Below the pieces are notes generated by a model. It saw only the letters and a program-made list of their open reading frames with translations. It did not search any database and had not been told where the DNA came from. This document shows, in pieces, positions 1 through 64,000 of a DNA stretch of 64,000 bases (positions are counted from its first letter, which is position 1; every line of letters begins with the position of its first letter). This DNA comes from Kiloniella litopenaei. GTDB lineage: Bacteria > Pseudomonadota > Alphaproteobacteria > Kiloniellales > Kiloniellaceae. A program made the translations under genes and the position numbers. The DNA lies in NCBI RefSeq assembly GCF_000982415.1, contig NZ_LANI01000005.1, positions 62,001-126,000 on the forward strand. Direction: 5' to 3'.

Positions 1-1
1 T

Positions 2-400
2 CAGGGTTTTCTGGATTGGCCGGGTCTAGCCCGCGCGGTCAGGTCAAAATTGTTGAGCCTACGCGAAGAGGATTTCACCACAGCAGCGCAGTTGATGGGC
101 GCTTCACATGCAAGAATTATTGGCAAACACCTTTTACCATCTTTCAGCAGCCATCTTATTGCCTCTGCAACCCTGGCCATTCCCATGATGATACTGGGTG
201 AAACCAGCTTGTCTTTCCTTGGTCTTGGTCTAAGAGCACCCATCACATCTTGGGGCGTATTGCTAAACGAAGCGCAAAATATTAGTGCTGTTGTTCTATA
301 TCCATGGCTGCTGTTACCCGTACAGCCTGTGGTATTGGTCGTACTCTGTTATAATTTCTTGGGTGACGGACTGCGTGATGCAGCAGATCCCTATAAGTAA
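2..400 (+). CDS. ABC transporter permease, DppC/OppC family (3' part)
   Basis: Partial gene, open from the left edge, 132 residues. It is the C-terminal part of an inner-membrane permease of a peptide/nickel-type ABC importer. The EAA loop that contacts the ATPase is visible early (AAQLMGAS, then IIGKHLLP). Two hydrophobic segments follow (IASATLAIPMMILGETSLSF and VVLYPWLLLPVQPVVLVVL). The ending NFLGDGLRDAADP is the hallmark C-terminus of DppC/OppC-type permeases. The substrate cannot be told from this fragment, because the binding protein and the ATPases would lie to the left of the window or elsewhere. Nothing follows it on this strand: the next gene is convergent, ending at 439. Family call is strong; substrate unknown. 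Confidence 0.9.
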   Translation, partial: QGFLDWPGLARAVRSKLLSLREEDFTTAAQLMGASHARIIGKHLLPSFSSHLIASATLAIPMMILGETSLSFLGLGLRAPITSWGVLLNEAQNISAVVLYPWLLLPVQPVVLVVLCYNFLGDGLRDAADPYK

Positions 401-438
401 CTTTTAGTGTGGTGAGAAATGATTATTGCTCACCACAC

Positions 439-1767
439 TTAGTTCGCGATAACCACCAGATCCATTGCTTCGGTAACACCCATAACCTGACTTTTCTCCA
501 GTACCTTTGGCTCTAATAAAGGCTGATATCCTTGTTCAAGTGCTCTCTGATAGGTCGTGTGGTCTGAAATAGCGCGTGCACCAACGTCTTTATTGTGCTT
601 TTCAAGCTTTGCAGACAAGTTCACAGCGTCACCAATTACCGTATATTCCAAACGTGTATCATCACCCACAGCCCCAAAGAGAACGGGTCCAACCGCTATT
701 GATCCATTTACCAACGGGGCTTCTTCACCGTTATCTCTTTGCCATGCCGCTGTTACATTCATCAACTCGTCCATGGCTCTTAAAGCGTCGGCCGCATAGG
801 TTTCCGAAGGAACAGAAGCACCAAAGGTTGCCATAATACCATCGCCCATAAACTTATCGATTGATCCGCCATGCTTTTGGATAATCGGAACACAAAGCTG
901 CTGATATTCAGCCAAAGTGCCCATGACAACCTCGGCAGATTCAACCGCTGCTAACTTTGTAAAGCCTCGCATATCCAAATTCATAATCGCAGCTTCGCGT
1001 CTTTCAGCACTTCCCACCATTATTTTATCTTTTGAATGGGCAATCTTTTTCGCAACTTCCGGGGAAAAGAAACGGGAAAGTTCTTGGGCAGCCTGTCGTT
1101 CAGAAACGGAATTGATCAACAAGGCCCGGGCACGCACAAGGGCAACAGCCAAAATAAGCGTTACAACCAGAATAGAGATTATCTTATCAAACTCTGCACC
1201 CAGAAGAATGGAATTTGACGTCATGTAATGCACATAATCACGCGTTATCATGCTGTCCATGGAATCCACAGAGACAACGTACATAATCATTATGCCCCAC
1301 CCCAAGGCCGCGAATAATCCAGCAATAACAACGAACTTTGCTTCAAACCGTAAGGCCCTGATGGCTATAAAAATAAATACATAAAGAAGTGTCGGCACTT
1401 TCAAATAAAAACTTGGGGGTTGATTGTACTGAATATGAAAGCTCCAGATCAGAACCATCAAAAGCGTCATATCAAACAATGCTGAAACGGCGAGCGACCA
1501 GTCAGGTAGATGAAAATTATAAGCCCAAACAATCCGAATGAGTGTCAAAACCAGATAAATGCTCAAGGCCCAGGGAACAGGAGCAAAGGTCACATCTTCG
1601 TTAAAGGTTTTAGGTGAAATCAGATAAAGGGACCCAAAAATAGAAACGACCCCCAGCTGAATCCAGCCAATCAATCGTTCTGTTTTATCTTCTTGCTCAT
1701 GAATGGCTTTCAAGACCCGCTCTGGCAGAGCTGTTTCATTGACCGGGCTAAACCATTTCATATTCAT
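439..1767 (-). CDS. membrane-bound class III adenylate/guanylate cyclase
   Basis: 442 residues. The N-terminal half carries about six hydrophobic segments (roughly residues 32-52, 63-83, 91-111, 123-141, 144-168 and 188-212), then a linker (AQELSRFFSPEVAKKI) and a C-terminal class III nucleotidyl cyclase domain from about residue 255. Metal-binding aspartates are visible at D265 (NLDMRGFT) and D309 (FMGDG). K305 and T376 at the purine-selecting positions fit the class IIIb adenylate cyclase pattern, so cAMP is the likely product. Of the transition-state pair, N383 is present but the arginine four residues later is K387 (AVNLSAKLE), which is unusual. It lies 125 bp downstream of the metallo-hydrolase gene in the same direction as the response regulator, so the three may be co-expressed. 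Start ATG at 1767; M3 is an alternative. Confidence 0.88.
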   Translation of the reverse strand: MNMKWFSPVNETALPERVLKAIHEQEDKTERLIGWIQLGVVSIFGSLYLISPKTFNEDVTFAPVPWALSIYLVLTLIRIVWAYNFHLPDWSLAVSALFDMTLLMVLIWSFHIQYNQPPSFYLKVPTLLYVFIFIAIRALRFEAKFVVIAGLFAALGWGIMIMYVVSVDSMDSMITRDYVHYMTSNSILLGAEFDKIISILVVTLILAVALVRARALLINSVSERQAAQELSRFFSPEVAKKIAHSKDKIMVGSAERREAAIMNLDMRGFTKLAAVESAEVVMGTLAEYQQLCVPIIQKHGGSIDKFMGDGIMATFGASVPSETYAADALRAMDELMNVTAAWQRDNGEEAPLVNGSIAVGPVLFGAVGDDTRLEYTVIGDAVNLSAKLEKHNKDVGARAISDHTTYQRALEQGYQPLLEPKVLEKSQVMGVTEAMDLVVIAN

Positions 1768-1892
1768 AATCCTGAATTTAAAACAACTGATTGTGGTCAG
1801 TTATGCGGTAAATTTAAAGAAATTCTGTTGTTTTATTCTACAGGAATATTGATCAAGCCATAGTCAGAATAATGTGATTCAGGGGTAAATTA

Positions 1893-2732
1893 TTATAGAC
1901 TAAGAACCAGGCCTTCTTTGGCAAACAAAGTGCCCGACCGTAATTTTTCTGCTTTCTCAGCTTCAATATCCAGAAAATCATCATTATGACAGGGGTCATG
2001 ATGAAAGGCGATTAATTGCTTAACATCAGCCTGTTCACATAAACGTACCCCTTCTTGCCAAGTAGAATGCCCCCAATCCTTGAATTTCGGGAACTCTTCA
2101 TCTGTATAGCTGCTGTCATAGACCATACAGTCAGCCCCTTGGACAAGTTCCAAAATCTGCCTATCCGGTACGCCCGGGGTATGTTCAGTATCCGTTATAT
2201 AACAAAAGGATTTGCCTTGATATTCCAAGCGATAGCCCGTTGCCCCATTTGGGTGATTCAAAGGGGTCGTACGAACCTTGAGCCCCGGATAAGGTTCTAA
2301 CGTTTCCCCCCCGTGAAAATCATGGAACGTTACATTTGCTGAAAATATCTTAGGTGGCACCGGAAACAAGGGTTCAGCCATATAACGGCACAAAATTTCA
2401 TGAAGATTGCTTTTTTGCTCTAATAAATGCCCCGCCCATAACCGCACTTTATTTTTAGGATAAAAATTCGGACCGAAAAAAGGCATGCCCATAATATGGT
2501 CATGGTGTGTATGTGAGAAAAAGATATCGATCTGCTGCTTATCACTCGCCGAACATATATTCTGCCCCAAAGACCGAATACCTGTACCCGCATCGAATAT
2601 AAAATGGTGATCTCCACAGCGAACCTCTACGCATGACGTATTCCCGCCATAGCGCCTGTGGCTGTTTTCCGGGCAAGGTATAGAACCTCTTACTCCCCAG
2701 AATTTCACTGTAAAATCACTCGTTGCCGACAC
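1893..2732 (-). CDS. MBL-fold metallo-hydrolase
   Basis: 279 residues. Metallo-beta-lactamase fold, with the signature HTHHDH at residues 74-79 binding two metal ions. Further ligands are likely in LNHPNG, ITDTEHT and AFHHDP towards the C-terminus. No signal peptide, so it is predicted to be cytoplasmic. The N-terminus (KFWGVRGSIPCP followed by RYGGNTSCVEV) marks a widespread subfamily usually annotated only as MBL-fold hydrolase, related to RNase Z and class II cyclic-nucleotide phosphodiesterases. The GTG start at 2732 is chosen because GGGAG lies about 8 bases upstream. It sits between the response regulator and the adenylate cyclase on the same strand. A role in cyclic-nucleotide turnover would fit that context but is inference only. 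Confidence 0.85.
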   Translation of the reverse strand: MSATSDFTVKFWGVRGSIPCPENSHRRYGGNTSCVEVRCGDHHFIFDAGTGIRSLGQNICSASDKQQIDIFFSHTHHDHIMGMPFFGPNFYPKNKVRLWAGHLLEQKSNLHEILCRYMAEPLFPVPPKIFSANVTFHDFHGGETLEPYPGLKVRTTPLNHPNGATGYRLEYQGKSFCYITDTEHTPGVPDRQILELVQGADCMVYDSSYTDEEFPKFKDWGHSTWQEGVRLCEQADVKQLIAFHHDPCHNDDFLDIEAEKAEKLRSGTLFAKEGLVLSL

Positions 2733-2796
2733 CTTTAATCTCCCGGCTATTTCATAGCCAAATGCAATAGTTCACAGATCCTTTGCCAAGATATCC

Positions 2797-3492
2797 CTAA
2801 GGCACCAAACGATAACCACCAGGCTCTGTTACTAATAACTTTGCATTCGATGGGTCGATTTCAATCTTTTGTCGTAATCTATAGACATGAGTTTCAAGCG
2901 TATGCGTGGTTACACCAGCATTATATCCCCATACTTCGTTAAGGAGAGTATCACGCCCGACAACCTGAGATCCCTTACGATACAAATACTTAAGAATAGA
3001 CGTCTCTTTTTCAGTCAGGCGAATTTTCTTTTGTGTTTCACCCTCGATAAGAATTTTTCCACTTGGCTGAAAAGTATAGGGCCCAATCGTAAAAACGGCA
3101 TCTTCACTCTGTTCATGCTGGCGAAGCTGGGCACGTAATCGAGCTAAAAGTACCCCGAGGCGAAACGGCTTGGTTATATAATCATTGGCACCGGCATCCA
3201 AACCAAGAATAGTGTCGGCATCTGATTCAGCCGCCGTCAACATTATAATAGGACTCTTCACCCCTGCCCGACGCATAAGGCGACAAACTTCACGTCCATC
3301 CATATCGGGAAGACCAACATCCAGCAAAATAGCATCATAGTAATCGTCTTTGGCCTTTTCCAGGCCTTCCATACCATTAACAGCTTCTGTTGTTTCAAAC
3401 TCTTCATGTAGATGCAGCTGCTCTCTTAACGATGAACGCAACGCGTCATCATCATCGATAAGCAATACTCTACGGCCGTTTGAAGTCGTCAT
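2797..3492 (-). CDS. OmpR/PhoB-type response regulator
   Basis: 231 residues. An N-terminal receiver domain has the acidic pocket (DDDD at 13-16), phospho-acceptor D58 in LLDVGLPDMDG, T86 and K108 (ITKPF). The C-terminal winged-helix DNA-binding domain is complete (LTEKETSILKYL, then the recognition-helix region THTLETHVYRLRQKI and the ending EPGGYRLV). It is therefore a DNA-binding transcription regulator switched by phosphorylation. No histidine kinase is next to it, so its partner must be encoded elsewhere. It is the first gene of a leftward group with the MBL hydrolase (64 bp gap) and the cyclase, and is preceded by a long AT-rich region with an inverted repeat. Target genes unknown. Confidence 0.93.
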   Translation of the reverse strand: MTTSNGRRVLLIDDDDALRSSLREQLHLHEEFETTEAVNGMEGLEKAKDDYYDAILLDVGLPDMDGREVCRLMRRAGVKSPIIMLTAAESDADTILGLDAGANDYITKPFRLGVLLARLRAQLRQHEQSEDAVFTIGPYTFQPSGKILIEGETQKKIRLTEKETSILKYLYRKGSQVVGRDTLLNEVWGYNAGVTTHTLETHVYRLRQKIEIDPSNAKLLVTEPGGYRLVP

Positions 3493-3611
3493 CCCATAGG
3501 CCCCTTATCTGTTTCCCTGTTTTACGACACAGTTTTTATTTCACTGTTTCATTATATTGCCGGATTTTCTATCCAAATCCATTATTTCCACAGCATTCAA
3601 ATAACCAGCTT

Positions 3612-3640
3612 TTATCTAAAAATAACACTTATTTAGATAA
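3612..3640. repeat. inverted repeat TTATCTAAA / TTTAGATAA
   Basis: Perfect 9-bp arms at 3612-3620 and 3632-3640, separated by 11 bases, in the AT-rich region about 120 bp upstream of the response-regulator start. The dyad could be an operator for the regulator itself, or a chance feature of AT-rich DNA. No T-run follows it, so a terminator is unlikely. Confidence 0.45.
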
Positions 3641-3648
3641 CACTCGCC

Positions 3649-3657
3649 TTATCCACA
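3649..3657 (+). promoter_or_regulatory. DnaA-box sequence TTATCCACA
   Basis: Exact match to the strong DnaA box, nine bases after the inverted repeat, in the AT-rich region upstream of the response regulator. A single box away from oriC may act as a DnaA-controlled promoter element or be fortuitous. Confidence 0.4.
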
Positions 3658-4155
3658 TTCAAGTTCACCTGATAAATCTATATTTTGGCATCAATTATAA
3701 AGGTGGCTATAAACAAAGAAGGTTACACTTTAGCTATCAAAATTATATATATGGTCTCATTTAGAGTTTACCCATATCAAGATATTTTATAGAAATTACA
3801 AATAGAAATTGATAAACAATCCGTGTGATCCCTAATATCATTGAATTAAAGTCACTTAATTCATGTAACCACCTGATTACCCAGCGTTTGTTACTAATAT
3901 TTACAAAAAATACTTTTAACTTTTTCCATCACATCTCGTAAAATGTCTAGGACTGTCGCAAATCCCTTATCACTGCTTCGTATTTTCACTCTTTCCATTC
4001 CTGCCACTTTGTTATAAGTGACCATGGGATTTAGACATTTATCTGGAATGTCAAAGCATCGGTTCCTAAATAATGAGCCGATCACTGTTCTTTGGTGATA
4101 TATTACCAAAGGCCGTGATTACCAATGTAACCAAGCCGGACGAAAGAACTGACCA

Positions 4156-5289
4156 GTGCCAGCGCTAGAAGAAAATGCCGCAAGGATCCTCCCTGCTGTT
4201 GAGCGGGCTATTGCAGAATTGCGCCGTGGAGCAGCCGTTATTGTTCAGCGCCCAGATGGACAATCTGCCCTAATTCAGGCATCAGAAACGTCTTCAGAAG
4301 AAAGCTTGAACGAGCTTCGGGAGATCAGCAATGCTGAACCTTGTCTTCTTTTGACGGCACGACGCGCAGCGGCAATTGGTATTAGCGAGGCAGAACCCCT
4401 GATCAACACGACCGAAGTTATCGCCTTTGCCTTGGACGGTATGTCTCCTGAAGCCGCGGCTTACCTCGCGGATCCCGTACATGACCCTTTGGGTATCAAT
4501 CTACGACATGATAACTTTCTGACGACCGAAGTTCCGGAAATATTGGCCCGAAACGCTGTACTTTTGACGAAACTGGCCTGCCTGCTTCCCGCAGCTCTTT
4601 TTGTAAATTTACCTGATGGTACTGACAAACAACTTGCAGAAGAACATAATCTTCTCGTCGTTTCAGCCGATGATATTTCCAGCTATCGCAGCACAGCGGC
4701 CTATAGCCTGAAAAAGGTTGCATCAGCTCAAGTTCCCCTTGAGATGGCCGAAAAGACAACTGTTGTTGCCTTCCGTCCCAAAGATGGTGGCACAGAACAC
4801 CTTGCACTGGTAATCGGTGATCCCGATCCAAATCAACCAACCCTTATCCGGCTGCACTCTGAATGTTTTACCGGTGATCTTCTTGGTAGCTTGCGGTGTG
4901 ATTGTGGTGACCAACTTCGCGGTGCCATTCGCCTTATGGAAGAACAAGGTGGGGGTATCCTCCTTTATCTTTCACAAGAAGGTCGTGGCATTGGCCTGAT
5001 GAACAAGTTACGAGCCTATGAACTTCAGGATAGGGGTGCTGATACGTCTGATGCCAACGAACTTGTCGGCTTTGATCCTGATGAGCGGGTTTATATCCCC
5101 GCCGCAGAAATGCTGCGCCAGCTAGGGTATGATGAGGTCAGACTTCTGACAAACAATCCGGAAAAAGCCACTTCCCTTATAGAATGTGGCATAGAAGTCA
5201 TTGAAATGGTCCCACACCACTTTCCTTCCAACGGACATAATGAGTTTTATCTCAAAACCAAAGCCACACGTTTTGGGCACAAACTTTAA
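4156..5289 (+). CDS. ribA: GTP cyclohydrolase II (RibA) with RibB-like N-terminal domain
   Basis: 377 residues from a GTG start. GTP cyclohydrolase II opens GTP to 2,5-diamino-6-ribosylamino-4(3H)-pyrimidinone 5'-phosphate, the first step of riboflavin synthesis. The C-terminal domain shows the zinc site C237-X10-C248-X-C250 and the following SQEGRGIGL motif, and ends with FPSNGHNEFYLKTK. The N-terminal 180 residues resemble the DHBP synthase (RibB) fold (ELRRGAAVIV, LLTARRAAAIG, NLRHDNFLTTEV) but lack the usual RibB acidic catalytic signature. This degenerate arrangement is common in alphaproteobacterial RibA, so DHBP synthase activity is not expected. It stands alone, away from other rib genes. 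Confidence 0.93.
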   Translation: MPALEENAARILPAVERAIAELRRGAAVIVQRPDGQSALIQASETSSEESLNELREISNAEPCLLLTARRAAAIGISEAEPLINTTEVIAFALDGMSPEAAAYLADPVHDPLGINLRHDNFLTTEVPEILARNAVLLTKLACLLPAALFVNLPDGTDKQLAEEHNLLVVSADDISSYRSTAAYSLKKVASAQVPLEMAEKTTVVAFRPKDGGTEHLALVIGDPDPNQPTLIRLHSECFTGDLLGSLRCDCGDQLRGAIRLMEEQGGGILLYLSQEGRGIGLMNKLRAYELQDRGADTSDANELVGFDPDERVYIPAAEMLRQLGYDEVRLLTNNPEKATSLIECGIEVIEMVPHHFPSNGHNEFYLKTKATRFGHKL

Positions 5290-5342
5290 AAAATATGCAC
5301 TTAAAGTATTAAATTAAAAGATGCTAACGCTGCATCGGCAAG

Positions 5343-5364
5343 CTTTTCCCCATTTCGGGAAAAG
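5343..5364 (+). terminator. hairpin after ribA
   Basis: Perfect 8-bp stem CTTTTCCC / GGGAAAAG with a 6-base loop, about 55 bases after the ribA stop. Only a weak T-rich tail follows, so it may be a weak terminator or an mRNA-stabilising hairpin. Confidence 0.4.
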
Positions 5365-5477
5365 TATTCCTGCCCGTTAAGAAAATTAAACCCAAAACAC
5401 GATACAAAAAGCCTAAATAAACTGGCCCGATCATTGCATTGATATTTTCGCATTAACGATCAGGTGTTATCAGGCTT

Positions 5478-6545
5478 ATGTTGGATCAGCTCTATTCTCA
5501 AAAAAACATCCCAAAGGGACAGATACGTTCCGCAGTTCATAATGGGCAAAATAATACAGATTCAAGATCTGAACACACTTCAGCGCCTTTTCCGCAATCA
5601 CAAAACGCCCAGATCCTTAAAGTAGCCCTATCCCAAGAGCATGTCCCGGAGAATCCGTTTAAAGGTGAACTGATAAAAACCAGCACCACAGATTCAAATA
5701 AAAAACTTGCAACAGAAGAAACAACACAACAGCAAAACATAAACGAGAACGACCAGAGTTTTGGCTTTTTTGATTTTCTGGACGTTATAAATCCTTTGCA
5801 ACATATCCCCGTAATTTCAACATTATACAGGGAAATAACGGGCGATGAAATCCAACCCGCAGCACGGGTGGTTGGGGGGATGATCTACGGGGGACCTTCC
5901 GGGTTTATTTCAGCCATCGCAAATTCGATTTCAGAAGAAACAACTGGCAAAGATATAGGCGAAAACATTCTGGAGGCTTTTCTGGGATCTGATGAAGAAG
6001 AAACCCCAGTTCAAGTAGCAGCGGTCGATCCTTTGTCCGAGAAGGCTCCACCGCCCTTATTCTCTCAGCTAGCTCCAGCAATCCCCCCAGCACCCTTACC
6101 AGCATCTGGGCAGCAACCACAGACTAATAATGCTCTAAATACCAGTGCTGCACCCTCTCCTCTTGAAGGGAAAGCAGCCCTAGCCGCTCTTTACGACGAT
6201 ATAACATCTACAACAACAGCATCACATCCTATTCAGGCATCATCAAATTCCCCTTCAAATTCCGATTTAATGATACAACAAGCGGCTTCTGAACCTCTCC
6301 CCCCTTCCAAACCCGGCAAATGGTTTCCACTCTCAGGCAGTAATGTTCTTATTGCACAAGCGTCACATTCCCCTCAGTCCATACCAACAAAAACGAGGAC
6401 ACAACAAATCACACCCGCTATAACTGCACCTGCCACTAACAACCTACCATCAGCCGAAGAAACAATTGCTGCGATTGAAAGTGATTTTGCCACGAACCTG
6501 TTAAACGGTCTGGATAAATATCAGGAACTAAAAAGCAATAATTGA
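5478..6545 (+). CDS. hypothetical protein, proline/alanine-rich with conserved-looking core
   Basis: 355 residues; I do not recognise a named family. Residues 1-85 are polar and look disordered. A compact segment at about 90-175 looks folded: FGFFDFLDVI, then a stretch with Gly-Gly-Met-Ile-Tyr-Gly-Gly and FISAIANSIS. The rest (about 185-320) is rich in Pro, Ala, Ser, Thr and Gln, like a flexible tether. The C-terminal 20 residues look helical. No signal peptide or transmembrane helix is evident, though the Gly-rich part of the core is mildly hydrophobic. ATG start at 5478. It is followed 85 bp later by the L,D-transpeptidase gene on the same strand. Function unknown. Confidence 0.75.
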   Translation: MLDQLYSQKNIPKGQIRSAVHNGQNNTDSRSEHTSAPFPQSQNAQILKVALSQEHVPENPFKGELIKTSTTDSNKKLATEETTQQQNINENDQSFGFFDFLDVINPLQHIPVISTLYREITGDEIQPAARVVGGMIYGGPSGFISAIANSISEETTGKDIGENILEAFLGSDEEETPVQVAAVDPLSEKAPPPLFSQLAPAIPPAPLPASGQQPQTNNALNTSAAPSPLEGKAALAALYDDITSTTTASHPIQASSNSPSNSDLMIQQAASEPLPPSKPGKWFPLSGSNVLIAQASHSPQSIPTKTRTQQITPAITAPATNNLPSAEETIAAIESDFATNLLNGLDKYQELKSNN

Positions 6546-6630
6546 AACCTCGACAATCCAGATTGAATATGTATGTTTGGCCCAAATTATATTTCTGGCT
6601 TACGACTAAAGACTGACTTCGGGCAAAGAC

Positions 6631-7161
6631 ATGGATCTCATCGTTCAATCAAGTAATGGCAAATGGCAGGCATCATTAGGTGACAAGACGTGGTCTTGCG
6701 CCATTGGCAAAAATGGTACCGTTCCCGCTAAAGAAAAAGTTGAGGGTGATGGCAAGACACCGATAGGAAGTTGGGCTTTAACAAAAATTCTCTATCGCGC
6801 AGATCGTATATCACTGGAACAAAGAAAAATGATAGGTAAGTCAATTGAAATTGCACCACTATGCCAAAGAGATGGATGGTGTGATGAGCCTGAGGATCCC
6901 TATTATAACAAAGCTGTCATTGTACCCTACACATCCAGCTACGAAGTCCTCTGGAAAGAGCAAGAAAACACCTATGATCTGATCGGCCTTCTCAGCCATA
7001 ATTCCAATCCAGTCATTCCAGGCTTGGGATCAGCAATTTTTCTGCATGTCGCAAAGCCAGATATGACCCCGACAGAAGGCTGTGTTGCCCTTGAGATCAA
7101 TGATCTCTTGGAGCTACTTTCTCTATTAGACAATGGATCAAAAATTAAGGTAATCGGGTAA
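6631..7161 (+). CDS. YkuD-family L,D-transpeptidase
   Basis: 176 residues. L,D-transpeptidase catalytic domain covering the whole protein: entry GKNGTVPAKEKVEGDGKTPIG, catalytic-site H139 (FLHVAKP) and nucleophile C151 in TPTEGCVAL. Such enzymes make or edit 3-3 peptidoglycan cross-links, or anchor proteins to the wall, through the active-site cysteine. This copy has no signal peptide from the ATG at 6631, as seen in a short subfamily whose cellular site is unclear. An upstream start giving an export signal is not visible. It follows the proline-rich unknown protein and precedes a lipoprotein gene, which suggests a loose envelope-related group. Confidence 0.85.
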   Translation: MDLIVQSSNGKWQASLGDKTWSCAIGKNGTVPAKEKVEGDGKTPIGSWALTKILYRADRISLEQRKMIGKSIEIAPLCQRDGWCDEPEDPYYNKAVIVPYTSSYEVLWKEQENTYDLIGLLSHNSNPVIPGLGSAIFLHVAKPDMTPTEGCVALEINDLLELLSLLDNGSKIKVIG

Positions 7162-7245
7162 CATCTTCTCAAAATGTCTGATGTATTTTTTCAGATTATC
7201 CCCATATTAAATAATTAAGAATGAAAATTTAAGAAAGCCCAAAGC

Positions 7246-7809
7246 ATGAAAAAGACTCTTTCTTATGTAACTATAAGCCTTTTACTGACAGGGTGTGCGG
7301 CCTCTGGCTATGACAGTCTTCGTTCTACTTACTATTCATTGGCATATACAAAAGGGGATGCCCTGTTAGCTGCAAATGGTCAGGCAATAAAAGTGAATGT
7401 TGTCTCTAAAGATGGGAAAGAAGCACTCGAGAAAAATGTTTCGACTGGCCTGAATAAATATGGTCCAAAGTGGCTTGACGCAAAGTATGCCCCCGCCTCT
7501 GCCATACAGAATAAAAGTCCCTATCAAATGAAATGGGCTTTTAATGTGCCTGAAAGTGGGAATGCAATCTCCATCTGCAGAGAAGATTACGATTCAAATC
7601 CAGAAAATTTTGCCATAAACAATACAAGCGTTGTTCTAGCAGCCTTTTGTGTAGATAACAGAACCCTAACAAGCTTAAGGGCACGGGTTTACTCTGCACC
7701 AGATACAGAAGAGTTTTCAAAGACCATCGGGCTTATCGGCAGAAAGCTGTTAACCACAACAAATCCAGAGAGATTTGATGACTGTACGAATTTCGATGAT
7801 TGTACTTAG
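7246..7809 (+). CDS. hypothetical lipoprotein
   Basis: 187 residues. An N-terminal lipoprotein signal ends in the lipobox LLTGC, with C17 as the lipidated residue, so the mature protein should be membrane-anchored. The remainder has no family I recognise. It is mixed alpha/beta in look with several cysteines (ICREDY, AAFCVDN). The last eleven residues are a direct repeat, FDDCT-N-FDDCT. Its stop codon overlaps the stop of the convergent PLP-homeostasis gene by four bases. Function unknown. Confidence 0.75.
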   Translation: MKKTLSYVTISLLLTGCAASGYDSLRSTYYSLAYTKGDALLAANGQAIKVNVVSKDGKEALEKNVSTGLNKYGPKWLDAKYAPASAIQNKSPYQMKWAFNVPESGNAISICREDYDSNPENFAINNTSVVLAAFCVDNRTLTSLRARVYSAPDTEEFSKTIGLIGRKLLTTTNPERFDDCTNFDDCT

Positions 7810-8486
7810 TCTACACCGGTATAATCACGAGCTCCAAAAATACCTGAACCGACCCTGACGTGGGTCGCGCCAAAACGAACCGCCAAATCAAAGTCATTAC
7901 TCATACCCATTGATAGATTTGGCAAATCGTATTCCTTTGCAAGCTTAGACAAGAAGGAAAAGTGTAGCGAAGGTTCTTCATCTACTGGCGGAATACACAT
8001 AAGCCCCGTAACTCTGAGATCTTGTTCATGACAAAGGCCGATAAGTTCCTTTAAATCATCGGGTAAAACACCTGCCTTTTGTGGCTCTTCACCTGTATTC
8101 ACTTGAATATAGAATTCAGGCTGTTTCCCCAATTTCTTTATTTCCTTGGCCAGCGCTTTAACCAACTTAGGTCGATCTACAGTCTGAATGACATCAAAGG
8201 TCTCAACAGCTTCTTTTGCCTTATTCGTCTGCAAAGGACCGATAAGATGCAACTCAATTTCTTCTCTTTTATGACCAATCTCGGCGAATTTTTTTTGGGC
8301 TTCCTGAACTTTATTCTCACCAAAAACCCGGTGCCCAGCTTTATAAGCTGATACAATATCCTCAACAGGCTTTGTTTTGCTTACAGCTATCAAAGACACA
8401 TTCTCAGAAGCCATTAAAGACTCTACTCTAGAAAGCTCTATCTGATCGCTAATGTTTTTAAGATTTTTGGCAATATCAACAGACAT
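7806..8486 (-). CDS. pyridoxal phosphate homeostasis protein (YggS/PLPBP family)
   Basis: 226 residues, the usual length. A single alanine-racemase-like TIM barrel that binds PLP on K37 (AVSKTKP) but has no known catalytic activity. It helps balance free PLP and related amino-acid pools in the cytoplasm. Family motifs are present along the chain: VFGENKVQEA, HLIGPLQTNK, IQTVDRP, VNTGEEPQKAG, LMCIPP, LSMGMSNDFDLA and the C-terminal RVGSGIFGARDY. It is convergent with the lipoprotein gene and about 60 bp from the sulfotransferase gene upstream on the same strand. Confidence 0.95.
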   Translation of the reverse strand: MSVDIAKNLKNISDQIELSRVESLMASENVSLIAVSKTKPVEDIVSAYKAGHRVFGENKVQEAQKKFAEIGHKREEIELHLIGPLQTNKAKEAVETFDVIQTVDRPKLVKALAKEIKKLGKQPEFYIQVNTGEEPQKAGVLPDDLKELIGLCHEQDLRVTGLMCIPPVDEEPSLHFSFLSKLAKEYDLPNLSMGMSNDFDLAVRFGATHVRVGSGIFGARDYTGVD

Positions 8487-8546
8487 CGTTACAATTTTCT
8501 ACAAGCTCTAGACAAAATTTAGGTTCACTACAGTTCGAAACCAGGA

Positions 8547-9380
8547 TTACAAATAGCCAAAACGCTTCATCTGTGTCTTATGATCTTTCTCAATACGATA
8601 GCGTTGTTTATCGGTTAAAACCTCTCGCCATCCACCGGCTTTTCCAGAGCGAAAGAATTTTTCACTTTTGTGAGATCTTTCAATAAAACCTTTTTCAGCT
8701 TCCAATGCTTGTAGTTGTTTAAAAGAAGAAAATTCCACAGCACGTTTTATACGTTCTTCGTCCTTTGTAACCCCTAGTTTACGTGCCAAACTACCAAGTT
8801 CTTTATGAGGGTCAGCTAACATATCTTCATAACGCAAAACGATGAGACGATTATGTTTGACCTGTGTCCAAGACTTCACATGTTGCGACCAGCTACTATA
8901 AACTTCATAAATTTGACTTTTATCAGGTTCACTCATTGCACTCGATTTACTCATCAATTCAATTGTCTCATCCAGGGAAACACCGAAATGATCTGCTCCA
9001 GAAACGGCAACATCCCTTGGGTCTCTTACTATATAAATTGCTGCCGCAGTTGCAGACATGTTACAAAGTGGTTGCCCAGAAAATTCCCCTAGGTAGTTAT
9101 GCGTTTTTAATAGCACGACATTCTTATTGATATTGACGGCCCTTTTTTGAGCCTCGATTCTCAGCTTAGCAATATCCATAAAAGACAAATCATCGAATGA
9201 TTGACCTTCTTCCAACAAAGGAGCAGTCCATGATTTACTCGCCTCGGACATACAAACTTCAGCAACACGATCAGGTGTAATTGGTTCCTGTTCATTTAAA
9301 ATCAGGTTAGCCAGAAAAATCCTTGTCCATGTGTTTCCCGACTTAGGATAGGAAGAAATCCAAACAATTCCTGGCATCAT
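8547..9380 (-). CDS. sulfotransferase domain protein
   Basis: 277 residues. The N-terminus has the 5'-phosphosulfate-binding loop of PAPS-dependent sulfotransferases (SSYPKSGNTWTR). The 3'-phosphate region is in IVRDPRDVAVS, and the late GKAGGWREVL corresponds to the conserved GxxGxW cofactor motif. It should transfer sulfate from PAPS to a small molecule or glycan; the acceptor is unknown. GGAG sits just upstream of the ATG pair at 9380/9377, so the start is placed there rather than at the TTG at 9389. No PAPS-synthesis or glycan genes are nearby. Probably an accessory trait. Confidence 0.88.
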   Translation of the reverse strand: MMPGIVWISSYPKSGNTWTRIFLANLILNEQEPITPDRVAEVCMSEASKSWTAPLLEEGQSFDDLSFMDIAKLRIEAQKRAVNINKNVVLLKTHNYLGEFSGQPLCNMSATAAAIYIVRDPRDVAVSGADHFGVSLDETIELMSKSSAMSEPDKSQIYEVYSSWSQHVKSWTQVKHNRLIVLRYEDMLADPHKELGSLARKLGVTKDEERIKRAVEFSSFKQLQALEAEKGFIERSHKSEKFFRSGKAGGWREVLTDKQRYRIEKDHKTQMKRFGYL

Positions 9381-9753
9381 AAACTCCAAAATTTAAATAC
9401 GCTGAATGCTACTAGTATATTTGTTAAACAATAAATACCGCGTGATGGAAGATAGATATCAATGCCTTCACCTACTAGCAAGTGTACATATTTATACTGA
9501 ATCTAATAAAGATGAATTCAACAACTTCATTTATGTTTCCCCCATCCTTACGTTAATTTTGAATAAAAATTCTTGATCCCACGGTGTACACGGTCACTGA
9601 GATACTCAAATATGTTGCATTCATGACACAGTAGTACTTAAAAACAACAATTGTGTAGATTCCAGTGTTGCAGAACTTTGAAGGCTAGTGATACAAAAGC
9701 ACACGTTAATTGATGGCTTGAAGCCTGATTTATTTTTTTGGAGATCGAATATA
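9381..9753. other. porin upstream region
   Basis: 373 bp between the divergent sulfotransferase and porin genes. AT-rich, no gene visible. It presumably holds the porin promoter and its control sites, but I cannot point to a convincing -35/-10 pair. Confidence 0.5.
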
Positions 9754-10806
9754 ATGAAAAAAGTACTGCTTGCTAGTTCAGCTCTTGTAGCTGGCGCAGC
9801 TTTTTCAGCACCAGCTATGGCTGCTGATGGCGAACTCGTTTGGTCCGCATTCACACAGTTCCACGTTTCTTCTACTGGTGTAGATGACGATTCAACTGTT
9901 GCTGGTGGCGACACTAACAACGGCGTTGACTTCAACACTAACTCTGAAATTGCTCTTACTTACACAGCAACTGCTGATAACGGCCTAACTTATGGTCTTC
10001 ACATTCAGCTTGAAGCTGATCAGAGCAATACAAACGACGTTGATGAAAACCACATCTTCCTAGAAGGAGATTTTGGTAAAGTTCTTCTTGGTGACCAGGA
10101 TTCTGCTGGTGATGCGTTGATGGTTTCTGGTTCATCAGTTGGTTTCCAGTTCGGTATGTATGGTAACTACACTGGTTCCATTCTTGGTGGTGCCTACACT
10201 TCTGGTGCAAACACTGCTGCTGACTTCGCTGATGCTGGTGATGACACAAAGATCACTTACTTCACACCAAACTTCAATGGCTTCAAAGCTGGTATCTCTT
10301 ACGCACCAGACGCTGATGAAGGTAACTCTGTTTCAACTGGAAATACTTCACGTGACAACCACATTGATGGTGGTATCAACTATTCTGGTAACTTCAACGA
10401 TTTCTCAATCGATGCAGGTCTAGTTGGTGGTACACACGAAACACAGCAAGCTGGTGCTGATGACCAGACTTATTACGCTGTTGGTGGTGGTCTAATGGTT
10501 GGTTACGCTGGTTTCAGCGCAGCTGTTGGCCTTATGCACGAAGACCAAGAAGATACTTATGACCAGAACACTGTTGATCTAGGTCTAAGCTACGGAACTG
10601 GTCCTTGGAGCTTCGCTGTTGGTGCAGCTTGGTCCGAGCGTGATAACGACAATGCATCTGATACAGAATTCACAGCTTACTCTGCTGGTCTTGGCTATCA
10701 GGTTGCTCCAGGTCTTAAAACTTGGGTTGGCGGTACAGTTGGCGAATACGAAGACGCTGCTGAAGACTTCACAAACATCCAAGCTGGTGTAGCTGTATCA
10801 TTCTAA
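9754..10806 (+). CDS. outer-membrane porin
   Basis: 350 residues. A classical Sec signal peptide of about 23 residues ends in APAMA before ADGELVW. The mature protein is acidic and Gly/Asn/Asp-rich with alternating hydrophobic beta strands (LTYGLHIQLEAD, KVLLGDQDSAGDALM, GPWSFAVGAAWSERD). It ends in phenylalanine (GVAVSF), the signal recognised by the BAM complex. It resembles the 16-strand general porins of alphaproteobacteria, forming diffusion channels for small solutes. The ATG at 9754 has GGAG about 10 bases upstream and begins the signal peptide. Codon use is strongly biased (many GGT, GCT, ACT, AAC), as expected for a highly expressed protein. A strong terminator follows. Confidence 0.93.
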   Translation: MKKVLLASSALVAGAAFSAPAMAADGELVWSAFTQFHVSSTGVDDDSTVAGGDTNNGVDFNTNSEIALTYTATADNGLTYGLHIQLEADQSNTNDVDENHIFLEGDFGKVLLGDQDSAGDALMVSGSSVGFQFGMYGNYTGSILGGAYTSGANTAADFADAGDDTKITYFTPNFNGFKAGISYAPDADEGNSVSTGNTSRDNHIDGGINYSGNFNDFSIDAGLVGGTHETQQAGADDQTYYAVGGGLMVGYAGFSAAVGLMHEDQEDTYDQNTVDLGLSYGTGPWSFAVGAAWSERDNDNASDTEFTAYSAGLGYQVAPGLKTWVGGTVGEYEDAAEDFTNIQAGVAVSF

Positions 10807-10834
10807 TTGATACCTACTACATAGTTTAAAAGTT

Positions 10835-10867
10835 AGGCTGGTTCGGTTTCGAACTAGCCTTTCTTTT
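10835..10867 (+). terminator. terminator after porin
   Basis: 11-bp stem AGGCTGGTTCG / CGAACTAGCCT (one G-T pair) with a 4-base loop, followed by TTCTTTTT: a textbook intrinsic terminator about 30 bases after the porin stop. Confidence 0.9.
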
Positions 10868-10931
10868 TACTGTACTTCTGCATAAAGATTAGGTTAAGTA
10901 TTCTCAGATTAAGTAAAATCCGGGAAGAAGT

Positions 10932-11465
10932 ATGACCAACCTCACCTCTTTTGTTCGTTTAGCTTTTATTGCTCTACTCTCTATATTCCTGCTCGCATGT
11001 GAGGGAGGAAAAGAGTCAGACCTTATTTACGATAACCCTTCTGATGAAAGATACGCTAAATACGGCGGGTCCATTCTTGGCGGAGATGGTGGTGTTAACC
11101 TTCTAGATCTGGGGAATAACAAACCCCAAGACGGCGGTGCTGGCGTTGGTGTAAACTCTTTCCTTTGGCGCGCATCACTTGATACCATCGCTTTTATGCC
11201 ATTAACCTCTGCTGATCCTTTTGGTGGCGTTATTATTACAGACTGGTATAGCCCCGACGAGACCAAACCAGAGCGCTTTAAGGTGAACGTGTTTATTCTT
11301 GGCCGCGATCTACGCGCCGATGGCGTACGTGCCTCTGTTTTCAAACAGCAACGCGACGTTACTGGCAGCTGGATTGATGCCAAAGTTGATCCCAAAACTG
11401 GCACAGAGTTGGAAGATGCGATCCTTACCCGCGCACGTCAGTTAAGAATTGCATCAAGTGAATAA
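10932..11465 (+). CDS. DUF3576 domain lipoprotein
   Basis: 177 residues. Lipoprotein signal with lipobox LLAC, lipidated C23. The mature part matches the DUF3576 pattern of alphaproteobacteria: KYGGSILGGDGG, then VNSFLWRASLDTIAFMPL, DPFGGVIITDWY and the C-terminal LTRARQLRIA. Function is not established; a role in the envelope is likely from the lipid anchor. It sits just before leuS-lptE-holA. That position next to another outer-membrane lipoprotein involved in LPS transport is suggestive, but a terminator-like hairpin separates them. Confidence 0.88.
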   Translation: MTNLTSFVRLAFIALLSIFLLACEGGKESDLIYDNPSDERYAKYGGSILGGDGGVNLLDLGNNKPQDGGAGVGVNSFLWRASLDTIAFMPLTSADPFGGVIITDWYSPDETKPERFKVNVFILGRDLRADGVRASVFKQQRDVTGSWIDAKVDPKTGTELEDAILTRARQLRIASSE

Positions 11466-11509
11466 ATTCGATTTTCCTAGCTAGTCAGGAATTGAAATAA
11501 TTTGCGTCC

Positions 11510-11548
11510 AAGGCCACAGAAACTGATTCATCACTCATCTGTGGCCTT
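11510..11548 (+). terminator. hairpin after DUF3576 gene
   Basis: Perfect 11-bp stem AAGGCCACAGA / TCTGTGGCCTT with a 17-base loop, 45 bases after the stop. It lacks a clean T-run, so termination may be partial and some transcription may continue into leuS. Confidence 0.55.
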
Positions 11549-11610
11549 AGCCTTGTTAGTCATCAGCTTTTTATAAAAGCCAGTTATTGTATAATGTAAG
11601 TCAAAACATC

Positions 11611-14172
11611 ATGAGCCGTTACAACGTCAAAGAAACCGAAACAAAGTGGCAAAAAGCCTGGGTTGAGAGCAATTGTTTTTCTGTCGAAACAGATACAGAC
11701 AAACCCAAGTATTATGTCTTGGAAATGTTCCCCTATCCCTCAGGCAGAATCCATATGGGGCACGTTCGGAACTATACAATTGGCGATGTAATTTCCCGCT
11801 ATAAAAAAGCCAAAGGCTTTAATGTTCTTCACCCCATGGGTTGGGATGCCTTTGGACTGCCGGCAGAAAACGCAGCGATGGCCCGCGGAGTCCATCCTGG
11901 TAAATGGACTTACGAAAACATTGCCGCTATGCGCGAACAGCTTAAATCTATGGGTCTTTCCATTGATTGGGATCGCGAAATAGCCACTTGTCATCCTCAG
12001 TACTACAAACATGAACAAAAGATGTTCCTGGACTTCCTGAAAGCAGGTCTGGTTGAGCGTAAAGAGTCATGGGTGAACTGGGACCCCGTAGATCATACAG
12101 TGCTCGCCAATGAGCAGGTAATTGACGGTAAGGGCTGGCGATCCGGTGCTGAAGTTGAAAAGCGCAAATTAAGCCAATGGTTCTTTAAAATCACTGACTT
12201 TGCAGACGAACTGTTAGAAGGCCTGGAAACACTGGATCGCTGGCCTGATAAAGTCCGTACGATGCAGCATAACTGGATCGGCAAATCCGAAGGGGCCAGA
12301 GTCTTTTTCAAAATAAAAGACTCTGATCAGGAAATTGAGGTTTATACCACACGTCCCGATACCCTGTTCGGGGCATCATTCTGCGCGATTTCAGCAAACC
12401 ACCCGCTCGCAGACCAACTTTCAGCTGATAATGAAGGGCTCAAAGCCTTTGTTGCCGAGTGCAACAAGATGGGAACATCTGAAGAAGCCATAGAAAAGGC
12501 AGAGAAAAAAGGCTTTGATACAGGCTTAAAAGTGACCCACCCACTGGATTCTTCTATTGAGCTTCCCGTTTATGTCGCAAACTTCGTCCTCATGGACTAT
12601 GGAACAGGCGCTGTTTTTGGCTGCCCTGCTCACGATCAGCGTGATCTGGATTTTGCCCGAAAATATGATCTGACTGTAACACCCGTTGTCCTGCCAAAAG
12701 ACGAAGATCCAAACATTTTCGCCGTCGAAAACGAAGCCTATACAGGTGAAGGAACGCTATTTAATTCTCAATTCCTTGATGGTTTGAACATTGTTGCTGC
12801 GAAGAAAAAGGTTATCAGTCATCTGGAAGACCTTGGCCACGGCAAAGGAACAACCCAATTCCGCCTGAGAGACTGGGGTGTATCCCGGCAACGCTATTGG
12901 GGCTGTCCAATTCCCATTATCTATTGTGATGATTGTGGCGCTGTTCCTGAAAAGGAAGAAAACCTGCCCGTTGAGTTGCCTGAAGATGTTACCTTTGACA
13001 AACCAGGCAACCCCATCGCGCACCATCCGACGTGGAAACATACCTCGTGTCCTTGTTGTGGAAAAGCAGCCGTCAGGGAAACAGATACCTTTGATACCTT
13101 TATGGAATCTTCCTGGTACTTTGCGAGATTTTGTAGCCCGAGAGATGACAACGCCTTTGATCGCAAGGATGTAGATTACTGGCTTCCCGTTGATCAGTAT
13201 ATCGGCGGTATTGAGCACGCTGTCCTCCACCTGCTCTATTCAAGGTTCTTCACCCGTGGACTTGAGAAGTGTGGGTATCTAACAGCGAAAGAGCCCTTCA
13301 AGGGCCTCTTCACTCAGGGCATGATTTGCCATGAAACCTATCAAAACGACAAAGGCGAATGGCTTTCCCCCGAAGAGATCGAGAAAAATGATAGTGGTGA
13401 CTTTGTCACTTTAGATGGTGGCCCAGTTAACGTCGGTCCATCGATCAAGATGAGTAAATCAAAGAAAAATACCATCGATCCTGCCGATATTATTGGCAGC
13501 TATGGCTCTGATACAGCAAGATTTTTTATGCTTTCTGACAGCCCACCCGATCGTGATATGGAATGGACAGAATCCGGAATTGACGGGTCCTGGCGATTTA
13601 CCCAACGTATGTGGCGTCTGATCACAACACAGTTTGATAGCCTTCCTGCTGTCAATACGGCACAGCCAGATAAATTCAATGATCAAGCACTGGAACTAAG
13701 AAGAACGGTTCACAAGTCAATTGCATCCATAAGCGAGAATATTGAAAGCTTCCGCTTTAATGCTGCTGTCGCAAAAATATACGAGTTGACGAATGCTATT
13801 GGTCAATTCAAAGCAACGGAAGATAATGATTTCTGGGCTTTACGCGAAGCATTTGAAATTCTCGTACGTCTTGTTTCGCCAATGATGCCACATATTTCCG
13901 AAGAGCTTTGGAATCAACTTGGCCATAACGATCTTATTGTTAATGTATCCTGGCCTGTTGCCGATGACAGCCTGATCGTAGACGACACTGTAAAACTTCC
14001 CGTTCAGGTTAATGGTAAGCTGCGCGCGACAATTTCATTGCCTCTTGAAGCGACCGAAGATCAAATTAAAGAAGCTGCGCTGTCCGAAGCCGGCGTTCAA
14101 AGAGCAATTGATGGCAAAGATATTCGGAAAGTTATTATCGTCAAAAACCGTATCGTAAATATTGTTGTATAA
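11611..14172 (+). CDS. leuS: leucyl-tRNA synthetase
   Basis: 853 residues. Class I aminoacyl-tRNA synthetase charging tRNA-Leu. The HIGH-type motif is in [11 protein letters not shown] and the KMSKS loop is KMSKSKKN near residue 620. The CP1 editing domain (about residues 220-415) includes the conserved [11 protein letters not shown], and a zinc-type segment CDDCG...CPCCG lies in the middle. The C-terminal anticodon-binding and Leu-specific domains end in [14 protein letters not shown]. The start is placed at ATG 11611 ([14 protein letters not shown]), the usual N-terminus, not at the upstream TTG. A TATAAT at 11590-11595 may be the -10 of its own promoter. It is followed with overlap or close spacing by lptE. 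Confidence 0.98.
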
Positions 14173-14191
14173 ATCTGCTTTTAAGGCCCTG

Positions 14192-14716
14192 ATGATGCCC
14201 ATTATTCTCAAAAAATTGTGTATGCCAGTTGTGCTAATTCTCGGCCTTATCAGCCTCACTGCATGCGGATTTCAACCTGTTTACAAGAAGAGTGCAGAAA
14301 CCGGGTACTCTTCGCATCAGGCTTTGCAAACGATTAGAATTAGCCCCCTTCCTGATCGTCCGGGACAAATCCTTCACAACCTGTTGCGCGACAGAATGAA
14401 TCCTCTGGGGCAACCCAGAAAACCGCTTTATGTTTTAAAAGCCACGATTACCGAAACGGAAAAGGATCTTGCTGTCCGTCTTGATAATACGACCTCAAGG
14501 ACAAATTTGACTATAATGGTGAAATATTCGCTTATAAGCCTATCAAGCAATAATGCTGTTTTTTCTTCCATCGCAAGATCTACCAACAGCTTTGACAAGC
14601 TTGACGATCCCTATGCAAACCTTGTTGCTGAAGATACCGCCCGTAATCGTGTATTACGTCAGGTCGCAGATGATATGGCTTTACAGCTCGGTGCTTACTT
14701 CAATAAATTACAGTAA
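14192..14716 (+). CDS. lptE: LPS-assembly lipoprotein LptE
   Basis: 174 residues. N-terminal hydrophobic signal with lipobox LTAC (C25 from this start) followed by the family signature CGFQPVYKK. LptE is the outer-membrane lipoprotein that plugs and helps fold LptD, which places lipopolysaccharide in the outer leaflet. The mature part has the expected small alpha/beta make-up (PDRPGQILHNLLRDRMN, DNTTSRTNLTIMVKYSL). It lies between leuS and holA, its classic place in alphaproteobacteria. An in-frame TTG at 14162 inside the leuS end is possible, but the ATG pair at 14192/14195 is the better start. Confidence 0.9.
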   Translation: MMPIILKKLCMPVVLILGLISLTACGFQPVYKKSAETGYSSHQALQTIRISPLPDRPGQILHNLLRDRMNPLGQPRKPLYVLKATITETEKDLAVRLDNTTSRTNLTIMVKYSLISLSSNNAVFSSIARSTNSFDKLDDPYANLVAEDTARNRVLRQVADDMALQLGAYFNKLQ

Positions 14717-14743
14717 GAAATAACCCTATAAGGCTTTAGATAC

Positions 14744-15778
14744 GTGAAAATACCTGCTGCCAAAGCTGATAGTTTTTCAAAGTCTCCTGACAGCAGCATA
14801 AAAGCTATACTGGTTTATGGTCCCGATGAGGGGCTGGTTTTAGAGCGAAGCCAAAACCTACTTCATACAGTTGTTGACGATGCACAAGATCCCTTTCGTG
14901 TCGTTAACCTGGATAATGATGCTTTAAAAAAAGAACCTTCATTGATCAGTGATGAAGCAGCGGCCATATCCATGATGGGTGGTAGGCGTGTGATACGAAT
15001 ACGCTCAGCCAGTGATGCCCTAGCCCAAGTTTTTTCCGATTATTTTTCTGACCCCGTTGGCGATGCCCTCATCATCCTAGAAGGCGGAGATTTACCGGGA
15101 AGATCCAAACTCAGAAAAGTTTTTGAAACCGAAAATCTTGCTGCAGCGATTGCCTGTTACAAAGATGATGAAAAAAGCCTCCCAGGTCTAATTCGTCAAA
15201 CCATTGAAAATGAAGGATTTTCTCTTTCAAACGACGCTCTCGGCTTCCTCGTGGCAAATCTTGGTACAGATAGACGATTAACGCGCCGAGAATTACAGAA
15301 ATTATGCCTATATAAAGGAAAAAATTCCTCTCCCATTTCTCTTGAAGATGCGCAGGCCTGTATCGGTGACACCGCCACATTAACACTGGATGATTTAGCA
15401 ATTGCCGTCGGAACAGGGAATATTCAAAAGCTTGAAAAAAATCTGTTGCGCGCGCAACAAGAAAATCAAAACGCAATCACCATCCTGAGGGCCGTCACCA
15501 GACATTTTCAAAGGTTGCATTTAACGGCGGGTCTTGTTGCACAGGGAGTCCCCATGGACAAAGCTGTATCTACACTTCGCCCACCCCTGTTCTGGAAAGT
15601 TGCTGATCCCTTTAAAGCCCAGGCAAGAAAATGGTCGCCAAACGCTCTGTCCAAATCACTCGGCATGCTTTTAGAGACTGAAGCAAATTGCAAAAAGACG
15701 GGCGCTCCGGCTGAAACTCTCTGCGCCAGAACACTTCTGGAAATTACAGCCAACGCCCCTACGCGCCGCCGGGCTTAA
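14744..15778 (+). CDS. holA: DNA polymerase III delta subunit
   Basis: 344 residues from a GTG start, 27 bp after lptE. HolA is the clamp-loader wrench that opens the beta sliding clamp during replication. Family features: N-terminal AILVYGPDEGLVLERSQNLL (degenerate nucleotide-binding fold), LIILEGGDLPGRSKLRKVFE, the middle EGFSLSNDALGFLVANLGTDRRLTRRELQKL and the C-terminal collar region RLHLTAGLVAQGVPMDKAV. It is the last gene of the leuS-lptE-holA run and is convergent with parB, 16 bp apart, with no clear terminator between them. Confidence 0.95.
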   Translation: MKIPAAKADSFSKSPDSSIKAILVYGPDEGLVLERSQNLLHTVVDDAQDPFRVVNLDNDALKKEPSLISDEAAAISMMGGRRVIRIRSASDALAQVFSDYFSDPVGDALIILEGGDLPGRSKLRKVFETENLAAAIACYKDDEKSLPGLIRQTIENEGFSLSNDALGFLVANLGTDRRLTRRELQKLCLYKGKNSSPISLEDAQACIGDTATLTLDDLAIAVGTGNIQKLEKNLLRAQQENQNAITILRAVTRHFQRLHLTAGLVAQGVPMDKAVSTLRPPLFWKVADPFKAQARKWSPNALSKSLGMLLETEANCKKTGAPAETLCARTLLEITANAPTRRRA

Positions 15779-15794
15779 GCTCTTTAAAAGCCGT

Positions 15795-16727
15795 TTACTC
15801 AGAAGACTGGGTTAACCGATGCAGAACATTATCAAGCTGTTCCAGTGTATCGTATGAAATTTTAAGCGCCCCGCCTTGCCCGTGGAAATCAATACTCACC
15901 TTTAGGCCTAACATATTCGAAAGATCACGCTCCAAGGCAAGAGTATCTGCGTCCTTTTGTGGCCCTGAACTCGGCTTAATCTTTGAGCTAGTGATAGGCT
16001 TTTTTAACTGAGTCTGATCATTTTCAGGTTCTTTCAACTCATTCTTCATCGCTTTGGCCAGGCGTTCTGTCTCGCGAACAGAAAGGCCTTTGGAAGCTAT
16101 TTCCTGAGCCAAATCAACCGCATCATCAGCACCAACAAGCGCGCGAGCATGACCTGCGCTCAAATCACCCTTTTCAACAAGCTCCTGTACTTCTTCCGGC
16201 AAGGATAGCAAACGCAGCATATTTGCAATGTGGCTACGACTTTTCCCAATGATTTTAGCAACATCATCCTGTTTATGGCCAAATTCATCCATCAGGCGTC
16301 GATAACTTGTCGCTTCTTCGATTGGTGTCAGATCCTGACGCTGCACATTTTCAATAATCGCAACCTGGAGAACTTCGGCATCATTCAGCTCTCGAATAAC
16401 AACCGGAATTTCATGTAACTGTGCCCGCTGAGAAGCACGCCAACGGCGCTCTCCTGCAACAATTTCGTATTCTGAAGACAGTTCAGGGTGCCGACGAACC
16501 AAAATTGGCTGTAAAAGCCCGGACTGTTCAATTGAATCGGCAAGTGTCGCGAGGGCCTCTTCTTCAAAGTGACGACGAGGCTGTTTTGTGTTGGGGTGAA
16601 TATGCTCTATTGGAACCTGCTTTGTTGAGCGTACTTTATCCAACGAAGCATAGTCTTCCGTCTCGTCCCCAAAAAGAGCAGCAAGACCGCGGCCTAAATT
16701 TTTCCGTTTATCCTGAGCTTCAGCCAC
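15795..16727 (-). CDS. parB: chromosome partition protein ParB
   Basis: 310 residues from the GTG at 16727 (a TTG one codon upstream is possible). ParB binds parS sites and slides along DNA as a CTP-dependent clamp to form the centromere complex. The N-terminal part has the ParA-contact sequence RKNLGRGLAALFGDE. The CTP-binding domain includes IHPNTKQPRR and GERRWRA. The helix-turn-helix is at DVAKIIGKSRSHIANMLRLL and the C-terminal dimerisation domain follows a Lys/Pro-rich linker. parA lies 60 bp upstream on the same strand, and four parS-like sites lie within 7 kb. Confidence 0.97.
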   Translation of the reverse strand: MAEAQDKRKNLGRGLAALFGDETEDYASLDKVRSTKQVPIEHIHPNTKQPRRHFEEEALATLADSIEQSGLLQPILVRRHPELSSEYEIVAGERRWRASQRAQLHEIPVVIRELNDAEVLQVAIIENVQRQDLTPIEEATSYRRLMDEFGHKQDDVAKIIGKSRSHIANMLRLLSLPEEVQELVEKGDLSAGHARALVGADDAVDLAQEIASKGLSVRETERLAKAMKNELKEPENDQTQLKKPITSSKIKPSSGPQKDADTLALERDLSNMLGLKVSIDFHGQGGALKISYDTLEQLDNVLHRLTQSSE

Positions 16728-16786
16728 CAATCGACCCTCTCAACTAACCCTGTTATCTATTCTATCCGGTGTATGACCGATTAACC

Positions 16787-17623
16787 TTATGCGACAGCTG
16801 GTTCCGTAACACGAACCTGTTCATTTCTGAGGATTTCCCCAGCCAGCTTGATATAGGCCTGAGACCCCGCACAGGCAACATCATATAAAAGAACAGGTTT
16901 GCCATGTGAAGGTGCCTCTGACACCCTGACATTACGCGGAATAACCGTATTAAAAACCTTCTCTCCCAGGAAAGCCCGCACGTCGGCAGCAACCATCTCA
17001 CACAGGTTATTCCTTCTGTCATACATGGTAAGAACAACACCCTGGATTTGAAGGCGACGATTAAGTCCCCTCTTCACGCGATCAATGGTACGTAAGAGGT
17101 GAGAAAGTCCTTCAAGGGCATAGAACTCTGTTTGTAAGGGGACAAGAACCGCATCAGAAGCAACCAGAGCATTCAGGGTTAACAAACCAAGTGCTGGTGG
17201 GCAATCGATCAAGATGTAATCGAATTGATCCAGAAGCGGCCCAATAGCATTCACCAGTTTGAATTCACGCTCTGCTAGCCCCACAAGCTCGAGCTCAGCA
17301 CCCGAAAGTTCCACACCAGATGAAATAACATGCATACGCGGAACATCCGTTGATCTGACAGCTCGCGTTATTGGTAATCCCTCGATCATAACCTGGTAAA
17401 TACTTTGCTGCCGAGCGTCAGGTTCCACACCCAATCCCGTACTGGCATTCCCCTGAGGATCCAGATCAATGATCAGGACCTTCTTTTTGCAAGCCGCAAG
17501 AGCAGTGGCCAGATTTACAGTCGTCGTTGTTTTACCAACGCCACCCTTCTGATTTGCAATGGACCAGACCTTAGCTTCGCGTTTCTTTTTACTTGAAATT
17601 GAATCCATATCTTGTACTGACAT
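16787..17623 (-). CDS. parA: chromosome partition ATPase ParA
   Basis: 278 residues. Deviant Walker A ATPase (NQKGGVGKTTTTVNLATAL), Walker A' and B regions at LIIDLDPQGNASTGLG and YILIDCPPALGLLTLNAL. ParA dimers bind the nucleoid and move ParB-parS complexes, segregating replicated origins. The ATG at 17623 (MSVQDMDS) is preferred to the TTG at 17638, which abuts the rsmG stop. Directly downstream of rsmG and upstream of parB: the standard mnmG-rsmG-parA-parB order beside the origin. Confidence 0.97.
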   Translation of the reverse strand: MSVQDMDSISSKKKREAKVWSIANQKGGVGKTTTTVNLATALAACKKKVLIIDLDPQGNASTGLGVEPDARQQSIYQVMIEGLPITRAVRSTDVPRMHVISSGVELSGAELELVGLAEREFKLVNAIGPLLDQFDYILIDCPPALGLLTLNALVASDAVLVPLQTEFYALEGLSHLLRTIDRVKRGLNRRLQIQGVVLTMYDRRNNLCEMVAADVRAFLGEKVFNTVIPRNVRVSEAPSHGKPVLLYDVACAGSQAYIKLAGEILRNEQVRVTEPAVA

Positions 17624-17639
17624 GATCAATCCCCCCAAA

Positions 17640-18272
17640 TTATAGAAGTTTGAGGTTCAATATTGCTGCATCATCGTCAGACAAAGAATTGTACCTCGAC
17701 ACCTTCATAGTCCACTTTTTCTCTGCTTCGGTCAATTCCTCATCTACATTTCGACCCTTTAAAAGCAAAAATTCCGGATCTTTTTCCACCTTTGAAACCT
17801 CGAGGAAGGCTTGTGAAAAATCTAAAATCTTGGAAAGTGACGCAAATGCACGTGCTGTAAAGACATCCACAGGAAAAGGTTTGATCTTTTCAATACGGTT
17901 ATTATGGACCGTCAAACCTGCATCTGTTTCACGTGAAACTTCCCGCAAGAACATTGATTTTTTGAGATCAGATTCCATTGCATGAACGTCACCTGCCCCC
18001 AATATCGCAAGAATGAGAGCTGGAAAACCAGCACCACTGCCAAAATCAACGATCGTTTTTGTATGATCTGTCTTTGGAAGATATTTAATCAGCTGAGCGG
18101 AATCTAAAAAGTGGCGGGTCCATAGATCCGGTACAGTATTTTTACTCACCAGATTTATTGCTTTGTTCCATTTGACAAGAAGATCAGCATAACACTTTAG
18201 TTTATCCTCTGTTTCACGTGAAACAGGAATGTGCTTTTTAAGAAGATCAATTCCGGTAGTATCAAGCAACAT
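17640..18272 (-). CDS. rsmG: 16S rRNA (guanine-527-N7)-methyltransferase
   Basis: 210 residues. SAM-dependent methyltransferase that makes m7G527 in 16S rRNA; its loss gives low-level streptomycin resistance in other bacteria. The SAM-binding motif [16 protein letters not shown] and the [14 protein letters not shown] region are clear. The N-terminus overlaps the end of mnmG by 11 bp, so the two are translationally linked. Two parS-like sites lie inside this coding sequence (17925-17940 and 18210-18225), both reading through the gene without a stop. Confidence 0.95.
17925..17940. promoter_or_regulatory. parS site (TGTTTCACGTGAAACT)
   Basis: A 14-bp perfect palindrome GTTTCACGTGAAAC at 17926-17939 with one flanking mismatch to the 16-bp parS consensus. 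Inside rsmG, less than 1 kb from parA. Binding site for ParB. Confidence 0.88.
18210..18225. promoter_or_regulatory. parS site, perfect 16-bp palindrome
   Basis: TGTTTCACGTGAAACA, an exact match to the universal bacterial parS consensus, inside the 5' part of rsmG. Likely the strongest ParB loading site of the four. Confidence 0.95.
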
Positions 18273-20130
18273 AATTTTTATCTAATTTTCTGACATATCT
18301 TAAGAGAGCGACCAACGCAGCAGGTGTTACACCCGAAATACGCGATGCAGCTCCCAATGTTTCCGGTTTTGACTGATTGAGTTTTTGAACGATCTCATTG
18401 GACAAACTTGGCACAGATCCATAATCAAAATTATCAGGCAGCTTTAAAGCCTCATCTTTTCGAAAAGCTCTGATATCTGCATCCTGTCGCTCAATATAAC
18501 CGGCATAACTGGCATCAATTTCCAGCTGCTCGACAATGACCTGATCAAACTGCGAAAGCTCTGGCCACACTTTTGTGAGAACTTCTACAGTTACGTCAGG
18601 ATAGCGGAGTAAATCAAAGATTGATCTTCTCTGACCGTCCTTATTTACATTGATATTATAGGCAATCAACTCGTTAGGTGTCGCAGAATGTTCCTTTGCA
18701 AAAGCTCTAGCTTTTGAAAGTTCAGACATCTTTTTCTTAAATACAGAAGCTCTGTCTTCTCTAATACAGCCAATATCAAGCCCGATTGGTGTTAGACGCT
18801 GATCTGCGTTATCTGCGCGAAGTTTTAAACGATACTCTGCCCGGCTGGTAAACATACGGTAAGGCTCAGTAACGCCTAAGCTGACCAAATCGTCAATCAT
18901 GACCCCCATATAGGCATCAGCACGATCCAAAACAAAATCCCGTTCTGATCCTTTAGATTTTAAAGCAGCATTTACCCCAGCAATAAGACCTTGTGCCCCC
19001 GCCTCTTCATATCCTGTCGTTCCATTAATCTGCCCGGCAAAATAAAGGCCCTGAACTTTCAAAGTTTCCAAAGTAGGACGTAGTTCACGGGGGTCCACAT
19101 AGTCATACTCAATCGCATAGCCATGTTGCAGGATCTTTGCCTTCTCAAGTCCCGGGATTGTTTTCAGGAAGTCCTCTTGAACATCTTCGGGAAGAGAGGT
19201 TGAAATGCCATTCGGATAGACATTTACATCGTCCAGCCCTTCTGGTTCCAAAAAGATCTGATGGCGGTCTTTCTCTTTAAACCGCACAACCTTGTCTTCG
19301 ATAGAAGGGCAATAGCGCGGTCCCTTACTTTCAATCTGTCCGGAATACATCGGAGATTGATCTATATTTTCAGCAATAATATCGTGGGTATCAGTATTGG
19401 TATAGGTGATATGACAGGCAACCTGTTCCTGGGTAATTTCCTTTGTCATATAGGAAAAAGGTTCAGGTGGCGTATCCCCCGGCTGAACAACCAGATTGCT
19501 ATAATCTATTGTCCGGGTATCCAGTCGGGCCGGTGTACCCGTTTTCAAACGGCCCAATTCAAACCCAAAACGGGAAAGTGTCCTGGATAACCCGATAGCA
19601 GGTTCATCCCCTACCCGCCCGGCAGGAATTTGTTTTTTCCCAAGATGTATCAAACCGTTTAAAAAGGTTCCTGTTGTCAAAACAACAGCAGATGAAAGGA
19701 TTTTCTCTCCAGAAGCCGTGATCACACCACAACAAATATCATTTTCATCAAGAATAAGATCTTCAACAGGCGCTTCAAGAATTGTCAGGTTTTCCTGATC
19801 ATCCAACAGATCTTGAATGGCTTCTTTATAGAGCTTGCGATCAGCTTGTGCTCTTGGTCCACGAACAGCTGGACCTTTACTTCTGTTTAAAACACGAAAT
19901 TGAATGCCGCCACGGTCAATGGCTTTTCCCATCAAGCCATCAAGAGCATCAATTTCTCTTACCAGATGCCCTTTACCCAAACCGCCAATCGCAGGGTTAC
20001 AAGACATAACCCCGATCGTTGACTTTTTATGGGTTACAAGAAGTGTTGCCGCGCCCATTCTGGCAGCAGCAGCAGCAGCTTCTGTTCCAGCGTGTCCGCC
20101 GCCAACAACAATAACATCATAGTTTTTCAT
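18262..20130 (-). CDS. mnmG: tRNA uridine-5-carboxymethylaminomethyl modification enzyme MnmG (GidA)
   Basis: 622 residues. FAD-dependent partner of MnmE; together they install the (carboxymethyl)aminomethyl group on wobble U34 of certain tRNAs. The Rossmann FAD motif is at the N-terminus ([14 protein letters not shown]), followed by [21 protein letters not shown], the redox-cysteine region, [18 protein letters not shown] and the C-terminal helical MnmE-binding domain with the ending [16 protein letters not shown]. Full length. First gene of the run mnmG-rsmG-parA-parB. Confidence 0.98.
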
Positions 20131-20187
20131 AGCTGATCGCTTTACTGTATTTTAGAATATTAAAAATACTCTGGACAAATTTATAAG

Positions 20188-20376
20188 CTATTTGCCAAGA
20201 GCATCCTTAATCTTCTGATCTGTTTTATATTGGCTCAAAGCATAAACAGACCAGATAGCTGCTACAGGCCAACCAATTAAAGTGATCTGTAGAATAAGAC
20301 AAATGATACCGGCAAAAGGTCTTCCGATTGTAAAAAACTGAAGCCACGGAATTAGCAAAGCCAATAGTAAACGCAT
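20188..20376 (-). CDS. small Pmp3/YqaE-like membrane protein
   Basis: 62 residues from ATG 20376 (an in-frame start nine codons earlier at 20403 is possible). Two hydrophobic segments, LLLALLIPWLQFFTIGRPFAG and the next helix around residues 24-45, end in a short polar tail (YKTDQKIKDALGK). The IPWLQFFTIGRP sequence and layout match a common proteobacterial small protein of the YqaE/Pmp3 class, inner-membrane peptides of unclear function. It lies between mnmE and mnmG on the same strand. A parS-like site lies 115 bp upstream. Confidence 0.75.
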   Translation of the reverse strand: MRLLLALLIPWLQFFTIGRPFAGIICLILQITLIGWPVAAIWSVYALSQYKTDQKIKDALGK

Positions 20377-20490
20377 TCTCTTCCCCTTAAGAAGTCTCTT
20401 CAAACTTTTCTATGAAATAATAATAAGCGAGAATTCATAGATAGATTTGTTCTCAACTTATTTTACAGTCATATTTATATAAACATGATC

Positions 20491-20506
20491 CGTTTCACGT
20501 GAAACA
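20491..20506. promoter_or_regulatory. parS site (CGTTTCACGTGAAACA)
   Basis: The 14-bp perfect palindrome GTTTCACGTGAAAC with one outer mismatch to the 16-bp consensus. It lies in the gap between mnmE and the small membrane-protein gene. Confidence 0.88.
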
Positions 20507-20544
20507 TCTTCACAAAACACTTCACTTATGTAAGCTAACTCAGC

Positions 20545-21900
20545 CTATTTTCCAATGCAAAAATCACGGAAAATAACATCTAACAACTCTTCAACATCCA
20601 CTTTTCCAGTAATCCGTCCAAGATAACGTGTGGCAAGACGAAGATCTTCGGCACAAAGTTCTGGCAGATCAGTTTCGAGTGATCGTCCAAGGGAATCCAG
20701 ACACTCCTGTAAAGCCGATCTGTGACGTTGGCGCGTTATACCAGAAGAGCTACCTGACAGTCCCATATTGGCAACAACCCAGGTGTTCAACTTTTCTAGT
20801 AAAGCATCAATCCCCTCTCCTGTTTTTGTGGAGATTTTAGTGACATCAAAATCTGAAAGAGAAACAGGAGTTATTTCATTATCATCCGTTTTGTCACATT
20901 TATTGATCGCGACAAAAGAGCTGGTAGAACTCAATAGTCTTAAAGTTTCCTGATCAAAGTTGTCACTGTCTTCTATATCAAAAACGGCCAGACATAAATC
21001 AGCAGACTCTGCATGTAATTTCGCACGTCTTATTCCCTCGAGCTCAATGCCGTCTGTCGTGTTTTCTTCTATTTCTCTTAGACCAGCTGTATCAGAAACA
21101 ATAACCGGGTAACCAGACAGATCGAGATGAACTTCAATAATATCCCTTGTTGTCCCTGCTACATCAGAAACAATCGCGACTTCACGTCGTGCCAAAACGT
21201 TCAGAAGTGACGATTTACCCGCGTTAGGGGGACCAACAATTGCTATTTTAATGCCATTACGTAATCGTTCACCACGATGACTATCATCAAGATGATGTCT
21301 AATGTCTTCTCTTAATTCCTCTATCTTGTGTTTAACCTGATCAGAAATTCCCTCTTCCAGCTCTTCATCAGGGAAGTCAATTTCAGCTTCCAGATAAGCC
21401 AGCATTCGAACCAGACGATCTCTCCACCCTTCGACAAGTTTGGAAAGTTCTCCATCCATTTGACGAATGGCCTGCTTCCTTTGCGCTTCGGTTTCGGCAG
21501 CAATAAGATCGGATAGTCCCTCTACTTCTGTTAAATCGAGCTTGTCATTATCAAAAGCACGTCGGGTAAATTCACCAGCTTCAGCCGGACGAAAACCAGG
21601 CAATTTTGCCAAAGCTTCAATGGTACCATCCACAACTGCACGACCACCATGAAGGTGCAGTTCAACAACATCTTCCCCCGTAAAACTGCCAGGACCCGGA
21701 AACCAAAGCGCCAAACACCGATCAAGTTCAGCTTTGTCCTCGGGATCAAAAAGCTTTATGAGTGCTGCAATCCGTGGTTCTGGAAAGGAAGATGACATTT
21801 CCTGCAAAACAAATCTGGCTTTACTGCCAGATATTCTGATCACAGCAACCCCGGCCTGTCCCGGTGCTGTTGATAGGGCAAAAATTGTTTCGGAAGTCAT
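20545..21900 (-). CDS. mnmE: tRNA modification GTPase MnmE (TrmE)
   Basis: 451 residues. GTPase that works with MnmG on wobble uridine. The N-terminal folate-binding domain (TIFALSTAPGQAGVAVIRISG, ELHLHGG) is followed by a helical domain with the inserted G domain: Walker A GPPNAGKSSLLN, DTAGLRE and NKCD. The C-terminal motif CIGK with its conserved cysteine ends the protein. Complete. Leftward, about 170 bp upstream of the small membrane-protein gene. Confidence 0.98.
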   Translation of the reverse strand: MTSETIFALSTAPGQAGVAVIRISGSKARFVLQEMSSSFPEPRIAALIKLFDPEDKAELDRCLALWFPGPGSFTGEDVVELHLHGGRAVVDGTIEALAKLPGFRPAEAGEFTRRAFDNDKLDLTEVEGLSDLIAAETEAQRKQAIRQMDGELSKLVEGWRDRLVRMLAYLEAEIDFPDEELEEGISDQVKHKIEELREDIRHHLDDSHRGERLRNGIKIAIVGPPNAGKSSLLNVLARREVAIVSDVAGTTRDIIEVHLDLSGYPVIVSDTAGLREIEENTTDGIELEGIRRAKLHAESADLCLAVFDIEDSDNFDQETLRLLSSTSSFVAINKCDKTDDNEITPVSLSDFDVTKISTKTGEGIDALLEKLNTWVVANMGLSGSSSGITRQRHRSALQECLDSLGRSLETDLPELCAEDLRLATRYLGRITGKVDVEELLDVIFRDFCIGK

Positions 21901-22080
21901 CTTGTCTAAACCAATACGAGTTTTGTGCGCAATTCACCAGAATTCATATACAGGTGGAATTGCACATTAACCGCAGATAATCAGCGGGTCAAAAGCCTTT
22001 ATTACATAGCAGAACTGCGAAAGTTCATGATCCAGGGAAATTAAACCAACGCCAATTTTCTATTTAGATAATACCCATAA

Positions 22081-22332
22081 TTACTTGGTTGTTTTTGATG
22101 AACTATCTTTGGAAAATTGAGACCAGAACATCTTTTGCATTTGATCAAACCCTTGCATAGAAGCTGGCATCCAGGTTTTCATCAAGGTTTCAGGATCACT
22201 TGATTGAATAGTTTCCATCATTCTTTTTCTGACTTCTTCCATCGCTTCTTTCTGAAGCTCGGAAACGTCGGGAAGCCCTAAAAACTGACGCGCTTCCTCC
22301 GGGGTACAGTCTACATCAAAAGTGATTTTCAT
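22081..22332 (-). CDS. DUF6489 family small protein
   Basis: 83 residues. A highly charged, mostly helical small protein beginning MKITFDVDCTPEEARQFLGLPDV, with a Met- and Glu-rich middle and the conserved-looking DPETLMKTWMPASMQGFDQMQKMFWSQF. This matches a family seen next to mnmE or rho in many alphaproteobacteria; its function is unknown. It resembles small phasin-like or polyhydroxyalkanoate-associated proteins in composition (helical, Gln/Met-rich), but I would not assign that role. A parS-like site lies 86 bp upstream of its start. Confidence 0.8.
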   Translation of the reverse strand: MKITFDVDCTPEEARQFLGLPDVSELQKEAMEEVRKRMMETIQSSDPETLMKTWMPASMQGFDQMQKMFWSQFSKDSSSKTTK

Positions 22333-22417
22333 TGGTATGTCCTGAATTTAAAGCAATTGATAAAAGTTACACTACCTTACTTACAGAAAAAGAATTACAA
22401 ATTTTTATATCTACGTT

Positions 22418-22433
22418 TGTTTCCCGTGAAACA
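22418..22433. promoter_or_regulatory. parS-like site, one internal mismatch
   Basis: TGTTTCCCGTGAAACA: one base off the perfect 16-bp palindrome. In the short gap between the PAP2 phosphatase gene and the DUF6489 gene. Probably a weaker ParB site. Confidence 0.7.
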
Positions 22434-22464
22434 TTCACAGAAAACATTTCTTTGGCGAAATAAT

Positions 22465-23211
22465 TTAATTCCAATTTTTGCTCAAACTCACCAAAGGTTC
22501 TCTGGCAAAAAACCAGCACACAATCTTACGAGTAACAGTAAGTATTGGCGTATAAATCATCCAGATCGTTACCATAAAGGCCAGGAAAACACCACCGATA
22601 GCAACATCTCCAAACCAGTGCCCTCCCCCGACAAGTCTTGGACTGGCGTTGATAAGTGCAAAGAAGCTTACGAGAATTCCATAGGACGTTCCAAAATATC
22701 GCCACATGAAAATAACGGAAATAAAAGAAATAGCAGCATGATCACTGGGAAATGATTTCCTTGTTCCTGTTTTAACCTCTATCCAGGAAACAAGATCATT
22801 TATATTTACAAAAGGTGTAAGAACCTGTGACGGGCTTTGGTGATAATACAGCTCAAACCCACGGGAAATTATTATCATCGTTATAGCAACAGAGATGATG
22901 AGAAGAAAAACTCTGGCAAGGCGTTCTTGAAAAGAAGTTTTCCTGTTTAACACAACGTACCAAAGGCAGATAGATGCTAAAAATAACCCGCTTAAACTGT
23001 CAAAAATTTTACTGTTGGTGAAGGCCCAATAGTTATTCCAAAGGGTACGACCTTCCTGTAGAGAACCATTTAAATAGAAAAATATCTGCTCGTCCCAAGG
23101 CGTTTTAAATCCATGGTCTATAGAAAAATAAACAACCAGACCAACAAGTAGGTTTCCCAGAAATAATTTCTTAATATTCCATGCCGACAGCTTTTGATCA
23201 GAATTATTCAC
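22465..23211 (-). CDS. PAP2-superfamily membrane phosphatase
   Basis: 248 residues from a GTG start (AAGGG about 7 bases upstream). Integral membrane protein with about five to six helices. The catalytic motifs of PAP2 enzymes are in KSFPSDHAAISF and in SPRLVGGGHWFGDVAIGG, which supplies the histidine nucleophile and the supporting aspartate. Such enzymes remove phosphate from lipid phosphates such as phosphatidate, undecaprenyl diphosphate or phosphatidylglycerophosphate; the substrate here is unknown. It is divergent from ogt. Confidence 0.87.
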   Translation of the reverse strand: MNNSDQKLSAWNIKKLFLGNLLVGLVVYFSIDHGFKTPWDEQIFFYLNGSLQEGRTLWNNYWAFTNSKIFDSLSGLFLASICLWYVVLNRKTSFQERLARVFLLIISVAITMIIISRGFELYYHQSPSQVLTPFVNINDLVSWIEVKTGTRKSFPSDHAAISFISVIFMWRYFGTSYGILVSFFALINASPRLVGGGHWFGDVAIGGVFLAFMVTIWMIYTPILTVTRKIVCWFFAREPLVSLSKNWN

Positions 23212-23364
23212 ACCTGTGCCCTTAATTATTTTAGTGGTTGGTTTTCTCTACCAAACATCACCAAATATGCTGTTATAATATCGTAAAACAATAAAAAACG
23301 TTATCATGCAGTACGCACGTTTTTTCCTAATCCTATTATAAGCGTCTGACAACCGGGAACTTCT

Positions 23365-23874
23365 ATGTATCACTTAACCTTTCCTTCGCCACAAGGCTAT
23401 TTGGATGTAGCAGAAGAAGATAATAAAATCGTTCGATTGCAATGGATTAGTGATAAAAATCTGTATGAACAATCCTCTACGACATTGCTTTTAAAATGTA
23501 AAAAACAACTAAAAGAATACTTTAGCGGGGAACGAAATAATTTTGATGATATTCCCCTGGCCCCAAAGGGGACAGATTTTCAAAAAAATGTGTGGCAAGC
23601 CTTATACAAAATTCCCTATGGAAAGGTAAAAACCTATGGCGATATTGCCCATGAGGTTAAGTCAGTTGCAAGAGCAGTAGGTGGTGCTTGTGGTGCAAAC
23701 CCTATCCCCATCATTATCCCTTGCCATCGTGTCATTGCTGGAAATCAGGCTCTCGGCGGTTTTTCCGGTGGTGAAGGCGGAAAATCCAAAAAAGAGCTCT
23801 TATTTCTCGAAGGTTATAAACACTTTGAAAAAAATCAGCTTGAAAAAAAACAGCCAAGTCTTCCCGGGCTTTAA
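23365..23874 (+). CDS. ogt: methylated-DNA-[protein]-cysteine S-methyltransferase
   Basis: 169 residues. Suicide repair protein that moves the methyl group from O6-methylguanine to its own cysteine. The acceptor is C120 in the signature IIIPCHRVIAG, followed by LGGFSGGEGGKSKKELL. The DNA-binding helix-turn-helix (YGKVKTYGDIAHEV) with its arginine finger region VARAVGGACGANP is intact. It is the Ogt-length form without the Ada activator domain. The quinone oxidoreductase gene follows after 57 bp. Confidence 0.95.
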   Translation: MYHLTFPSPQGYLDVAEEDNKIVRLQWISDKNLYEQSSTTLLLKCKKQLKEYFSGERNNFDDIPLAPKGTDFQKNVWQALYKIPYGKVKTYGDIAHEVKSVARAVGGACGANPIPIIIPCHRVIAGNQALGGFSGGEGGKSKKELLFLEGYKHFEKNQLEKKQPSLPGL

Positions 23875-23931
23875 ATTTCAGTTAAACAACCCCGAAACAA
23901 ATTTTAATAACCATACAAACACAGGTGCAAC

Positions 23932-24915
23932 ATGAACAAAGGCATTAAATTTTATGAATATGGCGGACCGGAAGTTCTTCACTATGAAGACATAGAAATT
24001 GGCAAACCAGGCAAAGGCGAGATAAGGCTAAAACAAACCGCCATCGGACTTAATTTTATAGATGTTTATCATAGAACAGGTCTCTATCCTCAACCTTCAC
24101 TTCCTTCGGGTATAGGGTTGGAAGCAGCAGGGATTATTGAAGATATTGGTCCCGGCGTCACAGATCTCCATGTCGGAGACAGAGTTGCCTATGGCACCGG
24201 CCCCATAGGCTCTTATGTTGAACACAGAATAATTCCAGCCGATAAAGTCATTCTTATACCTGAAAGAATTTCTGATGAAGAAGCTGCCTCGGTAATGCTA
24301 CAAGGAATGACCACAGAATATCTGATTAGACGCACCTATTGTGTCCAGCCCGGTGACTTTGTTCTTTTCCATGCTGCTGCCGGTGGTGTCGGATCATTGG
24401 CTATCCAATGGCTCAATGCATTAGGCGCAACTGTTATCGGGACAGTCGGCTCGGAAGAAAAAGCGGAAATAGCCAAAACAAAAGGCTGTCACCACACGAT
24501 AAATTACAAAAGAGAGAATTTTGTCGAACGGGTTAAAGATATTACGGATGGTAAAGGCGTAAACGTCGTTTATGATTCTGTCGGAAAAGATACTTTCGAA
24601 GGATCCCTCGATTGTCTGAAGGTTCGCGGCACCATGGTAACCTTTGGTAATGCATCCGGCCCCGTTCCTGCCATAGAACCTCTTATACTCAATGCAAAGG
24701 GTGGAATTTATCTGACACGTCCAAGTTTGGCCCACTATTGCGGGACTCACGGCGAAATGACTGCTTCAGCAAATTCCCTGTTCCAGGCCATTTCTTCCGG
24801 CGCGATACAGATTGATGTCAACCAAAGCTACGCTTTGTACGATGCGCGTAAAGCGCATGAAGATTTGGAAGCAAGGAAAACAACAGGATCTACCATTCTT
24901 GTTCCCCAGCATTAA
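23932..24915 (+). CDS. NADPH:quinone oxidoreductase (MDR family)
   Basis: 327 residues. Medium-chain dehydrogenase/reductase without the zinc ligands, in the quinone oxidoreductase group. N-terminal LNFIDVYHRTGLYP and PSGIGLEAAGIIEDIGP, then the Rossmann motif FHAAAGGVGSLAIQWLNALG for NADPH, and GKGVNVVYDSVGKDTF. It reduces quinones or other electrophilic carbonyls by one or two electrons. Co-directional with ogt (57 bp gap) and convergent with rho, with a shared terminator between them. Confidence 0.92.
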   Translation: MNKGIKFYEYGGPEVLHYEDIEIGKPGKGEIRLKQTAIGLNFIDVYHRTGLYPQPSLPSGIGLEAAGIIEDIGPGVTDLHVGDRVAYGTGPIGSYVEHRIIPADKVILIPERISDEEAASVMLQGMTTEYLIRRTYCVQPGDFVLFHAAAGGVGSLAIQWLNALGATVIGTVGSEEKAEIAKTKGCHHTINYKRENFVERVKDITDGKGVNVVYDSVGKDTFEGSLDCLKVRGTMVTFGNASGPVPAIEPLILNAKGGIYLTRPSLAHYCGTHGEMTASANSLFQAISSGAIQIDVNQSYALYDARKAHEDLEARKTTGSTILVPQH

Positions 24916-24943
24916 GAAAAAATCAGAAACTACCATAAATAAA

Positions 24944-24976
24944 AAGGGCTACCAAAGATAACTGGCAGCCCTTATT
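24944..24976. terminator. terminator between qor-like gene and rho
   Basis: Stem AAGGGCT / AGCCCTT extended by ACC / GG pairs, flanked by an A-run on the left and TT-rich sequence on the right, in the gap between two convergent genes. It can act in both directions. Confidence 0.75.
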
Positions 24977-25006
24977 CCCTTGAGAAACTAATAAATTGGT
25001 TCTCAA

Positions 25007-26263
25007 TTACTGATTCATAGAATCAAAGAATTCGTCATTATTTTTGGATGATTTCAGTTTATCAACCAGGAACTCAACAGAATCTGTCACACCCATCGGT
25101 GTAAGAATACGGCGGAGTACCCACATTTTACTCAATGTTGCTTTGTCGACCAGCAACTCTTCCTTACGTGTACCGGATTTGCTGATATCAATCGCAGGAT
25201 AGGTACGTTTATCAGAAAGTTTACGGTCCAGAACAATTTCAGAGTTACCAGTACCTTTAAATTCTTCGAAGATCACTTCGTCCATACGGCTACCGGTATC
25301 GATAAGAGCCGTAGAGATGATCGTCAGGCTACCGCCCTCTTCAATGTTACGTGCAGCACCAAAGAAGCGTTTAGGACGCTGTAGCGCGTTTGCATCGACA
25401 CCACCGGTCAAAACTTTACCAGAGCTTGGAACAACAGTGTTATAAGCGCGAGCTAGACGCGTGATGGAATCAAGAAGGATAACAACGTCTTTTTTGTGTT
25501 CAACCAGACGCTTTGCCTTTTCCAAAACCATTTCAGTTACCTGAACATGGCGATGAGCTGGCTCATCAAAGGTAGAGCTAACAACTTCACCTTTCACGGA
25601 ACGTGCCATGTCTGTGACCTCTTCCGGACGTTCATCAATCAGAAGAACAATCAGGAAAACTTCGGGATGATTTGCCACAATCGACTGCGCAATATTCTGC
25701 ATCAAGACTGTTTTACCGGTTCTTGGCGGCGCTACGATCAATGCTCGCTGACCTTTACCAAGTGGAGTCACAAGGTCGATCACGCGGGTTGTCATGTCTT
25801 TTTTTGTTGGATCATCAAGCTCAAGCTTGAGTTTTTCATCCGGATAAAGCGGTGTCAGGTTGTCAAAATTAATTCTGTGACGCGAAGATTCCGGTTGATC
25901 AAAATTTATCTGATTAACTTTTAACAAAGCAAAATATCGTTCACCATCTTTGGGCGCACGAATTTGTCCTTCGACAGTATCACCTGTTCTTAACCCAAAA
26001 CGCCTTACCTGACTTGGGCTGACATAGATATCATCAGGCCCTGGCAGATAGTTTGATTCCGGCGCTCGGAGAAAACCAAATCCATCTTGTAAAATTTCCA
26101 AAACGCCTGAGCCAAAAATAGGCACATCGTTCTCAGCCATTTGTTTGAGGATGGCGAACATCATGTCCTGCTTTCGCAGGGTGCTGGCGTTCTCTACTTC
26201 AAGTTCCTCTGCAAGCTTAAGAAGCTCTGCGGGACTTTTTACTTTGAGATCTTGTAAGTTCAT
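25007..26263 (-). CDS. rho: transcription termination factor Rho
   Basis: 418 residues, the compact form without a long insertion. Hexameric RNA helicase that ends untranslated transcripts. N-terminal RNA-binding domain with GFLRAP...[20 protein letters not shown]. The ATPase Walker A is [11 protein letters not shown] (Arg where many have Lys-Ala), followed by [27 protein letters not shown] and the Q-loop [23 protein letters not shown] at 26263. A 241-bp leader separates it from hemJ upstream on the same strand; Rho genes are often autoregulated there. Confidence 0.98.
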
Positions 26264-26504
26264 ATGATGGAAAAGTTTGGTTCAGTTAAGAATGAACGAG
26301 ATGATAAGGATGCAACAAACAAGTTAAGATTTATAAAAGGCTTCGTCTTTTATTACGACGATCCTCAAAGACCTGATATCCTGTTGCAATGTAAATCGGA
26401 GTAACGGGCTGTTGAAGTTGGCCCACGTTTGCTAGCGGGGTGAATTATAGTACCTCAAAAAGGAAGTCAAGTAAAAGAATTCTCGCGTGGACTAAATTTT
26501 AGAC

Positions 26505-26948
26505 TCAAAATGGCTTCACAACTGCAAAAATAACGATAGCAATCATTAAAATTGTCGGAATTTCATTGGCATAGCGATAAAAACGTTCGCTTCGTGTGTT
26601 TTTGTCCACTTGGAAAGCTTTCATCCACTTTCCTGCGATTTCATGAAAAACAGTCAAAGCAATCAAAAGCGTAAGTTTGCCATGAAACCAGCCATCGCTA
26701 TAGGCTTCGATGTTTAAAACCAAAAGAATACCAAAAAGCCAGCTGGCCATCATTGCCGGGTTCATTATGAAGCGAAAGAGTTTTCGCTCCATAACTTTAA
26801 AAATCTCTGACCGTTCAGAACCAACAGGAACTTGGGTATGATAAACAAAAATGCGCGGAAGATAGAGCAAACCTGCCATCCATGAGATAACAGAAATAAT
26901 ATGCAGAGCTTTTATCCAGAGATAGCCCTCACCCAAAAATCCACCCAT
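26505..26948 (-). CDS. hemJ: protoporphyrinogen IX oxidase HemJ
   Basis: 147 residues with four predicted transmembrane helices. HemJ is the haem-binding membrane protein that oxidises protoporphyrinogen IX in bacteria lacking HemG and HemY. The conserved H16 in LWIKALHIISVISWMAGLLYLPRIFVYH and the helix pairs RFIMNPAMMASWLFGILL and KLTLLIALTVFHEIAGKWM are typical. It follows hemE by 22 bp in the same direction, so the two haem genes form an operon, and their rho linkage is common in alphaproteobacteria. Confidence 0.94.
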   Translation of the reverse strand: MGGFLGEGYLWIKALHIISVISWMAGLLYLPRIFVYHTQVPVGSERSEIFKVMERKLFRFIMNPAMMASWLFGILLVLNIEAYSDGWFHGKLTLLIALTVFHEIAGKWMKAFQVDKNTRSERFYRYANEIPTILMIAIVIFAVVKPF

Positions 26949-26970
26949 TTGTCAGAAATTCCCGTTTAAT

Positions 26971-28002
26971 TCAGCTCCTGACGAGCTTTAGCATTTTTTC
27001 AACATTCTCAATTGGCGTTTGCGGCACAATGCCATGACCCAGATTGAAAATAAAGGGACCACCACTGAGATCGTTCATAATGGTTTCAATGGATTTTTCC
27101 AATATGTCACCACCAGCTACCAACACGAGCGGATCCAAATTACCCTGGACAGTGACGTGAGATTGGATGTTATCTCTGGCCCAGGAAGTTGACAAAGTCG
27201 TATCCAGACCCAAGGCATCAGCTCCGCTTTCCTTAGCAAAAACTGGATAGCTGTCCCCTACTCCCCTTGGAAAGAGAATAACGGGGACGTTTGGATAAAC
27301 TGATTTGATTCCGGCTATAATCTGTTTACAGGGTTCCAAACACCAACGGCGTAAAGCAAATTCAGGCCATACACCTGCCCAGGAATCAAAAATTTGTACT
27401 GTTTCTGCACCGCTTTCAATTTGTTTGATCAGGTATCTGGTTGTTGCCTCAACCACCAGATTAATAATTTGATCAAACTCTTCAGGTTTTGAATAGGCCC
27501 AAGTTTTGGCTTTGGCATAATCTTTGGAAGATCCGCCTTCTATCATGTAACTGGCAACTGTCCATGGAGCCCCGGCAAAGCCGATTAATGTTGTTTCTTT
27601 TGGAAGTTCTTCTTTCAAGCGACCAAGTGTTTCATACATGGGCGCGAGATGTTCATGAAGATTATCCATATTGAGTTTTGATAGATCTTCTATGGAATTA
27701 AGCGCTTCCAGCTTTGGGCCTACACCTTCTTCAAACCATACCTTTTGACCAAGTGCATGGGGAATGACCAGAATATCACTAAACATTATTGAAGCATCGA
27801 ACCCAAATCTGCGAATGGGTTGAAGGGTAACTTCTACAGCGAGATCCGGTGTGTAACAAAGGTCGAGGAAGCCGTTCGCAGATGCTCTTGTTTTTCTGTA
27901 TTCGGGTAAAAAACGCCCTGCTTGTCTCATAAGCCAGATCGGTGTGCGTTCTGTTTTTTCGCCTTTTAGGGCGCGTATCATGAGTTTGTCTTCGGTTTGC
28001 AC
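26971..28002 (-). CDS. hemE: uroporphyrinogen decarboxylase
   Basis: 343 residues. Converts uroporphyrinogen III to coproporphyrinogen III in haem synthesis. Signature TPIWLMRQAGRFLPEYR near the N-terminus and GFAGAPWTVASYMIEGG in the middle; the substrate-binding FDSWAGVWP and the late FNLGHGIVPQTP are present. Start taken as GTG 28002; an ATG at 27981 (MIRALKGEK) is also possible. hemE flanks the chromosomal origin in Caulobacter, Rickettsia and many other alphaproteobacteria, and here the gap upstream of it has the marks of oriC. Confidence 0.96.
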   Translation of the reverse strand: MQTEDKLMIRALKGEKTERTPIWLMRQAGRFLPEYRKTRASANGFLDLCYTPDLAVEVTLQPIRRFGFDASIMFSDILVIPHALGQKVWFEEGVGPKLEALNSIEDLSKLNMDNLHEHLAPMYETLGRLKEELPKETTLIGFAGAPWTVASYMIEGGSSKDYAKAKTWAYSKPEEFDQIINLVVEATTRYLIKQIESGAETVQIFDSWAGVWPEFALRRWCLEPCKQIIAGIKSVYPNVPVILFPRGVGDSYPVFAKESGADALGLDTTLSTSWARDNIQSHVTVQGNLDPLVLVAGGDILEKSIETIMNDLSGGPFIFNLGHGIVPQTPIENVEKMLKLVRS

Positions 28003-28086
28003 GATTTCTTTGAACCTCGCGTTAAGAGTTATCTCTATTAATATACTATGTAATAGTAATTATTTGTTGTTGTTGTAGATCCCTGT

Positions 28087-28280
28087 GAATCACGAGGATT
28101 AGTCAGTTATTCATAACTTGTCCTCAAGCTTCAAGTCTTCAATTTAAATTTTTTGTGATTTCTGATTCTTCTGTGAGTTTCACTGTGAATTGAAAATGGG
28201 GACTCGTTAACGAATCTCGGAGTCCTATTTTTTCCTTAATAACCTTAATTATGGGGATAACTTTTTTACATTCCGGAGTC
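28087..28280. promoter_or_regulatory. cluster of six GANTC (CcrM) sites in oriC
   Basis: GANTC occurs at 28087, 28164, 28201, 28212, 28220 and 28276. Random expectation is about one per 256 bp. GANTC is methylated by CcrM in most alphaproteobacteria, and its methylation state marks newly replicated DNA. Confidence 0.75.
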
Positions 28281-28290
28281 CTTTTACAAG

Positions 28291-28299
28291 TTTTGCACA
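28291..28299 (+). promoter_or_regulatory. DnaA box TTTTGCACA
   Basis: Fits the TTWTNCACA consensus. Three bases later a near-consensus box on the other strand (28302-28310, reads ATATTCACA) makes a closely spaced pair. Confidence 0.65.
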
Positions 28300-28373
28300 G
28301 ATGTGAATATTGCAGCGAATTGTCGCATAAGGTGAGGGAATGACCGGGGGACAGCGTGTGTAGAAAAAGGTCA

Positions 28374-28401
28374 TGTGGACAAATAGCTATAGTTATCCAC
28401 A
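28374..28401. promoter_or_regulatory. inverted pair of DnaA boxes
   Basis: Left arm 28374-28382 (TTGTCCACA on the minus strand, one mismatch) and right arm 28393-28401 (TTATCCACA, perfect), facing each other across ten bases that contain the palindrome ATAGCTAT. Overall 20 of 28 positions are symmetric. Probable core DnaA-binding element of oriC. Confidence 0.75.
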
Positions 28402-28687
28402 AAGTTTTACGCACTACCCCCAACTTTGTTCACATTTGAGAGCATGGTCTGAATAGTCGTGTTATCTGAAGAATAAGTTATTGTTTTTCCTTGGCTTGAC
28501 CTTTGTTCTGGTGTTTTAAAAAGGGTAACTATTCCCCAACAAAAACGATCTATTCCTTGAAGAAAATATGAAAATAGATTGCTTTCCTGCTCAGACAGGT
28601 TTCGTGCTTTGCACTTAATGTGTATGAATGAAGCACAATAAATGTGCCATGAAGCCGAGAGGCAGGGCCAAAAGTTCGGAAGTAGAT

Positions 28688-29509
28688 ATGTCACAAACCC
28701 ATTTACATCTTGTTTCAGATTCCACAGGTGAAACGATTAATTCCGTCGCCCGCGCTTGTATGGTGCAGTTCAAAGTGGAAGAACCTATTGAACATGTCTG
28801 GAGCTTGATCCGAACCAAGGTTCAAATGGAAAAGGTCTTACTTCAGATCCGGCAAAAACCTGGACCTGTTCTCTTTACAGTTGTTAATCAAGAGCTTAGA
28901 GAAATTTTAATCCGTGAATGTCGGCGTTTGGGATTACCCTCTATTCCTGTTCTTGATCCGGTTATTCATGCACTCGCCAGTTATTTCAATCTGGAAATGT
29001 CGGGTAAACCCGGTCTGCAGCACACGCTGGATTCAGAATATTTCAATCGCATAGAAGCGATGAATTTTGCATTAAACCACGATGACGGACAACTTCCCCA
29101 AAACCTGAATGACGCCGAGATTGTATTGCTGGGGGTTTCCAGAACATCAAAAACACCGACCTGTATCTATCTGGCTAACCGGGGATATAAGGCAGCGAAT
29201 GTTCCGATTGTGCCGGGATGTCCCTTACCAAAAGAGCTGGAAACTCTTAGTAATCCTCTGGTTGTTGGTCTGACGAAAGACCCTGCAAGCCTGATGCAGA
29301 TCCGCCGTAGCCGCTTGAAAATGATCTCGAATGAAGAAGAAACAGACTATGTTCATCTGGAATCCATCAAGGAAGAGGTGAAGATGGCGCGGAAGTTTTG
29401 TAACGAGCATCGCTGGCCAATTATTGATGTAACCCGCCGCTCTATAGAAGAAACGGCAGCAACTATTATCAAACACTATCATCGTCATATGGGTATTGCC
29501 GATGAATAG
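28688..29509 (+). CDS. DUF299 pyruvate phosphate dikinase / PEP synthase regulatory protein
   Basis: 273 residues from ATG 28688 (MSQTHLHLVSDSTGET), preceded by GGAAG; upstream in-frame codons to 28628 are probably not used. Bifunctional kinase and phosphorylase that controls pyruvate phosphate dikinase or PEP synthase by reversible phosphorylation. Signature LVSDSTGETI at the N-terminus and the P-loop-like GVSRTSKTPTCIYLANRG. Which of the two targets it controls cannot be told from sequence. It is the first rightward gene from the origin, homologous in place to RP001. Its end overlaps maf by 8 bp. Confidence 0.93.
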   Translation: MSQTHLHLVSDSTGETINSVARACMVQFKVEEPIEHVWSLIRTKVQMEKVLLQIRQKPGPVLFTVVNQELREILIRECRRLGLPSIPVLDPVIHALASYFNLEMSGKPGLQHTLDSEYFNRIEAMNFALNHDDGQLPQNLNDAEIVLLGVSRTSKTPTCIYLANRGYKAANVPIVPGCPLPKELETLSNPLVVGLTKDPASLMQIRRSRLKMISNEEETDYVHLESIKEEVKMARKFCNEHRWPIIDVTRRSIEETAATIIKHYHRHMGIADE

Positions 29510-30131
29510 GGTTATAGAGCAGGAAAAACTGGACCAAACCCCTGTTATTCTGGCTTCAGCAAGCAAAGCACGTGGATTTCTTTTAAAGAATGCGGGCGTT
29601 CCGCTTGCTGATTTGTTACCTGCCGCGATTGATGAGGACGAGGTCAAACAGTCCTTAAAATCCGAAGGTGCAACAGCTATACAAGTAGCAGAAACTCTCG
29701 CAGAGCTTAAGGCCCGCAAAATTTCCATGACAAATCCCAATTCTTTTGTCATTGGCGCAGACCAGATGCTGAACTGTAATGGGATCTGGTTTGATAAGCC
29801 AACCGATCTGGATCATGCCGCGGCTCATTTGAAGGCCCTGTCCGGGAAAACACATCAGTTGGAATGCGCAGTCTGCGTGGTAAAAAATGGCGAGAGGCTT
29901 TGGCACCATAATGAAACGGCCTCTTTGACCATGCGTCCTTTGGATGATGAGTTTATTGCCGCCTATCTGAATAAATTGGGTGATGAGGCGCTTTCCTCTG
30001 TCGGGGCCTATCAACTGGAGGGGCTTGGCGCACAGCTTTTCCACAGGATTCAGGGGGATTATTTTACAATCCTGGGGCTTCCCCTTCTCCCTCTTCTCAC
30101 GTTTTTACGACATAACAGGATTTTGGCTTAG
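29502..30131 (+). CDS. maf: Maf-like nucleotide pyrophosphatase
   Basis: 209 residues from ATG 29502, which overlaps the end of the DUF299 gene; a TTG at 29496 is less likely. Maf proteins hydrolyse non-canonical or modified NTPs (dTTP/UTP or m7GTP, pseudo-UTP) and can slow division. N-terminal PVILASASKARGFLLKNAGVP carries the conserved SxxR loop. VIGADQMLNC is the catalytic aspartate region, and LDHAAAHLKALSGKTHQLECAV follows. It ends with GDYFTILGLPLLPLLTFLR, as in this family. It directly abuts aroE. Confidence 0.93.
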   Translation: MNRVIEQEKLDQTPVILASASKARGFLLKNAGVPLADLLPAAIDEDEVKQSLKSEGATAIQVAETLAELKARKISMTNPNSFVIGADQMLNCNGIWFDKPTDLDHAAAHLKALSGKTHQLECAVCVVKNGERLWHHNETASLTMRPLDDEFIAAYLNKLGDEALSSVGAYQLEGLGAQLFHRIQGDYFTILGLPLLPLLTFLRHNRILA

Positions 30132-30992
30132 ATGATTCTTTCAGGGAAAGCCCGCTTGGCCGGGGTTATTGGTTGGCCTGTGTCCCATTCAAAATCCCCG
30201 CGCCTACATGGTTACTGGCTTGAAAATATGGGCATAGACGGGACCTATTTACCCCTTGCCATTGAACCCGAAAACTTTGAAGCGGCTGTGCGCGGCCTCA
30301 TGCATTCAGGCTTTGGCGGTGTCAATGTTACTGTTCCGCACAAGGAAGCTGCGTTGGCTTTTTGTGATGAAGTTGATCCGCTTGCGAAACGAATTGGGGC
30401 TGTGAATACCATTGTTTTTAAAAACGGGCGTTCTTATGGCTCTAACACTGATGCATTCGGGTTTATTGAAAATTTGAAACAAGGTGCTGAAAAGCTTGAT
30501 TTTTCCCTTGGTTTCTCTGGATTAAAAACGGTTGTTTTAGGGGCTGGTGGTGCATCCCGCGGGGTGATTGTGGCTTTGCAAGATGCTGGTGTTCAAAACA
30601 TTATCCTGGTGAACCGGACAAGAGAACGTGCTGAAGTTCTTGCGGCTGATTTATCGTCAGGTGCTGATGGCATGATTACAGTTGCCGATTGGGATGATCG
30701 TAATAATGTGCTTAATGGCTGTGATTTACTGGTAAACACGACAAGTCTTGGTATGGCAGGTCAGCCACCTTTGGAATTATCACTGGATAAATTACCAAAA
30801 TCCTGTGTGGTGACGGATATTGTCTATGCGCCTTTGGTTACACCTCTTCTTGCTTTGGCCAAGGAAAGAGGAAACAAAATTGTGGATGGTCTGGGGATGC
30901 TATTGCATCAGGCAAGACCCGGATTTGAAGCATGGTTTGGTGAAAAACCAGAGGTAACAGAGGATTTACGCAAATTTGTTCTGGAAAGTTAA
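30132..30992 (+). CDS. aroE: shikimate dehydrogenase
   Basis: 286 residues, starting at the base after the maf stop. NADPH-dependent reduction of 3-dehydroshikimate to shikimate in aromatic amino-acid synthesis. Substrate site GWPVSHSKSPRLHGYWL and GGVNVTVPHKEAAL with the catalytic lysine; GAVNTIV and NTDAFGF; Rossmann motif VLGAGGASRGV and LVNRTRERAEVLA; C-terminal DGLGMLLHQARPGFEAWFG. Complete. Part of the rightward run DUF299-maf-aroE-coaE-dnaQ. Confidence 0.97.
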   Translation: MILSGKARLAGVIGWPVSHSKSPRLHGYWLENMGIDGTYLPLAIEPENFEAAVRGLMHSGFGGVNVTVPHKEAALAFCDEVDPLAKRIGAVNTIVFKNGRSYGSNTDAFGFIENLKQGAEKLDFSLGFSGLKTVVLGAGGASRGVIVALQDAGVQNIILVNRTRERAEVLAADLSSGADGMITVADWDDRNNVLNGCDLLVNTTSLGMAGQPPLELSLDKLPKSCVVTDIVYAPLVTPLLALAKERGNKIVDGLGMLLHQARPGFEAWFGEKPEVTEDLRKFVLES

Positions 30993-31041
30993 TTCCAGAT
31001 TTTTGCACAGGTTTTAGTGTATCAGGAGCGGGTTGTTTTAA

Positions 31042-31698
31042 ATGCATGTTCTTGGGCTTACGGGTTCAATTGGAATGGGAAAATCGACCGCTGCCAGGAT
31101 GTTTCAGCGGTTGAAAGTTCCTGTGCACGATGCTGATGCGGTTGTCCATCAACTGATGGGTAAGAATGGGGCCGCCGTTAAAGATATTTCTGCCCTTTTT
31201 CCTGAAACAAAGACAAACAACGGCATTGACCGCAAAAAGCTGGGGGATGCTGTTTTTAGACAACCGGAAAAATTAAAACAGCTCGAGGCAATTTTACATC
31301 CCCTCGTTCGACAAAAGATGCACCGTTTTATCGACCGCTATGCCCGACAAAGAAGAGAACTGGTTGTCTTGGATATCCCGCTTTTGTTTGAAACAGGCGG
31401 AGACAGGTTTTGCGACAGTGTTCTTGTTATTTCTTGTCCCAAATATATACAGGATCAACGGGTGTTATCGCGCAAGGGAATGACGGCGGAAAAATATCAG
31501 GGAATACTGAAAAAACAGATGCCTGATATGGAAAAAAGGGCGCGGGCTGACTTTGTTATCAGATCAAATCAGGGACGAAGATATTCTTTTCAACAGGTAC
31601 AACAGATTGTTGAAAAGCTGGGATCAAGTGATAAAAGTGCTCATGGCACAAAAGACAGAAAGTTTTGTCCTCATCTGTCGCTGATCTACAAACAATAG
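31042..31698 (+). CDS. coaE: dephospho-CoA kinase
   Basis: 218 residues. Last step of coenzyme A synthesis: phosphorylates the 3'-OH of dephospho-CoA. P-loop LTGSIGMGKSTAARMF, substrate motif VHDADAVVHQL, LDIPLLFETGGD, and the lid region around RVLSRKGMTAEKYQGILKKQ. The last 20 residues extend a little past the usual end. 49 bp after aroE, 38 bp before dnaQ; same transcription unit very likely. Confidence 0.96.
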   Translation: MHVLGLTGSIGMGKSTAARMFQRLKVPVHDADAVVHQLMGKNGAAVKDISALFPETKTNNGIDRKKLGDAVFRQPEKLKQLEAILHPLVRQKMHRFIDRYARQRRELVVLDIPLLFETGGDRFCDSVLVISCPKYIQDQRVLSRKGMTAEKYQGILKKQMPDMEKRARADFVIRSNQGRRYSFQQVQQIVEKLGSSDKSAHGTKDRKFCPHLSLIYKQ

Positions 31699-31736
31699 TA
31701 TTATGCAAACAGTAATCTGGGATTTAGATAGTCAAC

Positions 31737-32435
31737 ATGCGTGAAATTATTCTGGATACAGAAACCACCGGTTTTAAACCTGAAGAAGGTCACCGTATTG
31801 TCGAGATCGGGTGTCTGGAAGTTTATCAAAATTTGCCAACCGGGAAGTCATTACAGCTCTATATAAACCCGGAACGTGACATGCCTGAAGGGGCTTTCAA
31901 AGTTCACGGTATTAGCGAAGAGTTTCTGGCCGATAAACCTGTTTTTGTTGATGTTGTTGATGAGTTTCTGGAATTTATCGGCGAAGATCCTCTGGTGATT
32001 CATAACGCGCCGTTTGACATGAAGTTCCTCAACTCGGAACTTAAATGGGCGGGTCGACCAAATCTGAAGAACAAACCTATTGATACTGTGGTGATCGCCA
32101 GAGAACTTTTCCCGGGATCACCGGTTAATCTGGATGCTTTATGCCGTCGATTTGAAATTGATAATTCGTCGCGTACCTACCACGGTGCTCTGCTGGATTG
32201 TGAACTTCTTGCAGAGGTATATCTGGAACTTCGGGGCGGTCGTCAACATGGCTTTGATCTCGGTGCAAAAAAAGCAGCTTCTTCTGCAAACAGCAGTGGC
32301 CAGAGACAAGACTTAAGCCGTACCAAAACGGGCAAGAAAGTGCGCGAAGCAAGACCTCATGTTATTCCAGAAGAAGAACTTGCTGCCCATAGTGCGATGC
32401 TTGAACTCCTAAGCGACCCTATTTGGAAAAAATAG
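31737..32435 (+). CDS. dnaQ: DNA polymerase III epsilon subunit (3'-5' exonuclease)
   Basis: 232 residues. Proofreading exonuclease of the replicative polymerase. Exo I motif with the two acidic residues in ILDTETTGF, Exo II HNAPFDMKFLN, Exo III YHGALLDCELLAEVYL. The C-terminal tail after about residue 180 is polar and holds the region that binds the polymerase alpha subunit. Ends the rightward run from the origin; the next gene, secB, is convergent with a shared terminator. Confidence 0.96.
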   Translation: MREIILDTETTGFKPEEGHRIVEIGCLEVYQNLPTGKSLQLYINPERDMPEGAFKVHGISEEFLADKPVFVDVVDEFLEFIGEDPLVIHNAPFDMKFLNSELKWAGRPNLKNKPIDTVVIARELFPGSPVNLDALCRRFEIDNSSRTYHGALLDCELLAEVYLELRGGRQHGFDLGAKKAASSANSSGQRQDLSRTKTGKKVREARPHVIPEEELAAHSAMLELLSDPIWKK

Positions 32436-32473
32436 CCAGTCTGGAAAGACTTCATAAAATTTTGAGAAACTAA

Positions 32474-32500
32474 AAAAGGGTAGCCACGGCCACCCTTTTA
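32474..32500. terminator. bidirectional terminator between dnaQ and secB
   Basis: Stem AAAAGGGT-GCC / GGC-ACCCTTTT around ACG, with A-runs on the left and T-rich sequence on the right. It serves both convergent genes. Confidence 0.85.
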
Positions 32501-32521
32501 ATAAAGCTATGTCAGATGACT

Positions 32522-33022
32522 TTAAGCGTCGGCTGTTTTTTCGTCTTTGGCCATTTCAGCATTTGCTTCGGCAGCAGCAGCTTCGCTTTTGCGTTGCATG
32601 AACATCTGATGGAAATCAATCGGGTTCATGATTAATGGTGGGAAACCACCGTCTCTTGTGATGTCTGCAACAATGTTGCGTGCAAACGGGAAGAGATAAC
32701 GTGGCGATTCAACCATTAACAATAGCTCAACGATCTGTGCTTCAAGACCTTCGGCAAGGGTAACAACCCCACCGTAATCAAGCTCGATCATAAAGGCAGT
32801 TTTGTCGTCAATTGTTGCGGAACCACGGATGTTCAGAACAACTTCGTACGCTGTGTCGGAAAGTTGTGTCGGAGTGACATCAACATTGATATCCAGCTGT
32901 GGTGCCTTTTCTGACATCATTGGGTAGATCATCGGTGAATGCGGATTTTCGAATGACAAATCCTTGATGAACTGCATTTTGATAACCAGCGGCTGTTGCT
33001 GGGCGGTTGTTTCTTCAGCCAT
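32522..33022 (-). CDS. secB: protein-export chaperone SecB
   Basis: 166 residues from ATG 33022 ([10 protein letters not shown]); longer in-frame starts are unlikely. Tetrameric cytosolic chaperone that keeps precursor proteins unfolded and hands them to SecA. Family motifs: [75 protein letters not shown]-type ending (here [10 protein letters not shown]). The acidic Ala-rich C-tail is normal. Leftward, convergent with dnaQ. Confidence 0.97.
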   Translation of the reverse strand: [166 protein letters not shown]

Positions 33023-33179
33023 AAAAAAGCTCCCTAAATGTTTGCCTGATTGGCTAGCACGCTTTGAAGGACTGAACAACCAACGATTAGGCCAGATGTT
33101 AAAAATTCATATTCAATAGTGCTCTAAATTGGCAATAAAGAGACACATATGAGCTAACTCGCAAGGATATTAATACCCG

Positions 33180-33737
33180 TTACTTTGTCGCAGGGGCAGC
33201 CGTATCAACTGAGAGAGATTGTAGATCTATATTCAGGATCGCGCCGTTGTCTATTTCCTGACCGGTTAAGCCACGAATAAAGGCCCAATGGCTGACAACC
33301 AGTGTTTTGGACCAGTCTTCAAGCGCAAGCATTTTTTGCTGAAACTCTTGGCCCCTCAATTTTACCTGATGTTCGGTTTCATTTAAATCCGGCCACCAGC
33401 ATTCTGATAAGTGTTGAAAATCCAGATGGGGCCATTCCCGGGATAGCTTTGAAGACGGGGACCCAATATCGCAGGAGAAAAAAGCATGCTCGCGAACCAG
33501 TTCTTCAATCTGAACAGGTAAGTTTAAAATATCACTGACTATTTCTGCGGTTTGAAGGGCTCGCGTATAGGGGCTTGCCAAAATTTTGGTGATATCTTTG
33601 TCTTTTAAGTGCTGGGCAGCAGTATGAATTTGGGATCGACCTTCATCTGTTAGTTCCGGATCCGGAATGTTTGGGTCAATGCGTGTTTTTGCATAGGTCA
33701 CGTTAAACTCGGATTGTCCGTGTCTAAGAAGGTACAT
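33180..33737 (-). CDS. histidine phosphatase family protein
   Basis: 185 residues. Branch 1 histidine phosphatase (phosphoglycerate mutase-like). The phospho-histidine motif is at the very N-terminus (MYLLRHGQSEFN); a second motif SPYTRALQTAEIV, the acid REHAFFSCD, and the late histidine VVSHWAFIRGL complete the active site. The substrate is unknown; it could dephosphorylate a small sugar phosphate or a protein. It stands between secB and a redoxin gene, without an obvious operon partner. Confidence 0.9.
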   Translation of the reverse strand: MYLLRHGQSEFNVTYAKTRIDPNIPDPELTDEGRSQIHTAAQHLKDKDITKILASPYTRALQTAEIVSDILNLPVQIEELVREHAFFSCDIGSPSSKLSREWPHLDFQHLSECWWPDLNETEHQVKLRGQEFQQKMLALEDWSKTLVVSHWAFIRGLTGQEIDNGAILNIDLQSLSVDTAAPATK

Positions 33738-33921
33738 TTTTTATCCCGTTTGTTTGATCCGACACTTTATTGCATCTAGTAAAAAACCATTCTTGTCACC
33801 AGTTACAATAAGAGAGGATATACAGAGATTGGAATCTTGAAAACCAAATAGCGTTGTTGGGAATACGTTATTCGGAATGCGGGGTTCTATGAATTACAAA
33901 TCATATCAAAGGATATAATTC

Positions 33922-34467
33922 ATGCTGATCAAAACACCTATTTGCGATTTTGGATGGCCTGCACCTGATTTCAAGCTACCGGATCTGGACGGACAGTTCA
34001 TCAGTCTCGATGATGTAAGAGGTCCAAATGGCACGTTAATCGCGTTTATCTGTAATCACTGTCCTTACGTAAAGGCAATTATTGGCGATTTGGTAACTGA
34101 TGTCAAAAAGCTTCAGGATGCAGGTATCGGTGTTGCGATGATTATGTCCAATGATTATCGGAATTACCCCGATGATTCCCCGAAAAACATGAAAAAATTC
34201 AGCAGGGATAACAACTTTAACTTTCCCTATTTACTGGATGAAAATCAAGATATCGCGCGGGCTTATGATGCTGTCTGTACCCCGGATTTTTTCGGTTTTG
34301 ACGCGAAAGATGGTTTGCAATACAGGGGGCGTTTGAATGCATCAACAGCCCAGATCGTCCCTAATGCAAGACCAGAGCTTCTTGAAGCCATGCTGGGTGT
34401 TGCTGAACATGGCAAAGGACCTGTTGAGCAAATTCCTTCTATGGGGTGTTCCATAAAGTGGCGGTAA
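33922..34467 (+). CDS. thioredoxin-fold redoxin (AhpC/TSA-like)
   Basis: 181 residues. Redoxin with a thioredoxin fold: PAPDFKLPDLDGQFISLDDVRG, then the redox site CNHCPYV (CxxC with Asn-His), MIMSNDYRNYPDDSP and the cis-proline region VCTPDFFGFD. No signal peptide, so likely cytosolic. Proteins of this type are usually annotated as thioredoxin family or peroxiredoxin-like. The two cysteines suggest a disulfide reductase or peroxidase, but the substrate is not known. Monocistronic by spacing. Confidence 0.9.
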   Translation: MLIKTPICDFGWPAPDFKLPDLDGQFISLDDVRGPNGTLIAFICNHCPYVKAIIGDLVTDVKKLQDAGIGVAMIMSNDYRNYPDDSPKNMKKFSRDNNFNFPYLLDENQDIARAYDAVCTPDFFGFDAKDGLQYRGRLNASTAQIVPNARPELLEAMLGVAEHGKGPVEQIPSMGCSIKWR

Positions 34468-34608
34468 ATAGGTTGAGCCGGCAATAATTTAACTTCTTGT
34501 CAGGGATCCGTCAGGTATGTCGCTAATATTCAGGCTTCTGTTTAGATGATGTTTCCCATGTTTACGCATGGGGCATATGCCTTGATGAAGTCAGGATTTA
34601 ATCTCAAA

Positions 34609-35103
34609 ATGATAAAATTTATTAGTGCAGGCCTTTTGGTAATTGGCGTGAGCTTTTTGGTGGGTTGCGATACTACTGAGACAACAATGGGACATGGACA
34701 AATTCAAACAGCCAATGGAAAAGGTTCTCAATCTGTCCAGTTAAAAATTACTCAGGATATTTTTGATAATTCAGGAGCCCAAGCGATGGTGACTTTGGGT
34801 AATGGTGAGGTTTTCAATGGAAAAATAATTATCGAAAGAGAACACATGGAATCTACCACAGACTCTTTTGATTATTTTTCCTGGGACAGTGACGATGATA
34901 AAAAGAAAAAAGAAAAGCACTATCCAGAAACAACGAATACAAATTCAACCTCTTATTCTTCCCAGGCTAGAGGTGTTCTGTTTAGTACTTCTCGCTCTAT
35001 GCAATGCCTAATGACACTAAGTGATCCACGCAGTGGTTTTTCAAGTGGTGGAGTTGGACGATGCACGATTTCTACAGGCGAAGTTGTTCCTGTTCAGTTT
35101 TAA
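34609..35103 (+). CDS. hypothetical lipoprotein
   Basis: 164 residues from ATG 34609. Lipoprotein signal ending in the lipobox FLVGC. The mature part begins DTTETTMGHG, has a beta-rich stretch (AMVTLGNGEVFNGKIII), a very acidic/lysine-rich loop (DSDDDKKKKEKHY), then a C-terminal region with two cysteines (MQCLMTLSDPRSGFSSGGVG, then RCTISTGEVVPVQF). The C-terminal Cys/Gly pattern recurs in small proteobacterial secreted proteins, but I know no function. Upstream in-frame ATGs from 34546 would hide the signal and are less likely. Convergent with fxsA. Confidence 0.75.
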   Translation: MIKFISAGLLVIGVSFLVGCDTTETTMGHGQIQTANGKGSQSVQLKITQDIFDNSGAQAMVTLGNGEVFNGKIIIEREHMESTTDSFDYFSWDSDDDKKKKEKHYPETTNTNSTSYSSQARGVLFSTSRSMQCLMTLSDPRSGFSSGGVGRCTISTGEVVPVQF

Positions 35104-35124
35104 TTTCTGAAGCATTAAATTTCA

Positions 35125-35667
35125 TTATTTCAGGCGATCTTTATCGCTTTCGGTGACGTCCTGATAGTCTCCGTCAATGACGGTGTCATCATTTTTATTC
35201 CAGGCACCTGCCTTACCGAAGGGAGATTGTGCGCGGAAATCACCAGACTGCTGGTGATTGGAAAATCCTTGAGAATGAAAGCCCTGATTTTGGTATCTGG
35301 AGTTTTGTAGGCCATGGGAAATGCGTTGACCCAGAGTATTGCGCAGCAGTTCTCTGACCGGGGGGATTAGCAGGGCAAAGCCAATGCTGTCTGTAACAAA
35401 GCCGGGGGTGAGCAAAAGAGCACCGGCAGCAAGAAGACACAGACCATCAAACAATTCTTTGGCAGGAACAGCGCCCTGATTAAGCTGTTTTTGAGCATTC
35501 GCAAGAGTTGCTATGCCTTGGTGACGAAGCATCCCGGTGCCAATTACAGCTGTCAAAATGATTAAGCCAATCGTGCTCCAGAGACCGATTTGATCGCCAA
35601 CTTGAATCAATACTGCGATTTCCAACAATGGAATACCGATAAAAAGAATAAGGAAAACAATTCCCAT
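35125..35667 (-). CDS. fxsA: FxsA-family membrane protein
   Basis: 180 residues. FxsA domain: first helix FLILFIGIPLLEIAVLIQVG, second helix LWSTIGLIILTAVIGTGMLRHQG, then a re-entrant helical hairpin LLAAGALLLTPGFVTDSIGFALLIPPVRELL. The C-terminal 60 residues are polar, rich in Gln, Asn and Gly. The E. coli homologue relieves exclusion of phage T7 by F; the normal role is unknown. In many alphaproteobacteria it sits, as here, divergent from a Tim44-like gene and near secB. Confidence 0.92.
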   Translation of the reverse strand: MGIVFLILFIGIPLLEIAVLIQVGDQIGLWSTIGLIILTAVIGTGMLRHQGIATLANAQKQLNQGAVPAKELFDGLCLLAAGALLLTPGFVTDSIGFALLIPPVRELLRNTLGQRISHGLQNSRYQNQGFHSQGFSNHQQSGDFRAQSPFGKAGAWNKNDDTVIDGDYQDVTESDKDRLK

Positions 35668-35781
35668 ACTTGCTCTTTCTTAAGCACTTGCCTATTTAAT
35701 CAATATTAAGTGATTATGAATATAGTGATTAATGTCGTTTCTCACTAGTAGCTGATCGATATTTATTGAATCAAATCATAC

Positions 35782-36528
35782 ATGGGTAAGAACTTGCCTT
35801 TTTTCGATATCATTCTTCTTGCTGCAGTTGCAGTTTTCCTCGTCCTCAGGCTTCGCAGTACGCTTGGTAAGCGCACAGGCTTTGATGAAAAGCCTGACCA
35901 TGACCCTTTTCAGGATCGTGCTGAAAATGACAATGTTGTCAATTTACCAAGCCGTGAAGATAGACATGGCGGTGATTCACAGTTTTTGGATTCTAACGAT
36001 TCGCCCGCTAAAGAAATCCGAACGGGTTCCCTGCATGGCGGGAAAGTTGCTGTAGATGTTTTGCCATCAGATTCTGCATTGGCCGAGGGGCTCTCTGCAA
36101 TTCAGATGTCGGATCGATCTTTTGACCCGGCTGAATTTGTTCAGGGTGCGGGGGCTGCGTTCGAAATGATTATTGAATCTTTTGCGTCTGGCGATAAAAA
36201 AACCCTTCGTAATCTTCTGGATGATGACGTTTATCACGATTTTAAATCTGCGATTGATGAACGTGAAGCTCTGAAACAAACGCATGAAACCGTTATGGTT
36301 GGCATTAATGATGTGGATATTATTGAGGCCGAAATGTCAGGGCGCCATGCTGTTGTCACGGTCAAGTTTGTATCAGAACAGGTTAATGTAACCCGTGATG
36401 CAGATGGTAATACGGTCTCAGGTGATTCAAATCATGTGGCCAAGGTGACTGATATCTGGACCTTTACCCGTGATACAAGAAGCAAAGACCCAAATTGGCT
36501 ACTGGTGGAAACACGCAGTCCGAACTAA
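35782..36528 (+). CDS. Tim44-like domain protein
   Basis: 248 residues. A single N-terminal membrane helix (FDIILLAAVAVFLVLRLRSTLGKRTG), then a polar linker and a Tim44-like domain from about residue 105 (FVQGAGAAFEMIIESFASGDKKTLRNLL, ending in DIWTFTRDTRSKDPNWLLVET). Bacterial relatives of the mitochondrial import-motor subunit Tim44 are found mainly in alphaproteobacteria and probably attach to the inner membrane. Divergent from fxsA, 114 bp apart, and followed by mltA. Confidence 0.92.
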   Translation: MGKNLPFFDIILLAAVAVFLVLRLRSTLGKRTGFDEKPDHDPFQDRAENDNVVNLPSREDRHGGDSQFLDSNDSPAKEIRTGSLHGGKVAVDVLPSDSALAEGLSAIQMSDRSFDPAEFVQGAGAAFEMIIESFASGDKKTLRNLLDDDVYHDFKSAIDEREALKQTHETVMVGINDVDIIEAEMSGRHAVVTVKFVSEQVNVTRDADGNTVSGDSNHVAKVTDIWTFTRDTRSKDPNWLLVETRSPN

Positions 36529-36582
36529 GCTTCTACACAGGTTTGACTTAGATGACGGGCTATCAATGTTTATTTGGTAGTC

Positions 36583-37881
36583 ATGGGGGTAGCTTTGCAG
36601 ATTTCTTCGCGGATTGTTTCGACCAAGGGCCTTAAAGTTTCCATAAGATTACAGTGTCTTTACAGGAAATTATGGCTGATTTCCTTACCCGCAGTGCTGT
36701 TTTCATTAGCGAGTTGTGATCAGGCCGCAAAACCCCCTGCCCCCAGCGTGACAGTTGATGAAAACCTGACGCTGACCTCTGTCGGATACGAAGACCTGCC
36801 CGGCTGGCATGATGATGAGCTGTTCAAAGCCTATCCGGCGCTGGAAAGAAGCTGTGCCCGTTATCAAAAATGGCCGGATACCAAAAAGGTCGGCCCGGAA
36901 GGTATTGCTGGCAGTGCCGGTGATTGGAAAGCTTTGTGTGAGGATCTGAAGCTTTTCATGTCCAACCCGGATAACCACAGCGATTTCGGTGTCTGGCTCG
37001 AAGAAAATCTGACGCCCTATCATGTAAAGAATAATGCAGAACCCGAAGGTCTCTTTACCGGGTACTATGAAGCCGAACTAAACGGCTCTTTTGTCAAAGA
37101 CGAGACCTATAAATATCCCCTTTATGATGTACCGTCCGACCTTGTTTCTGTTCGCCTCAGTGACTTTGATAAAGAGCTTAAGGGGACGACAATCGTGGGA
37201 AAAGTCGAAGGTAATCGACTTGTTCCTTATCACAACCGTACTGAAATAGATGATGGCGTCCTTGAGGGACGCGATCTTGAGGTAATCTGGTCCGATGATC
37301 CTGTGGATGTATTTTTTCTTCATGTACAGGGATCTGGCCGGGTGAAAATGCCGGATGGGCAGGTTGTTCGCGTTGGCTATGCCGGAAACAACGGACATAA
37401 ATTCTATGCCATTGGTCGGGCATTGATCGACGAAAAGATTATTCCCCGGGATCAGATGTCCATGCAGTCCATCAGGACATGGCTTCGGGAAAATCCTGAA
37501 AAAGCCAATGAACTTATGCAGCGGAATAACAGGTTTATCTTTTTCCGGAAGATAGAAGGTGATGGCCCAATTGGTGCAATGGGGATTGCCCTCACCCCTG
37601 AACGCTCCCTTGCGGTTGATCCCCGTCATATGCCTCTTGGTGTGCCCCTGTGGCTGGATACCACATGGCCCGGGACGCAAAAGCCGTTGCAGAGGCTTAT
37701 GGTTGCCCAGGACACGGGCAGTGCTATTCGTGGCCCGGTAAGGGGGGATTTCTTTTGGGGACCGGGCGAGCCAGCTTTGGCTCAGGCGGGGAAAATGAAA
37801 CAAAAGGGACAGTATTACCTGTTGCTGCCAAAGACTGTTTCACCAAAATCTGTTTCGCCAGCGGAACAAGTAAGTGGTTAG
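36583..37881 (+). CDS. mltA: membrane-bound lytic murein transglycosylase A
   Basis: 432 residues from ATG 36583. Cuts peptidoglycan glycan chains, leaving 1,6-anhydro-N-acetylmuramic acid. A long positively charged start precedes the hydrophobic segment and a lipobox-like SLASC, so it is probably an outer-membrane lipoprotein. The MltA barrel carries GLFTGYYEAELNG and PYHNRTEIDDG; the catalytic 3D-type domain near the end holds MVAQDTGSAIRGPVRGDFFWG with the key aspartate. Sits 54 bp after the Tim44-like gene, and the Smr gene follows. Confidence 0.95.
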   Translation: MGVALQISSRIVSTKGLKVSIRLQCLYRKLWLISLPAVLFSLASCDQAAKPPAPSVTVDENLTLTSVGYEDLPGWHDDELFKAYPALERSCARYQKWPDTKKVGPEGIAGSAGDWKALCEDLKLFMSNPDNHSDFGVWLEENLTPYHVKNNAEPEGLFTGYYEAELNGSFVKDETYKYPLYDVPSDLVSVRLSDFDKELKGTTIVGKVEGNRLVPYHNRTEIDDGVLEGRDLEVIWSDDPVDVFFLHVQGSGRVKMPDGQVVRVGYAGNNGHKFYAIGRALIDEKIIPRDQMSMQSIRTWLRENPEKANELMQRNNRFIFFRKIEGDGPIGAMGIALTPERSLAVDPRHMPLGVPLWLDTTWPGTQKPLQRLMVAQDTGSAIRGPVRGDFFWGPGEPALAQAGKMKQKGQYYLLLPKTVSPKSVSPAEQVSG

Positions 37882-38032
37882 GGTGAAGTACCCTCTTTTG
37901 ATCGAAATAACAGAGAAGATACTTGCAATTTTCAGGTAACTTGATTACCTCCGCATCAGTTGCGCGTAAATGACAGTATGCTTGGCGCAAGAAGAGACTA
38001 TCTTGGTCTCCCTATTATTCCGGTGATACTGC

Positions 38033-38635
38033 GTGGCCAAAAAAGATAAAAACATATCTTCGAAACCAAAGGATTCTGATCTCTGGCGTTCTGTCTCTAC
38101 GACAGTTAAACCACTGGAGAACAGAGATTATTTTGTCTTTGGTCGGGCTCTGCCCCAACCGGAGTTTGATCCGGATCATCTGGAAGCCGACATTCCAAAC
38201 CTGAAAGAAGATCAGCCTTTCAAATCCTATCGCAGTGCGCCAACGGCCCCGAGACCAAGCAAGAAGAAACAGAATCAGGGTCCCTTGAGCCATGGGCAGG
38301 TCGAAAACATGGATCGGCGTCAGGCTGAGCGTTTTATCAAGGGGAAACTGCCTATAGAGGCTGTGCTGGATCTGCACGGGCAGACGCAGGCACAGGCGCA
38401 AAGCTCTCTGGAGCGTTTTATCAGGGACTGTCGTGCACGTGATTTGCGTAATGTCATTGTGATCACGGGCAAAGGATCAGGACCGCAGTCACAGGGCGTG
38501 TTAAAATCCATGGTACCCCATTGGTTGAATGAAGAGCCAAATCGCAGCGCTATTTTAGCCTTTAGCCATGCCAAACATTATCATGGCGGCAGTGGAGCTC
38601 TATATGTTCTCTTGAAAAGACGGCGAGAAAGTTAG
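38033..38635 (+). CDS. Smr/MutS2-C domain protein
   Basis: 200 residues from a GTG start. The N-terminal half is charged and low-complexity. The C-terminal Smr domain (about residues 105-200) has the signature LDLHGQTQAQAQSSLERFI, the glycine-rich VITGKGSG and the final HYHGGSGALYVLLKRR. Stand-alone Smr proteins of this type (as E. coli SmrA/SmrB) are nucleases; SmrB cuts mRNA at collided ribosomes. In alphaproteobacteria the gene typically follows mltA, as here. RNA or DNA as the target is not settled for this family member. Confidence 0.92.
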   Translation: MAKKDKNISSKPKDSDLWRSVSTTVKPLENRDYFVFGRALPQPEFDPDHLEADIPNLKEDQPFKSYRSAPTAPRPSKKKQNQGPLSHGQVENMDRRQAERFIKGKLPIEAVLDLHGQTQAQAQSSLERFIRDCRARDLRNVIVITGKGSGPQSQGVLKSMVPHWLNEEPNRSAILAFSHAKHYHGGSGALYVLLKRRRES

Positions 38636-38646
38636 AGACTGTTCGC

Positions 38647-38675
38647 TCGATACATCGCTGTAATTGTTATATAAT
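38647..38675 (+). promoter_or_regulatory. predicted promoter giving a leaderless XRE mRNA
   Basis: -10 TATAAT at 38670-38675 and -35-like TCGATA at 38647-38652 (17-bp spacer, four of six matches). Transcription would start near 38682, the A of the ATG, and no Shine-Dalgarno sequence precedes that ATG. Confidence 0.5.
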
Positions 38676-38681
38676 GTTTAC

Positions 38682-39065
38682 ATGACACCCTTTGGACACA
38701 AGCTGCGCGAAATTCGGGCAGAGCGCAATATTACCCTCAAGGACATGGCAAAAGGCCTTGGCGTTTCGTCTGCTTACCTGTCGTCTATTGAACACGGGCA
38801 CCGGGGGCAGCCAAGCCGTCGTTTTGTGCACCGGGTGTGTCAGTATCTCAATATTATCTGGGATGACGCGGAAGCACTGGAAGAACTGGCCATAAGATCT
38901 GATCCCAAGGTATCGGTAAACACGGCAGGACTATCGCCAAAAGCTACTTACTTTGCGAACTGCCTCGCCGAAAAAATATCGACGCTGGATGATGAAGAGA
39001 TAGAAGCCATGATGAAAGTTATGAACCAAGAATTTGATGATAATCTTGGGCCTTCTACTGAATAG
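38682..39065 (+). CDS. XRE-family helix-turn-helix regulator
   Basis: 127 residues from ATG 38682. N-terminal HTH of the Cro/CI (XRE) type: LREIRAERNITLKDMAKGLGVSSAYLSSIEHG, followed by RRFVHRVCQYLNIIWDDAEALEELA, which matches small regulators common in Rhizobiales and Rhodospirillales. The C-terminal half (AKISTLDDEEIEAMMKVMNQEF-like, Glu-rich) is helical and may dimerise. Target unknown; it may regulate its own gene. Follows the Smr gene by 46 bp but seems to have its own promoter. Confidence 0.9.
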   Translation: MTPFGHKLREIRAERNITLKDMAKGLGVSSAYLSSIEHGHRGQPSRRFVHRVCQYLNIIWDDAEALEELAIRSDPKVSVNTAGLSPKATYFANCLAEKISTLDDEEIEAMMKVMNQEFDDNLGPSTE

Positions 39066-39122
39066 AAAATTATTAAATTTAGCCTTACATTTACTGTGAG
39101 TGTGTCTTGTGAAATCAGGCAT

Positions 39123-39149
39123 TAAAAAGGCGCTAAAAAGCGCCTTTTG
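39123..39149 (+). terminator. terminator after XRE gene
   Basis: Stem AAAAAGGCGC / GCGCCTTTT with a short A-rich loop, then TGTTGTT. It lies between the convergent XRE and msrA genes and can serve both. Confidence 0.85.
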
Positions 39150-39184
39150 TTGTTATTGATCTGTTAAATCAATAGATTATAGAT

Positions 39185-39691
39185 CTACTCAGCTACTTCA
39201 CGTTTGGGTAACTTCCAGTTTGGTCGTGGGAAGTGGCAGGTATAGCCGTTGGGCACGCGTTCCAGATAATCCTGATGCTCAACCTCTGCTTCCCAGAAAT
39301 CACCCGCGGGCTCAACTTCTGTGACGACCTTTCCGGGCCACAGACCGCTGGCATCGACATCGGCAATGGTGTCGATGGCGATCTGTCGCTGGCCTTCATT
39401 AACGTAGTATATGGCTGAACGATAGGAAGCGCCGCGATCGTTTCCCTGTCGATTGGGCGTGGAAGGGTCGTGAATCTGGAAGAAGAACTCCAGCAGGTCC
39501 CGGTAAGTGATCTGGGCCGGATTGTACAGAATCTCGATACCCTCGGCATGGGTACCGTGATTGCGGTAGGTTGCATTTTCAACATCCCCGCCCGTATAGC
39601 CGACCCTGGTTTTCTCTACGCCGGGAAGCTTTCTTATCAAGTCTTGCATGCCCCAAAAACACCCGCCGGCCAATATGGCTTTTTCAGTCAT
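39185..39691 (-). CDS. msrA: peptide-methionine (S)-S-oxide reductase
   Basis: 168 residues. Repairs the S form of methionine sulfoxide in proteins. Catalytic C11 in [11 protein letters not shown], followed by [31 protein letters not shown]-type family residues (seen in two pieces, [12 protein letters not shown] and [14 protein letters not shown]), [16 protein letters not shown] and [17 protein letters not shown]. The start codon directly follows the msrB stop, so msrB-msrA are translated from one mRNA. Probably used against oxidative damage. Confidence 0.97.
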
Positions 39692-40138
39692 CTATACGTC
39701 CTCTACCTGATCTAGATATTCACCATAACCTTCTGCTTCCATTTCGCTTTTGGCAATGAATTTCAGCGAAGCAGAATTGATACAGTACCTCAGACCACCT
39801 TTGTCGGTTGGCCCATCAGTGAATACGTGACCCAAATGACTGTCACCGTGTTTGGACCTTACTTCCACGCGCTCCATTCCATGAGTACTGTCCCTAAGTT
39901 CAGCGATATGTGCAGGCACAATTGGTTTGGTAAAGCTTGGCCATCCACAGTGGCTTTCATATTTATCTGACGAGGCAAAGAGAGGCTCCCCGGAAACGAT
40001 ATCAACATAGATACCAGCCTCTTTGTTTTCCAGATATTCCCCGGTATAGGGTCGTTCCGTCCCATTTTCCTGCGTCACCCGATATTGTTCGGGTGTCAGC
40101 TGTGCGATTGCCTCTTGATCTTTTTTATAGGTCTTCAT
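39692..40138 (-). CDS. msrB: peptide-methionine (R)-S-oxide reductase
   Basis: 148 residues. Reduces the R form of methionine sulfoxide. Catalytic C119 ([11 protein letters not shown]) and the probable resolving C64 (HCGWPSF) are present, with [10 protein letters not shown]. The two CxxC pairs that bind structural zinc in most MsrB enzymes are absent (the first would fall at [13 protein letters not shown]), so this is a zinc-free form. Its stop is immediately followed by the msrA start on the same strand. Confidence 0.96.
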
Positions 40139-40288
40139 GACAACAAGGTCCTTTTATCACCATTTCTTATAGGCATATGGGGCGTGTGGGCCGTAAATGC
40201 CAAGTGATCTGACTATAAACTTTATGTGAAGAAGATTTTGCAGGTTTCTGTTTAGGGAAAAGCTTTTAGTTGTTTTGGTTAGAAAAGA

Positions 40289-40325
40289 AAAATGCAGGTG
40301 AGATATCCCACCTGCATTTTGTCAT
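40289..40325. terminator. strong hairpin between DUF1737 gene and msrB
   Basis: Perfect 12-bp stem AAAATGCAGGTG / CACCTGCATTTT with an 8-base loop. On the minus strand it lies 36 bases after the DUF1737 stop and ends in a U-run, a good intrinsic terminator for that gene or for hslVU transcripts. Confidence 0.88.
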
Positions 40326-40355
40326 TAACCTAGAGAATTTATTGGCAGAAAGAAT

Positions 40356-40535
40356 TTAGTCTTTTTCTCTGCCTTCTGGCCAGATAACAGCTTGCCCGCA
40401 GATGACATCTTCACCGTTGAATGTCAGGGAAGGAGAGCCATAGAGCTGATACCCGTCTTCCAGCGCCTGAGAGATGCGTTTGCAAAATTTGTCATCATCC
40501 TTACCAGTAATAAAGCGATAGCCTTGTTTCATCAT
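40356..40535 (-). CDS. DUF1737 small protein
   Basis: 59 residues, a small gene found by reading the gap between hslU and msrB. The translation runs MMKQGYRFITGKDDDKF through GYQLYGSPSLTFNGED to VICGQAVIWPEGREKD. This matches the DUF1737 family: an N-terminal YRFITG, the GYxLYGSP turn and the late ICGQA sequence. GGAAAG lies just upstream of the ATG pair (40535/40532). It is 20 bp downstream of the hslU stop on the same strand, so it may share the hslVU mRNA. Function unknown; the domain is common in small soluble proteobacterial proteins. Confidence 0.85.
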   Translation of the reverse strand: MMKQGYRFITGKDDDKFCKRISQALEDGYQLYGSPSLTFNGEDVICGQAVIWPEGREKD

Positions 40536-40555
40536 CTTTCCTTCATTCCTGGCCG

Positions 40556-41890
40556 TTAGAGAATAAATTTAGACAGATCAGTATCTTTGGCAAGGCCAGA
40601 TACCTGTTCTGTTACGTCATCAGCGGTGATTGTGACGCTTTCGCCGCTTCTGTCTGTTGCGGTGAAAGAGATTTCTTCAAGCAGCTTCTCAAGCACAGTA
40701 TGAAGACGCCGTGCCCCGATATTCTCTACAGAAGTGTTGATTTCTGCAGCAAGGTCCGCAAGTGCATCAATAGCTGAATCTTCAAAGGAAAGTGTCAGGT
40801 CTTCGGTACCCATCAAGGCAATATATTGCTTGATGAGGCTGTTTTCCGGCTCCATGAGGATACGTTTCATATCATCACGGCTCAGGGCATTCAGCTCTAC
40901 GCGAATAGGCAAGCGCCCCTGAAGTTCCGGCAGCATGTCAGATGGCTTGGACAGGTGGAATGCACCGGATGCGATGAAGAGAATGTGATCGGTTTTAACG
41001 GCACCGTGTTTTGTACTGACGGTCGTTCCTTCGATTAGCGGCAACAGATCACGTTGAACCCCTTCGCGACTGACATCGCCACCTGAACGTTCTGAGCGGA
41101 TGGTGATTTTGTCGATCTCGTCCAGGAAGACGATCCCGTTCTGTTCAACATTGCGAATAGCGTCCTGAACAAGACTTTCTTCATCCAGTAGCTTGTCGCT
41201 TTCTTCTGTCATCAACAGGTCGTATGACTCTTCCACTTTCAGGCGGCGTTTTTTGGTTTTCTGACCAAAGCCTTTACCAAAGATATCCCCCAGATTCAGC
41301 ATACCCATGCTAGCGCCCGGCATGCCCGGAATGTCCATCGTTGGCATTTGCATACCGCTGTGATCTGTGACCTCAACTTCGATTTCTTTGTCGTTCAGTT
41401 GACCTTCACGAAGCATTTTTCGGAATTTTTGTCGGGTTTCTTCGCTGGATCCTTCGCCAACCAAGGCATCAAGAACGCGGTTTTCAGCGTTCTGTTCTGC
41501 TTGGGCGGTAACAGATTTACGCTGGCTTTCGCGGGTTAAAAGAATAGAGGCATCAACCAGATCACGAATAATCTGTTCAACATCACGACCGACATAACCA
41601 ACTTCGGTGAACTTTGTTGCTTCTACTTTCAGAAAAGGCGCATTTGCCAGTTTTGCCAGACGGCGTGCTATTTCAGTTTTACCAACACCTGTTGGGCCGA
41701 TCATAAGAATGTTTTTTGGTAAAACTTCTTCACGCATATCATCGCTAAGCTGTTGGCGTCTCCAACGGTTGCGCAGGGCAATGGCAACAGCGCGCTTGGC
41801 TTCATTTTGTCCAACGATGTAGCGGTCCAGCTCTGATACGATTTCACGCGGGCTAAAAGTGCTGGCGTGTTGAATGTTATTTTCGGTCAT
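40556..41890 (-). CDS. hslU: ATP-dependent protease ATPase subunit HslU (ClpY)
   Basis: 444 residues. AAA+ unfoldase that feeds substrates into the HslV chamber. Walker A in [17 protein letters not shown], pore motif region [15 protein letters not shown], Walker [11 protein letters not shown], sensor and arginine residues in [12 protein letters not shown], and the C-terminal tail DLSKFIL that docks on HslV. The inserted I domain (about residues 115-245) is Gln/Glu-rich with an MGMLNLG stretch. Its ATG overlaps the hslV stop (TAATG). Operon hslV-hslU-DUF1737. Confidence 0.98.
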
Positions 41891-42447
41891 TATTTGGCGT
41901 CCATACTTTCGACGATCAAATTGGAATTAGTGAAAACGCAGATATCTGCGGCAATGCCAAGGGACTTTCTGGCGATCTCTTCGGCTTCCATGCCATCGAT
42001 ATCAATAAGTGCTTTTGCAGCTGACAAGGCAAATGATCCGCCGGATCCAATACCCATCAAGCCGTCTTCAGGTTCCAGAACATCGCCGTTACCTGTCAAA
42101 ATCAAAGATGTTGTGGCATCGGCTACAACCATCATTGCTTCAAGTCGGCGAAGATACCGATCAGTTCGCCAGTCCTTTGCCATTTCGACACAGGCGCGTG
42201 TCAGCTGGCTGGGGTAGCTTTCCAGCTTGGCTTCCAGGCGTTCAAAAAGAGTAAAAGCATCGGCAGTCGCCCCGGCAAAACCAGCGATAACATCGCCTTT
42301 GCCCAATCGACGTACTTTGCGTGCATTTGCTTTGATAACGGTGTTGCCCAGGCTCACTTGGCCATCGCCGGCTATAACAACCTTGTTACCTTTGCGGACA
42401 GACAGGATCGTCGTGCCGCGCCATTTAATTGGATCGTGTTCAGACAT
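41890..42447 (-). CDS. hslV: ATP-dependent protease subunit HslV (ClpQ)
   Basis: 185 residues from ATG 42447 ([11 protein letters not shown]). Proteasome-like threonine peptidase. Processing before T12 ([12 protein letters not shown]) would expose the N-terminal nucleophile; the catalytic lysine is in NARKVRRLG, and [14 protein letters not shown] lines the core. Forms a complex with HslU to degrade misfolded and regulatory proteins under stress. An in-frame ATG at 42465 would add six residues; both are before the propeptide cleavage site. Confidence 0.97.
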
Positions 42448-42867
42448 TGTTTTGAAATGGTCCATTCACTGCTTCACGTCAAGGGATGATCGTACGAGAA
42501 AATCAGGTTTATGCTAAGAAAAGCGGAAATTGTATCCTTTTTCGGTAATCCGTTTTCGTCGTCGTTTTGTTATGGTCTTGATTATTATTTTCTGGTCATA
42601 GGTAATACAAGCTATGGCGAGGGATGACAACCACGTCGCAGCGGCATTAATTTGATCCATTAAAGAAGGTTTTTGGTCAAAAAGAGACCTTTGATGGTTT
42701 AATCTGCCTGTTGGGTTAAATCTCTCTGGCATCAGGGGGGCTGACCTGTTACAAAAGCCGCGGCTTTACTAAGGAAAAAGCTGTTTAGTCGTCTATACAA
42801 TTTTGGACAAATTACGGATAGGCTTTTGAGTCTATGCATCCGATCAGTCATTGGGAAGGATACCCCC
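42448..42867. other. 420-bp divergent region between hslV and hisB
   Basis: No gene visible; short frames across it have no family features. It should hold the promoters of the divergent hslVU and histidine operons. A 14-bp perfect palindrome AAAGCCGCGGCTTT lies at 42754-42767. Confidence 0.55.
42754..42767. repeat. 14-bp palindrome upstream of hisB
   Basis: AAAGCCGCGGCTTT, perfectly self-complementary, about 100 bases before the hisB start. No T-run. Candidate operator for a dimeric regulator. Confidence 0.4.
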
Positions 42868-43455
42868 GTGCGGCAAGCAAGTATCGAGCGTAACACCAAC
42901 GAAACGCAAATTACGGCAACCATCAATCTGGACGGTTCCGGTAAATATGATGTGGAAACAGGTGTTGGATTTCTCGATCATATGATCGAGCAACTTTCTC
43001 GACATTCCCTGATGGATATAACGCTGCGTGCCAAGGGTGACCTTCATATTGATTTCCACCACACTGCAGAAGATGTTGGCATCGCATTGGGCCAGGCCTT
43101 TAAACAGGCTTTGGGTGACCGCAAGGGTATTCGCCGTTACGGGTCTTGCCTTTTGCCCATGGACGAAGCCCTGAGCCGGGTTGCACTGGATTTGTCCAAT
43201 CGCCCTTATCTGGTCTGGAACGTGAGCTTTGATCGCGACAAGATCGGGGATATGGATACGGAACTCTTTCGGGAATGGTTTCAGGCCTTCGCTTTTAATG
43301 CGGGCATGACTTTGCACGTGGATCAGCTTCACGGCTTTAACAATCACCATATTATCGAAGCCTGCTTCAAAGCTCTGGCACGGTCCATTCGTGAGGCAAT
43401 CGAGATTGATCCGCGTAAAGCAGATGAAGTTCCCTCGACCAAAGGTGTGCTCTGA
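42868..43455 (+). CDS. hisB: imidazoleglycerol-phosphate dehydratase
   Basis: 195 residues from GTG 42868, which has GGAAGGA 8 bases upstream; an upstream TTG at 42826 is unlikely. Sixth enzyme of histidine synthesis. Metal-binding motifs [35 protein letters not shown], and [21 protein letters not shown]. It is the single-function form without the phosphatase domain. First gene of hisB-hisH-GNAT-hisA-hisF-hisE. Confidence 0.97.
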
Positions 43456-43508
43456 TCAATCTGAGCTGATAGCAAACTTTTCAACGTAAACGTGATGAGG
43501 CATTGAAA

Positions 43509-44150
43509 ATGACGCTCGCGATCATTGACTATGGATCTGGAAACTTACGCTCGGCTGCCAAGGCTTTTGAGCGTGCTGCTGATGAATCTGGTCTGGGGAC
43601 GTCTGTTGTTGTGACAAGCGATCCGGAACAGGTACGTAAAGCAGATCGTATTGTATTGCCCGGAGTTGGCGCTTTTGCGGATTGTTGGCGTGGTCTGAAT
43701 GCTGCTGATGGCATGATTGATGTCCTGCGCGAACAGGTTATTCAAGGCGGCAAGCCCTTTATGGGTGTTTGTGTGGGTATGCAGTTGATGGCATCTGTCG
43801 GTCGTGAATACAAAGACTGTGAAGGTCTGGGGTGGATCCCAGGCGAAGTTGTCAAAATGGACCCGGAAGACCAAAGTCTGAAGATCCCGCATATGGGTTG
43901 GAATGAGCTGAATGTTCTGCAAGAGAACCCTGTTTTGGACGGGCTGGAAGACGGGACCCATATTTACTTTGTCCATAGCTATCACTATATCCCTGAAAAC
44001 CGGGATCATATCCTTGCCGAAGTTGAGTATGGTCACAAAGTTGTTGCTGTTATCGGACGCGATAATTTGATTGGTACTCAATTTCACCCTGAAAAATCTC
44101 AGGCCGCAGGTTTGAGCCTATTTGCCAATTTCCTGAAGTGGAAACCATGA
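43509..44150 (+). CDS. hisH: imidazole glycerol phosphate synthase, glutaminase subunit HisH
   Basis: 213 residues from ATG 43509. Class I glutamine amidotransferase that supplies ammonia to HisF. Oxyanion region [12 protein letters not shown], nucleophile cysteine in [10 protein letters not shown], and the His/Glu pair of the triad in [13 protein letters not shown]. 53 bp after hisB. Its stop overlaps the start of the acetyltransferase gene by ATGA. Confidence 0.97.
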
Positions 44151-44701
44151 ACGCAACGCCAATTATGCCTGATCGTGAACCCACCGTCGGTGTGAACGAA
44201 CTTACAGAATTTCGCGGACCGGATCTCTATGATCTCTGTGATGCGACGGAAGCTGCTATTGAAGATGGTGGTGGCTTTGGATGGTTACGGGTTCCTGAAC
44301 GCGATACGCTGGAAAACCATTGGCGCGGGGCATTGCTTGTGCCCGGTCGGCAAATTTTTGTCGCGCGGCTTGATGGTACGATATGTGGATCAGCACAGTT
44401 GCATTGCCAGCCACGGAACAATGAGGCACAGGCACATTCCGGTCAATTGTCCTCGTTCTTTCTGGCGCCCTGGGCCCGTGGTCACGGGCTGGCGGCCCAG
44501 ATGGTCAAGGCTGTTGAACTCGCCGCGAAAGAGCGCGGTTTGAGTGTTCTTAACCTCGACGTACGAGAAACACAAAAACAGGCTATTCGTGTCTACGAGC
44601 AACTTGGTTTCACACGCTGGGGTACGCAACACAGCTATGCCAGGGTAGATGGCCAATGGGTAGCCGGGCACTATTACAGCAAGCTTTTAAATAATTCCTG
44701 A
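44147..44701 (+). CDS. GNAT-family N-acetyltransferase in the his operon
   Basis: 184 residues from ATG 44147, which overlaps the hisH stop (ATGA), so it is translationally coupled. GNAT fold: acetyl-CoA site in [24 protein letters not shown], then [28 protein letters not shown]. The substrate is unknown. It is wedged between hisH and hisA with 12 bp before hisA, and therefore made together with histidine enzymes. The alternative GTG at 44138 is inside hisH. Confidence 0.9.
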
Positions 44702-44713
44702 GGATAGAGGACC

Positions 44714-45454
44714 ATGATCGTATTTCCGGCAATTGATCTGAAGGATGGAGAAGCCGTTCGCCTGTTGAAGGGGGAAATGGATACAGCAACCGTTTTCAAT
44801 ACGAACCCTGCGGCACAGGCAAAAGAGTTTGAAGACGCTGGATTTGAATTTCTGCACATGGTTGATTTGAACGGCGCTTTTGAAGGGCGCCCGGTGAACC
44901 GTGCTGCCGTTGAAAATATTGTTAAAACAGTTTCCATGCCGACCCAACTTGGGGGCGGTATTCGTGATATCCAGACCATTGAACAGTGGCTGGATGCCGG
45001 GGTTACACGGGTTATTTTGGGAACTGTAGCTGTTAAAAATCCAGAATTGGTTATGGAAGCCTGTAAAAAATTTCCGGGCAAAATTGTTGTCGGGATTGAT
45101 GCCCGGGGTGGTATGGTTGCGACCGAAGGCTGGGCAGAAACCAGCGATCTCAAGGCAACCGATCTGGCCCGTAAGTTTGAAGATGCTGGCGTTAGTGCAA
45201 TTGTCTATACTGATATTGACCGGGATGGTTTGCTTCAGGGATGTAATGTTGATTCAACGGCCAGCCTGGCCAGAGCGATTTCAATTCCAGTGATTGCATC
45301 CGGTGGCGTTGCTTCGGTTGAGGATATCAAACAGCTCAAGCTGGTAGAAGATGCCGGGATTGAAGGTGTGATCTGCGGGCGATCCATTTACGATGGGCGT
45401 ATTGATGCCAAAGAAGCTCTCGCAATTGCGTCTGGTGCGATTGCTGTCAATTAG
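44714..45454 (+). CDS. hisA: ProFAR isomerase HisA
   Basis: 246 residues. TIM-barrel enzyme that isomerises phosphoribosylformimino-AICAR phosphate in histidine synthesis. Half-barrel duplication visible: catalytic Asp in [17 protein letters not shown] and in [16 protein letters not shown]; phosphate-binding loops LGGGIRDI and [12 protein letters not shown]. Same strand, 12 bp after the acetyltransferase. Confidence 0.97.
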
Positions 45455-45559
45455 TATGGTTTAAGAGATAATCAAACTGTCATTTGTAATAGGCAACAGG
45501 TCGTTTGATATTATGGATGATATCACGGGGTGGAAACCTTGTAAGTTCCGGAGAATTAA

Positions 45560-46321
45560 ATGCTTAAGGCAAGAATTATTCCCTGTCTTGATGTGAAAGA
45601 CGGACGCGTCGTAAAGGGTGTGAACTTTGTTGGATTGCGTGATGCTGGCGATCCGGTTGAACAGGCAAGGCTTTATGACAAAGCAGGTGCCGATGAGCTC
45701 TGTTTTCTGGATATAACGGCAAGCCACGAAAAGCGGGATATCATGCTGGATGTCGTTTCCCAGACGGCTGAAGAATGTTTTATGCCCCTGACCGTTGGCG
45801 GTGGTATTCGAACACTCGAAGACATCAGAAGTCTGTTGCTTGCAGGCGCAGACAAGGTTTCCATTAACACGACGGCTGTGACAAACCCTGAATTTGTTAA
45901 AGAAGCCAGTGAAAAATTTGGCTCTCAATGCATTGTTGTCGCGATTGATGCGAAGCAGGTTGCACCGGGAAAGTATGAAATTTTCACCCATGGCGGCCGC
46001 AAGGAAACCGGTTTGGATGCCGTTGAATGGGCACAAAAAATGGAGCGCTATGGTGCTGGCGAGCTGCTTCTCACCTCTATGGACCGAGATGGCACGAAAC
46101 AGGGATATAATTTGCCCCTGACCAGAGCAATCGCCGATGCCGTGCGTATCCCTGTTATTGCATCCGGGGGCGTGGGTGACCTTGACCATCTGGTCGATGG
46201 AATCAAAGAAGGCCATGCCACGGCTGTTCTTGCGGCATCTATTTTTCATTTCGGCACCTACAGCATTGCAGAAGCCAAAGAACATATGGCACAGGCAGGT
46301 GTTCCCGTTAGAACTGTCTAG
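45560..46321 (+). CDS. hisF: imidazole glycerol phosphate synthase, cyclase subunit HisF
   Basis: 253 residues. TIM barrel that closes the imidazole ring using ammonia from HisH, releasing AICAR. Catalytic Asp in [17 protein letters not shown] and in [16 protein letters not shown]; phosphate loops [11 protein letters not shown] and [21 protein letters not shown]-type ending here as [17 protein letters not shown]. 105 bp after hisA, longer than the other gaps in the operon. Confidence 0.98.
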
Positions 46322-46357
46322 GTCAGAACCGTCTAGACGCATTATTGGATCAAGTAA

Positions 46358-46696
46358 ATGGCGAAGAAAAAACTCTCGGCTGATATTCTGGATGAACTTC
46401 ACCACGTTATTGTTAGCCGTAAAGGGGACAATCCGGAAGAATCCCATACGGCGCGGCTGTTTTCAAAGGGCATAAACAAGATTGCCCAGAAGGTTGGCGA
46501 GGAAGCGGTTGAAACGGTCATTGAGGCTGTCGGCGGATCAAAAGAAGAACTTGCGGCTGAATCAGCTGATTTGCTGTATCATCTTTTGGTGCTTTGGGAA
46601 GCCCGCGGTCTAAAACCATGTGATGTCTGGGAAGCACTGGAAGGTCGAAAAGGCATTTCCGGCATTGCCGAGAAGGCGTCCCGTATAAAATACTGA
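46358..46696 (+). CDS. hisE: phosphoribosyl-ATP diphosphatase
   Basis: 112 residues. Second step of histidine synthesis. All-alpha MazG-like fold with the acidic metal-binding helices: HTARLFSKGINKIAQKVGEEAVE and AAESADLLYHLLVLW. Single-domain form, not fused to HisI. 36 bp after hisF. The HIT gene follows after 94 bp. Confidence 0.95.
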   Translation: MAKKKLSADILDELHHVIVSRKGDNPEESHTARLFSKGINKIAQKVGEEAVETVIEAVGGSKEELAAESADLLYHLLVLWEARGLKPCDVWEALEGRKGISGIAEKASRIKY

Positions 46697-46790
46697 TCTT
46701 ATTATTATGTGGCTGGATCTATGGGTAATCTTGACGGATCTTACAGGCTGCTGTTTTATAAGGTAATCATATTTTAAAGGAATAATAACA

Positions 46791-47147
46791 ATGGCCTATG
46801 ATCAAAATAACATCTTTGCAAAAATTCTCAGAGGCGAAATTCCTTGTGAGAAGGTTTTTGAAAATGAGCATGTTCTGGCTTTCAATGATATCGCTCGCAA
46901 AGCCCCGGTTCATATTTTGATCATTCCAAAAGGAGCATATGTTTCTTCTGCTGATTTTTATGAAAAAGCATCAGCTGATGAAATTGTTGCCTTGAATCGT
47001 GCTATTGGTGAGATTGCAAAGGAAAAGGGCATAGTTGAATCCGGCTACCGGGTTATTTCAAACCATGCCGCTCATGCGCATCAGGAAGTCCCTCACTATC
47101 ATGTGCATTTACTTGGCGGTGCTGACTTGGGGGCATGCTTTAACTAA
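46791..47147 (+). CDS. HIT-family (HINT-like) nucleotide hydrolase
   Basis: 118 residues. Histidine-triad protein: DQNNIFAKILRGEIPCEKVFE, VLAFNDIARKAPVHILIIPK, and the triad HYHVHLLGGADLG. HINT proteins cleave AMP-lysine or other nucleoside phosphoramidates. Gene order hisE-hinT is conserved in many alphaproteobacteria. Followed by a clear terminator. Confidence 0.95.
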   Translation: MAYDQNNIFAKILRGEIPCEKVFENEHVLAFNDIARKAPVHILIIPKGAYVSSADFYEKASADEIVALNRAIGEIAKEKGIVESGYRVISNHAAHAHQEVPHYHVHLLGGADLGACFN

Positions 47148-47180
47148 CAGATACTTCTGTGGCTGTTACATCATATTTCA

Positions 47181-47206
47181 ACGGAGGCCAAAGTGCCTCC
47201 GTTTTT
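47181..47206. terminator. terminator between HIT gene and histidine kinase
   Basis: Stem ACGGAGGC / GCCTCCGT with a 6-base loop, then TTTT. Located between two convergent genes, with A/T-rich flanks on both sides. Confidence 0.88.
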
Positions 47207-47244
47207 GTATCTGTTCAATTGCTATTAATTTATAAGCCTTAAAT

Positions 47245-48786
47245 TCATACAGTCATGTCGGCGGGGAAATGTAATACAACAGTTGTCCCTTTGCCCTTAA
47301 CGCTGGTCAGCTTTAAATTACCACCATTAATAACCGTCAAAGATCTTGAAAGTGGAAGTCCCAAGCCTGTTCCTTCGTATTTGCGCTCAATACTGTTATC
47401 AACCTGTGTAAAGGGTCGTAATGCTATACGGATTTCTGCTTCATTCATGCCAATGCCTGTGTCTTCAATACGGATGTGAAAACCATCTTTGAGTGAATAG
47501 GTAGCAGTAATGGTGACGCGACCTTGATTATCCGTAAATTTAAGAGCGTTAGATAGAAGGTTGAGTAAAATCTGTTTCAAGCTTCTTTCATCGATATGAA
47601 TACGGGGAATGTCTTTGGGCACATTTGTTTGTAGAGAAATGCCCGTATTAATGGCTTTTCGCTGTGTAATTTGAAGGGTGTGTGCAATGGCGGTTCTTAA
47701 GCAAACATCTGTTTTCTTTAGGTTTAGCTCTCCTGATTCGATCATCGAAAGATCCAGGATATCGTTGATAATTCCTAAAAGATGGCTACCGCTATTATGA
47801 ATATCACTGACATATTCACGATATCGAGGGTGGCCAAGATCGCCGAAGATTTTTTGTTCCATAACTTCTGAGAAACCAATGATGGCGTTAAGGGGTGTAC
47901 GCAATTCGTGGGTCATGGCTGATAGGAAAGCTGTCTTTGCCATATTTGCGCTTTCTGCATGTTCTTTGGCAATGCGCAAGGCACGCTCTACTTTTTTTAT
48001 TTCGGTCAATTCAACATCAATGCAATACATTTCATGTTCTTGATGAGAATTTAAAAGCATCACATGACTGGAATAAACGGGTATTTGGTCACCATTTTTG
48101 TTTCTGAGACTCATCTCCCCCGAAGGAATTGGAATATTTTTTGCGAGCCAGTCCTGGTGCACGGTAATAACATGATTTCGCATCTCATCTGGAATAATTA
48201 GATCTTCCAGCTTTTCCCCTAAAGCTTCGTTTTCTGTGTACCCATAAAGTTTGGTACTGGCATTATTCCAATATATAACTTGCCTGTTATGGTCATAGCC
48301 CTGAACAGCGATATTTTCAATTTGGTCAAAAATGGCTCTGAATCTGGCTTCGGGAAGTGAACTGGTTTCAATTGTATCGCCCTGATTACCCATTGGCTCT
48401 ACATAGCCCTCGAAAGCGATTATTGACCCATGAGTATCCCTCAAGGCGATGCAGTGTTCTTTCACCCATCGGGTTGTCCCGTCTATCCTATATATCTGAT
48501 AGACAATCTGGCTTAACTGATTTTGTTGTTTGAGTTGATTGTATAGATTTTTGCGTAGATCAGGGTCAGTATAAAGCTGACAATCAGGTGACTGGATATA
48601 TTGATAAAACTCTTCGACAGTATTCAGACCAAATAGCTGGGCATACGAAGGATTAACAGCAGAAAAATAACCATCACTGTCAGCTCGGTACATGCCGTAT
48701 GGGCAGTTGTTTACGAGACTTTCGCACGAACCATTTGTACTTACTTTTTCTGGCGTCAGTGACTTGATTTCATTAATTGCTAACAT
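47245..48786 (-). CDS. PAS-domain sensor histidine kinase
   Basis: 513 residues from ATG 48786 (MLAINEIKSL, with AGGA upstream). No membrane helix, so a cytosolic sensor. Two PAS domains: the first about residues 22-135, the second about 150-270 (MYCIDVELTEIKKVERAL linker follows). Histidine kinase core: H-box SAMTHELRTPLNAIIGFSEVM, N-box LLNLLSNALKFTDNQG, G1 IRIEDTGIGM, G2 YEGTGLGLPLSRSL. No receiver domain and no adjacent response regulator, so its partner is elsewhere. The signal is unknown; no cofactor-binding Cys/His pattern is obvious in the PAS domains. Confidence 0.93.
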   Translation of the reverse strand: MLAINEIKSLTPEKVSTNGSCESLVNNCPYGMYRADSDGYFSAVNPSYAQLFGLNTVEEFYQYIQSPDCQLYTDPDLRKNLYNQLKQQNQLSQIVYQIYRIDGTTRWVKEHCIALRDTHGSIIAFEGYVEPMGNQGDTIETSSLPEARFRAIFDQIENIAVQGYDHNRQVIYWNNASTKLYGYTENEALGEKLEDLIIPDEMRNHVITVHQDWLAKNIPIPSGEMSLRNKNGDQIPVYSSHVMLLNSHQEHEMYCIDVELTEIKKVERALRIAKEHAESANMAKTAFLSAMTHELRTPLNAIIGFSEVMEQKIFGDLGHPRYREYVSDIHNSGSHLLGIINDILDLSMIESGELNLKKTDVCLRTAIAHTLQITQRKAINTGISLQTNVPKDIPRIHIDERSLKQILLNLLSNALKFTDNQGRVTITATYSLKDGFHIRIEDTGIGMNEAEIRIALRPFTQVDNSIERKYEGTGLGLPLSRSLTVINGGNLKLTSVKGKGTTVVLHFPADMTV

Positions 48787-49092
48787 TGCGAGTCCTGTTA
48801 ATTCGAAATGGGACAACCGCACACGTAGTCGTTAATTATATGCATAAGTTGAGTTTGATTTTAGTAAAATTTTAGTGAAATTTTATTTATATTTAAAATC
48901 AAATAGTTATCTGTTTTTGGCACAGTTTGGAAACTCGCTTTTGTTTCTTGTTTTAAACTTAAAGTTGTTTTTTTTATGAAGGATAAGCTGTTCAAGCAGG
49001 CGGTTTTATACGGAGTCCCAGAAATTTTGTAAGGCTCTTTCGTCTTTTTGAAAATCTCAAAATCGTCGGGAAAGTTATTTCCAATAAAGAAA
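48787..49092. other. 306-bp AT-rich intergenic region
   Basis: Between the divergent histidine kinase and ParB-like genes. Strongly AT-rich at 48850-48990, with near-repeats of AAATTTTA. No gene visible; likely promoter region for both genes. Confidence 0.5.
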
Positions 49093-49386
49093 ATGCTTAT
49101 TAAACTACTGGGGATCGACAGGCTTGGGAGAAAGAAAGTGCTGAAGGTTCATACCCTAAACATAGACGAGATTTATGTACCAGCTGGCCGCCGTAAAGAG
49201 CTTGATCCTGAAAAGTTAAAACTCACTGCTGACAAGATTATGGAAGAGACAGAACAGAACCCTATAAGCGTTCGGCAGGGAAAAGGCCGTTATGTGTTGT
49301 TGCGGGGAGTCCATAGGCTTGAAGCACGAAAAGCCTTGGGGGAAACAACAATAAAAGGGCATATATTACAGGCCAAGCAAAGATAG
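49093..49386 (+). CDS. stand-alone ParB/Srx-like N-terminal domain protein
   Basis: 97 residues from ATG 49093; the upstream TTG frame is not needed. One ParB/sulfiredoxin-like domain: HTLNIDEIYVPAGRRKELDPEKLKLTADKI, then NPISVRQGKGRYVLLRGVHRLEARKALG. The segment GVHRLEARKALG corresponds to the nucleotide-binding GERRWRA motif of ParB. It has no helix-turn-helix and no C-terminal dimerisation domain, so it is unlikely to segregate DNA. Relatives occur widely in alphaproteobacteria with unknown role; this fold can bind CTP or ATP. Confidence 0.82.
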   Translation: MLIKLLGIDRLGRKKVLKVHTLNIDEIYVPAGRRKELDPEKLKLTADKIMEETEQNPISVRQGKGRYVLLRGVHRLEARKALGETTIKGHILQAKQR

Positions 49387-49442
49387 TTTCTGATCGCGGT
49401 TCACCAATCAATTTTTATCGATCTGATGTTTTCTAAATGGCC

Positions 49443-50966
49443 CTATTTTTTCGGCTTTCTATAACGCAAGGCTTCGGCGATGTGCTTTGTCTCAATCATA
49501 TCCTGATTATCCAGGTCTGCGATGGTTCGTGAAACTTTGAGAACGCGATGATAAGCTCGGGCTGAGAGCTTGAACTTTTCTGATGCGTTTTGCATTAGTT
49601 CCTTTTCCTTGTGACCGAGAAAAGCAATTTCGTCCAGAATTTCACCCTCAGCTTCTGCATTGCAGTGGGGCCGATTTTGTTTTGGATAAGCTGCATATCT
49701 TTGTGTCTGAATATCGCGCGCGGCCTGTACCCGAAGGGCAACTTCATGGCTGCCCTCTTTCGGGGGCGGTAGTGATAAATCGGATGCTCTGACGGGGGGG
49801 ACGTCAAGATAGAGATCAATACGGTCATATAGTGGTGCAGAGATACGGGCTTGGTATTGCGTGCTACATCTTGGTCCTCTGGCGCAAACCTGGGTAACCG
49901 GATCTACCTCTCCGCAACGACAGGGATTCATTGCAGCAACCATCTGGACACGTGCGGGATAGGTAATATGGGCCTCTGCCCGGGCAATAGAGATTTTGCC
50001 AGTTTCCAATGGTTGTCGCAAAGTTTCTAGCACGTTGCGATTAAATTCTGGCAATTCATCAAGAAATAAAACGCCCCTGTGAGCCAGAGATATCTCACCT
50101 GGTTTTGCTTTGGGGCCGCCGCCAGCAATGGCCGGTGCAGAGGCAGAATGATGGGGATCTCTATAAGGACGTAAGCTTTCTAACGCGCCATTCTTCAATA
50201 AACCTGCCAGTGAATGAATCATGCTGACTTCGAGAATTTCTTCGGGCAGAAGTTCCGGTAAAATTGAAGGTAGTCGTGAGGCTAGCATCGACTTTCCTGA
50301 TCCAGGTGGACCATTAAAAAGTAAATGATGCCCGCCAGCAGCAGCAATTTCGAGCACACGTTTCGCAGTTTCTTGCCCTTTAACGTCCCTAAGATCTGGA
50401 AGATGGTGACGATCATTCGCTGGCTGAGGTAAAGCTGTTTTGGGAGGTGAGAGTATTTGGCGGCCATTAATATGGTTCGCCAGTGTTAAAAGGCTGGACG
50501 GAGCAATAATTTCTAGCCCTTTCACCCATGCAGCTTCTGCCCCTTGGCTCTCGGGGCAAATAATGCCCTTATCACTTGCCAGTGCCTGTAAAGCCGCTGG
50601 TAAAATGCCATTCACGGCGCGGATGGTACCATCCAGTGCCAGTTCACCTAGAACAATATAGGTTGTTAATTCGCTTGCTGGTACTATTTCCATGGCCGCA
50701 AGTATGCCAAGCGCTATGGGCAGGTCGTAATGACTGCCTTCTTTCTGTAAATCAGCGGGGGCCAGATTTACCGTGATTCTTTTGGGTGGTAGCGCTAACC
50801 CGATTGCAGTCAGGGCTGCGCGCACTCTTTCACGGCTCTCGGCAACGGCTTTGTCTGGTAATCCGACAATGTTAAAGGCTGGCAATCCACTCGATAACTG
50901 GACTTGCACCTCAATGTCACGAACTTCTATCCCTTGAAAAGAGACAGTATTGACTTGAACAGTCAT
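49443..50966 (-). CDS. comM: YifB/ComM-family Mg-chelatase-like AAA+ ATPase
   Basis: 507 residues. Full-length ComM: N-terminal Lon-substrate-binding-like domain (VNTVSFQGIEVRDIEVQVQ and GLPAFNIVGLPDKAVAESRERVRAAL), AAA+ core with Walker A GPPGSGKSMLASRLP and Walker B GVLFLDELPEFN, the Cys-rich MNPCRCGEVDPVTQVC loop, and C-terminal SARAYHRVLKVSRTIADL. ComM is a hexameric helicase aiding branch migration during natural transformation. Its presence is not proof of competence. Confidence 0.95.
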   Translation of the reverse strand: MTVQVNTVSFQGIEVRDIEVQVQLSSGLPAFNIVGLPDKAVAESRERVRAALTAIGLALPPKRITVNLAPADLQKEGSHYDLPIALGILAAMEIVPASELTTYIVLGELALDGTIRAVNGILPAALQALASDKGIICPESQGAEAAWVKGLEIIAPSSLLTLANHINGRQILSPPKTALPQPANDRHHLPDLRDVKGQETAKRVLEIAAAGGHHLLFNGPPGSGKSMLASRLPSILPELLPEEILEVSMIHSLAGLLKNGALESLRPYRDPHHSASAPAIAGGGPKAKPGEISLAHRGVLFLDELPEFNRNVLETLRQPLETGKISIARAEAHITYPARVQMVAAMNPCRCGEVDPVTQVCARGPRCSTQYQARISAPLYDRIDLYLDVPPVRASDLSLPPPKEGSHEVALRVQAARDIQTQRYAAYPKQNRPHCNAEAEGEILDEIAFLGHKEKELMQNASEKFKLSARAYHRVLKVSRTIADLDNQDMIETKHIAEALRYRKPKK

Positions 50967-51067
50967 CTTCTTTTACCTGAGCAGAACAAATAGAGAACTT
51001 ATTGTAGCATTCTTTGGTACACGTAAAAGAAGAAATTTATATTTTGAATGTAAGTTACTTTACTGGC

Positions 51068-51547
51068 TCATTGGTTCGCCAGTTTTAGGGCAAGGTCAAT
51101 AGTATGTTCGCTGAAAACGGAAACACCGTTTGCACGCAATAGATCTGTGACGATCCCTGAACCACTGATTTTTGTTCCGGTAAAGGAACCATCATAGATA
51201 AAGTCACTACCACAGGAGGGACTGTTCTCTTTGAGGATCGCGATTTTGATGTTGTGGTCTTGACACATGACAAGTGCTTTTTCTGCACCGCGGATAAAAG
51301 CATCGGTAAAATCATCGCCTGTCTGGCTTTTTATTCGCTCAGAGATACGTTCGGCCGGAGCTCTGGGTGTTGGCAGGCCGCCGGCTACTTCGGGACAAAG
51401 TAAAACAAGACACCCTTGTTCCTGTAAGTGGAGAAGTTTTTCTGTTCCTTGGGATGCGCACTGCCCATCATATCGTACGGGCTTACCCATTAAACAGGCG
51501 CTTACAAGTATTTTGCTACTTGTAAGGTCAATGGTGGATGTTTGCAT
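51068..51547 (-). CDS. DUF523 family protein
   Basis: 159 residues from ATG 51547, which has AAAGG at a good distance; the ATG at 51592 lacks a ribosome site. DUF523 signatures: KILVSACLMGKPVRYDG, LLCPEVAGGLPTPRAPAE, the conserved CQDHNIKIAILKENSPSCG and YDGSFTGTKISGSGI. Four conserved cysteines suggest metal or Fe-S binding; a desulfurase-type role in RNA thiolation has been proposed for relatives but is not established here. Confidence 0.9.
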   Translation of the reverse strand: MQTSTIDLTSSKILVSACLMGKPVRYDGQCASQGTEKLLHLQEQGCLVLLCPEVAGGLPTPRAPAERISERIKSQTGDDFTDAFIRGAEKALVMCQDHNIKIAILKENSPSCGSDFIYDGSFTGTKISGSGIVTDLLRANGVSVFSEHTIDLALKLANQ

Positions 51548-51617
51548 ATCTGAGCCTTTAATACTGGTCTTTATATAAGGTTTATTGCTCATAATAGCGG
51601 AGTGTAGCCTTTGTTAT

Positions 51618-52055
51618 TTATAGAAACTTAGACATTAAATAACGCGGATGTGACTCGAACCCAAACCGTTTATAGAGAGCTTTTGCCCCGGGATTACTTT
51701 GCTCAACTTCTAACACAATGCGTTCTGCGCCCAATTTTTTTGATTCCGCACAGGCAAATTCAAGCGCTTTTGTACCAATGCCTTGATTTCTGTATGTCTT
51801 TTTAACAAAAAGCTCATCAATAAAGAAATCACGTCCTCCGGTTTCGAGAGAAAATCCAAGTGATACACAAAGATAGCCAATAACAGTGCGTTCTTGTTCA
51901 ATGATCCAGAGTTTTGCCAAGGGCTCGCCCGCTAAAATAGAGGCAATTGCCTTTTCTATTCTGGTTTCTCCATAGCTATTTCCGTCTTCGAGGTAATAGC
52001 TCTTTGCCATTGCAATAACTGTTTCTTTGTCTGAATTCTGAACTTTTCTGAACAT
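51618..52055 (-). CDS. GNAT-family N-acetyltransferase
   Basis: 145 residues. Short single-domain GNAT: acetyl-CoA-binding motif in KKTYRNQGIGTKALEFACAESK and the following ERIVLEVEQSNPGAKALYKRFGFE. Substrate unknown. Same direction as the DUF523 gene downstream, 70 bp apart (gap to the placed DUF523 start), so possibly co-transcribed. Confidence 0.9.
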   Translation of the reverse strand: MFRKVQNSDKETVIAMAKSYYLEDGNSYGETRIEKAIASILAGEPLAKLWIIEQERTVIGYLCVSLGFSLETGGRDFFIDELFVKKTYRNQGIGTKALEFACAESKKLGAERIVLEVEQSNPGAKALYKRFGFESHPRYLMSKFL

Positions 52056-52123
52056 CTATGTGACCTGTACTGGCATAATCTAGTATTGAGATAAATCAGG
52101 CTTTTCGTTTGGCTCGGTTCTTT

Positions 52124-52173
52124 AGCTTTCAGGTTTCTAAGCTTATTAGGTTTCCTAGCTTATTAGGCTTCCT
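52124..52173. repeat. short tandem repeat, about three 16-17-bp units
   Basis: Two 17-bp units with one mismatch (AGCTTATTAGGTTTCCT at 52140-52156 and AGCTTATTAGGCTTCCT at 52157-52173), preceded by a more diverged unit at 52124-52139. The last unit overlaps the 3' end of the GFA gene. Confidence 0.7.
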
Positions 52174-52585
52174 CTTGGGGAATATTATCTTCCAAGGTGT
52201 AATAATCACCTTTGTGGCGGCAAAAGATATGGCGTTTCATTTTTAGCCGGGATGTATCATCCAGAGATCCGGCTGAAATCGCATAGTAATCCCCCTCCTC
52301 ACCTTCTTTATTCAGCTTCCAGAATAGAGAAGATCCACAGGTCTTACAAAATCCGCGCTTTGCATGATCGGAAGACTTATACCAGGTTAGGCTTGAGGGA
52401 GAAGACGTGAAAGTCAGTTGATCAGTTGGGCAATCTGTTGAAGCCCAGACATGACCGGACCATTGGCGGCATTGTTGACAATGGCATGCTGAAATATCGT
52501 TGAGTTCCGAGTTTACTTCAAAGCGAATATTTCTGCAAAGGCATCTGCCTATGTGCTTGGTCTTTTGTGACGTTGGGTCAGACAT
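52163..52585 (-). CDS. GFA/CENP-V-domain protein
   Basis: 140 residues from ATG 52585 (MSDPTSQKTKHIGRCLCRNI). Zinc-binding fold shared by glutathione-dependent formaldehyde-activating enzymes. Zinc ligands visible: CLC near the N-terminus, CHCQQC, and CKTCGSSLFWKLN. Most members have no proven enzyme activity, so formaldehyde metabolism should not be assumed. The region just after its stop carries the 17-bp tandem repeat. Confidence 0.9.
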   Translation of the reverse strand: MSDPTSQKTKHIGRCLCRNIRFEVNSELNDISACHCQQCRQWSGHVWASTDCPTDQLTFTSSPSSLTWYKSSDHAKRGFCKTCGSSLFWKLNKEGEEGDYYAISAGSLDDTSRLKMKRHIFCRHKGDYYTLEDNIPQEEA

Positions 52586-52815
52586 ATGATCAAGTTTCCA
52601 GATCAAGTTTCCGGGGTATCTTATCAATGGCTCTGTATTTCAGAGTATAGGGAAGAGAACAAAAATAGAATTGAGTATTAAAATCACTTGTTTGTCATGT
52701 TTTGTCAATCATGCCAAATGGGGGAATTGTGATAAAGCCCTTGGGAATATGACAAGAACTCGAGGACTTCAAATATATCAGGAGAGGAACAGAGACTGCT
52801 ATTTTATTGTCGAAA

Positions 52816-52841
52816 AAAAAGAGGACCGAAGCCCTCTTTTT
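52816..52841. terminator. terminator after sulP gene
   Basis: Stem AAAAAGAGG / CCTCTTTTT with an 8-base loop, just downstream of the sulP stop (minus strand) in an A/T-rich setting. Good intrinsic terminator. Confidence 0.85.
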
Positions 52842-52865
52842 AAAACAGATTATGATAATTGGCGT

Positions 52866-54443
52866 TTATGCCTTCTGAGCTTTATCAGCGATCTCATCAT
52901 CTTCGTGGTACATTTTGTTGTAATCAACAAAAACACCGTAATGTGGATCACCTTCTTTGTCTTCTTCAACCATGCTAACAGACTTTTCGAGAAGGTGACG
53001 GCAATCAGGGCTCAGATGACGAAGGTGCAGTGTTTTTCCTCTGCGGGTATAGCGTTCTGCCAAACCGTCGATTGCTTCTAGGCCTGAATGATCCCAAACA
53101 CGGGCGTTACGAAAATCAACAACCACATCATCTGCATCATTAGCGGGGTTAAATAGATCCCGGAAAGAGCTGATAGAGCCAAAGAACAATGGACCTGAAA
53201 TCTCATAGACCGTTGTCTTTCCGTCTTCTGTTGTGCCGACACGCGCATAGATGTGTTTGGCAGAATTCCAGGCAAAAACCAGGGAAGAAACAAGAACACC
53301 GACGACAACAGCAACAGCCAGATCACTATAAACGGTGACACCGGAAACCAAAATCAGGACAAAGGCATCCGTTTTGGGAATGCGGTGCAGAATACGGAAA
53401 CTTGACCATTCGAATGTGCCGATGACGACCATGAACATTACCCCAACCAACGCGGCAAGGGGAATAAGCTCAATAAGATCAGAGGCAAAGAGTATAAAGA
53501 TCAGAAGAAAGATAGCCGCAGCCACGCCTGAAAGACGGGCCTTACCACCAGACTTTATATTGATCATGGACTGACCGATCATGGCACAGCCACCCATACC
53601 ACCGAAGAAACCAGTTACAAGGTTTGCAACACCCTGCCCCATACATTCTTGCGATGTGCCACCTTTGGTTTCGGTGATTTCATCAATCAAGGTCAACGTA
53701 AGTAGTGATTCAATCAAGCCAATAGCTGCAAGGATGAGTGAATATGGGAAAATGATATAGAGGGTTTCAAGTGTAAATGGAACGTTCGGGATATGAAACT
53801 CTGGCAGGCCACCTGCAATAGAGGCCATGTTACCAACCGTTGGAATATCTAGTCCGAAACCAATAACTACTGCGGTGACAACAGCAATAGCAGCCAAAGG
53901 CGCTGGGATTAGTGTTGTGACCTTTGGCAAGAGATAGCTGATCGCCATTGTCAGGGCGACCAGGCCAAGCATGATATAGAGGGTTGCCCCGCTCAGCCAT
54001 TCGCTATTGGGATCTGTTGGGCTAACTTTGAACTGGGATAACTGGGCAAGGAAGATAACAATGGCCAGGCCGTTGACAAAGCCAAGCATCACCGGGTGGG
54101 GAACTAGACGGATAAATTTTCCAAGCTTAAAAATACCTGCCAAAATTTGCAGGATACCCATAAGGACAACGGCAGCGAAAAGATATTGAACCCCGTGAGA
54201 GACAACAAGAGCGACCATAACAACTGCCAATGCACCTGTTGCTCCGGAAATCATCCCGGGACGTCCGCCTATTAACGAGGTAATCAAGCCAACGATAAAG
54301 GCAGCATAGAGCCCAACCAGTGGATCGACCTGTGCCACAAAGGCAAAGGCGACTGCTTCTGGTACAAGAGCAAGGGCAACGGTTAATCCCGAAAGAACAT
54401 CAGCTTTGATATTTTTCGGGTCACAAAAATTGTAGGCTTTCAT
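52866..54443 (-). CDS. SulP-family inorganic anion transporter with STAS domain
   Basis: 525 residues. About ten to twelve transmembrane helices (VLSGLTVALALVPEAVAFAF and GLYAAFIVGLITSLIGGRPG at the start). Central MGQGVANLVTGFFGGMGGCAMIGQSMINIKSGG matches the SulP core. The C-terminal STAS domain includes VVDFRNARVWDHSGLEAIDGLAERY. Likely a sulfate or bicarbonate symporter; nearby genes do not decide the ion. Monocistronic. Confidence 0.95.
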   Translation of the reverse strand: MKAYNFCDPKNIKADVLSGLTVALALVPEAVAFAFVAQVDPLVGLYAAFIVGLITSLIGGRPGMISGATGALAVVMVALVVSHGVQYLFAAVVLMGILQILAGIFKLGKFIRLVPHPVMLGFVNGLAIVIFLAQLSQFKVSPTDPNSEWLSGATLYIMLGLVALTMAISYLLPKVTTLIPAPLAAIAVVTAVVIGFGLDIPTVGNMASIAGGLPEFHIPNVPFTLETLYIIFPYSLILAAIGLIESLLTLTLIDEITETKGGTSQECMGQGVANLVTGFFGGMGGCAMIGQSMINIKSGGKARLSGVAAAIFLLIFILFASDLIELIPLAALVGVMFMVVIGTFEWSSFRILHRIPKTDAFVLILVSGVTVYSDLAVAVVVGVLVSSLVFAWNSAKHIYARVGTTEDGKTTVYEISGPLFFGSISSFRDLFNPANDADDVVVDFRNARVWDHSGLEAIDGLAERYTRRGKTLHLRHLSPDCRHLLEKSVSMVEEDKEGDPHYGVFVDYNKMYHEDDEIADKAQKA

Positions 54444-54733
54444 CTGGTATCCGATCGGATCTCTTTAAGGCTATAGGAAATACCCTATGGCCGAATTAAG
54501 GGCGATCTTTACCTCTTGGCAAAAGCCGCCATCTGTCTGTTCAGGTTTCTATGTTGGCGCGCTTCTAACAAATTTATTTACTTTAGAAAATATCTAATCT
54601 GCGTCTTATCAGTTCTGTGGGGTATGTGTTGGATACATATCAAGTTATGCCTACGGATGTAGTGATGATTTGGAATCATAGATTCAAGCTATAACAGATT
54701 GAAATCATCATTGATCCAAGACAGTCCTAATCT

Positions 54734-55675
54734 CTACTCTTCCTCGATGATCACATGATCTGCGTCCCAAGCGCCGGGCCATACCTCTGCAGAGCCCTTT
54801 CGCAATCGGCGAATTTCATCCAACGGAATGTCTTTGGCAACAATCAAGGGTCCCTGCCCGACTGTGGTGTCCGTTGGTGAAATCTCTGTGGCAACCCCGA
54901 TATGCCCCAGGCTTTCTTCGCAAGGAATGTAAACGGCCGCGGCAGAGGTTTGATTCTGGCGTTTTTTGCCGAAAAAATGTGTGGCGCCAATTGGACCGAC
55001 TGCAGCCACAGCCGCTTGAAGTTCAATGGATCTGGCTTTTGCGCAACCAAAAACGCGGTTATAGCCAGCAAGCTTTGATGTCATGGATGGTACAAGGATT
55101 AAATCCACATCGTGACCAGCAATGAGTGAGGATAAAGCAGGCATCTCTATATCAAGACAAATCAGGATGGCAATTCGTAGCCCTCGCCAGTTAAAAACTT
55201 TAACGCTGCTTCCTGGTGTTAAGCACCAGGCTTGAGTGTCTTGTTCATTGGGCGTCAGGCACAATTTATCCTGTGTAATATATCGCCCATCGGGCAGAAA
55301 TAGATGCGCCCTGTTGTAATAGCCGCTGTTATCATTGACGGGTGAATCAGAAATCTCGCCCTTGGTATCAATTGCCACCGGAAAAGTTCCGGCGAGAAGC
55401 CCCATATCATGATTGGTTGCTAGAACTTTTAAATGCTCAATTGCTTCTGCTGCCTGTGTTGCCATCCAGGGGATCTCTTCATCGGGGGCAATGCCTGCGG
55501 GTGCAAAGGACATCCATTGTTCTGAAACGTATTCAGGCATAAGTAACAAATCCGCGCCTTGTTCTTTGGCTTGCTGCATCCGATGACTGGTAATATCTAT
55601 CCAGTCTGCAAGCGACTTGAGGGGTGTTTCCAGATTTACAGCCCAAAGAGCAATGTTTAGCGGGGATGGGGTCAC
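54734..55675 (-). CDS. carbon-nitrogen hydrolase (nitrilase superfamily)
   Basis: 313 residues from a GTG start with AGGAGA upstream. The catalytic triad is complete: E48 (LLLMPEYVSE), K137 (ITQDKLCLTP) and C173 (IAILICLDIEMPAL). Hydrolyses a nitrile, amide or carbamoyl C-N bond; the substrate is not evident. The N-terminus ALWAVNLETPLKSLADWIDIT and late KAKSIEL-like region (KARSIELQAAVAAVG) suit an aliphatic amidase-like branch. Divergent from the glycosyltransferase gene. Confidence 0.92.
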   Translation of the reverse strand: MTPSPLNIALWAVNLETPLKSLADWIDITSHRMQQAKEQGADLLLMPEYVSEQWMSFAPAGIAPDEEIPWMATQAAEAIEHLKVLATNHDMGLLAGTFPVAIDTKGEISDSPVNDNSGYYNRAHLFLPDGRYITQDKLCLTPNEQDTQAWCLTPGSSVKVFNWRGLRIAILICLDIEMPALSSLIAGHDVDLILVPSMTSKLAGYNRVFGCAKARSIELQAAVAAVGPIGATHFFGKKRQNQTSAAAVYIPCEESLGHIGVATEISPTDTTVGQGPLIVAKDIPLDEIRRLRKGSAEVWPGAWDADHVIIEEE

Positions 55676-55933
55676 AATGTATTCTCCTGTAATATCGATC
55701 TTATGATATAGAAAACCTCTTTAAATAAAATCCTTTGATGTAAAAAATAAGGGATTTGGCAAAAGCGATTATCTCTATTACAAAGGCTGTAAATTTTTAT
55801 CCAATTCCTTAGGCTTAATATATAGAGATCTATAATGCATTCTGCGACAAAAATCAGTTTGATTATAACGACATATAACTGGCCGCAAGCATTGGGTTTT
55901 GTGTGTAGAACGATTGATAAGGCTTAACTGGTG

Positions 55934-56914
55934 ATGTCTGAATTGGGTAAAACACTTGTAGTAACAGGCGGTGGTCTTGGCGATACCCTGTTCCATATGC
56001 CTTTTATTCGTTCTATCCAACAAAAATCCGAAGGAAAATCCGTAGTACTTGCCTGCAAAAAAGGGCGGGAAATAAGTGAACTTTTTTCAGAAATAGATAT
56101 GGTTAGTCAAGTTTTACCAATCGCCAGAAATCAAGATGTTTCTGGTAAGGCTGATTTGGGAAGACTGCGCCGTTTAACGAAAGCGGCAAAGATTGATACA
56201 GCCTTTGTTTTTCACAAATCAACGGGTATTTCCTTTGCCATGATGATGGCGGGCGTCAAGAATCGTTTCGGTTATTATTTTAAAGGCTCCTGGAATCGCT
56301 TTTTCCTGAACAAAGGTACCTTAACGCCAAAACAAGTCCCTTTACCGGCCTTTATGCATCACGCAGCACTGGTGATGGATGATGTGGGGATTTCCTATGA
56401 TTATAGTGATGTCGGGTTCCGTCAGCCTGAACACGTTGTGAAGGCAGCGTTCGAAGGTATTGGAATTTCAGATAAACAAAAAATGATTGCCGTGGGCATT
56501 AATGCCAGCGCTGCTTACAAGCAGTGGGGTGTCAAAGGGTATTCCGAAATAGCAGAGCGTCTTTTGGAAAATTATCCTGGACAAATCTTGTTATTCGGCG
56601 CTGGTGATGTTGCCCCGATTGCCCAGGGCATTTTGGATAATACATCTAGTCCGGAACGATTTATTGATCTGACAACCCGAAAAGTATTGCTGCACCACAG
56701 TCATGCTTTACTGCAATCCTGTGATTTTTATGTCGGTAATGACAGCTTTGGTCTTAACCTGGCGGCAATGTCGAGTATGCCTGCGGTGGGAATTTTTATC
56801 AAAAGCTATTACTTTTCTTATTCTGACTGGATTAAACCTGTGATCTCCCCCAGCGATGACATTTCCGAGGTTACGTCAGAGCAGGCTTGGGATGAAATAG
56901 AAAAGCTTTTGTAA
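55934..56914 (+). CDS. glycosyltransferase family 9 protein
   Basis: 326 residues from ATG 55934. Heptosyltransferase-like GT-B fold: VVTGGGLGDTLFHMPFIRSIQ at the start, KQMIAVGINASAAYKQWG-type donor region (here KMIAVGINASAAYKQWG) and CDFYVGNDSFGLNLAAMSSMP at the end. It would transfer a sugar, probably to lipopolysaccharide or another cell-surface polymer. No other LPS genes are beside it, which is unusual for the family. Followed by a strong terminator. Confidence 0.88.
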   Translation: MSELGKTLVVTGGGLGDTLFHMPFIRSIQQKSEGKSVVLACKKGREISELFSEIDMVSQVLPIARNQDVSGKADLGRLRRLTKAAKIDTAFVFHKSTGISFAMMMAGVKNRFGYYFKGSWNRFFLNKGTLTPKQVPLPAFMHHAALVMDDVGISYDYSDVGFRQPEHVVKAAFEGIGISDKQKMIAVGINASAAYKQWGVKGYSEIAERLLENYPGQILLFGAGDVAPIAQGILDNTSSPERFIDLTTRKVLLHHSHALLQSCDFYVGNDSFGLNLAAMSSMPAVGIFIKSYYFSYSDWIKPVISPSDDISEVTSEQAWDEIEKLL

Positions 56915-56944
56915 GCAAGCTTTCTGGGTGCCTGGAATCATAAA

Positions 56945-56996
56945 TAGCCAATAATCTGTGCCTTGTTTATACCCAGACAGATTATTGGCTATTTTT
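56945..56996. terminator. terminator between GT9 gene and phoB
   Basis: Perfect 15-bp stem TAGCCAATAATCTGT / ACAGATTATTGGCTA with a 17-base loop, then TTTTT. Between convergent genes; also works for phoB on the other strand by its A-rich flank. Confidence 0.85.
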
Positions 56997-57016
56997 ATAA
57001 CTATGGACTTTTACGG

Positions 57017-57712
57017 TTACGCTGCTTTGGCGCGATCCAACGCATAGCCAGCGGAACGGACAGTACGAATCAGATCCTGTTCAGTGCCTTCGTTCAGTAC
57101 TTTGCGCAGGCGTCTGATGTGAACATCGACTGTACGTGGTTCAACGTACACATCGTGACCCCAGACTGAATCCAGTAACTGTTCACGGCTAAAGACACGT
57201 CCAGGGTTTTGCATCAGGTGACGCAGTAACTTGAATTCCGTCGGGCCCAGGTGAACTTCGCGATCACCGCGATAAACCTTATAAGCCGCCAAATCCATGT
57301 TGATATCTTCAAAAACAAGCGCTTCGGTTACGGTTTCTGGTTTGCTTCTACGCATAATAGCGCGAATACGGGCAACCAGCTCAGCAGGTGAAAACGGCTT
57401 TGTCATGTAATCATCGGCGCCAGAATCAAGGCCTCTGATTTTGTCTGTTTCTTCACCGCGCGCTGTCAGCATAATGATTGGCACATCTTTGGTTTCCGGC
57501 AACCGACGTAGCTGACGGCAAACTTCGATACCTGATAGAAGCGGGAGCATCCAATCCAGCAGAATTAGATCCGGAGCTTCTTCTTTTGCACGCAAGAGGG
57601 CTTCTTCCCCATCATGTGCTTCATTGACACGAAATCCTTCTTTCTCAAGGTTATAGCGTAACAACGTTGTTAGTGCGATTTCGTCTTCAATGACTAATGC
57701 CAAGGGCTTCAT
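57017..57712 (-). CDS. phoB: phosphate regulon response regulator PhoB
   Basis: 231 residues from ATG 57712. Receiver domain with D53 (LILLDWMLPLLSG) and K in MTKPFSPAELVARI, then the OmpR-type winged helix (LGPTEFKLLRHLMQNPG, ending VRSAGYALDRAKAA). Under low phosphate PhoR phosphorylates PhoB, which then activates genes with Pho boxes. Last gene of the leftward cluster phoR-pstSCAB-phoU-phoB. Confidence 0.96.
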   Translation of the reverse strand: MKPLALVIEDEIALTTLLRYNLEKEGFRVNEAHDGEEALLRAKEEAPDLILLDWMLPLLSGIEVCRQLRRLPETKDVPIIMLTARGEETDKIRGLDSGADDYMTKPFSPAELVARIRAIMRRSKPETVTEALVFEDINMDLAAYKVYRGDREVHLGPTEFKLLRHLMQNPGRVFSREQLLDSVWGHDVYVEPRTVDVHIRRLRKVLNEGTEQDLIRTVRSAGYALDRAKAA

Positions 57713-57737
57713 GGAAAGATCCTTTTTTTCCATTACA

Positions 57738-58484
57738 TTAAATTTCTACTTCGCCTTCCCCATCATCAGGGGTTAGGATTTGAAAAGCAGTACGATCCCC
57801 TTTGGGACGTTTGCCTTCCAAACGTTCACCAGTTGCCAAATAGTAGATGGTTTCAGCAATATTTGTTGCATGGTCGCCCATGCGTTCAATATTTTTGGCG
57901 ATAAAGAGCATGTGTGTGCAGGCGCCGATATTTCGCGGGTCTTCCATCATGTAGGTCAGAAGTTCCCGAAACAAAGATGTGTACATTTCGTCAACTTCTT
58001 CATCCCGGTGCCACACATCGATGGCTCTGTCCTTGTCACTGGTTGAAAAGGCATCAAGCGTATCCTTGACGATTTCCTGAACCAGTCGGGACATGCGCAT
58101 GATACTGGTAACAGATTTCTGTGGCGGCATCTGGTTGATGGCAATACTGCGCTTGGCAATGTTTTTTGCGTAGTCGCCGATGCGCTCAAGGTCTGATGAA
58201 ATTTTAAAGGCCGCGATGACAGCCCGAAGATCGTTTGCGACGGGCTGACGCAAGGCAATCAACTGAATAACAGCAGATTCCAGTTCTTCTTCTAGGGCAT
58301 CAATTTTGGCGTCTTCGTTGCGTACAAGTTCGGCCTTTGCGCTATCGCGTTGAACAAGGGCATCTACCGCCTCGGAAAGCTGGTTTTCTGCCATACCGCC
58401 CATACGGATGATAATTTCATGTATGGTGCGAAGTTCTTTGTCAAACGAGCTGACGATGTGGTCTGTGGTTTCTGGCATATCCAT
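57738..58484 (-). CDS. phoU: phosphate-specific transport regulator PhoU
   Basis: 248 residues. Two PhoU domains, each a three-helix bundle with metal-binding acidic residues: ELRTIHEIIIRMGGMAENQL and LRAVIAAFKISSDLERIGDYAKNIAKR; the second repeat ends MLFIAKNIERMGDHATNIAETIYYLATGE. It links the Pst transporter to PhoR and keeps the regulon off when phosphate is plentiful. 5 bp after pstB. Confidence 0.97.
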   Translation of the reverse strand: MDMPETTDHIVSSFDKELRTIHEIIIRMGGMAENQLSEAVDALVQRDSAKAELVRNEDAKIDALEEELESAVIQLIALRQPVANDLRAVIAAFKISSDLERIGDYAKNIAKRSIAINQMPPQKSVTSIMRMSRLVQEIVKDTLDAFSTSDKDRAIDVWHRDEEVDEMYTSLFRELLTYMMEDPRNIGACTHMLFIAKNIERMGDHATNIAETIYYLATGERLEGKRPKGDRTAFQILTPDDGEGEVEI

Positions 58485-58489
58485 CTTCC

Positions 58490-59302
58490 TTACCCGAATC
58501 TTCCCGTAATGTAACCTTGGGTGCGATCATCTTGTGGGCTGGTGAAGAGACGATCTGTTTCTCCAACTTCGACCAATTCCCCCAGATGGAAGAAAGCTGT
58601 ACGTTGAGACACACGGGCGGCCTGTTGCATAGAGTGTGTTACAATAACAATTGTAAATCGTTCTCTAAGTTCATCAATAAGTTCTTCAATTTTAGCTGTA
58701 GCAATAGGGTCCAGAGCTGAACAGGGTTCATCCATCAGGATTACCTCTGGATTAATGGCAATAGCACGGGCAATACAAAGACGTTGTTGCTGCCCACCGG
58801 ACAGACCTGTTCCCGGCTTGTCCAAACGGTCTTTGACTTCATCCCATAAACCGGCACGACGCAGGCTTTTTTCTACACGTTCATCCAGCTCATCCTTGTT
58901 GCTGACGGTTCCGTGTAAACGCGGTCCGTAGGCGATGTTGTCATAGATGGACTTGGGGAAGGGGTTCGGTTTCTGGAAAACCATCCCGACACGTGCGCGA
59001 AGAAGCACAGGATCAAGGCCGGAGTTGTAAATATCAACGCCGTCCAGACTTATGCGCCCTTCGACAGAGCAATTTTCGATCACGTCATTCATGCGATTGA
59101 GGCAGCGCAAGAAGGTCGATTTACCACAACCGGAGGGACCGATCAGGGATGTGACCTCGTTGGCACCAATATCCAGTTGAATGGATTTTAGTGCCTGACT
59201 GGGACCATAGAAAACATTTACATCGCGTGCCATGATTTTTGGCTCGGAGGTAGCGGTTTCAGATTGAGTCGTATAATTTTGCATATCCATAGCGTAGGAC
59301 AT
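58490..59302 (-). CDS. pstB: phosphate ABC transporter ATP-binding protein PstB
   Basis: 270 residues from ATG 59302 (AAGGAA about 8 bases upstream); in-frame TTG further upstream overlaps pstA and is unlikely. ABC ATPase with Walker [21 protein letters not shown]-loop VFQKPNPFP, signature [14 protein letters not shown], Walker [14 protein letters not shown] and H-loop [12 protein letters not shown]. All PstB features are present. Drives phosphate import. Confidence 0.98.
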
Positions 59303-59318
59303 TCCTATTATTCCTTGC

Positions 59319-60605
59319 TTACCAACGACGCTCAAAGCGTTTCCGCAGAATAACTGCGATTGCGTTCATGACGACGAGAAAGGCCAACAGTATCATAATT
59401 GCTGCTGATGTTTTTTCGACAAATCCTCGTTCCGGGCTATCAGCCCAAAGATAAATCTGTACAGGAAGGACGGTGGCCGCATCGCTCATTGATCCTGGGA
59501 TATCTGCGATAAAAGCAACCATACCGATCATCAAAAGTGGGGCAGTTTCACCAAGTGCCTGTGCCATGCCCAGAATGGTTCCGGTCAAGATCCCTGGCAT
59601 TGCGAGGGGAAGCACATGGTGGAAAACAGTTTGCATTCTTGAGGCACCGATGCCCAAAGCGGCTTCACGGATGGACGGTGGTACAGCCTTAAGTGCGGCA
59701 CGGGATGCAATAATAATTGTTGGTAGTGTCATCAGGGCGAGAACCATACCGCCAACAATTGGTGCTGATCTTGGTAATCCCATAAAATTCAAGAAGATTG
59801 CGAGACCTAAAAGACCAAAGACAATGGAAGGGACCGCGGCAAGATTGTTGATATTCACTTCAATCAAGTCAGTCCATTTGTTGGTCGGGGCAAATTCTTC
59901 AAGATAGATAGCAGTCAAAACACCGATAGGAAAACAAAGAGCCAGTGTAATAGCCAGGGTATACAATGAGCCGATCACAGCCCCCAAAATACCGGCTTCT
60001 TCCGGTTCTCTTGAATCACCATGAGTGAAGAAATCAACATTGAACTGTTTTACAATACGATCGTCTGCAGATAGCGTATCAAGCCAGACGAGTTCGCGGT
60101 CTTTGATCTTGCGGTTACTTTCTGGAACATCCCTTGGGATGTAACCTTTATAGAAGCTATCCACGTCATCAGATGACTTAACGGCGATTGTTGCCGTTGT
60201 GCCTACCAGTTTCGGATTATTCAATACGGCATCGCGGACATCGAACTCAGCTCCCGATGCGACAATCCCGTACAGAGCCCGTTTGTCTTTACGACCCTCA
60301 ACACCGGGAAACTGTTCTCTCAGGGCATTGCGTAACAATCCTCTATAACTGGCGGCGGCAAGGTCTTCGACCCGTTTTGTGCCTTTGGGGTCAATCGTTT
60401 CTGCATCAAGTCGAATATCAACAAGAATATAAGTTTGTTGAAATGCAGTGTAACCTTTGGAAACGATCGATGTCAGGAGAAGACAAAGCACAAGAACTGC
60501 TGTCATTACGGCGGCCAGTCCATAAAAACGAAAACGTTTTTCAGCTGCATTACGCCGTTTGAGTAGGGCAGGATCTACTTTGAGGTGTGGCGTGTTATCA
60601 GTCAT
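59319..60605 (-). CDS. pstA: phosphate ABC transporter permease PstA
   Basis: 428 residues from ATG 60605, which overlaps the pstC stop. Extended form with an N-terminal periplasmic DUF3333 segment (about residues 45-190) after the first helix. The permease domain has the EAA-type loop [23 protein letters not shown]. Together with PstC it forms the membrane channel. The extended N-terminus is typical of alphaproteobacterial PstA. Confidence 0.95.
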
Positions 60606-61980
60606 ATTTTTCACGATATTTACGGACCACTTTTAAGGCCACAACATTCAGAACAAGGGTGACGGCAAAGAGTAGTAATCCAAGAGCAAAGGCCGCGAGC
60701 GTCTTTGCAGAATCAAATTCCTGATCACCAACGAGGAGGGTTACAATTTGTACAGTAACGGTTGTGACAGCTTCCAGCGGATTGGCCGTCAAATTTGCTG
60801 CAAGCCCCGCAGCCATCACAACAATCATGGTTTCGCCGATGGCGCGGCTCATAGCCAGCAGAACAGCACCGACAATTCCGGGAAGGGCTGCTGGAATGAT
60901 TACTTTGGTAATGGTTTCTGATCTTGTCGCCCCCATAGCATAGGATGCATCTCTGAGCGACTGTGGAACAGAGTTCATCACATCATCTGAAAGCGATGAG
61001 ATAAAGGGAATGATCATAATACCCATAACCATACCAGCGGCCAAAGCAGATTCAGAAGAAACACTTAATCCAATAAGAGTACCGCTATCACGAAAAAAAG
61101 GTGCGACGGTCAAAGCAGCGAAAAAGCCATAAACGACCGTTGGAATACCAGCTAAAACCTCAAGAACTGGTTTCGCAAAAGCGCGGAATTTTTTACCGGC
61201 ATATTCAGACATATAGATGGCTGATAAAAGTCCGACGGGAATAGCAACAACCATACAGATGAAGGTAATCAGCATGGTTCCGGCAAAAAGCGGGATAGCC
61301 CCGAACGAGCCTGACCCACCAACCTGATCACTGCGCAGAGCTGTTTGTGGGCTCCAGTGCGTGCCAAAGAGAAAGTCGAAGAAAGGGACTTTATCGAAAA
61401 AACGAAGTGTTTCGAAGATCAAAGAGAAGACAATGCCAACTGTCGTCAGGATTGCTATCAAGGATGAGATCATCATGATGATTGAGATTACTTTCTCAAC
61501 CTGATTCCTTGCCCTGAGTGCTGGGTTAATTTTTTTGAGGCTTGTGTATAAAGCGAGTAAAGAAAGGGAAATGGCGACTACGGCCATAGCAAAATAGCTG
61601 ACTTGCCTAAAAAGCGCATAGTTATCAGCGGCGGATAGTAACGCTGCATCTGGGTCACGGCTCATAATGCCGCCAGAGGCCAAGTTTACAACATCATTAA
61701 TGTAAAGTGTTAGTTGATCCGGTGTTATCGAGGCATCGCTGTCTCTTAACTGTGAGGCAACGAGCATTTCTGCTATTTGCGGCTCAAAGATCATCCAGCC
61801 AGCCATAATAAGAAGGCTGGGAAGGCCACACCACAGGGCGGTGTAGAGACCATAGTAGGGTAGTCTAGAATGCAGAGGCTGATCTGAATGACCAGATAAC
61901 GCTACTGCCCGCCCTTTTCCCAGGATGAAACCCAGTACTGTGAGGAAAAGCAAAGCGAAAAAAAGAGCCAACTGTTCCAT
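60598..61980 (-). CDS. pstC: phosphate ABC transporter permease PstC
   Basis: 460 residues, the long form with an extra N-terminal pair of helices and a soluble stretch (about 1-155). The permease core holds VPVGLLSAIYMSEY-type motif (here IPVGLLSAIYMSEYAG), GIPTVVYGFFAALTVAPF and EAA loop SLRDASYAMGATRSETITKVIIP. Overlaps pstA by 8 bp. A perfect hairpin lies in the gap to pstS upstream. Confidence 0.96.
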   Translation of the reverse strand: MEQLALFFALLFLTVLGFILGKGRAVALSGHSDQPLHSRLPYYGLYTALWCGLPSLLIMAGWMIFEPQIAEMLVASQLRDSDASITPDQLTLYINDVVNLASGGIMSRDPDAALLSAADNYALFRQVSYFAMAVVAISLSLLALYTSLKKINPALRARNQVEKVISIIMMISSLIAILTTVGIVFSLIFETLRFFDKVPFFDFLFGTHWSPQTALRSDQVGGSGSFGAIPLFAGTMLITFICMVVAIPVGLLSAIYMSEYAGKKFRAFAKPVLEVLAGIPTVVYGFFAALTVAPFFRDSGTLIGLSVSSESALAAGMVMGIMIIPFISSLSDDVMNSVPQSLRDASYAMGATRSETITKVIIPAALPGIVGAVLLAMSRAIGETMIVVMAAGLAANLTANPLEAVTTVTVQIVTLLVGDQEFDSAKTLAAFALGLLLFAVTLVLNVVALKVVRKYREKYD

Positions 61981-62033
61981 TTGATTATATACCCGAAAGG
62001 GAACCCACTTTTATTTTAAACTGAACTTACCAG

Positions 62034-62065
62034 AAGCTGGCGGCTTGATAACAAACCGCCAGCTT
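62034..62065 (-). terminator. intercistronic hairpin between pstS and pstC
   Basis: Perfect 10-bp stem AAGCTGGCGG / CCGCCAGCTT with a 12-base loop, just after the pstS stop. No T-run, so read-through is expected. It fits an mRNA-stabilising or attenuating hairpin that lets pstS be made in excess over pstCAB. Confidence 0.75.
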
Positions 62066-62086
62066 TCCAGATTAGTCTTTATAAGC

Positions 62087-63124
62087 TTACATGCTCAAAG
62101 ATTGAAGACCACGGGCAGAGTTTTTAACCTGCTCACGATCAGCCGCAGGAAGCGGGATCAGGCCTTTGTCAGCAAGGTAACCTTCGTCACCCCAAGCATC
62201 TTCGTTTGTGAAAGCGTTAACAAACTCTTGGATACCAGGTACAGAACCTACGTGCTCTTTTTTCACGTAGAAGTACAGGGAACGGGATACGCCGTAATCA
62301 CCAGCAGCGATGTTTTCGAATGTTGGCTCAGCGCCATCTACGATGGAACCCTGAACTTTATCAGCATTCTGGTCAAGAAAACTGAAACCGAAAACACCCA
62401 GAGCCTGTGGATTGGCTTCAAGCTTTTGAATGATCAGGTTGTCATTCTCGCCAGCTTCAACATAGGCACCATCTTCGCGGAGTGTGTGAGCGATTGCTTT
62501 AAACGCTTTTTTGTCACTTTTACGAAGGGCTTTCAGGCTTTCAAATTTCTTTGCGCCGCCTTCCATTGCCAACTCAACAAATGCATCACGTGTACCGGAT
62601 GTTGGTGGTGGGCCAAGAACTTCAATTTTGCTGTTTGGCAAGCTTGGGTCGATGTCGCTCCATTTCTGATATGGGTTGTCAACCAACTTACCGTCTACAG
62701 GAACCTGCTTGGCAAGGGCCATGAAGATCTGTTTTTTCGTAAGAGTCAGACGGTCACTTTGTTTAGAGTTTGCAAGTACGATACCGTCAAAACCGATTTT
62801 AACTTCTGTGATGGAAACACCATTTTTGGTGCATTTTTCATATTCAGAAGCTTTGATACGACGAGAAGCGTTTGTGATATCAGGGTGTTCAACGCCAACA
62901 CCTGCACAGAAAAGCTTCATGCCACCGCCAGAACCGGTGCTTTCAACAACTGGAGTTTTGAAACCGGTTGTTTTACCGAATGTTTCAGCAACTGTTGTTG
63001 AGAATGGGAAAACTGTAGAAGAACCGACGATGCGGATCTGGTCGCGTGCTTGAGCAGCGCCAGCTACTGCCATCATCATTCCAGCTAGTGCTGTCGCAGT
63101 GAGAACTTTTTTAATCACGTTCAT
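62087..63124 (-). CDS. pstS: periplasmic phosphate-binding protein PstS
   Basis: 345 residues. Sec signal peptide with cleavage after AGAAQA (about residue 26). Phosphate-site segments: IRIVGSSTVFPFSTTVAETFG, ESTGSGGGMKLFCAGVGVEHPDI and the late GPPPTSGTRDAFVELAM. It delivers phosphate to PstCAB. GGAG lies before the ATG. The Pho box lies about 150-180 bp upstream, so it is very likely induced by low phosphate. Confidence 0.97.
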   Translation of the reverse strand: MNVIKKVLTATALAGMMMAVAGAAQARDQIRIVGSSTVFPFSTTVAETFGKTTGFKTPVVESTGSGGGMKLFCAGVGVEHPDITNASRRIKASEYEKCTKNGVSITEVKIGFDGIVLANSKQSDRLTLTKKQIFMALAKQVPVDGKLVDNPYQKWSDIDPSLPNSKIEVLGPPPTSGTRDAFVELAMEGGAKKFESLKALRKSDKKAFKAIAHTLREDGAYVEAGENDNLIIQKLEANPQALGVFGFSFLDQNADKVQGSIVDGAEPTFENIAAGDYGVSRSLYFYVKKEHVGSVPGIQEFVNAFTNEDAWGDEGYLADKGLIPLPAADREQVKNSARGLQSLSM

Positions 63125-63276
63125 GTCTCCGCTATATAGCGTTAATAAATCTCAAGGTACGCATTCCCGGTTTTCCGGGATCCCCCTTGGTGTGAACTGT
63201 TTTTACTGCCACTGGGATAATATGCGCTGCCGATCATTCGGCGAGGCAAAACATATCGGGCTAGAGCTATAGTTCT

Positions 63277-63305
63277 GTGACTCTACTGTGACAGTTTTGT
63301 TACTC
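63277..63305 (-). promoter_or_regulatory. Pho box (three 7-bp repeats)
   Basis: On the minus strand three PhoB half-sites with an 11-bp period: GAGTAAC (63299-63305), CTGTCAC (63288-63294) and GAGTCAC (63277-63283), separated by 4-base A/T-rich spacers. They match the CTGTCAT direct-repeat consensus, about 150 bp upstream of pstS. Confidence 0.82.
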
Positions 63306-63389
63306 ATGTTTAGGTGAAAAAACGAGTAAGTTTAAAATATATTTAGTTTAAGTCATTAATATATAAGAAAATATTTTTAAAAATAAAAA

Positions 63390-63418
63390 AGATCCCAAGA
63401 AAATTCCGGGATCTCTTA
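63390..63418 (-). terminator. terminator after phoR
   Basis: Stem AGATCCC / GGGATCT, then on the minus strand a T-rich tail (TTTTTATTT). Lies about 54 bases after the phoR stop and separates it from the pst promoter. Confidence 0.75.
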
Positions 63419-63467
63419 ATTTGAAGCTTTTGTTAAATAACCCAATCTTTATCAAGAATGTCTAGGG

Positions 63468-64000
63468 TCAGAAATTAACTTCGTTGATATTAATTGGTTT
63501 GCGTTGTCCCTCTGTAATCGCTGCTTGAGGTAAGTAAACTGTAAATGTTGATCCACGTCCAACTTCACTGTCGATAGTTAGAACACCGCGATGACGGTTG
63601 ACGATGTGTTTTACAATAGCAAGGCCGAGGCCTGTGCCGCCGAGTTCTCGTGATCTTGCGGCATCAACACGATAAAAACGTTCTGTCAGGCGCGGTATGT
63701 GTTCGCGGGGAATGCCGTCGCCTTGATCAATGATAGATATTGCCACGGAAGGTCTGCCAAGGCGTCGCATACCCTGGCTTCCCGGGCCATATGATTTACA
63801 ACGAATCGTCACGGTTGTACCTTGGTGTCCGTATTTAACCGCATTCTCCAGAAGGTTTTGAAAGACTTGTGTCAATGCTTCCAGATCGCCAAGAACGGAA
63901 ATAACGTCATCCATATCACGGCGAATGGTAATGTTTTTACTTTCAATCTGGGTGTGCAGGCCTTCAATAATTGTTGTGATGGCTTCACCTAGGTCGGTCA
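63468..64000 (-). CDS. phoR: phosphate regulon sensor histidine kinase PhoR (3' part)
   Basis: Partial, running off the right edge; 177 residues seen. The ATPase end of a histidine kinase: N-box FQNLLENAVKYGHQG, G1 SIIDQGDGIP, F-box ERFYRVDAARSRELGG and G2 GTGLGLAIVKHIVNRHRG. The RFYRVDAARSRE sequence and the neighbouring pst-phoU-phoB genes identify it as PhoR, which senses phosphate through the Pst/PhoU complex and phosphorylates PhoB. The reading frame stays open to the window end. Confidence 0.92.
   Translation of the reverse strand, partial: TDLGEAITTIIEGLHTQIESKNITIRRDMDDVISVLGDLEALTQVFQNLLENAVKYGHQGTTVTIRCKSYGPGSQGMRRLGRPSVAISIIDQGDGIPREHIPRLTERFYRVDAARSRELGGTGLGLAIVKHIVNRHRGVLTIDSEVGRGSTFTVYLPQAAITEGQRKPININEVNF

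What the first reader, a model, noticed from the sequence alone, without database searches (positions are those of the whole stretch)
28003..28687. Chromosomal origin between hemE and DUF299 gene
Seen: 685 bp without a real gene, one perfect and one consensus DnaA box plus at least six one-mismatch boxes on both strands, AT-rich blocks, divergent flanking genes. Known: Caulobacter and Rickettsia origins lie between hemE and the RP001/DUF299 gene. Inference: this is oriC and the window spans the replication start.
Basis: partly seen in the sequence, partly recalled or inferred. Interest (0 to 1): 0.7.

Follow-up and report, generated by a model that had tools for sequence, protein, structure and literature searches.

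The report
Replication origin with altered DnaA-trio
This is the place where a marine bacterium (Kiloniella) starts copying its chromosome; the place itself was expected, but next to the initiator's binding site it carries a three-letter repeat that differs from the textbook version, and the same altered repeat recurs in many related bacteria.

Summary
The region is the chromosomal origin of a Kiloniella genome. Cumulative GC skew over its 332-kb contig is lowest at window 27809. In a congener sampled skew flips here, not at dnaA. parAB and four parS sites lie 5.6-12 kb away. DnaA boxes with up to two mismatches peak here. The conserved origin is 28003-28433.

Unexpected: at 28064-28092 five triplets (TTG TTG TTG TTG TAG), a 5-bp gap and a DnaA box, the layout of a 'basal unwinding system'. 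But the triplet is 3'-GNT-5', not the published 3'-GAT-5'. Across 18 genera of the order the middle base is A in only 20 of 90 triplets. GNT runs of 3+ near the box occur in 16 of 18 genera, published NAN runs in 1 of 18. Outside the order, 13 of 72 genera have runs of 4+ against 0.46 expected. DnaA residue Asn187, which reads the middle adenine in Bacillus, is aromatic in 87 of 91 alphaproteobacterial genomes read. Function is inferred, not shown.

The parts
26971..28002 (-). hemE (uroporphyrinogen decarboxylase), left flanking gene, divergent
   Evidence: PF01208, 1.6e-120; next to DUF299 in 38 of 41 order genomes and, within the stretch fetched, 82 of 89 class genomes
28003..28433 (.). Origin core (oriC)
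   Evidence: Conserved in 8 of 8 Kiloniella genomes aligned. Stays beside hemE in G005/L035, where a GGDEF gene separates it from DUF299. GC-skew minimum 194 bp away; contig maximum of DnaA boxes with up to 2 mismatches
28030..28063 (.). AT-rich stretch beside the triplets, proposed duplex-unwinding element (borders are my choice)
   Evidence: 74% AT in 28041-28090; in 41 of 43 genera with a triplet run the 50 nt on this side are more AT-rich than the whole intergenic region. Melting not tested
28064..28078 (+). Five TNG triplets (TTG TTG TTG TTG TAG) = 3'-GNT-5' array, proposed single-strand DnaA binding element
   Evidence: Over 18 genera of the order: G 83/90, T 75/90, middle T55 A20 G14 C1. 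GNT run >=3 within 16 nt of the box in 16 of 18. Runs of >=4 in 19 of 90 genera against 0.4 expected on the + strand, 0 on the - strand
28079..28083 (+). 5-bp gap ATCCC between triplets and box
   Evidence: ATCCC or ATGCC also in several relatives; the gap is not of one length in all
28084..28092 (-). Trio-proximal DnaA box TGATTCACA, two mismatches; holds GANTC site 28087-28091
   Evidence: Aligns with perfect TGTGGATAA in other class members; GANTC kept in 8 of 8 Kiloniella. T->G change resembles Caulobacter G-boxes (passage of PMC4468827; that it is position 2 there is recalled)
28093..28101 (-). Second G+C-rich, box-like block (CGAGGATTA on +; order consensus CGGGGATTA)
   Evidence: Columns 28094 and 28098 invariant in 18 genera
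28201..28280 (.). Four more conserved GANTC sites (28201, 28212, 28220, 28276)
   Evidence: Kept in 8 of 8 Kiloniella; the 250-bp window at 28051 holds 6 GANTC, the densest in the 332-kb contig
28252..28260 (-). DnaA box TTATCCCCA (one mismatch)
   Evidence: TTATCCCC kept in 8 of 8 Kiloniella, last base varies
28374..28382 (-). DnaA box TTGTCCACA (one mismatch)
   Evidence: varies between species
28393..28401 (+). Perfect DnaA box TTATCCACA
   Evidence: identical in 8 of 8 Kiloniella
28434..28687 (.). Variable DUF299-side segment, probably promoter and leader of DUF299, not origin core
   Evidence: Poorly conserved with large indels; in L035 a GGDEF gene lies between the core and DUF299
28688..29509 (+). 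DUF299 / COG1806 gene (PF03618), right flanking gene
15795..17638 (-). parB (15795-16730) and parA (16787-17638)
   Evidence: ParB and ParA-type Pfam matches
17925..22433 (+). Four parS sites (17925, 18210, 20491, 22418)
   Evidence: 4 matches found with <=3 mismatches allowed, each with 0 or 1; 0.29 expected, 0 of 100 shuffles reach 4; consensus recalled

Best explanation
28003-28433 is the origin of the Kiloniella chromosome. DnaA binds the boxes on duplex DNA. From the trio-proximal box (28084-28092, - strand), with the neighbouring box-like block behind it, a DnaA-ATP filament extends towards hemE, melts the AT-rich stretch and holds the + strand through the array at 28064-28078, one protomer per triplet. 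This is the layout of the basal unwinding system (BUS), but the triplet is 3'-GNT-5' (N rarely C), not the published 3'-GAT-5' with conserved middle adenine. I propose that alphaproteobacterial DnaA has relaxed or changed how it reads the middle base, because the residue that contacts that adenine in B. subtilis (Asn187) is Tyr here and aromatic in almost all alphaproteobacterial genomes read. Position and conservation of the origin and of the array are shown by calls. Binding, melting, strand capture and the role of the tyrosine are inferred.
For: Origin: skew minimum at 27809; flip at hemE and not dnaA in EL199; parS/parAB; DnaA-box maximum. Array: G and T of each triplet conserved, middle base free over 18 genera; GNT >=3 next to the box in 16 of 18 against a shuffle rate of 0.007, NAN >=3 in 1 of 18 against 0.26. 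The TNG pattern was noted from the order alignment (note) before the class regions were fetched; in the 72 genera outside the order 13 have >=4 triplets against 0.46 expected and 27 have >=3 against 5.9. Of 90 genera, 19 have runs of >=4 on the + strand and 0 on the - strand; for runs of >=3 it is 43 against 9.0 expected on + and 3 against 5.0 on -. AT-rich on the far side in 41 of 43. Four triplets plus box occur once in the 332-kb contig. In 24 upstream-of-dnaA regions of other Pseudomonadota no run of >=4 is seen (0.3 expected). DnaA: Asn187 equivalent is Y78 F7 H2 N2 T1 V1 of 91 alphaproteobacterial genomes, Glu183 and Glu228 kept in 91 of 91; one per genus, aromatic in 65 of 69; none of 28 other Pseudomonadota is aromatic there. 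Orientation and a G+C-rich 5-mer gap match B. subtilis as described in PMC10316083 (passages).
Against: No experiment. In B. subtilis, T or G at the middle position impairs strand separation and growth (PMC10721633 passages). The residue is almost invariant in the class, so co-variation with the middle base cannot be tested inside it; the four non-aromatic genomes show no clear trend by eye. The 28 other Pseudomonadota read also lack Asn187 (A, Q, T, S), so its loss is not special to this array. Exact runs of >=3 triplets are found in 43 of 90 genera only, and a rigid template passed the 99% shuffle level in 35 of 90 on the + strand and 5 of 90 on the - strand. A box with <=2 mismatches lies within 15 nt of the run in 23 of 43 (shuffle rate 0.03), with gaps of 4-5 nt in 7 and 12-14 nt in 11, so the gap is not fixed. 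Kiloniella's trio-proximal box is two mismatches from consensus. The control for other Pseudomonadota uses upstream-of-dnaA regions, which need not be their origins.
Confidence: 0.75

Rival explanations
1. An ordinary Cori-type origin with a canonical DnaA-trio elsewhere in the region; the TNG array is incidental.
For: NAN runs of >=4 occur somewhere on the + strand in 63 of 90 intergenic regions, and GTAATAGTAATT at 28050-28061 holds TAG/TAA trinucleotides.
Against: Shuffles give 57.8 for the same count, so that pattern, sought anywhere in the region, has no power here. Within 16 nt of the conserved box NAN >=3 is found in 1 of 18 genera, while the GNT array is conserved and one-stranded.
Confidence: 0.1
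2. E. coli-type recruitment: DnaA bound to the duplex boxes captures TTGT motifs of the opened T-rich strand, without a filament growing from the adjacent box.
For: The array TTGTTGTTGTTGTAG contains TTGT four times, and E. coli DnaA uses TTGT/TTATT (PMC10316083 passages).
Against: In relatives the array is mixed TAG, TGG and TTG, which breaks TTGT but keeps T and G every third base; the array is near a co-oriented box.
Confidence: 0.15
3. The array is an unstructured CAA-repeat leader or a promoter element of hemE, conserved for expression rather than replication.
For: It lies 61 nt upstream of the hemE start and reads (CAA)n on the hemE mRNA strand.
Against: Its distance to the hemE start ranges from 30 to 253 nt in 42 of 43 genera (585 in one, probably not the element). 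A G-rich block lies within 45 nt on the other side in 28 of 43 (random positions 0.20) and a DnaA box with <=2 mismatches within 15 nt in 23 of 43 (shuffles 0.03). Relatives have CTA and CCA units, not only CAA.
Confidence: 0.07

Closest known systems
Caulobacter crescentus Cori and other hemE/COG1806 alphaproteobacterial origins (Rickettsia)
   Same: Same flanking genes, AT-rich part, weak DnaA boxes including a T->G variant box, GANTC motifs, parS nearby (PMC1914354, PMC4468827, PMC3973325, passages)
   Different: No TTAA-N7-TTAA CtrA site found in the intergenic region (only one TTAA-N5-TTAA at 28236). A triplet array is not mentioned in the passages seen
Basal unwinding system (BUS) with DnaA-trio, Bacillus subtilis
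   Same: Box, short gap, triplet array, AT-rich DNA, in the same relative orientation; G at the first and T at the third base of the trio (passages)
   Different: Middle base is T (61%), A (22%), G (16%) or C (1%) over 18 genera instead of conserved A; DnaA has Tyr217 for Asn187 and Lys232 for Arg202
Thermotoga maritima eTrio (three TAG)
   Same: Tandem TNG trinucleotides on one strand bound by DnaA (passages)
   Different: TAG only, with a different DnaA box; DnaA has Asn at the position of Asn187
E. coli oriC DUE motifs TTGT/TTATT
   Same: TTGT is contained in the Kiloniella array
   Different: The passages seen describe separate TTGT and TTATT motifs in the DUE, not a tandem triplet array beside a box (PMC10316083)

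Membership tests
hemE/COG1806 (Cori-type) alphaproteobacterial oriC | Intergenic region between divergent hemE and COG1806/DUF299 | tested here: met
   38 of 41 order genomes, 82 of 89 class genomes
hemE/COG1806 (Cori-type) alphaproteobacterial oriC | GC-skew switch at the site | tested here: met
   minimum at 27809 over the 332-kb contig; EL199; relative G025 undecided
hemE/COG1806 (Cori-type) alphaproteobacterial oriC | Cluster of DnaA boxes and AT-rich region | tested here: met
   11 boxes with <=2 mismatches in 430 bp, contig maximum; 74% AT block
hemE/COG1806 (Cori-type) alphaproteobacterial oriC | CtrA sites TTAA-N7-TTAA (Caulobacter; PMC4468827 says not seen in other origins except possibly Rickettsia) | tested here: not met
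   exact pattern absent in 28003-28687; by that passage a trait of the Caulobacter lineage, so not used to reject membership
hemE/COG1806 (Cori-type) alphaproteobacterial oriC | IHF site | not tested
   not searched
hemE/COG1806 (Cori-type) alphaproteobacterial oriC | Autonomous replication, marker-frequency peak | not testable with these tools
   needs bench work or reads
BUS with DnaA-trio | DnaA box co-oriented and adjacent to the array | tested here: met
   box 28084-28092 (-, two mismatches), gap 5 bp, array 28064-28078
BUS with DnaA-trio | At least three trios with middle adenine (published search pattern NAN, PMC8287927) | tested here: not met
   Kiloniella: longest NAN run 1 within 16 nt of the box; 1 of 18 genera reach 3
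BUS with DnaA-trio | DnaA pocket residues Asn187, Arg202, Glu228 (B. subtilis numbering) | tested here: not met
   Tyr, Lys, Glu in Kiloniella; Glu kept, Lys conservative, Tyr not. PMC10721633 notes that none of these residues is universally conserved
BUS with DnaA-trio | DnaA-dependent strand separation on the cognate origin | not testable with these tools
   needs protein
E. coli TTGT/TTATT recruitment | TTGT or TTATT motifs on the bound strand | tested here: inconclusive
   TTGT present in Kiloniella; not conserved as such in relatives

The most novel reading that the evidence does not exclude
Alphaproteobacteria use a different single-strand code at the origin: DnaA with an aromatic residue at position 187 reads 3'-GNT-5' triplets through the outer G and T, so that the canonical GAT trio is one case of a wider TNG code that also covers the E. 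coli TTGT motif. In Kiloniella a CcrM site inside the trio-proximal box would further tie filament nucleation to methylation state.
Probability: 0.4. Interest if true: 0.75.

Novelty: new variant of a known kind. Interest (0 to 1): 0.58.

Why it matters
The 2021 BUS survey found no DnaA-trio in 15% of genomes and suspected 'deviant' trios without the middle adenine (PMC8287927, passages). The 2023 structure paper raised the possibility that DnaA homologs read a range of sequences (PMC10721633, passages). The conserved GNT array, in a class whose DnaA has changed at the adenine-reading residue, is a concrete natural candidate with a defined partner protein, and can be tested with short oligonucleotides and one point change in DnaA. 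It also warns that NAN runs sought anywhere in these regions are hardly commoner than in shuffles; I did not run the published program itself.

Tried and rejected
A CtrA-regulated origin: no TTAA-N7-TTAA in the region; not supported for this origin. An origin at dnaA: no skew flip there in EL199, and no perfect DnaA box in the 3.5-kb dnaA locus; rejected. RNA element: no Rfam match at E<=1 in 25000-32000. Rigid template for the module: too stiff, because relatives have one-base shifts; replaced by run counting. A first Kiloniella alignment included two unturned loci and the rearranged G005; superseded. The first control on other Pseudomonadota (27 regions) wrongly took in loci at contig starts; redone, where four of 28 were set aside (three at contig starts, one short) and 24 used. 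G025 skew: too weak to use. Methylation: GANTC is enriched in the intergenic regions (61 against 35.6 in 18 genera of the order, 196 against 136.8 in 72 outside), but GANTC motifs in Cori are already described (PMC3973325, passage), so not claimed as new.

Limits: class genomes without a DUF299 match (44 of 143) were not examined. Of the 98 other matching genomes, 89 were taken and 9 left out to save calls; hemE was not found in the fetched stretch in 7 of 89. For the counts one genome per genus was kept (18 genera of the order, 72 outside); of 82 class regions, 8 same-genus ones were dropped and 2 belong to the order set. The 91 DnaA (90 picked genomes plus the window's own) were not thinned; one search gives one per genus. 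Of 80 non-alphaproteobacterial genomes, DnaA of 28 was read, the best-scoring ones. Shuffles were first-order Markov resamplings (plain shuffles). The genera are not independent by descent.

Literature: searches. 'Alphaproteobacteria' plus 'DnaA-trio' gave one paper (PMC5043019), which I did not open; of the 16 papers with 'Caulobacter' plus 'DnaA-trio' I saw passages of two (PMC10225481, PMC10316083), and of the 25 passages of five. No paper was read whole. The 2016 Nature paper on the trio is not held. Absence from print is therefore only weakly supported.

Full report
WHAT IS THERE. The window lies in a Kiloniella genome: 4.31 Mb in 85 contigs, window = contig C45 62001-126000, with eight same-genus relatives; records matched include K. 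spongiae, K. majae and K. laminariae by title. Between hemE (26971-28002, -) and the DUF299/COG1806 gene (28688-29509, +; PF03618) are 685 bp. Left of hemE follow hemJ (UPF0093 in Pfam), rho and, further on, mnmE, mnmG, rsmG, parA and parB; right of DUF299 follow maf, aroE and coaE (hemJ, mnmE, mnmG and rsmG are names given by me, not by a call).

In 28003-28687 there is one perfect DnaA box (28393, +) and two with one mismatch (28252 -, 28374 -); nine more need two mismatches. 'At least six one-mismatch boxes' is wrong. The cluster is real: 11 sites with up to two mismatches in 430 bp against a contig mean of 1.69, the highest value of the 332-kb contig.

IT IS THE ORIGIN. The cumulative GC skew of the complete contig has its minimum at window 27809. 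In Kiloniella EL199 (G001) contig C3 carries dnaA at 61 kb and DUF299 at 315 kb. Ten of ten sampled 20-kb stretches up to 308 kb are negative and ten of ten from 320 kb positive, so the switch is at hemE and not at dnaA. The one-contig genome G036 switches at its DUF299 gene too; G025 is undecided (20 stretches each). Four parS sites, each with 0 or 1 mismatch, lie at 17925-22433 (0.29 expected with up to 3 mismatches). The hemE-COG1806 pair was already known to frame the origins of Caulobacter and Rickettsia (PMC1914354, passages).

EXTENT. Eight Kiloniella genomes align closely over 28003-28433 and poorly beyond. In a ninth (G005, L035) a GGDEF gene sits between the conserved part and DUF299, leaving the conserved part beside hemE. 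The origin core is therefore taken as the hemE-side 430 bp.

THE TRIPLET ARRAY. Alignment of 38 intergenic regions of the order (41 genomes; G005, G026 and G037 left out for the insertion or contig ends) shows one block conserved throughout: triplets, a short gap, then TGTGAATC.CGGGGATTA. In Kiloniella it reads TTG TTG TTG TTG TAG (28064-28078), ATCCC, TGTGAATCA, CGAGGATTA. In other class members the box segment is often TGTGGATAA, that is TTATCCACA on the - strand, which identifies the weak Kiloniella box TGATTCACA by homology. Its T->G change resembles that of Caulobacter G-boxes (PMC4468827, passage; the position within the box is recalled). Over 18 genera of the order, the third base of the five triplets is G in 83 of 90, the first T in 75 of 90, and the middle T in 55, A in 20, G in 14, C in 1. 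Read 3'->5' away from the box this is GNT.

IS IT MORE THAN CHANCE. On 90 intergenic regions, one per genus, runs of >=4 TNG occur in 19 on the + strand (0.4 expected) and 0 on the - strand; runs of >=4 NAN, sought anywhere, occur in 63 on + (57.8 expected) and 68 on - (61.7 expected). The TNG pattern was written down from the order alignment (note) before class regions were fetched, so the 72 genera outside the order are the fair test: 13 have runs of >=4, 0.46 expected; 27 have runs of >=3, 5.9 expected. Over all 90, runs of >=3: 43 on + (9.0 expected), middle bases T68 A51 G43 C2, and 3 on - (5.0 expected). Next to the box, within the published 16-nt limit, GNT >=3 is found in 16 of 18 genera (shuffle rate 0.007) and NAN >=3 in 1 of 18 (0.26). 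In 41 of 43 genera the 50 nt on the hemE side are more AT-rich than the whole region. In the window's own contig the combination of four triplets and box occurs once. In 24 upstream-of-dnaA regions of other Pseudomonadota no run of >=4 is seen, and runs of >=3 are near chance (on + 3, 4.0 expected; on - 6, 3.2 expected) (which replaces the faulty); their origins need not lie there, so this is a weak control.

HOW IT MOST LIKELY WORKS. In B. subtilis, DnaA on boxes #6/#7 seeds a filament that captures one 3'-GAT-5' triplet per protomer; G is held by Arg202 and Glu228, A by Asn187 and Glu183, T is not captured in the pocket (PMC10721633, passages). The orientation and a G+C-rich 5-mer between boxes and triplets (PMC10316083, passage) match what is seen here. 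The Kiloniella DnaA (L212:973-2403, on another contig, C15) aligns without gaps in this stretch: Asn187 is Tyr217, Arg202 is Lys232, Glu183 and Glu228 are kept. In 91 alphaproteobacterial genomes the position is Y78 F7 H2 N2 T1 V1, one per genus Y56 F7 H2 N2 T1 V1 of 69; in 28 other Pseudomonadota A15 Q9 T3 S1; T. maritima has Asn and A. aeolicus Gln. Lys for Arg202 is common to both groups. Inference: the G pocket is kept while the middle-base pocket has changed, so the array is held through G and spacing, and the middle base may be T, A or G. This would reverse the B. subtilis preference, where C replaces A well but T and G do not. No binding or unwinding was shown here.

AGAINST THIS READING. 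The residue hardly varies in the class, so linked change with the middle base is untestable there. The other Pseudomonadota read lack Asn187 as well. Fewer than half of the 90 genera have an exact run of >=3, a rigid template passes in 35 of 90 (5 of 90 on the other strand), and the gap to the nearest good box is not of one length. Genera are related by descent, so the counts are not independent events.

METHYLATION. Six GANTC sites lie in 250 bp from 28051, the densest place of the contig; five are kept in 8 of 8 Kiloniella, one of them (28087) inside the trio-proximal box. The genome has a RAMA-domain protein; of 14 control genomes that family rings in Caulobacter only, which suggests a CcrM-type enzyme. 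GANTC motifs in Caulobacter origins are known (PMC3973325, passage), so only the overlap with the box may be a new point, and its effect is unknown.

VERDICT. The origin call is right and of a known kind. The array is a variant of the DnaA-trio that fails two tests of the published element (middle adenine; Asn187) while keeping its architecture: it most likely works like a BUS but should not be filed as a canonical one. In the listings and passages seen I met no description of it in alphaproteobacteria; few of the listed papers were opened.

Noticed in passing
L035:1367-3082 (-): In G005 (Rhodospirillales bacterium 47_12_T64) a 571-aa GGDEF protein gene lies between the origin core and DUF299, a natural boundary mark for the origin.
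   Followed up: partly
window 28087-28091: A GANTC (CcrM) site lies inside the trio-proximal DnaA box and is kept in 8 of 8 Kiloniella although the box letters vary; TGTGANTC occurs in 18 of 38 regions of the order, Kiloniella included.
   Followed up: partly
50 nt hemE-side of the array in class relatives: AGAATC (with a GANTC site) recurs in the AT-rich stretch: 12 of 43 genera against 1.0 expected; any GANTC 22 of 43 against 6.3. Kiloniella itself has no GANTC there.
   Followed up: partly
G163, G047, G173 and G158 contigs: Four contigs begin within about 0.7 kb of dnaA although DUF299 is elsewhere on the same contig, so 'position 1' is not the hemE/DUF299 origin in these sequences.
   Followed up: no
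window 28317-28330: GAATTGTCGCATAA is identical in 8 of 8 Kiloniella genomes and has no function known to me.
   Followed up: no
window 3649-3657: A second perfect DnaA box (+) far from the origin.
   Followed up: no
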